Shown here in pieces: positions 1 through 64,000 of a stretch of DNA of 64,000 nt. The stretch lies in contig OX387200.1 of NCBI GenBank assembly GCA_947561715.1, forward strand, positions 19,284,501 to 19,348,500, in the 5' to 3' direction. Each line of letters opens with the position of its first letter. Within the stretch, counting starts at the first letter, position 1. A program made the translations under genes and the position numbers. This stretch comes from Ascidia mentula. Taxonomy: Eukaryota; Chordata; Ascidiacea; Phlebobranchia; Ascidiidae. The notes below the pieces were generated by a model. The model was not told where the DNA came from. It saw nothing but the letters and a program-made list of their open reading frames with translations, and searched no databases.

Positions 1-270
1 CTCATTCGTTCCAGTTTTAAATACATGTTGTTTAAGGAGCGGAACGTTTTTCTAAAAACTGGATTTGTTTGCCACCACGGTTGACTAAAGATTGAAGTCA
101 AAGGGAACTGCAGTCAGTTGTAGATAAGGTAGATACTGCAGATATAGGCTTATATGCGTGTTCGCATTATTTTAATTGCTATCACGGATGGACGGTAAAA
201 TTAATGAAAATGATAAATGATGATAAGCTTCAGTGGGTACAGCTTTTGTATTTACAACGTCAAAATTACG

Positions 271-528
271 GAAAATACTACTACACCGGGTCACAAAGTT
301 TTTTCCAAACTTGATCCACATATAAGTCTGTGTAAAACAGAAATCTGTGCGAATTTTATTGATTAGGCGTGAACAGGGCCACCCCAGTTTTTTTTGTTTA
401 TAAATATAACTTGAAATATACTACACGAAATCGTAGCGGTAATATTCGCACAGATTTCTATGTTACATAGGCTTATATGAGGATCAAGTTTGGAAAAAAA
501 CTTTGTGACCCGGTGTAAAAGTATCTTC
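271..528. mobile_element. MITE-like element with long terminal inverted repeats
   Basis: Two arms of about 87 bp (271-358 and 441-528) are inverted copies of each other with roughly 85-90% identity by eye and one 1-bp indel. Both share the outer block ACACCGGGTCACAAAG and an inner block AAATCTGTGCGAA. The 80-bp spacer encodes nothing recognisable. This is the shape of a non-autonomous DNA transposon. The outer limit and target-site duplication are not clear, so the ends are uncertain by about 10 bp. The family is unknown. Confidence 0.7.
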
Positions 529-2020
529 TGAAAAGTACAATACATAAAATATTGTATGCAGAGGGTATGAAAGGAAAACAAAAAAGGAATTGTCAGTTTG
601 GCACGACGCTCGCAAAAAAATTTGATTACCGACAAGATAACATCACTTTGAATGGGTCGGAAAGCGTATTGAAAAACAAGAATACATGTGACGCGTTTCG
701 AAAAGTTATTCATTGTGCTGTTTCGGGCGCCCGTCTGCCGTAAAAGATTTATAGGTAAGGCTTAAGTGTGGGCTTCGAACGTAAATTGGTAGTGCGGTGA
801 CAGACTGAACTTGACAACGACACCTGTGTATTAGGACGTTTTCTCTGTGTATGAACTTAAAACGGTAGCATTGTAGTTGTACATATCCCCTGTTGTGGGA
901 AAATATTCAGGCACACCTTATGGGGGAAAAACTGCCAATGCAAGGCATTTTGGGGAATCACCTGGGATAGGTGCAGGTCCAAAAGTCTTAGAAATTCCTT
1001 AATATCATAGCAAAAAACAACATTCATGTCACCTTCTCTTGTGATTAATGTTTCTAGAACTACGTTTTTGAGCAATCGGTCACTGTACAGCGGCATAGCA
1101 ATGTTTAAAATGACGTTGTTTCGCCCGATTTAGTTATATTTACAAGTACCTCATATATATCCCACTTGTACGTATGTGCATCGATCGACGAATGTTGCTT
1201 TGGCGTCTGCAATTGCATGAAAATCCATTCACACTATATGTCACGTATTGTTGCACGCGAACCAACAGAATCACGATTAATAATTTTATTGCCTGGACCC
1301 TTGAAGCGTCTGCAGGTTATGTGACGGTTGGGTGAACGTCAAGTTAGTTTCCTTGAGTTATTCGTTTTCTTTAGGGCAAATAATTTAATTAATTACTAAG
1401 TTAAATCGAAAACTGTAAAACTGTATCCTGGCAGATAGGATCATTTCCTTGGATACAGGATAAGAAAATACCTTTCGTGATTTTAAATTTGTTTTTGAGA
1501 TGTCTGCGCGTTACTCAGAATCGTGTAAAGTGTTGACTGGTAGTAATTGCTGACAAATGCAACAACCTTCTTTGACATTTGCAAATATCTTTTCTTTCTT
1601 AGAAAGTGTCCTGTTGACAGGAGTGCTTTGTCATGCAGACGTTCGACGTTGATTACTTTGGCTGTGTGGTCTTAACATGACTTTGCGTTAAAAGAGCAAC
1701 GAATCTTTGTTGAGCTAGCATGCTTTTCAGGGGAGCAAATTTAGTTATCAAAGCTTTTACCTACTTTTTTACTAGATGTATCTTTTCTGGTGTTAAGTTT
1801 AACATCTATGATACCAATAACGTGGAAAAAAACAATGTGTTATTTTTTTCGGTAAGCCAATGTTTCGTGAAAAATAAGGTAGTTGCTCAAATCAATTATA
1901 GCAAATGACCAGCAGCTGTTGATATAGGCTACAATGAACCAAACTATTCCCGTGACTGTTTGTTTTGCGTTATTCAGATTCCCGATTTGTTCTTTGTAGA
2001 AATAAACATAAACCTAAACC
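529..2020. other. Intergenic stretch, no gene seen
   Basis: Only short open frames without splice-site support or recognisable motifs are present. The last part before 2021 should hold the MIF promoter and 5' UTR, but no distinct element can be named. Confidence 0.5.
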
Positions 2021-2626
2021 ATGCCTCTTTTGCTTGTGCGCACCAACGTTTCCAAAACGAAAATTCCAGAAAAGGCGTTCGGCGAAATAACGAAAATGAT
2101 GGAGCGTGTTTTGGATCGGCCCACCAGCGGTTTTTGCGTCATCATACAAGCCGACCAATACATGTCTTTCGGCGGGACCATGGACCCATGTGCGGCCTGT
2201 ATTGTTCAGGATTTTGAGCACTTTGGTGTGGAGGAAAACAAGAAAATATCCGCCGTGATTATGGGTTACCTTTACGACTTGCTGAAAATCGACAAGAAGC
2301 GCATGTACTTGGAATTCGCCCCAGTGTTTAAGGAAAACGTTGGGTTCGCCGGTTCCACTTTTCACGAGTTCTTCGGACCTTCAACCATAGGTAATTGTAG
2401 ATTGTATTAAAAGTTACCTTGGGTGAGCTTACTTGAATTTTGACTGATCTTAAACTTTTTCTTTAGAACAGACCAGTAAGCTAATCTTACACACAAGCCT
2501 CAAACGCATAACCACTATATTTAACTAAGCATAAGCAACAAAAATAAATTCGATGCCTTTTTTTGTGCAGGTGTGAACCCCAAATCTCACCCAGACAAGT
2601 CTTTCACCTGGCCGAAAAAATGCTGA
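2021..2626 (+). CDS. MIF: Macrophage migration inhibitory factor (MIF) family
   Basis: Two exons, 2021-2390 and 2571-2626, give a 141-residue protein. MIF proteins are secreted cytokine-like trimers with keto-enol tautomerase activity that needs the N-terminal proline exposed after Met removal. Pro2 is present, and the CxxC redox motif is kept as CAAC at residues 57-60, the same numbers as in human MIF. The catalytic Lys33 position of human MIF is Arg here. The core ends near residue 114 and is followed by an extra tail of about 27 residues ending in Cys, part of it from exon 2; ordinary MIF is about 115 residues. There is no signal peptide, as is usual for MIF. The ATG follows a clean upstream region. 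AATAAA at 2769 is a likely poly(A) signal. The gene is tail-to-tail with the CYTH gene. Confidence 0.93.
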
Positions 2627-3043
2627 GTTTAACACCGATGGCTGTTCACTGAACATATATGTACAGTTTTAATCATGTTTGTATAGGAATATATGGTATC
2701 AAACCAATTTTTCATGTGTTTACTACTTCATATACTGCCTTTCAATTGATAATAAACTTGATGTTCTCAATAAAATGTGAATACAAATTGATACCTGTTC
2801 TGAGTATATCTATCACAGTAGTCAGTTATCAATGTTTGCTAATGGCAGTTTGCTAATCTACACTTAGGAGAATGTATTTGTACAAAGTTGACACCAGTCA
2901 TGATGTTCATTGATCACAAAAAATATACAGGGCTGGTTAAAATTGCAGTTAATAGACACCACTGCAGCATGAGGCTAATAAAGCAGCATTCTAACAATAC
3001 TTGATGAATATGGAACTTGCAATAGTTTGTTTGTGTATCAAGT

Positions 3044-3568
3044 TTACTGTTTCTCCATCAGCATATCCATGTAAGCCTTAGTGATGAGATTACTATTTGA
3101 AATGTCAAGCTTGTTCATTAGGTCCCTAGCAATCCTAGCACCATCCTCGACAGTCTGGGATTTGTCCAAGACTACTTCCAGCTCCATAAAGTCCCCAAGG
3201 TCTTTTACCTGGTCAATGTGAACGCGGGTTTGACCAACCATGAAGAGGTGCCTTGTTTTTTCCACAACCCCCTTGCGGCCAAGTGATTTTCCCAACACAT
3301 CGTCCATTGCCTCTGGGTTTGCAACTGGAGAAGTTTGAAACTCTGACAACTTAGGTCCAGATTGGTCTGGTCTCCGATAGAATATAAGTTCGCTATGGGC
3401 TTTATCTGTAGTTTTAACTGAACGCAGCTTCAGCCTTCCTTCAGGGCAGTTGTAAAACACATCCTTTTGTATTAAAACTGTTTTATCTTGATCAGTAATG
3501 GCCTCAGTTAACTTAAGTAAACGTGGCAATGATGTCACAGACGCTTTTATTTCAACATTTCTGGGCAT
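3044..3568 (-). CDS. CYTH-domain protein (CyaB / thiamine-triphosphatase superfamily)
   Basis: An intronless 174-residue frame. The CYTH fold is a beta tunnel that binds triphosphorylated substrates with divalent metal. The N-terminal signature reads RNVEIKA at residues 3-9. This is the ExExK motif with the first Glu replaced by Asn, a form I recall from the small CyaB-like eukaryotic subgroup. Further conserved charged clusters follow: KLRS, ELIFYRRP, DQVKDLGDFMELEV and the C-terminal KAYMDML. Length fits CyaB-like proteins of 170-180 residues rather than the 220-230 residues of mammalian thiamine triphosphatase. The substrate cannot be told from sequence; it may be an inorganic triphosphate or an organic one. 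The gene is divergent from NOC2L with an 806-bp gap that probably holds both promoters. Confidence 0.85.
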   Translation of the reverse strand: MPRNVEIKASVTSLPRLLKLTEAITDQDKTVLIQKDVFYNCPEGRLKLRSVKTTDKAHSELIFYRRPDQSGPKLSEFQTSPVANPEAMDDVLGKSLGRKGVVEKTRHLFMVGQTRVHIDQVKDLGDFMELEVVLDKSQTVEDGARIARDLMNKLDISNSNLITKAYMDMLMEKQ

Positions 3569-4374
3569 TTTGCAGATTTTTCTTCTAAGATTTATTGAAT
3601 AGGCTATGTAAAATTAAGTTTTAGACATGAAAAGTTTTATAAATGCTGGCGTTAATTGACAATAGTAAATAATAGTCATTAAACTTTAAACAGAGAAATG
3701 CTAGCCTAGTAACGTTATTGACGTGCAGACAAGATGAAACAAGGCTATTCTTTATGACTCAAAACAAAGAATGTCAAAAACCTCCACTTTGTTGCGATCT
3801 ATTCTTCAACTTTTGTTGAAACGTTCCTTGCGTCTCGACCTAATGTGTAGCGTAAAATATGCTTAAATGTTACAAACAATTGATAAACCTTCCAGCACAC
3901 TTTTGGCAAAAACGTAATTTCCCGCGATTAGAGATCACGTGACAACCGTGCCTCCAAAATCTGTGAAAATTATGATATTTCTAGAAGCTCAAACGATGGT
4001 AATTTGGCGGATGAAAAAGCATCATATTCTCTGATCCTGTGGCAATACTGTCTATCTCGGATATTATTGTTTCGAAAAAAAAAAACAATAAAGAAACTAA
4101 TTAACTATTTACAAGCTGTTTTAACGAAGTACAAGCTGTTTTATTGTGATGACTTGCTGACACTGCATGCATTGCATTAAATTAGGTAAAAATTATTATT
4201 ACTTACTATAGGCACAAATTTGCCTCGGATATGTGTTTATAGAGATCAGTGGTTCGTGCTCGAGCATACATAACTTGTTCTCATATTTGGGGAGTTCCCG
4301 CAAGCCTTGATCACGTGTGGCAAGCTTTTCAATTGCTATTGTTTTGCTAAAGACTATCATAAAAGAATTTAAAC
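3569..4374. promoter_or_regulatory. Divergent intergenic region between CYTH gene and NOC2L
   Basis: The two genes face away from each other across 806 bp, so their promoters should lie here. No TATA box at a fixed distance from either start is convincing. An A-rich run lies near 4075-4090. Assignment rests on layout only. Confidence 0.35.
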
Positions 4375-7300
4375 ATGGGTTTAGGTGACCTTTCGGTGGA
4401 ACAATTTATGTCTAAAGATTGGGGCGACGAGTCTTCAAACGCCGGTGATGAAAGTAAAGGTAAGTACATACATATTACCGTATTTAAAACTTTGCGGGAC
4501 GAATGTGAGTTTTTAAAGAAGGTATTTTTTTGTCAGGTAGATGCTGTTTTTATTTAATCAAAGCCAAAATGTAAAGTTACCCGCACTTTTAAATGTAAAG
4601 CTAAAATGTAAACTTCAAAAACAAAACTTTTTACTATCACTTTGTGTTTACAGATACAGTTCTAAAAATACAAGCGGAAAAAAATAAAAAACGCAAGAAA
4701 AAAAGAAAGAAAGGGATAATGACTGCCAATGAAGATAGTATAGCGGTAAATGAGTTACAATGTTCTGAATAGGATTTCATGCAAATTTATCATTGTACGT
4801 GCTATGAGTTTTTTGAATTTGCTAATGACTGTGCGACTTTAGAAAAATGATGACAAATCGTTGAATGAAAGTTTAAAAACGGCAAAAAAGCAACAAGGAA
4901 AATCACAGGATAAAAAGTCCCTCAACCAACATCAACAACAACTGGACAGTCTAAAGAAGAAAGACCCGGAGTTTTATAAATTTTTACAGGTGTTTGTAGC
5001 ATTTATTTACCAATACAAGAAGTTCCAAAGAGAAGGTCACATTATATCAATTGTTGAAATATAATAGAAATATATATATATATATGTGTGTATGTGTGTG
5101 TGTGTGTGTGTGTGTGACACCAAGTGGCTTTCTTAATGGACATAACACTACACACATCTCCCCTTTCAAAAAGGCAACATGATTGCACACAATAAAAAAA
5201 CAAATTCAGCACAACAAAACACAAATGCACTACAGGCCAAAATTCTTGGAATATTTTATTTATTTGATTTTGAGTTGTAATTTTTAGTCATTTTAAACAC
5301 ACGGGCATACTTTTGTAATACGATATAACTAAATATTTTCAACAATATTTAAAGGAAGAAGACTCATCGCTTCTAAACTTTGAGGAGTTCGATTTGGACG
5401 CATCTTCTTCTGATGAGGAAACAGATGGTGTTCACAAACTTCCTGAAACGCTAGAGGTTGAAAATTTTATGCCCAAAATAAATAGTTTCAAACACCAATA
5501 AGCAACTTCCAAATGCTGCTTATTCACTGTTAATAAAGATTTTATTCAAATTAGCAAGGGAGTTTTTAGTAATGTATTTTATCAGTGGTAACTTTTGTGC
5601 AACTGACCTTATATTAAACCTACTTTTTAGGAAGCTTCGGACAGTGATATGGATGTTGCATCATCTGACGAAGAGGATGGTGATGTTGATGAAGCAGTTT
5701 TTGATTCTGATGAGGATGATTCTATACAGCCTGAAAAGAAAAAACGAGAATTGGTTCGAAACAATTTTTTATTTTTGCATGAAAATAAAAAAAATGTACA
5801 AAAAAAACCTTGTTTGTTCTTTGGAGTTTTGTGATATTTTCAACAATTTTATTTGTACTAATTTTTTCTGAAATATGTCATTTGCAATGCAGATTAGCGT
5901 GACTGAGAAGATGCTTGAAGATTGGAGGGAAAGATTAATTTGTGATAAGCCATCGTTTGCGACCCTGAGACAATTGTTGCAAGCTTTCCACGCTTCACTC
6001 GGAAGAATTGATGCACTGGAAGAGGAAGATAATAATGAGAAAAAGGGGAAAAAGAAAAGAAGAAAAAAATCAGCTCTTCCAAAATTAAAATACAAGTAAG
6101 TTGTTTTTTACTTGAACATAAAATGCAAGAAAATGGATAAAAATGTAACAGTTATATAATGTATGTGTTCACTATCTAACATGTCTCCAGGAGCTGTAAA
6201 GTTCGTTATCAAATATTGCACGCAATTCAAACCTTTTTTTTGTTAGGGTTGTGGGTTCTGCAACATTTAATGCAATAATAGGAATGTGCATAAACCATGT
6301 GACACCTGCACTAGCCAAAATCCTTCAGTATTTTCCAGAAAAAATGAAACAAACCAAGAAAAAGTAAGTTTGATTTGTTTAACAATTCAGGTGATATTAC
6401 CAAATTTTATTTCTTTGAATTATTTATAATTTATTCCTTATGTCAATGTTTGACCTTATATTTTCTTGACATGGCATATGGTGTAAACGTGATTTTTACA
6501 ACTATTATTAATCAGAAATTCTCAATATTCAGGAAACCGCCGCTACCTTGCACATGCCAAAAATGGTCTTCAGTACGAGACATTCTTCGTTCATATTTAC
6601 GCGATGTTGTGGTTTTGGCCCAATCATTGTTGGAACCATCTGTGAATCGAGTGGTACTGAGGCATCTTCTGCTTTTATTACCATACTTTGTTTCATTTCC
6701 GAAAATTTCCAAACTTCTTTTAAAGGTGGGTAATTTATAATAGTCAAGATTGTGGATTAAACCAGAATTCATAAAAATTATCTTATTTTGTTGTAATTAT
6801 GATGTTTTTAGTGCACAGCCATCATTTTAATGATTGCCTTCCTTTTAGTATTTAATAAAGGCTTGGAGTAGTGATGACACGGAGAGTGTTCGAGTTTTGG
6901 CGTTTCTTTGCATTACAAGACTGATTAAAACAGAAAAGGAAAGATTTTTGGAGAATGCAATGAAGGTGGAGATTGCAAAAATATACATATGATTGAAATG
7001 AGTATTGTATTTCTTTGGATAAAGTAAAATATCAATCCTGTATGTATTACATATATATATTTTTACTTACAGCAATGCTATATGAGTTATGTCGCAAACT
7101 GTAAGTTCTCGTCACCCACCACTTTGCCAATGATCAATTTCATGCAACGAACATTTGCTGAGATTTGTGCAGTTGACGCTGGCCACACATACAGATTCGC
7201 ATTTCTCTATATCAGGCAACTTGCCATACACCTAAGGAAAGCAATTACAACACAAAACAAGGTTTGCTGAGCCTACAAGTCCTAGCCAGTGTTGTTACTT

Positions 7301-10300
7301 GTGGTACTGTTAATAAAAACAGTTAACATAAAAGTTGTATTGTGGCCACATTAAATATTTTTTTAAATCAGTCCATGAAATCTGTAAGCTCTCACCTCAG
7401 ATGGCGACAAATATCTTTAATCACATGAGGTATTATCTGTAGGAAACCCGACAAGCTGTGTACAACTGGCAGTTTATTCACTGCATTGGTTTGTGGAGTA
7501 GAGTTCTATCTGTTCTTCACCCAAACGATGCACTTCAACCTCTTATCTATCCATTGGTGCAAATTTCACTTGGTGTAATAGAGTGAGTTTAAAGTTTTCT
7601 TTGTGATTGCATCCCCAAATAAGAATTACTAGCAAGACAAATATTGCAATTATACAAACCTTAAATTGTCGAAAGTGCCTTAACAATACAAAAATGTGAA
7701 ATATGCCAAATAATGTTCATTGATTTAAAAAAATGAATCCAGAATTGATCGTAAATGATAGTCATAAAACCAAAAGGATGAGTATACAATTAGAGAGCCA
7801 TGGGACAAAATAATTATCTGGTGTAAAACTTATGTTCAATAGACACTTTCAAGTACTCGTACAGTTTACTGCATCTACATTCTGACACAGACTAGCTAGT
7901 ATTGACCATACTGGACCAAAGTATGGCTTTCACAGCTTTTTTGTTTTCCATGTTTAGTTTAGTGCCAACTGCTCGGTTCTACCCACTTCGCTTCCATATT
8001 GTTCGTTGCCTCATCGCTTTAGCTGATTGTACCGACACCTACATACCCCTACTACCATCCATAATTTGTCCACTAAAGCTTCAGGAATTTAAGAAAAAGT
8101 AAGTTTTCACATATATGTTGAACAATAATTTTATAAAATGCCAAACAACACTGCTATAACTATTGTTCAAACACTTTTACCCCCTTGTAGCCCAAACAGG
8201 CTTTGCATTCAGGTTTTTTTCATATTTACTTAAAATCTTTATCACCCACCAGTTGCAGCAAAATCATGGTTTATATTTTTAAAATCAAAAACCTGTATTT
8301 CGTAACTGAAAGTGTCAAATCTTTTTCATTCTTTCAGACAAACTGGAGTGACTGTGAGACCAATTGCGTTTGAGACAATTTTAAAACTCTCCAACTCACA
8401 ATTGAAAGAAAAGTCCTACAGGGTAGGCTATGAAGTACTCTTGATTTTGTAACAGCTTTTTTCATACTATTTTGACTGCAGGATACAACAATGGACCATG
8501 TCTATGATCTTCTCATGACATTTTTTAACACACAAGCTCACGGTATTGCCTTTCCAGAGCTTACTGTTCCAGCAATAGTGCTGTTGAAGAAGTTTGTTAA
8601 AGAATGCAAAGTGAGCAAATCAGTTTTTCTTTATCAACCTGTACTATTATCATAGCAATTAGTAAATATTTGCATCATTAATTTTAATGTTAACATTACA
8701 ACACCCAAAGTGAACATTGGGTCAAAGAAACCTTATTATGAGCTAACGTTAAAATGTTTGTTATACTATGGACTTATTTCATGAGGAATTTTTAGTTTTG
8801 CAACAAAATTATAGTTGTTAAAAATGCCATCAACAGAGTTAAATAATTTGGGCTGCTTTTCGTTTTTTTCAAATATTTTTGTAATTTGCAAGAAAAATTG
8901 GGAAAAAGGTAAACTAACATTCAAAAAAGGGGTTTTGGTATGTTGAGTTTATAGAGATCAGTAATAAACAACTGTATTTGGAAACTGTTGTGTTGTTGGT
9001 TTGTTTTAAATTTTGCCATTATGTTTCAGACTGCCAACTATTGCAAGATTATGAAGCAAGTAATTGACAAACTTCAATCCAATGCCGATTTCATCACCAA
9101 AAAGCGATTAGAGGTTTCCTTTCATGTCAAGGACATCGACGCTGTGGTAAACAACAATTGTAACAATTTGTAATTTTGTATATATACGTTTTGATCAGGA
9201 AAAACAATACAAACTGTGCAGGATCAGTGAACCAAGCGTTTTGATCTGCGGGTGTTTTGCATTCACAGAAATCTTGGGAAAGTACCACTAGGGAAAACGG
9301 CGTTCCGTTTCACAAAGTTTTTGCTCAGTACAAAAAGGACCGACAACGGGAACTTGTACAACAAATTGCTGACAAAGACCGGGTAAGTCTCTAATAACGA
9401 TGAAGCCGGTCCTATAGGCACACACGTGTTAGAATATCATTCCTTTCAAAATTACTCGCTCAACCTTCATGATTTTGTTGGTGACGTTTTTTTGGCGGTT
9501 AATGTTCATCTGTTTTTTTTCATAAATGATTGATTTACCGCACATAGGATTTTGTGGGATAATACACATACGTTAGTTTTGGTTGCTGGCAAAACAACTT
9601 AGTTTGTGTTTGTAATTAATGTGGTGTTGAACGCTTTGATGAACTTGTAGTATATCAAACAAGTTAAACGTTTGTTAGTAATGGGGTATTTTTTTGCAGA
9701 ACGTCGAGGAAAGGCTTCCCACTGTCGACCGCAAAAAGTTTATGAAACTTTCCAAGTCGAACGATCGCGAGGAGTTTTCGGAGCTCTTTCGAGACGATTC
9801 GGATAACGAAGAACAGATTCAGGCCGACTTCGAAAAAGCAATTGAACACGGTAAGTCTGTATGTCACCTATTAAAAAATTTGCGGTGGTGATTATTGATT
9901 TGCAAATTGCGTAAAAGAGCTGGTTTCAATGTGTATGACCGGTAATTTAATTTAAATTTTTATAAATCAAAACAGTTGCTGCATTTATATCTTTAAAACC
10001 TTTAATACAATAAAACATATACTTTGGCTTTGTACTTCACAGCACCTAAAGAAATTACGACGATAAGAATTTGTTGAAAAGCGTTTCATTGTATTTATGC
10101 CTCCTTATTCTTCAAGGGCCGAGTAGAAAACGAAAACCGGTGGAATTGCAAACAGAGGAACTGTTTTCGGAATCCGACGAAAATGCTGATGGGGAAGATG
10201 TGACGCCACCACCCAAAAAGAAGAAAGCAAATCAGACAAAACCAAAGAAAAAGGCAGCAAGCAAAAAGGGTCGGACTTCAAACGACGATGACGAGGACGC

Positions 10301-10340
10301 AGATATTGTTGAAGACTTTGCGTTTTCAGACAGTGAATAA
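4375..10340 (+). CDS. NOC2L: NOC2L, nucleolar complex protein 2 homolog
   Basis: Eighteen phase-consistent exons: 4375-4459, 4654-4745, 4843-4989, 5355-5456, 5631-5753, 5893-6095, 6247-6363, 6533-6725, 6849-6965, 7073-7261, 7443-7582, 7958-8098, 8338-8422, 8482-8610, 9030-9146, 9269-9382, 9700-9850, 10117-10340. They encode 822 residues, against about 750 in human. Noc2 pairs with Noc1 or Noc3 to move pre-60S particles from nucleolus to nucleoplasm. Matches to the family include DPEFYKFLQ in exon 3, NCKFSSP and [13 protein letters not shown] in exon 10, PTARFYPLR in exon 12 and ANYCK in exon 15. The ends are low complexity: Lys-rich and acidic stretches in exons 2-6 and a Lys/Asp-Glu tail in exon 18, as expected for a nucleolar protein. 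The donor of exon 3 is the weak GTGTTT. A TA/TG microsatellite lies in intron 3. Confidence 0.96.
5069..5117. repeat. (TA)n(TG)n microsatellite
   Basis: A TA run of about 16 bp passes directly into about 30 bp of TG repeats broken once by TATG. It lies in intron 3 of NOC2L. Confidence 0.9.
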
Positions 10341-11136
10341 AATACTTTTGTTGGGGTAAACATTTGTCTGAGAATTTGCTCAAGTTAAACAGATTTGGTA
10401 AGTCAAGTGAGATGGAAACTTTTCAGATGGGGGTTGGAGAAACCTACAAATTATATTATGTCAAACCAACCAAATTGTTGGGGGCTACAAGTCCCCTGCG
10501 TCTTTCAGCCCACGATCAGTTGCACTGGTAGATGATGCAACAATTGGTTTACAAAAATGTTCCCTTTTAGTCCTATTTTTGTCAAGTCTTACTTTAGTTT
10601 TACTCCTGCCATTTAAAGGCAATTAAATACTAAAACTATCAAAATATGTACAAACTTTGCATAGCAGAAAATATTTCCAGGTTAAACTGATTTCTATCAA
10701 GCAAAAACAAAATGTTTCCTGGATGACGTAAATTTTGCAACACTGGAAACATTTCTATGGCAGGATCACTGGTCCGTGAATGAGAACGTGACTTCTGAAC
10801 AACGAACTAAACTAATCAATTAACAAGTGAAGGCAGTTAGAGAAAAATAGCGTCTTATATATGATTCTATGAGGACTAATATTTACCTGCAAACAATTAT
10901 ACGCATGATCCAATCGTAAGTTGTGTGGTAAGTTAACTCTTGCTGTAATTGTTCACTAAAGGTAAAGGGCGGTCAGTTTCCTGTTAAGACTTTATTTGCT
11001 ATTTTGCTTTGCGTCAACTTACTACAAGACTTCGTATTAATGTGAGCATGATGGTTAGTGGTTATTTATCCTACAGTGTATATAATGGGGTGACTACTAC
11101 ATGTGTTGCAGAATCGATGCAATTATAGTTGCTAAC
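10341..11136. other. Intergenic stretch between NOC2L and COX5B
   Basis: No open frame with splice support. An AG at 11110-11111 just before the COX5B start (TTGCAG) could be a cis or spliced-leader trans acceptor; tunicates use spliced-leader trans-splicing, but nothing here proves it. Confidence 0.4.
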
Positions 11137-11604
11137 ATGGCACTTAGACTATTTAACCACGTTGCAAAATCAGCATGTACCATTGTTGAAGCGAGGATAG
11201 CTTTGCTGACCCAGCAAAGTAAAAGAAACAACAGTTCTGTATCACAAGAAGAAAGTAAAAGTCAACCTAGCTCTTCGGAAACAAACAGTTTGGCTGGTAG
11301 AGACAAAGACCATCCTCTTTTAGTTGCATCACATACAAACAAGTGCATTGTTGGGTGTATTTGCAGCACAGATGCACCTACAATGAATTGGTTCTTTATT
11401 GAAGATGGACCTGCACAGACATGTGACTGTGGTTTTTATTTTAAATTGGACAGGGTTGCCAATGATCAATGGATTCCCGAATACTCCCAGATAATGCAGG
11501 TCGATGAAAATCTGCCTGATCCTCGTAAGTCACGACGTGGCCTACCATTTACATACAAACCAATAGAAGGTCCAGTATTTAATCCAAATGAAACTAAAAA
11601 CTAA
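11137..11604 (+). CDS. COX5B: Cytochrome c oxidase subunit 5B, mitochondrial
   Basis: A single exon of 155 residues. COX5B is a nuclear-encoded, zinc-binding subunit of complex IV in the inner mitochondrial membrane. The family core is clear: NKCIVGCIC followed about 20 residues on by QTCDCGFYFKLD, with an aromatic segment NWFF between. The zinc site has CxC then CDCG; vertebrate COX5B has CPCCG, so one residue is missing between the last two ligands here. I chose the ATG at 11137 because it starts a basic, acid-poor presequence (MALRLFNHVAKSA); an in-frame ATG lies 12 codons upstream. A C-terminal extension of about 45 residues rich in Pro and charged residues follows the zinc domain and is absent from the human protein. 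AATAAA occurs near 11939. Confidence 0.93.
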   Translation: MALRLFNHVAKSACTIVEARIALLTQQSKRNNSSVSQEESKSQPSSSETNSLAGRDKDHPLLVASHTNKCIVGCICSTDAPTMNWFFIEDGPAQTCDCGFYFKLDRVANDQWIPEYSQIMQVDENLPDPRKSRRGLPFTYKPIEGPVFNPNETKN

Positions 11605-12192
11605 TGTTTGTAAACAGCTTCATTTATTTGCATTGTAAGTGTAGATTCATTTGAATATACACATTATTCATGATGGCTGTGAGACAAGTGGCACAAAACA
11701 GTTGATTTATGATATGGTCACAGTTCCTTTGATTTTGAGACCATGCTGTTTCTCGAACTGTTGTTTGTCAGTTATTTGGCTTGTCAAGTTTACTGCATAA
11801 TGCTTTATATTATAAGTTGGCTTATTATTAAAAAATAATAGAATCTTGTATCTTTTGCAATGGATCATTGTGTATTTTGAACAGTGTAGTTGAAATTGCA
11901 ACATTTTCATTGTTAAATCTGCTTGGTTTTGGTCTTGTAATAAAACCTATAAAAATAATAATTAAAAAGACTCTATGCTGTATCCTTAAAACCAAAAGTT
12001 TAGGCCAGCATTGATAAATTCACCAGTTTCGGTTGGAGCATAAAATCACATATGATGTGCATCGCTATTTGTGCATGTCATTGCACTGAGTCCAATGAGA
12101 AAATTGTATTCTGTCTCACGAAAAAACTTTACACATGTATTTATATCAAAAAAGAAGAAAAAGGTTTATTAAATAAATGAAAGCAATGCATA
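11605..12192. other. Convergent intergenic region
   Basis: It lies between the 3' ends of COX5B (+) and the unknown Ser-rich gene (-). It is A/T-rich, with AATAAA at 11939 on the plus strand for COX5B and AATAAA-like sequence on the minus side. No coding signal is seen. Confidence 0.45.
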
Positions 12193-13511
12193 CTAGACAG
12201 ATGTCTCAATAGAAAAAACTTCAACATCCTGCAAACGCTCGACAGAATACGATTGCGTATTAAAGTATACGTTGGAAGTCGCGTTTTGTATGACGTCACA
12301 AACGCTCGATGACGAAACAGACGAAGCAGAAGTGGTTTTGGAACGAGTTGAATATTCTTTATTTGTTTCTTGTTTGGAAGCGCAGAATCGGAGATGGCAG
12401 TTGTCTGTTATCGGTGTGTTTGGCAAGAGGTGAAGAGGAGTCAGGGGTTGGTACTGGTATTTACCTGCAGCAAAAGAAAACAAAGAGCATTGGCACTCCT
12501 GCTTGGTTTTTGCACAATTGTAGGTAGGTGATATGACATACTGCATATAAGTAAATGGAATGTATTAAATGCCTAAATGAGTTGATTGTTCAGTATATAA
12601 CGGGATCGGCAATCGTCGACTGCAAATGCTTATGGTATCTGCATGTCCTTTTCGGGGCTAATTAGTTGCGCGGGGCCTTTGAACATCGAAACCGTCGCAC
12701 CAGGTTGTCACGACGGAAAAAATACTGCTAGAATCATAGTTTATTTTTCAGTGAGTTTCACTTACACAAACACCACCCAACGTGGCACGCCCAGTGAAGC
12801 ATCGCGCACTTTCCCGCCTTTTCACCTGCTAGAAAAATGGGGAAACCTTGAGAGGCTGAGTTTACTGCGAGTTGTTGAGCAGAGCATCGAAGTTCTTCGT
12901 TCTTGCGCGCTGGTTCCTATGCAAAAGATATAATTTAAATGATTTTTGTTTGGTAAAAAATGCCCTCTGACGTGTATAGAACATAGGCAAATGCTATTCA
13001 CCAAGATTTATATTGACGAAATGTGCTTGCTCTGTGCTGAACAAATTTGGCACACCCCAAAAATTTTATAATAAATGTGATACACTTTGCTTAATTGAAA
13101 AATGGTGACACAACTTCATTGCTGGCCGCGGATTTGAGGCTACTTTTTTTAATGCAGTCGCAAAATCCTTGGAACTTTACAATTCCGCACTTGGTGGACT
13201 TAATGCATGTTGAATCGACATTTATTAAATTAGGTAGACTGCACTGCATTACAAATAGGTAGACTACACTGTATGACATACCACAGGAAGACGTAACTGT
13301 ATATTTCAACGAATGCGTATTTCTGCTTTGTTTGTAAAAGTGGAATTTTTCAGTAGAGGGTCAAAACTTTTACAAAAACAACAAAATAACTAACCTTGAT
13401 GTCGTCACCAAACACAGAAGAGAAATCGGCGGAACCCATACTTGTTAAAGACGATGAAGATACGTCGGACGCTGACGTACATTCGCTTTCCCAGCTTTCG
13501 AACCGAAACAT
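12193..13511 (-). CDS. Unknown Ser-rich protein, 3 exons
   Basis: Three exons on the minus strand, 13511-13395, 12916-12826 and 12464-12193, join in phase (0 then 1) to give 159 residues. I do not recognise the family. The N-terminal part is rich in Ser, Glu and Asp (MFRFESWESE, SDVSSSSLTS); the middle has a Pro/Leu stretch (PLTPLHLLPNTPIT); the C-terminal part has Ser-Thr runs and ends FSIETSV. No signal peptide, membrane segment or zinc motif is visible, so it is probably a soluble, partly disordered protein. Support comes from the matching phases and clean splice sites (GTTAGT and GTGAAA donors), not from homology. Confidence 0.55.
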
Positions 13512-16500
13512 GTTGCTTTCAAACAACTGTCATATACACTGCTAAACCACTAAATAAATTTGGCGACCTGACAAAAAATGTAACTTAGGTATGTCTTTAT
13601 ATTTGAGACAGCGATTAAACTGCCTACTACACAAACAAAAATATCAACAATACAACAAGTACATTCTACACAAGAAAAATGTTCTAGACAAGTCAATCGC
13701 AACATTTTATACTTTCTTTCAAACTGCGTGAAATGAACAACTTCTTTCAAGCGTGCCAGACAACATTGTCGTTTCATTTCTATTCCTTCAGCTTACACAA
13801 GTCGCTGTAAGTGATGAACGCTAAACGATCATCAGCCCTAAGATGGCCTTGCATCAAGCTGTATCGAAGTTTCCTTGCACGAAGGAAATGACGATGTTGA
13901 GTCAGTCTGCTAGAGCGTGATGCGCAATCGAAAAGGCCACTGTGCCGAAAATAGCTCCAACCAGACTGCCGCTCAATAATGAACTTATTTTCTCTGCTTC
14001 ACAATTCTTTGCATGTTTTGTGTAATGAACAAAACTTAGTAATTTTAACAACTCTATTGCAATACCTTGTTCTTCTTGTATTTCACACGTGTTCAATCTT
14101 GTATTTCACACGTGTTCAATCTTGTATTTCACACGTTGTTCTTACACTCAATGCTTTATTTTATGCTGTTAAAAAGACTCGTCGGCGTACTTTCGAAATG
14201 CCAAGTAAAGCAAGATATATGCAGTGAGTAAACGTAGAAACGTACAAAGGTAATTCGAGAGAGACTCAGTGCGACCTTTTTTTGGATGTAGTGTCTCCTG
14301 ACCCAAGAATCAACATTCAATATTTTCATTCCGAAATCGACCTTTTCTAACACCACTTGTTGTGCGTGACACAGGTGGAAACTTCACGTTTGCAGAATTA
14401 CAATATAAAATAACCTTGAAACATGTATTCTTAACAACAAATGCGTTTGACACAAGGTTGTTTTATATTGTAATTCCGACCCAAGAATATCACAAATTAT
14501 CCCATGGCGTCTCTACGCATCGTTTGGGAACCACTGCCATAGAATATATACATGGACAAAAAAGTTCTCCTAACTCATAATCTGCCGGATTAAACGTTGT
14601 TGTGTGTTTGGCAAACAACTAATTAAATTATGTAACAAAGGTTGTTTCGAACATGCGTTTAGTAACAAACTTTGCAAATTTTAATAATTTATGAGATTTC
14701 CACATCCAATGGCACTAATTTAGTTGTGCGTTCGGGATAACTGATATTCCATTATTAAATTAAGTAAGCAACCACCAAGAGTAAAATCAATCGTTAAAAT
14801 TTAATAACTTATTTGTCAAATGAAGTTTGATATAAACTTTGCTGTTTACAATGTTGTATGTCTGGCACACGCGGTTCTCACAAACTGTTTGTTGAAAGGT
14901 ATTTGGAAAGCATTAATGTTTCAGAAATTGGGCATGTTAGAAAAAGCCTATTTATTATTAAAAATTAATGTATTTTTTGAAAGTTTCACACCCTTAACAA
15001 GGTAATGTAAGCTACCAAACACTTAATGCGTATACTTTTTACTCGTCGCATTTTACCAGAATTTGTCTTAGTACTGGTTGGTGTATAGCATAATTACGTA
15101 TGTTTAATTATGTACGGTTACGTTTCATCAGTTAACGAGATTTGAATAATTTATATTTATTGTTGGTTGATTTATTCTGTGGAACGCCCAAGGAGCTTCA
15201 TATCTCTCAGGGAAAATCGCCTCGTTGATTCAAAACTTATGTATGAGAAATGGTTACATCTGAGATGATAAACGGGATGCAGTTACTCTACTAGAATGGC
15301 CAAAAAGTTTTAATAAATTATACATGAGGGTCCCTTCGCTCCCTGCAGTTTCATGGCGTATTATGACACAACAAACGAGTTGCGAATAGCCATAACGTTC
15401 GACTTATTGATCGCTAATGTTATAGAAGTTCGGGGGTATGCCCCCAACAACAAAGAATATACAGAAGTACTTTTTAAGAACTAATTTTTTTCCACGAATA
15501 TTTTTTTATTTATTGTCGCTTTTACGATGTTACCTAGATTGCCAAAAACTTTGTTTCTACAATCATATAACACTACATATTATATTTATAAACCAGAGAC
15601 TGCCACGGCGCATTAAAGAAATTGAACTATATATTATACCAGCTTCGTCCTGTATGTTATAAACTGTAACTATATCTGTCACAAAATCCTCAGCGGTTGG
15701 ACAACACTTCGGTAACTGTGTACTGCATAATTTCTTCGTGAGCAGCATATTGTCTACAGAACGCTGTGTCACTACATCATAAACTTCCGCACACGTATAG
15801 AAAATGAGCCAGGCTGCCTGACCAACGCGAAGACTAAAACATGAGTACTAACAGATGTTTCTGTTTGCTCTTTGCATATCCACAGTAATGGTCTCTTACA
15901 GATGCAACATGTAGTTTATACGTAAATAACTTCTTCGTTGCAAAAACTCACATTCTCGTGATCTCAGTTCAGTCTTTTAGCGACGTTCGGAAAATGTGAT
16001 AACCAACCCTTTGATGCATGCAAAGCACCCGCGCGAAAGCTTTCACACATACCAAACACAGGAAGCCGTCATATCACGTACACCGAACAAACGCGTTATC
16101 AATAAGCACTATCGCTCATTAGGTGTGATCGGCTGCCCCATCAGCACCACAAAGAATCCGCCAGATTAAGCTTGAGGTTTTGCGGTGTTTTAGCGATTTG
16201 GTCTGTAGGTTCATAATAAATTATACCGCCCCAAACATTCTTGCGGCTTGTTTCCCTGCCAAAGTTTGAACCTGCTTACACTAGGGTAGCGCGCATCACC
16301 AAACTTTAACATTGTTTCCAACGTGTACCTGACAAACACAATAGAACGGTTTACAAAATCAGTTCATATAAACTATGTTCGTTCAAGACCCTTGTGACAC
16401 AATTTGGTCCCAGGCGATTTACGGCGTCTTCTTCCCGAAGGAAAGGTCCTCACTCTATTTTACGCTCGCTTTACAGTCTTTAGAATTGCTGCTGACGGTC

Positions 16501-17320
16501 CACAGTAACCGGTGACCGTGTTCCTCGATTCTCGCGCGGCATGTCATAAAAGAGATTCCCTGTAGAGCGACCCAACGCTCGACCAAGCCTCATGCCTGGT
16601 GCGCACTGTTGCGTAGCTTCAAACTGCTTCAGCGTGTGGCTCCCTTCAGTAAAGCTAACCAAGATATTAACGTAAACTTTAGTGCTTTTCTTTGTCAAAC
16701 TAAGTCATAGAAAGTAGTCAAGCCTTTGCATGACCTTGTTGGTATTAGACTAACTACTTCTCTGCAGGAAGTTTGCATATATCAATACAATGGCGACATT
16801 TTACCGCTTTTATCATTCAACTGGCATATTTGAAGTGCTGAAACCTATAACGTTTGCGCACACAACAGTTTGTGACATAAAATCCCGATGGCAATATTTA
16901 TTCGTTTGGTTGCATTGTATTGGTGCTTGGGTGTGGAGTTCCAGAATCATTGCTCCCATGGGCTCACTAATCGGTTTTCAAATGCAACTTTACAACATCG
17001 TCAAATGTCTTAATATGATGGTCCTGTGGCTACTTATAGAAACACACCTTTGCGCTGCTAAAATATTACCACGCTACAAATGTAAGCTGTAACAATTGGT
17101 TGGAAAATATAAATAAAAACATTCATTTATGACACAACATTGATTTGTTTCTGTATAAGGTCAATCATGCGTGTCAGTATAATAGTTACGCCGAAACCAC
17201 GTGAGTAAATAAATCTCAGCGCTGCAAATTGTTTTGTTTGTTTGTTTTTTGAAACGCGTTTGTTGTTTGGTTTCGTTTTTCGACGAAGTGGCAGAAAGGC
17301 ATGCCCGAACTGCTTGAAAT
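13512..17320. other. Gene-poor stretch
   Basis: About 3.8 kb without a supported gene. It holds a 23-bp tandem repeat at 14075-14142. A 100-codon plus-strand frame at 16790-17092 has no domain and is not needed by MBTPS2. The last few hundred bases should include the MBTPS2 promoter. Confidence 0.5.
14075..14142. repeat. 23-bp minisatellite, three units
   Basis: Units start at 14075, 14098 and 14121. The first two are identical and each contains the palindrome ACACGTGT with a CACGTG E-box core; the third has lost the core. Confidence 0.85.
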
Positions 17321-20300
17321 ATGCTTCCATCGACATTTTTAGCTGTAGTTTTGGCAAGTTGGTCAACATTTCATCTCCTGCACAATTTTATAACCGTAAG
17401 ATGTATTTTTTGCATTGTTTTTGTCAAATTTTGTTACAATAAAGATAAAGTTGTGCCGATGTTTAATTTACTTGAACGGTTACTGCACTAAAGTGAGGTA
17501 TATTTCATACTACAGCCTTGTAGTTTTTTGCAGTAATTTTTTCATCTTGGTTAAAATGGCCAGGTGATTAATTGCTGGCAATATCATGCAATTGCATTTA
17601 ATTGGGTTCATATTTGTTGCAGACTAATGCACACACAGGTGCTTATGTGGGAAATGTTTTGAACCAGAGCAATATCTTTGTTACTCCATTCCAAGTAAGA
17701 TGGATCACACAAAGGTGGAACAGATGGATTTTGAAAGTGGGGCGATCTTGGAACTTTAAACTTTGGTTTGATTTAGGTAAACCACATTAACTAAACTCTA
17801 CTTTGTGGGTATAAATTTACCAGTATTTTTTTTTATTTTGAGTAGGTTTTGATGTTAGTGTTTCTTAATTGGTTCTGTGCACTGATTTTACACAGAATCA
17901 CAAGAATATGTCCAGTGGTAATGTCAGACTTTTATGATAAACCAGTTTAATGATGTTCAGGTGTTTTGTTCGGAGGGCTGTCAATGGTCGCTGCTTCCAC
18001 GTTGCTTATTCACACTTTAATCAACAGCATTAAAGATTTGCCAATGTTTAGAGAGCCTTCACAACTCGCTCCTCCGCAGGTAAGTTATATATATATAATG
18101 TTTATTTAATCTATTTGCATCTAATTAACTGTAAATTGTGATTTTACGTATTTAATACAAATCAAATCATTTATATTTTGCACAAAGAAACAACTGTGCA
18201 GATAAACAATTAACACAAGAAATAAAATGGTTTAAACACAGATAAAACCGCTTACAATACAGTATATGTTTAACTTTTATGAATTGCATAATGAATAAAA
18301 ATGTGAATCAGGGTTTGTTGGTAGAATAGACAAGTAGTACAATTCCAGAAAATTTTGTTTTAACAAAATTTGAAAAAACGTGACTTTTATATACAACATA
18401 GAATTAATTTTTTTGTAGGTTCTTACTGTTATTGTACCAGGAATCAACCTGCCTATCAAAGACATCTGGTATCTTTTGAGTGCAGTTTTAATAAGTGGAA
18501 TTCTACATGAGCTTGGCCATGCTCTTGCTGCATCAAGGTAATTAAAAATGATTTATTAATCGATTTTTCATTTCATGTAACCTTTAGAGACAGAAACTAA
18601 ATTGCAATTGACAAGTTGTTTTGGAAAGAATAGTAATTAGTGCCGGGGCAGGCAAACTTATTATATTGCTGGCCAGAATTTATAGAAAAATTGGCAGACT
18701 GGACAATGGTCAATGGCAAAGCTTAGTTGTTATACTTAATAATAAGGCATTTTTTTGCCAGCAAGCAACACTTTTATGATTTTTCTGCAGTGAGGGTGTA
18801 AAAATGAATGGTTTTGGAGTGTTCATTTTCCTTATATACCCCGGTGCTTTTGTTGACCTCAACTCTGAAGATCTAAACAAAGCAAACACAAGAAAAAGGC
18901 TTCGAATTTATTGTGCAGGAGTTTGGCACAACTTTATCATATGTCTCATAACCTGTGCACTCATTTTGTTGCTTCCAATCATTCTGGTGCCCTTTTACGT
19001 ACAACATGGACAGGGTGTTGTAGTGACTCACCAGGACAAGGTTCGAGGATATCAAACAATAAAATAGTATTCTTTAATGGTTATTTGTTGACAATGTTGT
19101 TTAGATGTCACCACTTCAGGGTGACAGTGGTTTACATCTCGGCGACAGAATTACTACTTTGGATCAATGTTCTGTGTCCAGTTCTGAAGGTTGGCTACAG
19201 TGCCTAAACAACACAATACACACTCCACAAATTGGTATGCGTGTAGTGTAAGGATTCAATTCATTTGAACACTCCTGCAATTTTGATTTCTGAGCTTTTT
19301 GTTTGTTTTAAACTAGAAGTGAAGTTGTTGATTAAACATAATTGTGCACATGTTGTTAAACACATTCTGATGAAGGTTGTTGTATGAATATACAAACTTT
19401 GAATAAAATCAGCAATTTTTTAGTATTGTGTGAACACCTGTAGGCACTTATGGTGCTTTTTCTGTCCATTCTAGGTTCATGCATCTCTCAAAGCAATCTT
19501 GCAACCCTTAAATTAGTTATGGACAGCCCAATGGAGCCATCTGGTGGAACAAACAGCTACGTTGATTGTTGTGGTACAAGCCCCCCTCAGACACACTTGT
19601 GTTATCAACTTTTACTGGAAAATAACCAGGTATAAACCCTCTGAATTTGGTTTAACTTCTGTGTAAAGTTACTGTCATTGAGGCAGGTTAAGTTGGGGTT
19701 GTGCAAATATAAACTTTGATATATAAGCATGGAGCCAATAATATGAATTTTGTGACCTGCATACAGATGGCCACCATTTTGACCGATAAGGTCTCATCAG
19801 TGCAGCTAGGTGTGACTATGGATGATCTTGCTGACCAAACAGCCAGAATGTACTCATAACAATAATCAAATAAGCTATGTGTAATTACAGAACATTTTGA
19901 ATCCCAATTTTAATGCAGAGTTTTTTGTGTCTTCCGGGAAGAACTGTGGTTGGTGGGAAACCATGTACAAGTAACAGAAACTGCATCGACAATCTCTCTA
20001 CTAAGGGTGACAAAGTTTGCGTGTTCCCCTATTTAGGTATGTTTTCTGTGGTTGCTGCATACACATATTTTCAAGTAATGTGTTAATAAACAGTTATGTG
20101 AAAATAATTAAAAATCTATGTTCTTAGTTGGACAATTACATTTCGAATTTGTTTTTTAATTTGACGTACTTGCCTTACAAATGTCCCATTTCAATGAAAA
20201 TTATGTTGTAGAACATCCAGCTAGATTCCTGACCATTCTGGCATCAAGAAACTATCCGCCTTTTGCAACGCACCATGTCCTTTACCTTGGAAATCCTGTT

Positions 20301-20827
20301 GACTTACTAAAGTTTATTTCAGTGTCCGGATATGAACCAAGGTTTAGTTGGGTCCCACTCCAATTGCCTGCAGTAGTGCTTAAATTTTTACAGTAAGAAC
20401 AAAATGCATTCAGTTTTAATGTTTAGTTTAAAATGTGATTTTTTTTGTATTTAGATACATGTTTTCCATGTCTGGTGCACTGGCCCTACTCAACATTGTT
20501 CCATGCTATGCCCTTGATGGGCAGTGGGCATTTAAAGTAAGTTATATGTTTGGTTTGTAGGTCCTTTAATAAGACTTTAAATATTTCAGTTATTTAAATG
20601 AATAAATCTGAGGTTATAGAAAGTTGTACCACAATGAATGACTTTTGTTTTTTGTCAAACCACTGCTTTTTTCAAATTTTGTGCAGACATTCCTGGACCA
20701 CTTTTTTGGCTCCCAGTTACAACTCAAACACAAAACAGAAGTTATCAGCACAGTAGTCTTGTGGCTGGGTACATTGTTGGTAGCCGCCAATGTATTGTTT
20801 GGTTTTGTTCATATTCTCACCAGCTGA
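17321..20827 (+). CDS. MBTPS2: Membrane-bound transcription factor site-2 protease
   Basis: Eleven exons: 17321-17395, 17623-17776, 17961-18079, 18419-18537, 18791-19040, 19105-19234, 19475-19629, 19919-20036, 20212-20392, 20455-20536, 20687-20827. They encode 507 residues (human 519). Site-2 protease is a Golgi zinc metalloprotease that cuts SREBP and ATF6 inside the membrane after site-1 cleavage. The HExxH zinc motif is HELGH at residues 146-150, after the family segment VPGINLP. The second catalytic motif, ALDGQW, supplies Asp455. FNGFGIFLF-type sequence of human matches [19 protein letters not shown] here. A Cys-rich luminal insert with a PDZ-like region lies between. The Ser-rich loop of mammals is missing. 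The start in exon 1 gives a hydrophobic N-terminus like the human one. Intron 7 carries a dispersed repeat copy. Confidence 0.96.
19723..19862. repeat. Dispersed repeat copy (intron 7 of MBTPS2)
   Basis: A 23-bp block at 19723-19745 matches 27455-27477 with one mismatch. A second part, around 19790-19850, shares GGTCTCATCAG and GGTGTGACT with 31289-31345 at about 70-75% by eye. The three places look like decayed copies of one family. Ends and class are unknown. Confidence 0.5.
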
Positions 20828-21159
20828 CCTAACATTGGAGCTCCACACAGTTTGGATAGCAGAAATGTAACATGAAGAGATTTTGAACCAAGAGGACACC
20901 TCAAAGTAATCAGAAACATCAAGATTGGTTTGGTCAAGACAAAACAGGAGGAAGATGAAAATAGAATGTGGTTTACTTTTCAGTGAAAAACTTTATTGTC
21001 AGCTTTGTACTACCAGTCTCATAATGGTATGGTTTGTTTTAAGTCGTGTATGTGCTTCGTGAAAAAAGTTACCTATGACAGTCTTGCAAAAATCACTCAA
21101 AAAAATGACCATTGCTTGCCAAACAAAATAAAGTCTTTTCTGTTTTTTAATTTGGATCC

Positions 21160-23115
21160 TCACCACTGCACGCTATCAAAACTCATCAACGAAAGTCTTT
21201 CGCTCCCGGAAGAGCAACTGCTACTGTCCGTCATAAGCAGGGGCTGTGATATTTTTGCCCACATTTCTTTCGTCTTCTCGGCACTTTGCCTGATCGCTGT
21301 CCAGCTCTTCAATATCCCGATGCTACGTTTTACCTCCAGGGGGACAGGAATTGAGTCGTCTGACAAGCCTGTCACATTTGACAGGGATTTGCTCGCATGT
21401 GAGAGCTTGGGTCTTTCGATGTCCTGATTCTTGTCACTTTTTGATCGTCTGAGTTGTAATGTAAATGACATCTGCGTTCAAAGAACTGTTTGTGCTGTGT
21501 ATGTGTTGATTGACATCCGTATAGTTTTAGTTATATTTCGTTGTTACTGGCGTTGTGTCATAAAATTAGGTCATTTCGCAAACTCACCTTTTGGTTGGAC
21601 TGTTTAGGCCTAATCAATGTTCCAGGCGATTCACCATTATCATCGGAGTCTAGGTTTTGATTCTGCTTGAACGGAATGTTTATTTCGATTACGTCATCTG
21701 AAACGCGGTTCTTCCCCCTTCGGGTAATTACCCATGCCATTAGCAGCATCACCATGAAACCAATATTGATTGCCAGAACTACAACCGTTGTATTTGCGTA
21801 CGTGGTGATGGCGTCATTGCATCCGCTTTTGTACAATGTCAAAGGAAACAGCGATGTAGCTCCAATTGTGACGTCACTTACGGAGAATTCGGTTGAAAGT
21901 TCCTCGAAGAAAGGGTCATCGGTTGACACGAGATCCGTTTGCGGTTGTGTGTTATTCGGACAACTAGAGGTCGATTTACAGCAGCTTGTAGGTATTTGCG
22001 ACAGGCTCCAGTCTGTGACGTCGCGCGCTCCACAGCAGCTAAAGATGAACTAAAAAAAGTTGGTATTAACCCACTGTGTATTGTAGTGGTGGCATGACCT
22101 TTTCAAGCGGCCAGGTGACAGTCACGATATAATATACATAAAAACGCCACGGCGCCATCTAGCGGTTGTTGGACACGATACCTGGTACAGTTCCATGTAT
22201 TGCAGGGACTCCGACAAGTCTGTGGAAGTTTGAATTTTGGACATCGTGTTGGCCATGTTTAATCTAAGCATTCCTTCCGCGCCCAGACACAAGCTGATGG
22301 CTACGATGTACAACACAACCGATCCAAGAATTACAAAATACACAGCCTTTCTTCGACATTTTTGTAGGCGATCTTTGGTAATCCTCAGTTCAACTGTTGA
22401 TAACACCTGCATGAAAAAAAATGAGTTGCTTGTTTTTTGATTCAAGATTTGATTTATGCTCAAAGTTTTACCATCGCATAAGGACGTTAATGTGAAATAG
22501 CGTTTTAACTCTCATGGGACAATGCAACTTATAAATGAAAAGAACTCCAAAAGGTTTCATCCCAAGTATTTAGCCCCTGACACAACTTCGGGCTGCCTAC
22601 GTCACTGTTTGTGATACATGATTTCGTAAAATACAAATATTTGTCAGTATTGCTAATGTACCAATGCAAGAAGAAGTACAATTCCACACAGGAGAAGCAG
22701 ATAACTCGAAACGCTGTTGACGTACTTGTCTTCCAAACCAACGTATGCCTCATTGAATAACGACACTACGTCTGTGACGTAATTGGCAGGGATTATTTGC
22801 GCATAGAAAAATTGCGCAATTATGCCCCAGATTATCTGGCACAGGCTTGCTGCAACGGCCACAATAAAGATGGTAATGTAGGAAGCTACCCTCCATCGGA
22901 AAATCTAAAAAGGTAACGGAAAGGAAGTAGTTTCCTAGTAGGTTATAAAGTGGATGTAGCATTTATTTCTAGTTTACATCAAAGGCTGATTAGCAACAGT
23001 TCAGCTAAAAAAATAAATGGTTAGGTATTTACAAATACATGACCAACATGGTAAACAACGTAGCCTATAGTTATCGTTAAAGGTTGTTAACGCTCTTGGG
23101 AAAATCGCTTACCAT
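21160..23115 (-). CDS. Tetraspanin with long C-terminal tail
   Basis: Five exons on the minus strand: 23115-23113, 22904-22662, 22406-22182, 22049-21588, 21471-21160, all phase 0, give 414 residues. Tetraspanins are four-pass scaffolds that organise receptors and integrins. Four hydrophobic segments are in the right order. The large extracellular loop begins with the hallmark CCG at residues 162-164 (FSCCGARDVTDW), followed by PTSCC and a later GC, the tetraspanin disulfide pattern. The last helix is followed by a cytoplasmic tail of about 160 residues, unusually long for the family, rich in Ser and charged residues. The initiator ATG is the last codon of exon 1, directly before the GTAAGC donor; an in-frame TAA lies upstream, so no earlier start is possible in that exon. 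Tail-to-tail with MBTPS2. Confidence 0.85.
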
Positions 23116-23886
23116 TTTGTTTTTTTGATCCACCAGTATGTTGCCGTTACCGACTTACAAGTCGTCGTCAGTTTAACTCAATTAACAGCAAGCCAGTTGC
23201 CAAGGCAATTGAACAATAAAGTCAGAAATGCTGTTATTGCGTTACAATAAGTATCATGCCCCTTTGACCACATTATTCTCACTTGCTTAGGAATTGGCAA
23301 CTAGACCAGGTGAATCTGATTTCAGACGCTACCAGTTTAGTGCAGTTTGAAGATCTTACGCGTTTGGCTGTCCATTTGTGGTTTTGTGAATAAAATCATC
23401 AATCATATCTTTAATTATTTGGGGTTGCCATAACGTGCTAACTTGAAAGATTTGCGCTTATTTTTAAGAGAGTGTCTAAAATAAAAGTGCTTGTTTTCCG
23501 GAAACGTGCTTATTTTCGATATTTTGTTTACCACTGAAATTAATTAAGGTTTTAATCAGCTGCATCAAAACGAATTTTGCGTGGTTTTTAGGTCTACTTT
23601 ACAGTAACGGTGCCCATAAAATTACGGACGCTGGCTGTGGCACAAAAGGTCTCAAAATAAAGCATGCTTGACAACAAAATAAACGTTTTATTAACATGAT
23701 AGTAAGATAGGTCTTGAGCAAGTAGGTAATACTGAAAAACTTAAATAAAGAGAACATGCATCAATTCAATCCCACACAATACACAGAAAAAATACCTATA
23801 AGTACAATACAGAGGATGTATTCCTGTGTACAAAAGAGGAAAAACAGGCTTTATGGCCTAAAAAAGTAGAAAAACTTTTTTTTTTA
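23116..23886. other. Intergenic stretch between tetraspanin and RIC3
   Basis: The first part should hold the tetraspanin promoter and 5' UTR; the part near 23700-23886 is probably RIC3 3' UTR. No separate gene is seen. Confidence 0.4.
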
Positions 23887-25345
23887 CTATTTGTGCACCT
23901 TCATGTAAGTTCTGATTTCACCCATGGCTTTTAGAACTTCCTTTGTAGTTTCAAGCAGTTTTTTGTTTTCTTCAACTTCGTCACTCGTCTTCTTACCCAG
24001 ATCTGCAAGGTTACTATTAGTTTTTATCAGCACTTCCTCCACTGACATCGGGTGCTCGGCAGGATTTTCCTCAGTCACATTATTGTGAGTAGGTTCGTTT
24101 TTGTAGCCAACCTGTGTGTCCTCGATGTTACTTCCACAAGATGACAAATCACTTTCCTCGGAGTCTGAATACGTTTCATATTCATCTATCACATAAATTT
24201 TGTCAGTTTTAAAATTAGTTCTAATGGTAATAGATCAAACCAAAAGGACATGGTGAACAACCAGTTAAAATTTCACTTGCCTAAATAAAAAGTAGGTTTG
24301 AAAAGATCCAAAATATTATAAAAATCACCACATGAAACTTTAATACCTTCGGCATTGTAAGCATTAGCTTTTTCATCTGCAGAGAACTCAGATGTAGCAG
24401 AGTCATACTCTTTTTGGAGTTTTACTGTGGGCAAATCCTCCGATAAAGATGTGTCAGAGCTGTGTCCCAGTTTAAGGAATTAAGTATTTGATTTTTGATA
24501 GTCCCTTGTATTGATTGGTCTGAGACCTCTTACCTTAATTGACTATCACTTTCATTGGCTTCCATCTCTTGTTGGTACACTTCGGTAATTACTTTGTTTG
24601 CTGTTTTTAGTATTCTTTCCACTGCTTTTTCTGATTCTGTGAGCTTCTGTTCAAGCTGGTTCAGTTCATATGCAGCTAAGATTGCAAAAAATTATGAACG
24701 CTTTGTGGTGAAAAGCAACAAACTTACATACTTATTTTGGTCCGCTGATTTCCACCTCTTTTGTTAAATTTACTTTTTACCAATGGTGGAGCAAGTTTGG
24801 AAGATGTTGCTGGCATTGGCTTAAAGGAAAAATAATATTAGCCTTTAATGGCAAACATTGTCCTACAGAATGGCTTATTAACGAAACAACAAAATTTACA
24901 ATAGAGCCTACCTTTTTTCGAGCTATTTTGTACATGATATATAGTACATAGGCAAAAACTCCAATTGAATAGAAAGGTACAAGTGAGGCAGCCCATCCTT
25001 TTTCTTTTGTGGATGTTTGAGCTCCTAAATTAGTTTACAAAATTATTTCACATTTATATTCCTGGCAAATGACTTTATACAACACACACCGGGTGCTGCT
25101 TTTTCCTTAAAAGTTGGATTCTTGTGAAAAGGTGATGGTGGTCGTCCTTGGCTTGGTACAACTACAACATACAAAAAGTGTTATTTAGGTTTTCATTATA
25201 ATAACCCTGCTCGCAATTTTTAACAGCAAAGAATACGAATACCTGATGGTTTAGGTTTGCTAAAGAAGACTGGAATAACAGCTGATACAAACAGCACTAC
25301 TGCAGCCCCAAAAATAAACAATTGGGTTCTTGAATATCCACTCAT
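23887..25345 (-). CDS. RIC3: RIC3, acetylcholine receptor chaperone
   Basis: Seven exons on the minus strand: 25345-25243, 25161-25090, 25024-24912, 24819-24732, 24675-24534, 24459-24347, 24185-23887, give 309 residues. RIC3 is an endoplasmic reticulum protein that helps nicotinic acetylcholine and 5-HT3 receptors fold and assemble. The order fits: an N-terminal hydrophobic segment (residues 8-27), a Pro-rich linker, a second membrane segment in exon 3 (SLVPFYSIGVFAYVLYIMYK, close to human IPIYGFGIFLYILYILFK), then a coiled coil in exon 5 (AYELNQLEQKLTESEKAVER). The tail is acidic and ends with a second helical, Lys/Glu-rich stretch. The start at 25345 gives MSGYSRTQ just before the first hydrophobic segment; the frame stays open upstream without support. 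Head-to-head with RPS11. Confidence 0.9.
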
Positions 25346-25720
25346 AGCTGCCAAGTAAGTATTCTCAATATATGTATACAGAGCACCATTTAGAAATCTT
25401 TCTGTTGCACTGCTGTTGGTGTTCACGGCAATTCGGCATTCACCAACACTGAAAGTCAATCGATAGGGCTTCCCTGTGCAAAATTGCAAAACATTGGAAG
25501 TGGACAAATTCTTGCGTAAAATGTTAATAAAAATACAACATTGCAATTTGGTGTTTACAAAACATATATGTCGTTGTTAATATATCTAGAAATTGTATTG
25601 CAACTTGTTTAATATTTTTGAACCCCGGTATCAGGAAATGAAATATTTCACGCATCGCTGCCAACACGCTTCTCTGCCTTGACGTAAATCTGATTCCCTC
25701 TTTTCCTCTTTTCCTTCACC
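25346..25720. promoter_or_regulatory. Shared RIC3/RPS11 promoter region with TOP-like tract
   Basis: The two start codons are 375 bp apart and point away from each other, so one short region must drive both. The 25 bases before the RPS11 ATG are almost pure pyrimidine (CCCTCTTTTCCTCTTTTCC), as in the 5' terminal oligopyrimidine tract of translation-machinery mRNAs that respond to mTOR. The same tract could also act as a splice-acceptor tract. Which one applies cannot be told here. Confidence 0.55.
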
Positions 25721-27016
25721 ATGGCTGATTCGGCGCAGGTTTGTGTTAATTTGGTGTTTTTGTTGTTGTAGTGTGTGGTAATACGTCTTGTATTGGCATT
25801 AATCATCTGCTTCAGTTTTTGTGTCACGTAAGACACTTCCACGACGCTTGAAAACGTTAAAAGTAATAGATTTAGCATATGTTATGTTTGTTAAGTTTTT
25901 CTAAAGTTAACGTAACATGCTAATGTTGTAAGTCATAACCAAACGTAAGTAACAGTTACTGTGTGTTAAATTTTTTGGTCATTTTTCCTAAACAGTTGAT
26001 TCACCTTAACAATAGTTATTCGTTTGCAGACTGAGAGAGCGTATCAGAAGCAACCAACGGTATTCCTGAACCGTAAAAGGGTTTTGACTGGAAGCAAAAA
26101 GAAGCTTCGTCATGTCAAAAGCATCGGTCTGGGATTCAAAACTCCCAGAGAGGTAAATCGTCAAATATATGTATTTTTTATTTTTTATAAAGCAAAATTC
26201 TTTTAGGCAGTTGAAGGACACTATATTGACAAAAAATGCCCCTTTACTGGAAATGTGGTGATCCGGGGTCGCATTCTTACTGGAGCTGTTGTGAAAATGA
26301 AGATGAACCGTACCATCGTTATACGAAGGGATTTTTTGCATTACATCCGCAAATACAACCGTTTTGAGAAGCGACACAAGAACATTTCAGTCCATCTTTC
26401 ACCCTGCTTCAGGTTAGTTTATGTAATGTATGTGAACGAACTGGTCATGGTAATTGTATTATTATTGAATTGTTAAAGTCTTGAACAACCCAGGCTGTGC
26501 CAAAGGGCTCTGTTTAATATTAGATAGTTGTTTTGTATAATTTGGTGGTTTTATCTGTTTCTAATTGAAGTTGTGTTGGTGTATATATTTAATACATTAT
26601 CTCAATAATAGTAAAAAATCGGTTATTTTCCAGCCATTGGCAGTACCAGGCTCATTAGCACAGTTTTAATAAGCCGGTGTTCCTCAAACTTTTTTCCTGC
26701 ACTGCCCTATTATTCTCAACATCTTAAAAACTTCAGTGAATGACCAACAAATTCCACAAAAAACAGCCCTATCAATAGCTTGGTGATTTGAAAACGCCTC
26801 AATTGAAAAAAAGGGCGCTAAATTATTTTCATTTCATGAAAAATGATTTATTGCTTTGTACACTTTTTAATTTGGAACGTATTATTATTCAGAGATGTGC
26901 AGCTTGGCGATTTGGCCACAGTCGGTGAATGCAGACCCCTCAGCAAGACCGTCAAGTTTAATGTGATCAAGATTGCCAAGGCAAAAGGAGCTAAGAAACA
27001 GTTTTCCAAGTTTTGA
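25721..27016 (+). CDS. RPS11: 40S ribosomal protein S11 (uS17)
   Basis: Four exons, 25721-25738, 26030-26152, 26207-26412 and 26893-27016, encode 156 residues (human 158). uS17 binds 18S rRNA in the body of the small subunit. Family sequence is near continuous: [63 protein letters not shown] and the basic C-terminus KKQFSKF. Exon 1 holds only six codons. Two AATAAA-type signals lie within 30 bp of the stop. I looked for C/D-box snoRNAs in the introns, as some animal RPS11 genes host them, and saw none that convinced me. Confidence 0.98.
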
Positions 27017-27669
27017 ATGTTGCTTCTGCTCCAAATAAAATAAAACCAACATATATGTTTTGTATTTGCTTATGCCAGTGTATAGGTAGATGCCAGTATT
27101 TATCTCTTTTCTACATTTTAGGTCCGCTGTCAATTTGCAGGGGTAATAATTGAATGGATTTTTTTTAAAATCCCTTTTTTACTACTACAGCTTTTTGCAA
27201 TCCTAGGATTAGAAGAACACATAATTTTTTATTGTCAAGCAACTAGATGTATATACCTAAAACTTGACAGTGTACTGTGTATAATTATTAGTGTAATTAT
27301 GCTGTTGCAGAAATTAAAAAAGCATAGAAAGAATACCACTAAGTAATAAAAGCATTTTGTGATCGTGGAAAGCAGATACACACTGTATTTAAGCGGATAT
27401 AAGTGACAATTTGTGTGATGCAATAGCTTAAAGTTGTGACAAAGTATTTTTTAAATAAGCATGAAGCCAATAATATGCATGAAGCATGAAGAATATTGTA
27501 TTAGTTGCATTTTTATGACCAGCACAAGGTCTCTGGTGTTTGAACCACGTCAGGAGTGCAAAATTCAAAACCTAACTTGCGTCACAGCCGAACATAACTT
27601 GAAACAAAATGTTGAAGAGTGTTCAAAACTCCGTTGCAAAAACTGCTTCATCAGGGGCCATTTCAGTAA
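27017..27669. repeat. Convergent intergenic region with a decayed repeat
   Basis: It lies between the 3' ends of RPS11 (+) and the phosphatase gene (-). The block 27455-27477 repeats 19723-19745 with one mismatch. No gene is seen. Confidence 0.4.
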
Positions 27670-30600
27670 TCACGTGGTGTCGAGGCGGATGGTGCGGAGT
27701 TTTCTCTCATCCACCAAAACGCAAGCAGCCTCGTTCGATCCTCCACAGTAATAAGAGGATGAGAAAACGGTCAGGAGTTTGCCGTTTTGTTGCACCTGCC
27801 ACGAAGTAATTTGAAAAACCAGCAATTTTCGGTAGCAACGGGAAATGTATTTCACAAATCGCCCAACTGCTAAGCTGTTATATTGGCGAAATCAGTTATA
27901 TTCATGCCAAAAAGACAAAAGCTCTATTTTCTTTTGCTATGCCTTTAATAGATTAATATGACCGCGAAGGACAAACTAACCTTGAAGCCAATTTGTTGCA
28001 CTTCGTGAGCCCGAATCACGTGACTGAAGCCGTTTTCCTGCAGAAAACGTTCAAGCGCATCTGAAGTGAACATGCTGGCAGTTCTTCTGCGTTGATTCGG
28101 AACGAAGCCGTCCTGTTTGAAGATGCTCTTCAACTCTTCGAGCGGGCAATCTTCCGTCCTAAAAAATGCATTTAAACGCCACCTCAAAGAAAGCACCGGA
28201 TTGTAAGATTATGTGTTTTCAGAGCTGTATATTCATTGGCACATTGGAAACGACATGTACAATATTTCAACATAGGTTACCGCATAAATAAATGCAATCA
28301 CCTTTGGCATTTTTTAAATGCTTTAAAATACAAAAAAATACTTCATCACAAATTTAGAATGCTTACAAATAATTATTAAGTGCCTTAAAATACAAAAAAT
28401 AACACGCCAAACTGACACTTCGTAGGAACAGAAATCACGACTGACCCATATTGCTATTAACATTGTCATGTTTAAAAAAAAATACTTCATCACATATAGC
28501 TATTAAATCCGCTATCAGCAATTCCGACTACCTTATAGGATCGTTCCACATGAGCTCCCACGCCAATGGACTCGCTGTCTCCGGGTCGGGCAGGGGACAC
28601 GGGACCTCGTTGATGGCGTCGATCACGTTGTCATGTGATTCCTGGTAGAACGCCCGGTTGGGAATTCCCCCATGGACGGTGAAAATCTGACGACAAATGG
28701 AAGGTTTTACACACGGCTACTATGATGCGCAGTCTGGAGACTAAGACACTCCGTTCTTTATCAAAAGTTCACAAAATGCTCATGAAAGATAAAGCTTTTC
28801 ATTGTAGTTTGGGTGCCTTTGCGGATCTCGTAGTCATTGTGCCTCCCAACACGAACCCTAACCCCAACCTGACAATCTCTCCCAGAACTTTCCTAGAATA
28901 TGTAATTTACCAACATACCCACAATGGCTCTTTGTACACACCGTTGTTTTTGTAATTGTAGCCGAATTTTCTTCTTCAATCTTTTTTGGCACGGTAAAAA
29001 CTACGCAGGTTCATGAATTCCCAAGACTGTGGTAAGTGAACTATACCTTTTCATCAACCACTGCCGCCACAGGCAACACGTCAAAGCAGGCGTTGATTGC
29101 TTCCCATATTTTCGTGCCATGGTGCTCGCCAAACTTTGTTGCACATTCACTTTGGAACGAGAAGGCTGCTTGGATATCCCTCAACTCGTGATTGCCACGA
29201 ACCAAGAAGATCTTATTCGGGCAGAGAATCTTCTGAGATAGCAAGTAGGCCACAACCTGGAAGTTGGATAAATTTAACTACCTCCCCTTTAAGTTTAAAG
29301 AAAAACCGGCGCAAATTCCAAGTAAGATTTTAAAGATTGCTGACAGACCAGTGACGTGTTACATGACTGCCAGAATTGCTTTTGTTCTTGTAAGAATTAC
29401 GACAGAAATGCTTCATGATAAGTAACATTTTTTAAATAAATTTTACCTCAACGCCATTTGCACCTCTATCCACATAATCACCAAGGAATAAAAACCGACA
29501 AGGGGTAAGAAGCATGCCGACCCTCCAGAGTGCCTTTTCGAAGCATACAAGGTCATGGTAATTACCATGCAGGTCACCAAGGATGTACGTCGGTGATTTT
29601 AGCTGCAACACGCTACAAAACCAAGATGGTCGGTTGTCCACTTGAGACTATTTGAAGCATGTCGCAAGAACTTGTAAACTACAACTGGAGCCTTGTGTAA
29701 TAAACCCAAATGTCACAAAAATAACGTTTAAACATATTTTGTTAGTTCCCGATAAAACTAATCTTTTTCTTTCAAATCTTTAAAAGTTTTTTTTAAGTGT
29801 TTATTTGAATCCGACGTTTTGTCTGCCATCCGGCGAGACTTTCTCAGGGTTAACACTTTAGAAACTTAAGTGCCAGAAGAACAATTCTGATTAATTAGTA
29901 TGCCTGGCAGCAAAAATAGCAGTATAATCTTTTTCTGTAAGGTGACATACCGGGGTTCATTCTGCAGGATGCCTTTCGCTTCCCTGCATACAGCTAACAA
30001 ACATTTTGCAAGTGCAGACATCTCGACTTCTCCCCACGAAAACTCAGGTTTTGTGCCTAGAAGGGAGATGAGATAATAAATAAAACATACTGGATGCATG
30101 TTGATAAAGATAGATTTTTAAGTCAAGCCGTCAACATGCATTTTAAACACCAAGAACACTACAACGTTACCTTTTTGGGCCCTTTCAAAATATCTTAATC
30201 CGTTGAGCATCTCGTTGGCATGGGAACGTTTGTTGAAAGCCTGTACACTGGCCATTCGACCAAACTTGACTTTCTCGTTGGGAAGTTGGAAAGGCTTTTC
30301 AAGCAAAGTCGAACTTGCGCTCGAACTTACCGCCTGTTTGACAGAAAACATTTGGTTTGTGATGTAGTCTATCAGCGCATTTTTTAGGAAAATCAAAAGA
30401 ACCACTTTGGAATTAACAGTTGATATCTCCTAAGGAGTACCACGATTAAGCAGCGAAATAGCTGAAACTGTGTTTAAACATTTGAGAGAAAGATTTTGAA
30501 GGCCGCATGTTAGTATTACAAACATCAACTTTGTACGTTTTCGTCAACTCCCAGTTCGTAAAGCGATTTGGCCTCCACTGTGGTTCCTGTCCGCCGAACT

Positions 30601-33600
30601 TTTACTGAATGAAGGGCCAGAGTGTACGGCTCGTCCCTCGGCGAGTCACCATCAGAACTGAGAGAGGCTTGAAGCAGGGACTGTGAAATCGGAGGTGATT
30701 CCCCATCTACGGGAAGGGTGCTTGCCGGTTCTGCAATTGTAATGAGGATTTAAAAAATTTCAAATACACCACATTTTTAAAATCCTCTATTATACAGCAA
30801 CAAAAGTAATGACAATATTCAATAGTTTTTTTTCCTATATATCTTAAAACGTCATTAGCTGGGTGAGAATCAGTGTATGTGAAACCAACATATAAAAACA
30901 AACTTATGTATAAACAACTCATCCAGACACATTGATTGCTGAATAATTAGGTAGCTAGCAAGTTTATAATATTCTAAAATAGTTGCTTTTGCATGATTAC
31001 AGGTTTTGTAATACGAGTCACTAAAGGAAATGACAATTACGTCAATACAGCTCATGGATGAATCAAAGCACAGACAGATTTTGTAGAGAAACAAAAACTG
31101 CAGTTCCTCTTTATTACTCACCTGAAGCGTTGCTCAATCCACAGACAGCAGAATTGTTTTCTAAGGTTTTTCTTCGCTTTAAAAGCATCTTCGGACTTGT
31201 TTTAGATCGTCTAAGAAAACAAACTTTTAAACAAAAAATCAATTCTTCATAGTGAGCTGCAAACAGGGCCACTGTTTAGATCTAACAGGTCTCATCAGTA
31301 GAGCTTTGGTGTGACTTTCAACGGTCTTGTCAGGAAAACAGCCATACAAGACTTCCACTTTGTGGTGACCACACAGTTACCTTCAATCATTGTGAACCAT
31401 TGTTTACACATAAAAACAATTGTTTTACTGAAAATGCACTTTGACACATTGGTAAGATTGTTGCTCACTCACTCAGGGGATTCACGATCTCTTTTCAGAT
31501 TCTTTATCCACGGTTTCTCAAACATCCTGAAAAGGCCTGAAGTTCCACGAAACTTTAGCTGGCCGACAGTGTCCAGAAATGCACTCAGCGTCAGTTGTTT
31601 TTGCACATGATCACCAAACAACCTGGGCATTAAAATGATGTGCAATTATCCGCCTTGCTGCAGCTCATTCTGTGGTATATGGATCGAGCTATTTTAACAA
31701 CACAGGGTGTATGGATTTTGTGTTAAGACTGAATGTAAAATTATATCCTCCAGATGTAGTAACGGAAATGGACAAACAATAGAGAATTGCCAACTTACTT
31801 TGCTGATTTCTTGGCTTCTGCCACAAGCTTGTCTTTAACAATGGTTTCCCCTTTGTTTTTCTTGATGTCCGTCAACATACGTCTTTAAATGGTTAGTTTA
31901 CATTTTTTTAAATTATACAAGTTGCACTTGCAAGAACAACATCTCACAAGAGTGTATACTTACAGGAAATCTTGAAATGTCAGGTTTTCATCCATTGTGC
32001 GATCATAAAATCTAAATATGCATCTGCACCTGCAAAATAATAATGGAAAATTAATCACATCATGTCAACTGTGCATTACTAAATTTTGTAAACAGATTAA
32101 TCATCACATTATTTGTAGATCATTGGGTGGTGGTGTTTTTTTATAGCACATACAAATAGGTATTATTACCTGTACTCTGCCATTTTTCCTCCATGTGGCA
32201 CATGAGGTTGCATGAAGTAGACTGCAAGCAGGAACTCATGAAAGGAAATGAAAGATTGCCTCAATTCTGTCATGCAAAAAGACCTGCAAACATCAATATT
32301 TCATATTATCATTTACATTACAATGTTGCACAGTTTTTTATGCACAAACCTAAAGTAATCTTCTTGTCTGAGAGAATCGAATTCTCCCAATACAGTTTCA
32401 CAGAGATTGCCACAAAAACTCTCCAAACTTAGAAAACACGACGGAAAACTTTGACCATAAAATAGCTGACGTAGAAAGAACACTTCCTCTGACTCAAAAT
32501 TCACTGCAGAAAACAGTTTTTCTTGCAAAGTCCTTGGTATTTTGGAATCTACTTTGCTTTGGTGGTCAGTAACCAAGGTGGAAATGCTATTGCAATATTT
32601 TTGGCCATTTTGCTGTTCAGCGTTTAACTGCAGTTCAGTAAGCTCAGAACTCTCGAATTCACCAGTTTCAGTCAAATTTTTGCTGTTTGCTGCCAATGGG
32701 CTTGTAACATAATTTTGATTAAAATCCCAGATACTGTTATTAGGTGCTGCATTTAATGCACTATCTAGTGCAAGTCTTGTGTACAGAATGGGTTCTGGTC
32801 CATAAAGTTTATTTCCACTTTTATTTGTCAAGAACTGGTCAGTCATTTCTTTCATTTCATCTACTGTGAACCACTTAAACATTGTTTCAATGGTTTCGGC
32901 ACCGGACATTTGATCATCATCACACACCTGATCATCAGATGATGGACTTTTGATGTCATTTCTTTCTGAAGAATACATCACAAGATGTGTAAGTAGGATC
33001 CTTTCACTACAACAGTCACACTTTTTGCAAGCACATATTTTGAGTTTTTCGTCTTGTTCAGTTCGTTGTGTGACTGGAAACCTTGAAATGTTGAGAATGC
33101 CGGAGGACTGGAACTCAAATCCAACAACCGACGTTATGAGCTCTTTCAGGGCATCATCAATGTTGTCCTAAAATGTAATGATTTTTTACTGGAATTCACC
33201 CCATCCACTTGAGGGTTGGCTGGTTTTGTAATTCATATAATTCGGATGAAAACATATTTCAACCAAAAGATTTCAACCAAAATGCAATTTGCCTCATATC
33301 TGGCCACTGATAAAAATAATATGTGTATAAGCTAACATCTATGTTTGGAAACTTTGGCATTAAGACTAAAGCTTGACATTTCTGGCACAAACCTTCGGCG
33401 ATATTGGTTGGAATGGTAACCAGTAAGACTCCTTTTTAAGGTGGTTGTCGACCGGCCGAAGGGCACATTTAGAGTTGTCTTTGTTCCATATAAACACTGC
33501 AACGTGCATTTTGGAACCTTAGAAATCACCCCACATATCAATACAGACGATATCTTCACTGTTGTGCCTTCGAAAAAGACAGTAAACCTGTTCCTCTTAT

Positions 33601-33980
33601 TACCGTCGTGTATTTGTAAAAATACTCCAAATTCCTAAGAGGGGATCTCCCCTGTGTAACGGAATTGCACTGGGCCATAAAAAGTGTTAAAAACATGTAA
33701 ATATGTTGTCTTTCGATAACTTATGGACTTTCCATCACAAAACTTAATGTGTTTTAGATATTGGCAAAAATAGATTATATCGTTTTGAACAAGGCGGTTG
33801 AGTTTACTTTTTTGGGTAAAAGTATTTCTAAGCTGCTACGAACGCAGAATCAAACCACATAGAAACTAAAACAATATTCAATCATTGGACTGGGGTCATG
33901 AACTTTTACACACGAAAATGTTGGAGGGCTTTTCCAGCAAAGAGTTAAATTAAACTTACCGAGAAAGCCATGTGAGTCAT
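27670..33980 (-). CDS. EF-hand plus PPP-family Ser/Thr phosphatase
   Basis: Fifteen exons on the minus strand: 33980-33960, 33167-32350, 32283-32170, 32029-31964, 31882-31799, 31622-31473, 31210-31122, 30730-30537, 30333-30171, 30056-29951, 29612-29447, 29256-29047, 28686-28532, 28158-27981, 27795-27670. Phases agree throughout and give 879 residues. The C-terminal third is a PPP catalytic domain with metal and phosphate motifs in order: GDLHGN (about residue 613), GDYVDRG (647), RGNHE (677), HGG (732), RAHE (828), then SSSYYCGG in place of the usual SAPNYCG. The N-terminal half has a Cys cluster (CACKKCDCC) and an EF-hand-like loop, [12 protein letters not shown], at about residues 327-338, with a weaker second one following. 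PPEF phosphatases carry EF-hands after the catalytic domain, so this is a different order. I do not recognise a vertebrate counterpart. A second in-frame ATG lies at 33971. Confidence 0.85.
31257..31390. repeat. Dispersed repeat copy in phosphatase intron
   Basis: It shares GGTCTCATCAG, GGTGTGACT and a following AAACAGCC with 19790-19850 in the MBTPS2 gene, at about 70-75% by eye. It lies in the intron between phosphatase exons 6 and 7. Confidence 0.45.
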
Positions 33981-34544
33981 GTAAGGTTTTTCTGACTTCG
34001 CAAGTTATTTGAAGCACCAGGGTGCCCTATTTCGCGGTACATGAACTATACAAAACAAAACAAAACTGTTTCAAAATCCGTGTGGCATTAAATGCAAATG
34101 TCAGTTATTTTCAGTTTTGAAAATTTTGTTTGGTTAGTTTAAGATACAGGATTTTCGACAAAACTGTGAACTGCTAGACTATGAAGAGGCGTGTGAAACC
34201 AGATATGCTTGCGCCAACATGAAGCAAACTCAGTGTTTCAGTTGTTATCTTATCGAACCCAATTCATTCAAATGAGAACAAAGATTTAAAGGTTGTTCAA
34301 ATTTTTTCCATGTTTTGTTGATGTATTTTTATTCTTTGATTTGGAAATTAGGCTAAAATGTGAAATCGCTGTAAAGGTCGACAAGCTAATAGCGCTGGTC
34401 TAATAGCCTATATAAATAAATAAAAAGTTAGGTTTACGTTTTGTTACAAATAGAAATCTGCTAACTGGGAGTGTTGCATTTTTCTTCTCAAAAGGATTTG
34501 TCTTAAGTGTTGTGGCTCAAGTGTTGCAAAATTAGTCGAGCACA
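33981..34544. promoter_or_regulatory. Divergent intergenic region, phosphatase and CTLD receptor
   Basis: The genes on both sides point away from it, so both promoters should lie here. An AG at 34534-34535, ten bases before the receptor ATG (AAAATTAG), could be a trans-splice acceptor. No defined motif otherwise. Confidence 0.35.
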
Positions 34545-35534
34545 ATGAGCTGCAGTTCGTGTTTATTCGGAAACTCCAGATACGTTTTCTACACCGATCA
34601 CTTTCGGTCGTATCAAGACGCAGTTGACACTTGCAAGGGCTTGGGAGGTGCATTGGCTGCAATCAACACCGACGACGAACTAACTTCGTTATACAAGTGT
34701 TGCGACAACAGAGAAATGTGGATCGCAACTCAACCAATGGACAACAACGTCACTACTGGAGTTAACTGTCCAACTCTAACAGGAATGGTTAAGTCGAGTG
34801 CATTGTGCAAGGATTGGAAAAACTACGTTTGTCAGTTTTCAACCGGGGTACCGGCAGACGTGATGAACGCCGTTACACCTTCGACTTACTACAGCACCTT
34901 GCTGAGCACGACAACATTACGTGACACAACTGTCCATGCTGTGGGAACAATATCACCATCACTTGGCAATGCTGCCACTACTTTCAATTCTAATGACAGT
35001 CATCAGCATTCTGTCATTTTCTCTTCACCAACACAAGCAGACGTGGTTGCGCTGCCGACTAACAAAATCTTTGTTACTGCATTGGCGGCGGGCAGCGCCG
35101 GGGCAGTCGTCTTGATCTTGGCAATATTAGCCTTTGTTTTCTACTGCCGGACACACGGAAGGTCGACAGATGAAGAAAATTCTGTTAGCAAAAACAACGC
35201 AGTATTCGGGCTTCAGCAGATTGAACCATTTTACTAGTTAGTAATAAAATATTATATACCAAACTTTCCAAAGCGCCTTTTTTTCATACGCATAACTTTT
35301 GGGCTTTGCAGGTCTTACTGTACTGCAATCGAAATTTTTATTTACTTTCAAAATGCCAAATTTCAAATTTGCAGCGAGATTCCCGAGACAGCGGCGCCCG
35401 ATGAGGAGGCGACCTACATGCAAGTTGGTGGACACCTTCAAGATTGGAAACAACAACGATCAGCGACTTACGAAAACCATTTGAAGGAAATCAATGGTTA
35501 CCTTCAGCCGCATCGAAATTTGACTTGGACATAA
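34545..35534 (+). CDS. Single-pass C-type lectin-like receptor with tyrosine-motif tail
   Basis: Exon 1 (34545-35236) has an open frame of 230 codons that would stop at TAG 35235-35237. That TAG overlaps a GTTAGT donor at 35237. Splicing to the acceptor at 35374 (TTTGCAG) removes the stop and adds 53 residues, giving 283 residues and a TAA at 35532-35534. Residues about 6-97 resemble a C-type lectin-like domain (Cys pattern, MWIA motif, final NYVCQF). A Ser/Thr-rich stalk follows, then a membrane helix at about 175-200 and a cytoplasmic tail. The spliced tail has four tyrosine motifs: YEIP (231), YMQV (245), YENH (263) and YLQP (273). YxxP motifs are Crk-type and YxNx is Grb2-type SH2 ligands by known preference. 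No N-terminal signal peptide is visible, so an upstream exon may be missing. The unspliced form would lack the tail. Confidence 0.75.
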
Positions 35535-36421
35535 AAAACGATTTTTGAAAAAAATGCTATACTTTACTTCAGGATTGCATAACACAGGGCAAACATTAAA
35601 ACATGTCTTCATCGTGTATGCAGTATTATGTAGTTTTTAATGGGTTTTTACCTTCTTCGTTGCTACCGATTTGTCAGTTTTCAAAGTGCTTTTGGGCATT
35701 TTTCAAAGTGCTTGCAAGTTCTTGACGTGTAAAATAGGGCATTTTTGAAATTCAAGCAATTACTTGAACTATGAGTTGTAATCACACGACCGGATAGTAA
35801 AGTTGTAAACTGTTTTGACTCATGTGCATTCTCATTTAGCTTGTATATAGGAACATGATTGTATTGAAAATACTCGGGCTCGATTTAGACATTAAACTTT
35901 ATGCAAATGTTTTTTAAATGACAAAACTTGCATGCTGTCACAACATGGCCGGACAGTATTTATTCTTTATTATGCGAGTTACATAATCACGGTTTTCTTG
36001 GTTTGTTCACGTGGTTGTTTTACACAAATGAAATTCATCTTTCGTGTAAATATATGTGAGGATATGTCCGTTCATTGCCAATCCAACAGTAGAGTTTGGT
36101 CATGTTGGATTTGGTCAAGGGAAGAGCTTCTATCACTGACCATTCCACTTTGTCAGAAAAGTAAAATTTCCGCATATCTATGACGTAATTCAATAATAAG
36201 TTAACTGGCAACGCAGGTCGCTTAATCGATAGTGACATAATTTGGAGAACACACGCTAACATACAGTTTAAAACTGTACAAATGAATTTTTGCTTTTGTT
36301 GTGCGCAATATGTTTTACGATGAGCACTAGATTATGCAAATCGGGTCTTCTCAAACTGGGGGAGCCGAATTTTATGGGTCGCAAAAAGTCAATTTCACAC
36401 AAAATACAGCATTTAGTTGTG
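35535..36421. other. Intergenic stretch, nothing assigned
   Basis: A/T-rich, with short unsupported frames only. A segment near 36335-36385 (TTCTCAAACTGGGGG then GGGTCGCAAAAAG) resembles the left end of hAT-type repeats, but no matching right end was found. Confidence 0.4.
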
Positions 36422-36639
36422 CTATTTTATAAGTGCAAGTTCTAAGCGAATGTGGTTGGGAAGGTCTCGGTGTAAATAATTACGACAGCACAGTTTCATC
36501 ACGTTTATCGCACCTCCAGTCTCATTGCCAGGCAATGTTGTTTTTAAATAGGAATTTATTTTCTTCTCCATTCCTTCGGCTTCTTCGCAGACACAAGCGT
36601 CCACCTCTTCCTCCATTAGCGGCACCATTTCGCCACCGT
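36422..36639 (-). CDS. Possible terminal exon of an unknown minus-strand gene
   Basis: A frame of about 73 codons runs from a good acceptor (GCATCACAG, at 36640) to a stop. The product has an acidic, Glu/Met-rich start (EMVPLMEEEVDACVCEEAEG) and then a Lys/Leu-rich part. Acidic composition and lack of stops suggest coding. No upstream exon with matching phase (1) could be fixed; the segment near 36790-36840 is a weak candidate. Family unknown. Confidence 0.3.
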
Positions 36640-37250
36640 CTGTGATGCAAAAAAATATCACCAAACACACATCGTTGATGGTAGCGATATATATTTTCTA
36701 TTCTGCGTTTCGTGTTTTTTTTATGTAAGTTCGAGACAACGATCGTGCAGTCAGCTGAGTTATAATTTTTTTTTGTTAAAAAAATATGGCCCATTTCGCC
36801 TAATAAGGCAGTATCAGTTTCAACTGCCACAGGTGAAAAACAAAAACAAAAAAGTAAATTATTGTGTTTTGGGCTGGTAAAATACAGAATAAGTAATGTT
36901 GGAACGCCAAACGCCCCTATTTGTCCAAGCAAATATTGTTTTAGGAACGTTTGAGATCAACAAAATTTATACTTATACCTTAAATTGCCTTTTCCTTTCC
37001 ACTGTTTTAAACTCAATAAAAAGCACACACATAAAAATTTACAATTATGAAATTCCTTGCAACCACAAATATATTTTTAACACGTGACGATTATAGAGTA
37101 TTAGTCAATTTCACTGTGGTAATGAAACAGCATTGTATGTTTTGCGCCAAACTTACTTCTCACAACAATGAATCGAGTCATTTCTTGGCCTGCAAGTACA
37201 TCCAGAACCTACACAAATATAAAGAAAAACTTTCCAATATATAATTGCAG

Positions 37251-38681
37251 TGGATTCACTGTTGACAAAAACTTGCAAATTCCTTCAACAGTGCAACTGG
37301 ACAGTTAGACAAGGAGGTTTCTATCTTCAAAGCTACTTGCCGATCGTTAGTAATTGCATTACAGCAACTCAATCAGGTAAATACACTCTCGCAGTCCCCT
37401 TTCAATGCACTTAAACCATTCTGTCTCAAGCGCGAGGATGGCACATGCTGCCTTATTAAAGCTCGCCAACGTTGTCGATATATATAAGTATTCCAAACTA
37501 CATTCATCAAATCAAATGAAAGCTATTTAGGGCCTAAGGCAAATTACAACATGGCTTCAAAAAAACAAACTGCTTTGCGCAATACATTTTGTGGCCGTCA
37601 AAACCAATTATTAACGTACATGCTAAACAAATTGTACATATTTAAAGTATACGCTTTAACAAATTGTACATACTTTCGGTTTGATTTTAGATGTTAGTGT
37701 ATTCGCATCACAGCCAAGCTTCCCATTGAACCAAAGTACGTCTCATATTGCTTTTCCTGAAGGTTCAGTAGCTCTCGGGAGATTTACTCCTCATAGTTGT
37801 GTTTCTTTAAACTCCTGTCCTTTTGCTCGTTATTTATGGCGGAAACAGGGTGGGCACAAGCTGATTTTGCCCAATAGACCCACTTTCTGGTACCCAAATC
37901 ACTGTTTCTTAAATTACCATGTGTAGATAGGAGTTTTTTACCGCTCCAACCGGAAAGTTTATCCCGATGTGTAATTTTTGGTATATGGGTATGTTTTGCC
38001 ATGTCGGGGTTCGAACCAATGTAATCCGGCCAGTACGAATACCGATCAGGTTTTCTTGTTTGTGTATGGGTCGGGCGCTTTACGAAGCCAGACAAGTTAT
38101 GCGTTTTACGGGTCTGCGCCCTAGGCGGTTGCCTGCATAATCGACGAGCTGGGCAGGAAGAAAAACACTTTCCGAAAACATTCATCTCATGCAGTTTCGC
38201 TTTTCCATTTAACGTCCAGCGATTAGACTAAGTCTCGCAAACAGTAAATATGTTTTAGTGATACTGCAACTTTGTTAACAGAGTTGGGGTAACCTAAAAA
38301 CATAGTGTGTGAGTTTGTGATCAACAACCTTCGGACTAAAACCTGATAAACATTTGGTTGGGCGCCGTAGGCAGAAAGAACTTCGTCTTGTCGTTCTTTT
38401 CTGTACAATCATTACCGTCTAACACTGTGTGTTTTAGTTTAAGCTTAACCTTTGCGAATTCCCATGTTAACGCTGCAAGTTTCGCGGCCAGAACGGGAAT
38501 CGTTTGCCCGAGATTACGTAATCGGTGGCTAAATGCACCTCCGCTAAGTGTGAGGCGTCATATTAAACTAGCAACACAAGAAATGTATAAATTTGTCAAG
38601 CGTTATAACTTACAAGTTGGGCGAGTTGATCTACCGAAAGCTTATACTCAAGATGAAGGTTTTGCTGAACGATGCCCATAA
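37251..38681 (+). CDS. Candidate unknown gene, partial (3 exons)
   Basis: Three phase-compatible exons, 37251-37376, 37691-37889 and about 38438-38681, give roughly 190 residues and end at a TAA. No start is found: exon 1 begins in phase 1 after TTGCAG. Parts look coding, such as CKFLQQCNWTVRQGG, RRHIKLATQEMYKFVKRYN and VGRVDLPKAYTQDEGFAE, with several Cys in the first half. I do not recognise the family. The last exon is cut by the left border of the 5.2-kb tandem duplication at 38596, and its final 28 codons recur at the start of the second copy (from 43816) with changes. The exon 2 donor (GTACCC) is weak. Confidence 0.3.
38005..38016 (-). other. tRNA B-box-like motif, possible SINE remnant
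   Basis: On the minus strand GGTTCGAACCCC matches a pol III B box and is followed by a tRNA-like GACATGGCA. About 75 bp before it is a weak A-box-like TGGCTTCGTAAAGCG. No tRNA cloverleaf can be folded by eye, so this is at best a tRNA-derived remnant. Confidence 0.2.
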
Positions 38682-38805
38682 CAACAACAACAACTATTTG
38701 TACCTGGAATAAGAGTGGAGCCTGTTCACGATGTTGCATGCAAGTCGCGTGTGAAAAACTTAGAACAAATCCAATAATTTGTTCTTTTCATTATTCTGTT
38801 CTTCT

Positions 38806-38930
38806 GGCACAATTAAACGTAACTTCACCCACGCTCCACTTGCTATTTATCCGTGTATTCAGCTAGGCTTCCCCAGGGAGCTGAATAACAGTTGAAACGT
38901 CAGTGAATAGTTGTTACGTTTAATTGTGCC
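38806..38930. repeat. 18-bp perfect inverted repeat around a short hairpin
   Basis: GGCACAATTAAACGTAAC at 38806-38823 is the exact reverse complement of 38913-38930. An inner palindromic part (CAGCTAGGCTTCC...GGGAGCTG) lies between. The counterpart in the right copy (about 44023-44148) has one change in the left arm. It may be a very small MITE or a structured element. No flanking duplication is clear. Confidence 0.55.
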
Positions 38931-39049
38931 TGAATAATTGAAAATACAATATGTTTGGCAGTAACAACAACAACATAAGAATTTGTTCGTTCTAAACGGA
39001 CGGTTACAAATGAGTCACATTTTGACTAAAACAAATTATGTTTTTTTGC

Positions 39050-41031
39050 CACAAACAAAGCTGGGAAAGTTTGTTTGGATCGCATCCCTCAATGGTACTT
39101 ACCGTTTCGATCGGAGCACCCGACCGCCCTCAAGCGGACGGTAGTACGCTCGTTACATATTCAGGCTGGTGTTTGGCGACAACAAGAGGTTGGTTACGTC
39201 AGCTAGGCGCATCTCGCAAACTTTTAACCCTGTTTCTTTCTCCGACGTAATCGTGGCTTGTCGTGGAGATGGGATGAGGGGCAACCACGAGTGCAGTTGT
39301 TCTGCTCTATGTTTTTGGATTTTTGGAAACGTTAAAGCGTCTGCTCGGTGACTTCAACATTCAGATTTTTGAACGGTCGGTCGTTGGTCCACGTTGCTTT
39401 GTGTCACACCCGGAAGGCCGCGTGGATGACAAGCTCGACACGAGGGGTGTGGATTGCAGCATTCCATGCGGCGAGGGTGCGATGTGTGTTGGAGAAACTG
39501 CCCGTGCGCTAAGAACGTAGGTGAACAAGAATGCATATTCGTCATCGCCTAATGACAAAAACAAACGCCATTTTTTCTAATGTATCGGCACTTGCTAGCC
39601 ACTTCTGTCCCTGTATCTCACTGAAACCACAATAGTGATAAGTTGAGCGCCTTTCGTGGTTGTTAGTTAATTGTATCGCAGTTGTGTACTTCCCGCCTTT
39701 CCTTATTGTTCTTTATTTCTTCTTTTGTTCTCAGTTTATGCGCCGCGAAGTTTAACTGCGCTGTTATCAAAAGTTTTACCGCGCTGTTACAAAAATTTTG
39801 AGAAAAGATTTGCCTAATACTTACATTTGTCATCACGTCATAGCAAACGTTGTTCTTTTACTGTGGGAAGAAAAACTCTCGCTTAGATGAAACTACCGTC
39901 ACACTTGTAATTCAAGCTGTGCTTTTGTAAGTTTCCACCTTTTCAGGTTGTCAGCAAACGTCATATTTTTGTTGAGGAAAAGAAAACTCTCGCTTGGGCG
40001 AAACTTCCTTCACACTTGTAAAAATTTCCGTCACGTGATGCTGATGAGTGCCTGTTTGTCCTTTTGTAACTTTGTAAAGTTTCATCGACTGTCTTGGGGA
40101 AAGCCAATCTCGTTGCCGAATGTGGACAATGAATACCGGGATATCAAATGGACGTGTTGTGGCGCAATGTGAGAGTGCGGTTTGCCCGGTAAGTTTACAA
40201 GAGCCGCAACTTCCACTTTGGCGAAACTATATTCCTACAATTACGTTTTTTTTTGAAAGCGCAAAAGTTCCTTTTCAAACACGACGTTTTGAATAACGTA
40301 TTCATAGGTTAAAGCTTGCGCTTGGACGAAGATTACGTCATATTTGCAGCTGCATGTTCCGGTGAGACCCAAACTATGATGGGTATAAACCTTTAAATAT
40401 CGAGGTTATTTTGGTAAAACATTTTATGTGCTTCAAGGTGTTGGAAAATGCTAAATAGCTTTGTTGGTCTTGAAAAGCCATAAATGGTAAAAAATATTTT
40501 GGCCGTGACTGATCACAACCCCAAGGTCGCAGAGAGTTGACTCTCCAGTTGCACGGCCCTTTCTTAGGTGTGTTAAATTCTTACCGGAAGCGGTCAATTT
40601 AAAGAAATAATTAACCGTTGTGTTTTCGTACACTATATACGTAAGATTTCTTAAATGAGTGAATAAATTTACTAAATTTATGTTTCTACGTTGAATTTTG
40701 CCATAAGGGCCTTCCGACTTACTTTCAGCACCGGTTTGTACCTTTTTTTCATTCGGAAGTCAATAATTTGAAACTTTCAGAAGTTCCTGATTGAAATTAG
40801 GCAGTTTAATGGAATTTCTGCAAATACAAACTGGCAAGTAAACACAGAAAGTAAGGAACCAGTTTTCCGGTCGGTGACTATGGGTGGAGTATGTTCCAAT
40901 GACTTTGTGTACTGTGTATCTACAATTGATGGGCGTGTACATAAAGAAGTGGTGGGTGTGTTTGTGGAAAGTTCGGATCGCAATCGTGGAAAAATTCGCT
41001 TCTAGCGAAAGAAAAAAGGGAACCAGGTTTG
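39050..41031 (+). CDS. Coding-like blocks of unresolved gene (left copy)
   Basis: Several open blocks look coding but could not be joined into one frame: about 39060-39190 (ends GWCLATTRG), 39362-39518 after TTCAG (has SIPCGEGAMCVGET), 39947-40168 (ends EYRDIKWTCCGA before GTGAGA), 40315-40364 (DEDYVIFAAACSG) and 40792-41031 after TTTCAG (VFRSVTMGGVCSNDFVYCVS, ends in TAG). Cys-rich content suggests a secreted product. All blocks recur in the right copy at +5215, with several amino-acid changes. A decayed gene is as likely as a live one. Confidence 0.3.
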
Positions 41032-41286
41032 AAACAGGATATAAGAAGCGAAACGTTCGCCAAAATGTACGCGAGTTATAGTGTGAGCCTACGTTTGAAC
41101 GCACGTGGGCCAAAACTAGTATGATGCAAAGTTATACGTTAATGTTTAACGTGTGGCAGAAGCTCGATTTTAAGTAAAAACTCAAATATATACCACTGCA
41201 TGTTATTCACAATAATCAGTTCTGTTTCAGCATTGGTGTAGACTTCAAAGTTATCCGAGGCTTGAAAAGCAACTACAAGAGAAAAC

Positions 41287-41945
41287 ATGAAAAACGCCTA
41301 CATAAAAAGTGAGTTATCGTATCTAACACGCTTGGGTTGTATAATACCTATTTTGTCATAAAATGAGAGGATTTCTCACGTAATTTCCAACGCATTTGTA
41401 CTCCACGAATATTAGGAAGTCTGCTGGAAGTATAATGTTGTGCTAGCTTAGAATACTAAGCTTGCAACACACAATGTTTTTCAGAGAGTGATGGAACAAA
41501 TTCCGTGATGGACTCCATCTTCGTCCAATCCGCGTTGGATGACTCCAACTTTGAACAACTGATGAATGACAACATAGAGGGTGTATTGGGAGGTAAAAGA
41601 TTGGAAGTTTTATTTTACTTTGATCATATTCAGCATTACTAATAACACCTTATGACGTAAAAAGGTTTTAAACTTCAGAAAATGATAAAAAATTGACGAT
41701 GTAAACGAAAGATGTTGCTCCCCTTGTTGACGCAAAGATTTTTTAGTTTAAATTGAAAGGGACTATTACACCGGTCATGATCAACTGATGACAATTAGCA
41801 ATAAATTTTTTCAGTTAGTCCTCCGTTCTACTTCACCCCGGATGGGAAATTGAAATCAAATGTTGTGCAGCTCGCCGACGGCCCCAATAAGCAAAAGTTC
41901 CGAGATGAGATTGAGAAAGAGAACCTTTACATATTCAAAAAGTAG
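41287..41945 (+). CDS. Small unknown protein, left copy
   Basis: Three exons, 41287-41308, 41485-41592 and 41815-41945, join in phase (1 then 1) and give 86 residues. The product is acidic in the middle (SALDDSNFEQLMNDNIEG) and Lys-rich at the end (ENLYIFKK). No signal peptide or known domain. The exon holding the ATG can also be read in another frame (IGVDFKVIRGLK) from the acceptor before 41231, so an alternative start or a longer gene is possible. The paired copy at 46502-47160 keeps all splice sites and the stop. Confidence 0.45.
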
Positions 41946-43356
41946 AGGTGATCAAATACCCAAACGTGAACTGGGCACTCTGTAATTTTCCATTTATGCA
42001 TATTTTGAACGTTTCAACATGTTGTTCGGCAAAAACCAAAGAATATGTATATGTGTTTGTTGATATTTCGCTGAACGTCACTGTTTTGGCTTTAAAACCG
42101 GCCGAAAACTTGTCGGTTGAATACTAATAATAAAATATGAACGTAACTGCCCAAAACTTCTTGAATTATTCCACTAGCAACGTGTACCCATGTTCTATGT
42201 ATGCTTCTGTAGTCTTTGTATCAACAATTTACAATTGGATCGTGGATATTAAAACTCTGACAAACGAGTTGTTTTCCCTTTTCCTTATTTTTCAAATTTG
42301 GCAAAGATTTGTATTTGCAGACAATTAGAAAACGAAAGAAAACGTTCACACAGGCTTGTCATTAAGATACAATATGATGTTTTGTGTTGACACAAAATCA
42401 AGCAATATTTCCACTCATTCTTATCTAAACTGATAATAAACTTTCAAATAATAATTAATTCTTTCGAGAGAGCAATGTTTCATCCAATCGCACGATTGCC
42501 AGGATCTCCCCACTTACTTCACAGTATATTAGTATCGAGATCATACAGGCTTCGCAATCGAGGCATTCCAGCCTATCTGGATCAGACACTTGACTTCGGA
42601 GATATATAATACTTTTCAGACAACCTAGTTCGTTCATTGAAAGGATATAGCTCTTCGTGTACTGTCATATATCAGTTACGGAGTCGTTTGTTCACCGTTC
42701 ACGATTAGAGCAAGCATAACACTTCCAGCCCATGTAGAGGAAACGGCCTTGGTTGAGGAACCAGATTTCCAGCGTAACATTGATACAAACAAATATTTTC
42801 CCAATACAACTTGGCGCTACACACATACAATGTCGATGTAAAGAAAACAGGTGATAATCCAGATTTGAAAACGATTTAAATTAGCCAAGTGAAGCGAATT
42901 TGAACATTTCAATCTGAAAGGTTTGTCGGTTGCTTAGTATGTAGCATACAATTAACTAACAAAAATAGCGCTACTCTATCAGTTTAAGAGCTTTTTCTTA
43001 TTTGAATTTGTGGAATAAAAAAGTCATATTTTGACTTATATCAGATGGCACCTAAAACAGCTTTAAAACCACTTTTAAGCAATTTTCTTTCAATCGATAT
43101 CAGAAGCAACCGGTGAGCAAGGATAACAAAGCGTAAAATACTTGGTCGACGGGGAATTTATTCAACTTTTTTTTAATGATTTTAGCGCATCCTTCCCCCG
43201 CTAAAATGATAAAGCGAAGCGAGTTCGAATTTCCTTAAAATTGCTATAATAGCGGAATGCGGTAACTTGAGTACAAACAACGCAAATACAGCGTAGCATG
43301 GCAATTCTATTTTAGGATGGCGGTACGGTGCGCTTTGCAAGATAAAAACATTGGGT

Positions 43357-43641
43357 TCATCTCACAAAGATTAGCAGGGATGAGCTGATGTCGTTAACAA
43401 CTGTATAGTTGGAAGATGCAGGTCGGTGCTTTCTATGCTCAGATAACTTGTCCCACGCTGAGAATAAAAGAATACATTCACGTTAGAGAGTAACTTACTG
43501 TGTGAAGGCAAGTAAAGTGAATGCAAAATACCTGCGAAGTCGTTGCACCTGTGTGATGTGCCATGTCGTAGTTGGTAGTTAAGGGTTGCGTGTTTGGCGG
43601 AACCAACGCAATATAATTCAGTACTAGTTAGATTGGTAACC
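43357..43641 (-). pseudogene. Orphan last two exons of intelectin (left copy)
   Basis: Exons 43641-43532 and 43457-43357 duplicate the last two intelectin exons at 48855-48746 and 48671-48571. Splice sites and frame are kept, yet no 5' intelectin exons exist upstream within reach on this strand, since those lie to the right of the second copy. The fragment could only be used if transcripts run through the right copy and skip its exons. Confidence 0.8.
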
Positions 43642-44274
43642 CTGGAAACAAAACCTACCATGAAAAACGAAGCCCGTAACTGAGGTTAGGTTATACAACT
43701 TAATAAAACCACACGCTATGCAAAAGAGGTGCTTGTTGTGATCTACAACCTCGGTTTCGTGAAAGGGAAATCGGTGGCCGTGTAGAGGAAAATATTTTGC
43801 CAATGCCCTCTTATTTCAAGCGTTATAACGTACAAGTTGGGCGAGTTGATCTACCGAAAGCTTGTACTCAAGATGAAGGTTTTGCTGAACAATTTTCATA
43901 ACAAGAACAACTATTTGTACCTGAAATAAGCGTGGAGCCTGTTCTCGATGTTGCATGCAAGTCGCGTGTGAAAAACTTAGAACAAATCCAACAATTCCTT
44001 TTTTTCATTATTCTGTTCTTCTGGCACAATGAAACGTAACTTCACCCACGTTTCACTTACTATTTATCCGTGTATTCAGCTAGGCTTCCTCAGGGAGCTG
44101 AATAACAGTTGAAACGTCAGTGAATAGAAGTTACGTTTAATTGTGCCTGAATAATTTAAAATACAATATGTTTGGCAGCAACAACAACATAAGAATTTGT
44201 TCGTTCTAAACGGACGGTTACAAATGAGTCACATTTTGACTAAAACAAATCATGTGTTCTGCTACAAACAAAGT

Positions 44275-46246
44275 TGGGAAAGTTTATTTGGATCGCATCC
44301 CTCAATGGTACTTACCGTTTCGATCGAAGCACCCGACCGCCCTCAGGCGGACGGTAGTACGCTCGTTAAATATTCAGGCTGGTGTTTGGCGACAACAAGA
44401 GGTTATGGTTACGTCAGCTAGGCGCATCTCGCAAACTTTTAACCCTGTTTCTTTCTCCGACGTAATCGTGGCTTGTCGTGGAGATGGGATGAGGGGCAAC
44501 CACGAGTGCAGTTGTTCTGCTCTATGTTTTTGGATTTTTGGAAACGTTAAAGCGTCTGCTCGGTGACTTCAACATTCAGATTTTTGAACGGTCGGTCGTT
44601 GGTCCACGTTGCTTTGTGTCACACCCGAAAGGCTGCGTGGATGACAAGCTCGACACGAGGGGTGTGGATTACAGCATTCCATGCGGCGAGGGTGCGATGT
44701 GTGTTGGAGAAACTGCCCGTGCGCTAAGAACGTAGGTGAACAAGAATGCATATTCGTCATCGCCTAATGACAAAAACAAACGCCATTTTTCCTAATGTAT
44801 CGGCACTTGCTAGCCACTTCTGTCCCTGTATCTCACTGAAACCACAATAGTGATAAGTTGAGCGCCTTTCGTGGTTGTTAGTTAATTGTATCGCAGTTGT
44901 GTACTTCTCGCCTTTCCTTATTGTTCTTTATTTCTTCTTTTGTTCTCAGTTTATGCGCCGCGAAGTTTAACTGCGCTGTTATCAAAAGTTTTACCGCGCT
45001 GTTACAAAAATTTTGAGAAAAGATTTGCCTAATACTTACATTTGTCATCACGTCATAGCAAACGTTGTTCTTTTACTGTGGGAAGAAAAACTCTCGCTTA
45101 GATGAAACTACCGTCACACTTGTAATTCAAGCTGTGCTTTTGTAAGTTTCCACCTTTTCAGGTTGTCAGCAAACGTCGTATTTTTGTTGAGGAAAAGAAA
45201 ACTCTCGCTTGGGCGAAACTTCCTTCACACTTGTAAAAATTTCCGTCACGTGATGCTGTTGAGTGCCTGTTTGTCCTTTTGTAACTTTGTAAAGTTTCAC
45301 CAACTGTCTTGGGGAAAGCCAATCTCGTTGCTGAACGTGAACAATGAATACCGGGATATCAAATGGACGTGTTGTGGCGCAAGGTAGGAGTGCGGTTTGC
45401 TCTGTAAGTTTACAAGAGCCGCAACTTCCACTTTGGCGAAACTATATTCCTACAATTACGTTTATTTTAAAAGCGCAAAAGTTCTTTTTCAAACACGACG
45501 TTTTGGATAACGTATTCATAGGTTAAAGCTTGCGCTTGGACGAAGATTACGTCATATTTGCAGCTGCATGTTCCGGTGAGACCCAAACTATGATGGGTAT
45601 AAACCTTTAAATATCGAGGTTATTTTGGTAAAACATTTTATGTGCTTCAAGGTGTTGGAAAATAGCTAAATAGCTTTGTTGGTCTTGAAAAGCCATAAAT
45701 GGTAAAAAATATTTTGGCCGTGACTGATCACAACCCCAAGGTCGCAAAGAGTTGACTCTCCAGTTGCACGGCCCTTTCTTAGGTGTGTTAAATTCTTACC
45801 GGAAGCGGTCAATTTAAAGAAATAATTAACCGTTGTGTTTTCGTACACTATATACGTAAGATTTCTTAAATGAGTGAATAAATTTACTAAATTTATGTTT
45901 GTACGTTGAATTTTGCCGTAAGGGCCTTCCGACTTACTTTCAGCACCGGTTTGTACCTTTTTTTCATTCGGAAGTCAATAATTTGAAACTTTCAGAAGTT
46001 CCAGATTGAAATTAGGCAGTCTAATGGAATTTCTGCAGATACAAACTGGCAAGTAAACACAGAAAGTAAGGAACCAGTTTTCCGGTCGGTGACTATGGGT
46101 GGAGTATGTTCCAATGACTTTGTGTACTGTGTATCTACAATTGATGGGCGTGTACATAAAGAAGTGGTGGGTGTGTCTGTGGAAAGTTCGGATCGCAATC
46201 GTGGAAAAATTCGCTTCTAGCGAAAGAAAAAAGGGAACCAGGTTTG
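44275..46246 (+). CDS. Coding-like blocks of unresolved gene (right copy)
   Basis: Counterparts of the blocks at 39050-41031. The donor after EYRDIKWTCCGA is GTGAGA in the left copy and GTAGGA here: both are usable although the bases differ, which hints at selection on the exon end. Amino-acid changes elsewhere include Leu to Gln, Phe to Ser and Asn to Asp at the start of the last block. No full frame could be built. Confidence 0.3.
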
Positions 46247-46501
46247 AAACAGGATATAAGAAGCGAAACGTTCGCCAAAATGTACGCGAGTTATAGTGTG
46301 AGCCTACGTTTGAACGCACGTGGGCCAAAACTAGTATGATGCAAAGTTATACGTTAATGTTTAACGTGTGGCAGAAGCTCGATTTTAAGTAAAAACTCAA
46401 ATATATACCACTGCATGTTATTCACAATAATCAGTTCTGTTTCAGCATTGGTGTAGACTTCAAGGTTATCCGAGGCTTGAAAACCAACTACAAGAGAAAA
46501 C

Positions 46502-47160
46502 ATGAAAAACGCCTACATAAAAAGTGAGTTATCGTATCTAACACGCTTGGGTTGTATAATACCTATTTTGTCATAAAATGAGAGGATTTCTCACGTAATT
46601 TCCAACGCATTTGTACTCCACGAATATTAGGAAGTCTGCTGAAAGTATAAGGTTGTGCTAGCTTAGAATACTAAGCTTGCAACACACAATATTTTTCAGA
46701 GAGTGATGGAACAAATTCCGTGATGGACTCCACCTTTGTCCAATCCGCGTTGGATGACTCCAACTTTGAACAACTGATGAATGACAACATAGAGGGTGTA
46801 TTGGGAGGTAAAAGATTGGAAGTTTTATTTTACTTTGATCATATTCAGCATTACTAATAACACCTTATGACGTAAAAAGGTTTTAAACTTTAGAAAATGA
46901 TAAAAAATTGACGATGTAAACGAAAGATGTTGCTCCCTTTGTTGACGCAAAGATTTTTTAGTTTAAATTGAAAGGGACTATTACACCGGTCATGATCAAC
47001 TGATGACAATTAGCAATAAATTTTTTCAGTTAGTCCTCCGTTCTACTTCACCCCGGATGGGAAATTGAAATCAAATGTTGTGCAGCTCGCCGACGGCCAC
47101 AATAAGCAAAAGTTCCGAGATGAGATTGAGAAAGAGAACCTTTACATATTCAAAAAGTAG
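46502..47160 (+). CDS. Small unknown protein, right copy
   Basis: Three exons, 46502-46523, 46700-46807 and 47030-47160, the exact counterpart of the left-copy gene at 41287-41945. Two amino-acid differences are seen: Ile to Thr in the MDSI/MDST segment and Pro to His in ADGP/ADGH. The stop, phases and splice sites are unchanged. The function is unknown. Confidence 0.45.
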
Positions 47161-48570
47161 AGGTGGTCAAATACCTAAACGCGAACTGGGCACTCTGTAA
47201 ATTTCCATTTATGCATATTTTGAACATTTCAACATGTTGTTCGGCAAAAACTAAAGAATATGTATATGTGTTTGTTAATATTTCACTGAACGTCACTGTT
47301 TTGGCTTTAAAACCGGCCGAAAACTTGTCGGTTGAATACTAATGATAAAATATGAACGTAACTGCCCAAAACTTCTTGAATTATTCCACTAGCAACGTGT
47401 ACCCATGTTCTATGTATGCTTCTGTAGTCTTTGTATCAACAATTTACAATTGGATCGTGGATATTAAAACTCTGACAAACGAGTTGTTTTCCCTTTTCCT
47501 TATTTTTCAAATTTGGCAAAGATTTGTATTTGCAGACAATTAGAAAACGAAAGAAAACGTTCACATAGGCTTGTCATTAAGATACAATATGATGTTTTGT
47601 GTTGACACAAAATCAAGCAATATTTCCACTCATTCTTATCTAAACTGATGATAAACTTTCAAATAATAATTAATACTTTCGAGAGACCAATGTTTCATGC
47701 AATCCCACGATTGCCAGGATCTCCCCACTTACTTCACAGTATATTAGTATCGAGATCATACAGGCTTCGCAATCGAGGCATTCCAGCCTATCTGGATCAG
47801 ACACTTTACTTCGGAGATATATAATACTTTTCAGACAACCTACTTCGTTCATTGGAAGGATATAGCTCTTCGTGTACTGTCATATATCAGTTACGGAGTC
47901 GTTTGTTCACCGTTCACGATTAGAGCAAGCATAACACTTCCAGCCCATGTAGAGGAAACGGCCTTGGTTGAGGAACCAGATTTCCAGCGTAACATTGATA
48001 CAAACCAATATTTTCCCAATACAACTTGGCGCTACACACATACAATGTCGATGTCAAGAAAACAGGTGATAATCCAGATTTGAAAACGATTTAAATTAGC
48101 CAAGTGAAGCGAATTTGAACATTTCAATCTGAAAGGTTTGTCGGTTGCTTAGTATGTAGCATACAATTAACTAACAAAAATAGCGCTACTCTATCAGTTT
48201 AAGAGCTTTTTCGTATTTGAATTTGTGGAAAGAAAAGTCATATTTTGACTTATATCAGATGGCACCTAAAACAACTTTAAAACCACTTTTAGGCAATTTT
48301 CTTTCAGTCGATATCAGAAGCAACCGGTGAGCAAGAATAACAAAGCGTAAAGTACTTGGTCGACTGGGAATTTAATTAACTTTTTTTTAATGATTTTAGC
48401 ACACCCCTCCTCCGCTAAAATCATAAAGCGAAGCGAGTTCGAATTTCCTTAAAATTTCTATAATAGCGGAATGCGGTAACTTGAGTACAAACAACGCAAA
48501 TACAGCGTAGCATGGCGGTTCTATTTTAGGATGGCTGTGCGGTGCGCTTTGCAAGAGAAAAATCTTGGGT
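47161..48570. other. Right-copy stretch without assigned gene
   Basis: Between the small gene (+) and the intelectin end (-). Short frames at 47352-47543 (+) and 47670-47852 (-) occur in both copies but have no splice or homology support. Confidence 0.4.
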
Positions 48571-54552
<5,982 letters not shown>

Positions 54553-57500
54553 TAAATTGTCAGAATTACGTAATGCCCAACGTTTTCACGTATTTCTCAC
54601 CTGGTGAAAGATCTTTCTTTGTATCCTCTTCAAGGTTCTTATATGCTGTCGTTGGTTCAAGAGCGACCGCGTTGCTTGCCAAGTTGTACGAAGCCATGGT
54701 TATGCGTTCACATACGGATGTATCAAAGTTAGGACGACATTATAAAAGCCCACAACGGCGTCAAATCCAGGAACAACTGATTACGTCCGCTGCAAGTAGC
54801 TGATAAACGTTGCCATCTAAAAAACGTCAGATTTCCCAGTTAAGAAAAAGTTGAGAAACCCTTTTCGCATATGATACTTTGCGAGCACAACACAACACGA
54901 GACTTGGAACGGAAATACAAAAGCGTGCGCAAATGCAAATTTTACCGGAAAACTACTTCAAAATTAAGCCACGAACCGATGGATCGTCAGAAGTTATGAC
55001 GTCAAGCAATTCTTTCGCCTATTACACTCTGCCTTATTCGGCTTGGGTCAGATTTCCATTTTGTTGAACGCAAAGTTAATTTCCTTTTTTAGAGCAGCTG
55101 ACTAATGGCAATGACTAATATTGCTCTTTGTTTCTCGACATAAGAAACCATTCTAAGGAACAAAATTTCTCTCCAAAACGCAAAAAGCCATTCCGACGCA
55201 TCAAAACGCTTGCCACACAATTTCTTTCCGGTGGCAACTTCCTTTACCAAGAAGAGTTTCATTTCGTTTCATCAGGATCACAAATTTTGTCGTTACAACA
55301 AAACTTTCGTGATTGTAACATAAAATTTATTTCTGCAGCATAGCTTTCATTTAAATTGTGGATTACGTTCAGCGTGGTGTTTTGCAATTGAAGGTTCCAA
55401 ACAGTAACAGCTAATTTGCATTTTACGTGAAAATGCAAATCGATCTGAATCGGTGAAATTTGACCAGATAAGGGTTCTCGAACTCAGTCACGAACACGAT
55501 TACAGACTTTGCTGCCGAAGTAATCCCAGTCCAGCTTCCAAAGGAACTTGCATTATGTGGCCCGATTTGTGTTTTTTGTCGAAAATTTGAATGCAAATTT
55601 TTAAAGAATGGGTTTTTCTGTGTTTTCGTGTTGCATTTTAAATCAACGTACTTTACGATGGAGCAGTTTTGTAACGTTCGTGATTGCTAACATATTGTTC
55701 ACAGTGCTGGAGACATTTTCACGTTGTGACGAGTTCTTTCCTTGCAGATAATTTTCATCTCAACACACGCGAAATATCATGCATGACATCACCATATCCG
55801 GATGCCAACATTTCGTGACAAAATGCGATATCGGAGTTCCTGTTTGATGCGGCAAACTAATATCTCGTGGGGCAAACATAAACAATCATTTGGATGTAGT
55901 TAGGGCACCTCAACATATGTAAAAACCTTTTTAGGAAATGAAAAGGTGATTGATATGCTATACCAGAGATCGGTAACCAATGACCTGGAAAGAACCAGCA
56001 GTCACACACTTTTTGCAAAAAAACGCAAACATCAAGTCACAAAACCTAAATTGACAGGGATTATTTTACTTCGTTAACGCACATGGAACATAATAAGCAA
56101 AACTTGCAAAACCTACAGGCAGGGCGTCGATTTTTTATTGCGTGTCGAACATCTTGACAAAAATTGTCGTGTGTGTCGAATAGTGAAAATGTCGTATCTG
56201 GTAACTAACGCATGAGAGCGACCATATTTCGATTACATGATTCTTGTACTTAAGTTTAGAATACACGTTAAAATGACGACAAAACAATTAAAAACCTTGC
56301 ATAACAAACCTTGAGGCTGCTATGTTTCTTTTCGATTGAACGAAAAATAGTACTTGTTTTGTAACAATGCCACGTGTTCGGTAACAATGCTCCATGTTTT
56401 GGAATGGTTAGTTTAACGCGCTTATTCGCTGAACGTTAAAGCAAGTGCTGGCTGGTTTTTGCATGCATTTTGTCCAAAAAATTATTGCGGTTGCGTTTAT
56501 TTAGCCATCTAAACAGTCAAATTTATCTTGGGTGGGGATCCGAAACGATGATGCTATTAAGTTTTCAACACTATACGTACCCGTTCAGTTAAATGCTGTT
56601 GTTTAATAGTGACTCGAAATACAAATTTCTTCCCAAATCATTGTTTGCGGCTGGTAGCAACGTCTTCGAGCTACTCTTGCCAACTAGCATCTACGGCAAA
56701 AAATTAACAACTACATGTTAACAAGAAAATCGTTGGCGTCCAATGTCCGAAAAAAGAATACTAGTAAGATCAATGTAAATGTTGCAGGATTGGCGTGACC
56801 GATATGCTAGGCTTAATTAAGTTACTATAGTAATTCAATTCATGGACATTTGTAAATAACAATAGCGTTTGTCTGTTCGTAGTAGTGATGCACCGAAACA
56901 GCATTTTTTTAATCCGAGTATTCGGCCGAATAAACTAATTTTGGTATCGATCTCTTCAAATGCAATAAATTTAAACAAAACGTGTGCTGTATTGGATCTA
57001 ATCCTACCACACCTTTTGTTGGCACTTACAAAATAACCTCGACTGCTGTACCAGCTGCTTAAAGTTGATTTTCATCATTTCGGTGACAATAAACAAATAA
57101 AAAGAACACATGGGTGCAGTTTGAACAATGATTCCAATCGTTACATGCAGTAAAAAAGTTTCGGTTTCGGCCAAATTTTGGAAAAATATTCGGCCGAAAC
57201 CGAATAATCATAAAAACCTTAGTTTCGGCCGAATAAATTCGGCAAACCGAACTTTCGGTGCATTCCTAGTTCGTAGTACTGCTTGACGGTAACTTAACAT
57301 TTATTCACACCTTCCGTGTCGAACAGTGCCTACAGGAACATCCAAGTGCACCACAACTTGATATGTTTCTTATTTGTTGCTTTCTAAATCTGCTTGTCGT
57401 CTCTATGGAGCCATAACATAGGGTAAAAGAGCCACATATAGCCTTGGTGATCAATTTGCATCAGAAAAGTAAAATAAAAAGTAGTGGCAAAATATAGGTG

Positions 57501-58617
57501 TCACTAAGGCAAGAATAAATAGTAGTTTTTAAAGTAGTAAGGGTAATGTGATTTTGTTTACTACTGTGCAGTTCATGTCGCTTATCGATGTGCACACAAA
57601 GATGCGAACTTTTCAAGCATTTGTGCTATAGCTTCAATTAACTTTGAGCAAATTGTAATTATGATCGTTGCGTAGTTACACGTCGTTTTCAAGTCACGTG
57701 TACATATATTTCTGTTCCGAATACAATTTTTAACATACACGTTTGGTGTCATTGAATTATAATCAATATATTTAACGACCACTGTTTTGTCATTAGAAAC
57801 GTTTTGCTACAAGCACACGTTGAAGTAAATTAAAGTGATGAAACTATCTGACGAAAAACAGCAAGGATGAGGTGATATCGTTTACCACTGTGTAGTTTGA
57901 AGATGATGGATATTTCACATGGTGATCAGTCAACTAATTTTTTTTTTTTATTCTTAAAAAACAACTAAAGCAAAAGATCAACTTATACCTCTGATGTTGT
58001 AAAAGATTTAAAAGTTTTTTGATTATTGGACAAAATACTCTGTGATATTCGCTATTAAATAAACTAACCAAAGTCATGTTTTACCCTACTTCGGAACACA
58101 ACGCATATGGGTACCCGATGTGGGCGTGCTATATAAACTGTATGTAACAATAGGATTACGGATTCGATTTCAATTCCATTCGTTTTGTGGTAAAAGTCTG
58201 AAACACACAAAAAGTCGGCATTTGCAGAATGGTCTGCAAGTTAACTGCATTGTACGTGGTCTTTTGATAATTAACGTCACTTGTTCTTGCTTTCTATAAA
58301 ACATGGAAAATTTCTGTGGAACGGCAATTTGTTGTCGCAATATTAAGGCGATTGCAATATTACAACAGTTTTTTTGCCATTAAAATAAAAAGAATTTTCA
58401 TTAAAATTGTGCTCGGTGAAGCGTAAAATTGTTGCGGTGATTTTCAAAGTTTGGCGGTGAAAGAAATTATGATTTAAAAAATCGCATTAGGGCGGGACTT
58501 CGTAAAACTGCGTCAGGTTGTAGACGCCGTTACTTTCGACCTTGGGCAAAAGAGAATATTTCAGCTGTCGAGTACACTCGTCATGTTTCATAAAGGGGGT
58601 TTACACAAGTTTTGAAA
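54553..58617. other. Gene-poor stretch upstream of intelectin and multi-CTLD gene
   Basis: Both flanking genes point away from this 4-kb region, so their promoters lie at its ends. Frames up to 90 codons have no splice or motif support. It contains one hAT-type MITE (56883-57268). Confidence 0.5.
56883..57268. mobile_element. hAT-type MITE with 8-bp target duplication
   Basis: A 386-bp element with terminal inverted repeats TAGTGATGCACCGAAA (left) and TAGGAATGCACCGAAA (right, inverted). Inside both ends lie copies of TTCGGCCGAA, a pattern known from short hAT-derived repeats. The flanks are a perfect 8-bp duplication, GTTCGTAG, at 56875-56882 and 57269-57276. There is no transposase frame, so it is non-autonomous. 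Confidence 0.93.
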
Positions 58618-61600
58618 ATGGCAATAAAAGCATTGGTTGTCTTCCTACTGGGTAAGTATAAAAGTATTTTTCCCCGATTGTTTCCTAATCGGGTTGCGTC
58701 GAATGTATATAAAACGCCATATAAACATGGTGCCTATATAAGGAGTAGCAGAAAATACTTTGATAACTTACAGTAACGCTGCCTTTGACATTTCTGCTAC
58801 AAAACTTATAAGCTGTTTTTTGCACTAATTATTTTGAAACCAAATGGGTCTACATTGAAATTCAATGAAATTAATCTGACCTGTAAAACGTGCAAAATAG
58901 TCGTGTCATTTCAACACGCAAGTTCCTTTATTGTTTTAATATTTAAATAAAGTAACTTACTTTGTTAAGATATGGAAACACATTGGATTAATTCATTGAT
59001 TCCCAAACTTTTTGTGGTTGCGTACCATTTGGAGGTAACCAATTTTGACCTACCACGTAGTTGAGTGTTACAAAGTAACCTAGGTGATGAAGTAAGGAAC
59101 ATTTCAGGATCACGTTTTTTTCAATTTGAACTATATCTGCAAATTATGGAGAGGTGCTCGCGTTCCACCTGGAATGTCATTGCGTACCACCGCTTGGGAA
59201 ACACTGGATTAATTTGTCAAAAAGATTTGTCAATTTTTTATCCTTATTTTGTAATTTCAGGGATTGATGTGTGTTTGTCCCTAAGCTGTTTACATCGACT
59301 TGATCAATGCTCTTTTTGCAATAATTTAATTAACGTATTTTACCATTTTGTGGATAATCCATCTGAAAGAATTATTGTGCCAATTGCTCCTGGAAGGTGC
59401 ATTAATCAAAGTAAGCAGCTATTTGCAAATTTTGGTACTTATGAAGCTTAAGTCCTTGTGCTTCAGTAACAATTATGTTCTTTTCTAAAGAATATACTAT
59501 TTGTTTAAAAACAGTATATTTTTAATCACCATGAATAAAATAAAATATGCACTTGTGTGGAAAATATTTGAGTTTTTGCAACTAAAAACCTACTGATAAA
59601 ATGAAAAATGTGATGTTTTAGACGTTATTTCTCGTTCTGGTGATCGCAACTACCTGGTAGTTACTGATCTTCTGAACTTTACTGCTGCGGATGACTATTG
59701 CAGAAGTCGTAAAATGATTTTAGTGTATAAGGTGGTATATTTATTGTGTTTGATCAATTTTAATCCCTTTGATTTGTCTTCATATACTAAACTTTCACTT
59801 ATAGGTTAACTCTGCTAGTGTTCAACAACACCTTAACGATCTTATTAGAGACATAATGGATGTAACTAGAGATGGTGGACGTGTGCATTGGTGGTGGATA
59901 GGATTGCATGATACTCACACAGAAGGTAAACTATTTTATGTATCATAAACCATACTTGTGCTGTTGCAATGAAAACTGTTGAATCATGCTGGTTTAGTTC
60001 CAATGTAGTGCAGTAAACATTGGAAAAATTGCACTAATCAGTAAAATATGTGTGTCTGACAAATAAACTTTTGAATGTTATCTTAACATTGTTGTTTGAA
60101 AAACAAAATTGACTAAATGGTATCCAAGCAAATCTGTTGAATATGTTTTTTCTACTGTTCTGTAAACGAACCTGTTTGACAAAAAAATATGAATTAAACT
60201 TTATTGGGAAGTAAGTACGGAAACACCTTTGAACAATTTCTTGTCAACTCTTTGGTTCAAGCTGGTGTAATTTGAGAACGCATTTAATCTGTGAATCTAC
60301 TGGCTTAAGTAGACTAGAGGGTGGAATTTGTGGATGTGTGCATGTTTCATGTCCAAATTTAGAATTTTAGCTGTAGTCTTTGATAAAATGTAGCAATCTG
60401 TGGTATCCAGCAGTAACAAAGAAATTACTTGTATTGTTGCATGAAAAGCTATGAAGTTTCAACTGCTTTTGCAGGGTTTGAATTAGCAATTCGCAAATTG
60501 TGAACCGCTTATTGAGTTGTTGCAACTTGTTTTATGAATTAATGCAACGCAACATGAATTGGAGAAGGCGCTGTATCCTTCTTTATCTATTTAATCGTAC
60601 ATGCATCATGGAAACAACTTTTCTTGGCAATGTCAACAACTATTTTCTTTCAGTCCTCTTATTTTGTTAAGCCCCTATTGCACAATAAATACCTACGGAA
60701 GTAAATAAAACGGTGGCAATGTATTACAAAACAAATTCTGACTTAACGAGTTTAAAACAGTGGGTTTTAAGAGTAATGCACAATTGCGTACTAAGTAAAA
60801 ATTAAGTATTGCAATTTAGGTTGTAACGTTTTTGCGATATGTTTTTTTGCCGCTAATTCAAACCCTGCTATGATTTTTATAACTTATTACTATGTAGTGA
60901 TTACAACGATTTTGTTGTCATGCCGAAAGAAGTTCACATAATTTAAAAAAGACTTTTTGTGGGAATTTGACTGCCAAATGACCCCATACATAAAATTGCA
61001 GTAAGTTGTTTGAAATGGTTAGAAATGCTGCCTAAAAAAGAGCTTGGTGTGTTTTCTGCAGATTTATATTCCATTGTTTAATTATGAATATTTTTTTGCA
61101 TATTACATATGCATTATATTGTTAAACAATTCATAATTAAACAAGTTGTGATTTCATCCTTTTGTTTGGTCAAACAGGGCCCAAAAAAGAATAGACATTT
61201 GTTTATGGCCTACAAATGGTACAAATGATGTTTTGTTTGTAATGCACAATCAACTAACAAACGCCTTCCAATTGCATTGTATGATTGTACTGTCCTCCAC
61301 TTGATTATCTACAAAGACGTTTTTTTTTGTTTATTCAACAACCATTACAGTGATTGGCAGCATTGTTACAGAAACTTAAATAAATAAAACACCACAACAA
61401 GATAACCATAAATGTAAAAGACAAAAATACAAAAAACTAAGTATTAAACTATTCAATCTTGTGCTGGTCAAGAACATTTAACATATTAGCAGAAATTTTG
61501 GTGGTTTGGTAAAAAAATGTTATTTTTGTATTAGCAAAATGTTATTTTTAAGTTGCATGTGCTCTTTTCAATTTTCCAGTTGGCAAAACATTGCACGAAA

Positions 61601-64000
61601 CAATTGGGCTGTAATTTGTAATTAGTGTTCATAAAATTTTTAAACAAAAATTGCAAATAAATGCATGATTGCATGGAAAATTGTCAGGGAAACAGTTTTA
61701 AATTTTGACTAAAGCTATACATTTTCACCTTACTACACATCAAAACACTTCTCACATGGGCTATAGGATTATGTTGCAATAATTTGAGCTAGTATTAATT
61801 ATTGTAGTGCTGTTGTTTTTTTTTTACCAAATATGTCCTCTAAATTAACTGCTTTCTTTTCATGCAAACTTACCAAAGCAGTTAATTTAGTGCAAAAATG
61901 TGCTGAGACGTGTTTTCCAGCTTGCGATGAGGCAAGATCATGTCTATGCCAACTGTCCCTGTCAGTGTAGACCAGTAGTTCTTAACCAGGGCGTCAACCA
62001 TTTCTCATGCGGGTGCGCAAGCCAACAACAAAACTTAATTGTTTGTACTGAATTTATTGTCGGCACAGGACCGTTACTAAAGGGAGGCATGACAGAAAAA
62101 AGTTTAAGAACCACTGGTGTAAACCCTCCTGTGTAAGGGCATAACGAACCCAAACATCACAATGAAATAATGAAGGGTTTGACTACCATAAGAGTATACT
62201 GTATCCATTTGTTTTTGTTGCCATGGTAACAGGTTGTTGTCAAACCAGTAAGTTTAAATAAAATGCTGCAAGGTATTTCATTAGCCTTATTTCTGTATTA
62301 TATAACTATAGAAATCTAGATTGCTTGACAATTTTATGTAAACTTTAATATGTAAATCTGAGATCTGAGTAATTATTTTGTGGTGACATCGCAGTCTTGG
62401 TATGAAATACCAGATATGTAATGCAACAGACATAATTTTTTTTTTCACATAATGTGATGATCTTTTTTTTTAGAAAGAAATATTCTAAATTATAATAACG
62501 TTGGTTTTATTTAAACAAATGCAACAAACAAGTGATTTTAAGGTTTACAATTTTTGAAAAGGTTCATTTCTGTGGGTAAATGGTGACAAATTGCAGCCAA
62601 GTGATTACAGCAATTGGGATCCTACTTTACCAAGCTCACATGTGAATGAGGATTGTGTTGTAACGGGTAGAAACACTCATACATGGAAGGTTGTTGATTG
62701 TTCTGATGTACGTCCTTTTATTTGCCAAGAAGGTATTGGGTCTTTACATAAAAATAAAAAATATATTTAAAAAAAAAAAAATTTTTTAATAATTGTTTTT
62801 TGATAGTAGGTTGTGTACTTTTAGTTGCAGTTAGATGTTGAAGAGCCTCTCAGTAATATATATATTTTTTTAAATTTTTTGCAGTTAATTGTGCCAACCC
62901 CTCTATCCGCCCTGTTGAAGAACCATTAGGTAATTGTTGACATATTTTTATAAATTTCATAAAAAGGATTAATATACCAATACATGTCTGTCACCAAGTA
63001 TGATAATCCAAGTAAAGATTTTGGTACAAAAGTTTTGACTTTTCAATGTTTAAAGATTTTTCGAAGATATGTGATCCACCTTGTTCTTCTCATGAAGAGT
63101 GCATCAACAACAAATGTCAGTGCTCGCATTTGTTTTCTTCATATAATTGTTTGTGGAATGCAGGTGCGTTAAATGTGTACAGTTTTCTATTAGAAGCTTA
63201 ACATTATTTTTGACAAACAAAGGAATGGGGGCTGCATATGAGGAACTATTTTGGGGTAAAAAGTTACTTATCTTCAAAGAAAAAGCTACTTGGCACCAAG
63301 CTTCGGATTATTGCAAAGGTGTTTAAAAAAATTTTTTTTTAACATATATGTTATTTGTTGCATTTGGTTATTTTAAACAATCTTTTAAAAAAATTTCCTA
63401 TAGTGGAATTTATTTATAACCACTCAAATGTCCTTCAGTAGTTACAACAAGAATATATGCACCTTGTTAAAATTTCCATTGAAATTGTCAATTGTTTTGT
63501 TTTCATTGACAGTTTTGATGATTTTTCAGATCTTGGCGGTTATTTACTTCCACCTGAAACATTAGCCAAACACAATTATGTTTTGGCGAAAGCAAGACAA
63601 GTCCAATTACATCATGTTTCTAATGCATTTTGGATTGGAATGAGTGACCTTGAAGTTGAAGGTAGATGGAAGTTTGAAGGTGGAGGAGGATTGGTCAACT
63701 TGCATCCCATATTTAAAAGATTTAGTAAGTATCTCATTTGTGATGTTTCACAATTATGTTTTTCAGTGCTCAATTTTTAAATGTTTATGTTTTAACAAGA
63801 ATCTTAACTTTACTATGATGTGATTTTTTTGTCAGACATGACTGGCAATGGAGCAATACCAATGTACACTTACAACACAACTTCTAGTGACGGGTACAGG
63901 CATTTCATGTATAATCAAGCTGATTTGCTGCTGAATCGATCAGAAGCAGTTACTTTTTGTTCACATATGAAGGGTCGTTTGCCAATACTTCGCGAATCTG
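58618..64000 (+). CDS. Secreted multi-C-type-lectin protein, 3' end beyond window
   Basis: Ten exons seen: 58618-58651, 59261-59410, 59622-59731, 59815-59935, 62562-62732, 62885-62929, 63056-63163, 63223-63318, 63530-63724, 63836 onward; phases agree. Exon 1 encodes a short hydrophobic start (MAIKALVVFLL), probably a signal peptide. Then comes a first C-type lectin-like domain (exons 2-5) with WWIGLHDTHTEG, WVNGDKLQPSDYSNW and FICQE; its QPS and WKVVDC sites differ from the classical QPD/EPN and WND sugar motifs, so calcium-dependent binding is doubtful. Exon 7 has an EGF-like Cys pattern (CDPPCSSHEECINNKCQC). Exons 8-9 begin a second lectin-like domain (ATWHQASDYC, FWIGMSD), and exon 10 opens a third. 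The protein is cut at the window end. Introns 1 and 4 carry hAT-type MITEs. Confidence 0.85.
58994..59216. mobile_element. hAT-type MITE in intron 1 of multi-CTLD gene
   Basis: A 223-bp element. The left end CATTGATTCCCAAAC and the inverted right end CAGTGTTTCCCAAGC are related, and both continue to GCGTACC or GGTACGC blocks. The flanks are a perfect 8-bp duplication, GATTAATT (58986-58993 and 59217-59224). Confidence 0.88.
61973..62116. mobile_element. hAT-type MITE in intron 4 of multi-CTLD gene
   Basis: A 144-bp element with terminal inverted repeats CAGTAGTTCTTAA and, inverted, CAGTGGTTCTTAA. The 8-bp flanks GTGTAGAC and GTGTAAAC match at 7 of 8 bases. Confidence 0.85.

What the first reader, a model, noticed from the sequence alone, without database searches (positions are those of the whole stretch)
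35231..35534. CTLD receptor stop codon overlaps a splice donor that adds a tyrosine-signalling tail
The open frame ends in TAG, but the G of TAG starts a GTTAGT donor. Joining to the TTTGCAG acceptor at 35374 keeps the frame and adds 53 residues with YEIP, YMQV, YENH and YLQP. YxxP and YxNx are known Crk- and Grb2-type SH2 ligands. Intron retention would yield a tail-less receptor, so a splice choice could switch signalling on or off. The pairing is inference, but four tyrosine motifs arising by chance in a 53-residue frame is unlikely.
Basis: partly seen in the sequence, partly recalled or inferred. Interest (0 to 1): 0.75.

Follow-up and report, generated by a model that had tools for sequence, protein, structure and literature searches.

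The report
Sea-squirt lectin receptor with spliced tail
A sea-squirt gene for a lectin-like cell-surface receptor appears to continue, after a short intron, into a second exon whose four tyrosines could carry signals into the cell; related genes in the same genome are built the same way, so the stop codon at the splice site looks routine and not like a special switch.

Summary
The exon structure is well supported by sequence; the "switch" is not. TAG at 35235-35237 overlaps a GTTAGT donor, and joining to 35375 gives 53 in-frame residues with YEIP, YMQV, YENH and YLQP. The best evidence is the gene's own relatives: in 32 loci tabulated (window included; sites placed by anchor or by eye, one of 23 cluster loci dropped) a GT in phase 2 ends the CTLD-stalk-TM exon, and 25 of 32 can reach a tail with at least 3 tyrosine motifs (best acceptor taken). 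Paralog L006 has the same TAG overlap. In 29 of 32, reading into the intron meets a stop within 0-1 codon, which a phase-2 GTRAGT donor causes automatically. The tail looks coding (GC 48% against 30% in the intron; codon score in the top 1.6% of open stretches). A regulated tail-less form stays possible: AATAAA lies 6 nt into the intron and a nearer acceptor at 35311 recreates TAG; neither is backed by transcripts. By-products: an expanded ascidian CTLD receptor family with divergent tyrosine tails.

The parts
34545..35236 (+). Exon A: ATG, CTLD (residues about 1-97), Ser/Thr-rich stalk, TM, juxtamembrane; ends in split codon TA|
   Evidence: translation; paralogs; CTLD by profile
35067..35147 (+). 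Likely transmembrane stretch IFVTALAAGSAGAVVLILAILAFVFYC (residues 175-201)
   Evidence: read; aligned with the hydrophobic stretch of paralogs; no TM predictor run
35235..35237 (+). TAG stop met if the intron is not removed
35237..35374 (+). Phase-2 GT-AG intron, 138 nt, donor GTTAGT, acceptor TTTGCAG; GC 30%
   Evidence: phase-2 GT at the corresponding site in the 32 family loci tabulated (placed by anchor or by eye)
35243..35248 (+). AATAAA inside the intron, possible poly(A) signal for a short form; may be chance
35310..35311 (+). AG of a nearer possible acceptor (75-nt intron) that would recreate TAG and give the same tail-less protein
35375..35534 (+). Exon B (tail): 53 residues with the split codon, YEIP / YMQV / YENH / YLQP, stop TAA 35532-35534; GC 48%, coding-like
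35595..35600 (+). ATTAAA after the tail stop, candidate poly(A) signal of the long form
   Evidence: by eye

Best explanation
The locus is an ordinary gene, with at least two coding exons, of an ascidian family of single-CTLD transmembrane receptors. Exon A gives the extracellular CTLD, a Ser/Thr-rich stalk, the membrane span and a juxtamembrane stretch. A constitutive phase-2 intron follows. Exon B gives a short cytoplasmic tail with tyrosine docking sites. When the CTLD meets its ligand, tyrosine kinases would phosphorylate the tail and recruit SH2 proteins (YENH Grb2-like, YEIP and YLQP Crk-like). The TAG exists only because the last two exon bases, TA, stand before an intron that begins with G. 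Shown: the anatomy, its recurrence in paralogs, the coding signal. Inferred: splicing itself, surface topology, phosphorylation, partners, any immune role.
For: Paralogs on C67, C70 and C72 have the same CTLD-stalk-TM exon. A phase-2 GT ends that exon in the 32 loci; L006 has the same TAG overlap with donor GTAAGT. Joined tails are motif-rich: L006 YENA/YQVP/YVEL, L005 YDNN/YATV/YEAM, L041 YSND/YASI/YATV, and 19 C72 loci with 80-residue tails carrying 3-5 motifs. Those 19 tails have uncorrected pN/pS 0.49. Tail codon score 0.176 against -0.298 for the intron; 1.6% of 8420 open stretches score as high. The family profile matches solved CTLDs: LY75 5.1e-12, CD69 4.8e-7.
Against: No transcript evidence. 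The tail finds only itself in the genome (E up to 10), so its own residues are not shown to be conserved. The 19 similar C72 tails are recent copies, so few lineages are independent (window, L005, L006, two C72 tail types). The loci were picked by a GTAAG anchor (C72) or by eye, which favours finding a phase-2 GT; L039 has no such site. The donor GTTAGT departs from the GTAAGT of most loci tabulated, and the acceptor tract is poor (10 of 19 pyrimidines, against 11 of 19 at 35311). The other two frames of exon B score 0.017 and 0.122, so the codon test separates frames only modestly. Poorly fitting paralogs: L009's nearest clean tail is acidic with one Y and no motif, L030's has one Y, and L011, L020b, L064 and L065 gave no convincing tail; L003's lies behind a 691-nt intron; L040's tail frame is broken.
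Confidence: 0.85

Rival explanations
1. Regulated switch: retention of the intron, intronic polyadenylation at AATAAA 35243, or use of the 35311 acceptor makes a tail-less receptor that binds but cannot signal, alongside the long form.
For: AATAAA 6 nt into the intron; nearer acceptor of similar pyrimidine content that restores TAG; donor departs from the GTAAGT of most paralogs. Botryllus FcoR receptors can swap ITIM and hemITAM by alternative splicing (PMC12065747, passages seen).
Against: The stop is automatic for this phase and found within 0-1 codon in 29 of 32 loci. AATAAA at this spot is in none of the other 31 loci; A[AT]TAAA within the first 150 nt occurs elsewhere in 3 (L005, L030, L065). 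No transcripts.
Confidence: 0.1
2. The stop is real and the receptor is tail-less; the downstream frame is a chance open frame or a decayed exon.
For: TAG is in frame and AATAAA follows at once. Some paralogs gave no motif-rich tail.
Against: Phase-2 donor at the corresponding site in the 32 tabulated loci, coding statistics, shuffle test.
Confidence: 0.04
3. Stop-codon readthrough: the unspliced frame is open from 35238 to 35534 (98 aa), so reading TAG as an amino acid would give the tail with an insert from the intron.
For: ORF 35238-35534; intron length 138 = 3 x 46.
Against: The intron does not look coding (score -0.298, GC 30%). Of the 21 C72 introns measured to the tail (176-372 nt), only L051's 372 is a multiple of three.
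Confidence: 0.01

Closest known systems
Botryllus schlosseri fester co-receptors (FcoR)
   Same: Ascidian multigene transmembrane receptors with ITIM, hemITAM or Y-x-x-I/L/V tails, some of which swap tail motifs by alternative splicing (PMC12065747, passages)
   Different: FcoRs have a signal sequence, Ig and sushi domains; here one CTLD, no Ig or sushi found, and no evidence of swapping
Ascidian CD94/NKR-P1-like receptors (BsCD94, CiCD94-1)
   Same: Ascidian transmembrane CTLD receptors of blood cells (PMC5465252, passages)
   Different: CD94-type receptors are described there as type II (tail N-terminal); here the CTLD precedes the TM and the tail is C-terminal. Sequences not compared
Halocynthia roretzi haemocyte membrane glycoprotein with two ITAMs
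   Same: Ascidian immunocyte receptor with a tyrosine tail (PMC5465252, passages)
   Different: Window tail has no ITAM spacing; sequence not compared
Vertebrate CTLD receptors CD69, LY75, KLRB1
   Same: Share the CTLD by profile match
   Different: CD69 and KLRB1 are type II (recalled); LY75 has many CTLDs (recalled)

Membership tests
CTLD superfamily | Profile similarity to CTLDs of known structure, with conserved Cys and Trp | tested here: met
   Profile of 9 family sequences: LY75 5.1e-12, CD69 4.8e-7 (96 sequences at E up to 1, 60 shown, weaker ones include non-CTLD hits through the TM part); Y13, C30, W59, C88, C96 invariant
CTLD superfamily | Window protein alone reaches Pfam Lectin_C gathering score | tested here: not met
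   18.8 bits against 22.6, E 0.0028; still its best Pfam match
CTLD superfamily | Fold | tested here: inconclusive
   Single-sequence AlphaFold2 model, mean pLDDT 47.9, not searched further
Ca2+/sugar-binding CTLD | EPN/QPD and WND motifs (recalled) | tested here: not met
   Neither motif in the CTLD residues read by eye
ITIM receptor | [ILVS]xYxx[ILV] in tail (recalled) | tested here: not met
   Closest is ATYMQV with A at -2; paralog L006 LTYVEL does fit
ITAM/hemITAM receptor | YxxL/I-x6-8-YxxL/I, or DxYxxL (recalled) | tested here: not met
   No YxxL/I in the 53 residues
Crk/Grb2 docking tail | YxxP and YxNx motifs | tested here: met
   YEIP, YLQP, YENH; partner assignments recalled; binding not testable here
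Type I receptor with signal peptide | Signal peptide before the ectodomain | tested here: inconclusive
   None read in window exon A from the ATG; but the frames of L011, L030 and L064 run on upstream of the Met with hydrophobic residues. No signal-peptide program run
Botryllus FcoR | Ig and sushi domains | tested here: not met
   Pfam scan of exon A lists none at E up to 10
Splice-switched receptor | Both isoforms seen in RNA | not testable with these tools
   RNA-seq ERR10378036 exists but cannot be read here

The most novel reading that the evidence does not exclude
A lineage-expanded family of ascidian CTLD receptors keeps its signalling tail on a separate exon behind a phase-2 intron, so that each gene can make a silent decoy (retention, intronic poly(A) or proximal acceptor) or a signalling form, with tails that differ between members in docking logic (Crk/Grb2-like, ITIM-like, YMxM). 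Possibly the ectodomain is exported without a cleaved signal peptide.
Probability: 0.08. Interest if true: 0.7.

Novelty: new variant of a known kind. Interest (0 to 1): 0.38.

Why it matters
It corrects a tempting reading: a stop codon over or just after a splice donor is what a phase-2 intron with a GTRAG donor looks like. It also points to a tandemly expanded ascidian family of CTLD receptors with divergent tyrosine tails, a gene set that bears on how NK-like receptor signalling arose in chordates. In the listings of my paper searches (one search listed 20 of 40) I saw no paper that describes it; the library is open-access only.

Tried and rejected
Sister-species test: not possible; one search states that this genome has no relatives in the collection. 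Search of the tail alone in the own genome: itself only. Single-sequence fold: poor, so no fold search. A signal-peptide exon upstream: in L004, L007, L009 and L031 no AG lies between the upstream in-frame stop and the ATG (read by eye), so no upstream exon can join in frame before those ATGs; only these four were counted this way, and L011, L030 and L064 show hydrophobic residues upstream of the Met, so the question is open. Nearer acceptor as an alternative tail in C72: 15 of 22 loci have, by my pattern, a 58-67 nt intron option giving a 30-residue tail; 15 of 90 sites vary over those 15 copies, without a codon pattern (4, 5, 6 by position); undecided. Organism test by cellulose synthase did not complete; chromosome sizes were used instead.

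Full report
What is there. The frame from ATG 34545 runs 230 codons to TAG 35235-35237. It reads as a C-type-lectin-like domain, a Ser/Thr-rich stalk, a hydrophobic span (residues 175-201) and a juxtamembrane stretch. The G of TAG starts GTTAGT. Removing 35237-35374 (138 nt) joins TA to C and gives 53 residues with YEIP, YMQV, YENH and YLQP, ending at TAA 35532-35534.

Organism. The window lies in contig C67 (22,722,200 bases) of a 195.8 Mb assembly of 79 contigs; C70 is 21,170,000 and C72 19,661,885 bases. The Ascidia mentula genome note lists chromosomes of 22.72, 21.17 and 19.66 Mb, with a span of 197.0 Mb in 95 scaffolds (PMC11109543, first of three parts of the text seen, passages). I take it to be A. 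mentula, chromosome 4. This is an inference from sizes; total span and contig number differ slightly.

The main evidence: paralogs. Searches with the window protein and three family proteins found relatives at C67:4.04-4.06 Mb, C67:10.35 Mb, C67:19.64 Mb, C70:11.75 Mb and a tandem cluster at C72:18.10-18.20 Mb. In one search I tabulated 32 loci including the window: 22 of the 23 C72 loci L034-L056 (L039 dropped: no donor anchor), plus window, L003, L005, L006, L009, L011, L030, L020b, L064 and L065. The C72 sites were found by an anchor that ends in GTAAG, the others by eye at the end of exon A, so the finding of a phase-2 GT is partly by selection. In C72 copies with an intact exon A the frame confirms phase 2...DHGYY AA|G TAA. 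L003 and L005 also end ...DHGYY. L006 ends TGC TA|GTAAGT, the same TAG overlap as the window.

Why the stop is ordinary. A phase-2 donor GTAAGT or GTGAGT read through gives NNG TAA or NNG TGA, so a stop follows by the second codon whatever the exon. In 29 of 32 loci a stop is met within 0-1 codon; the exceptions are L011 (74), L030 (6) and L065 (9). The window donor has T at position 3, so it would escape that stop, but its own codon happens to be TA|G.

What follows the intron in relatives. Taking for each locus the acceptor with most motifs (a choice that favours motifs), 25 of 32 reach a tail with at least 3 motifs: window, L003 (behind 691 nt, doubtful), L005 (147 aa; YDNN, YATV, YEAM), L006 (98 aa; YENA, YQVP, YVEL), L041 and L051 (YASI, YATV), and 19 C72 loci with an 80-residue tail and 3-5 motifs. 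The last are recent copies; uncorrected pN/pS over them is 0.49. The 7 misses are L040 (tail frame broken), L009 (acidic 28-residue tail, or a motif-bearing frame behind a poor acceptor), L030 (one Y), L011, L020b, L064 and L065. L036, L037, L038, L039, L050 and L065 have broken or stopped exon A frames.

Chance. 8 of 3000 dinucleotide shuffles of the downstream DNA give four or more motifs within 60 residues; 16 of 3000 at any length; 473 of 3000 give a tail of at least 53 residues. Of 252 GT[ATG]AGT sites in the window and ten fetched loci, 10 reach four motifs within 120 residues: the window and nine paralog donors. The motif class was set after seeing the tail. On a codon table trained on nine paralog exons and four paralog tails, the tail scores 0.176 bits per codon, its other two frames 0.017 and 0.122, the intron -0.298, exon A 0.107; 1.6% of 8420 open 53-codon stretches elsewhere in the window score as high as the tail, and 1.5% of 872 GC-matched ones. 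Those stretches overlap and include other genes, so they are not independent.

The switch. For it: AATAAA at 35243-35248, a nearer acceptor at 35311 that recreates TAG, and a donor that departs from GTAAGT. Against it: AATAAA stands at that spot in none of the other 31 loci, and there are no transcripts. Donor strength was judged from the consensus (recalled), not scored. I put a regulated tail-less form at about 10%.

Family membership. A profile of nine sequences finds solved CTLDs (LY75 5.1e-12, CD69 4.8e-7). The window protein alone is below Pfam's cut-off. Sugar-binding EPN/QPD and WND motifs are absent (by eye). The tail is neither ITIM nor ITAM. YxxP and YxNx fit Crk and Grb2 SH2 ligands (recalled). 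Botryllus is reported to express homologues of Grb2, Crk and Src/Syk-family kinases (PMC12065747, passages).

Oddity. In the nine sequences that I cut at the Met, that Met stands one to four residues before the first Cys or the start of the CTLD, although the proteins are only 18-25% identical to the window. I read no signal peptide after it. In L011, L030 and L064 the frame continues upstream with hydrophobic residues, so an upstream signal exon in some members is not excluded. Export might otherwise rely on the membrane span as a signal anchor. This was not tested.

Noticed in passing
34545 and paralogs: A Met directly before the CTLD recurs and no signal peptide is visible after it; in L004, L007, L009 and L031 no AG lies between the upstream stop and the ATG, but L011, L030 and L064 have hydrophobic residues upstream in frame.
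   Followed up: partly
L034-L056 (C72:18.10-18.20 Mb): Tandem cluster of at least 23 CTLD receptor loci on one strand, with stalk-length variation (open frames 181-387 aa) and some broken copies.
   Followed up: partly
L034-L056, introns: 15 of 22 C72 loci have a nearer acceptor (58-67 nt intron) giving a similar 30-residue alternative tail NQYKSVFHY...; coding status undecided.
   Followed up: partly
L039: Exon A frame runs from ...DKPSVST into PANINRSFII without the donor, as if the donor and the start of the intron were deleted.
   Followed up: no
L009 reverse strand, about 2697-3332: A long frame with repeated FAILHL/FATLHL...DKVYxxVSE units some 600 nt after L009's exon; may be an alternative tail or another gene.
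   Followed up: no
window 3044-3613 (-): CYTH domain exon, Pfam E 1.1e-19.
   Followed up: no
window 11086-11604 (+): COX5B-like exon, below Pfam cut-off, E 1e-5.
   Followed up: no
window 21558-22049 (-): Tetraspanin-like exon, just below Pfam cut-off, E 3.5e-7.
   Followed up: no
window 32313-33167 (-): 284-codon open frame with no Pfam match at E up to 0.01.
   Followed up: no
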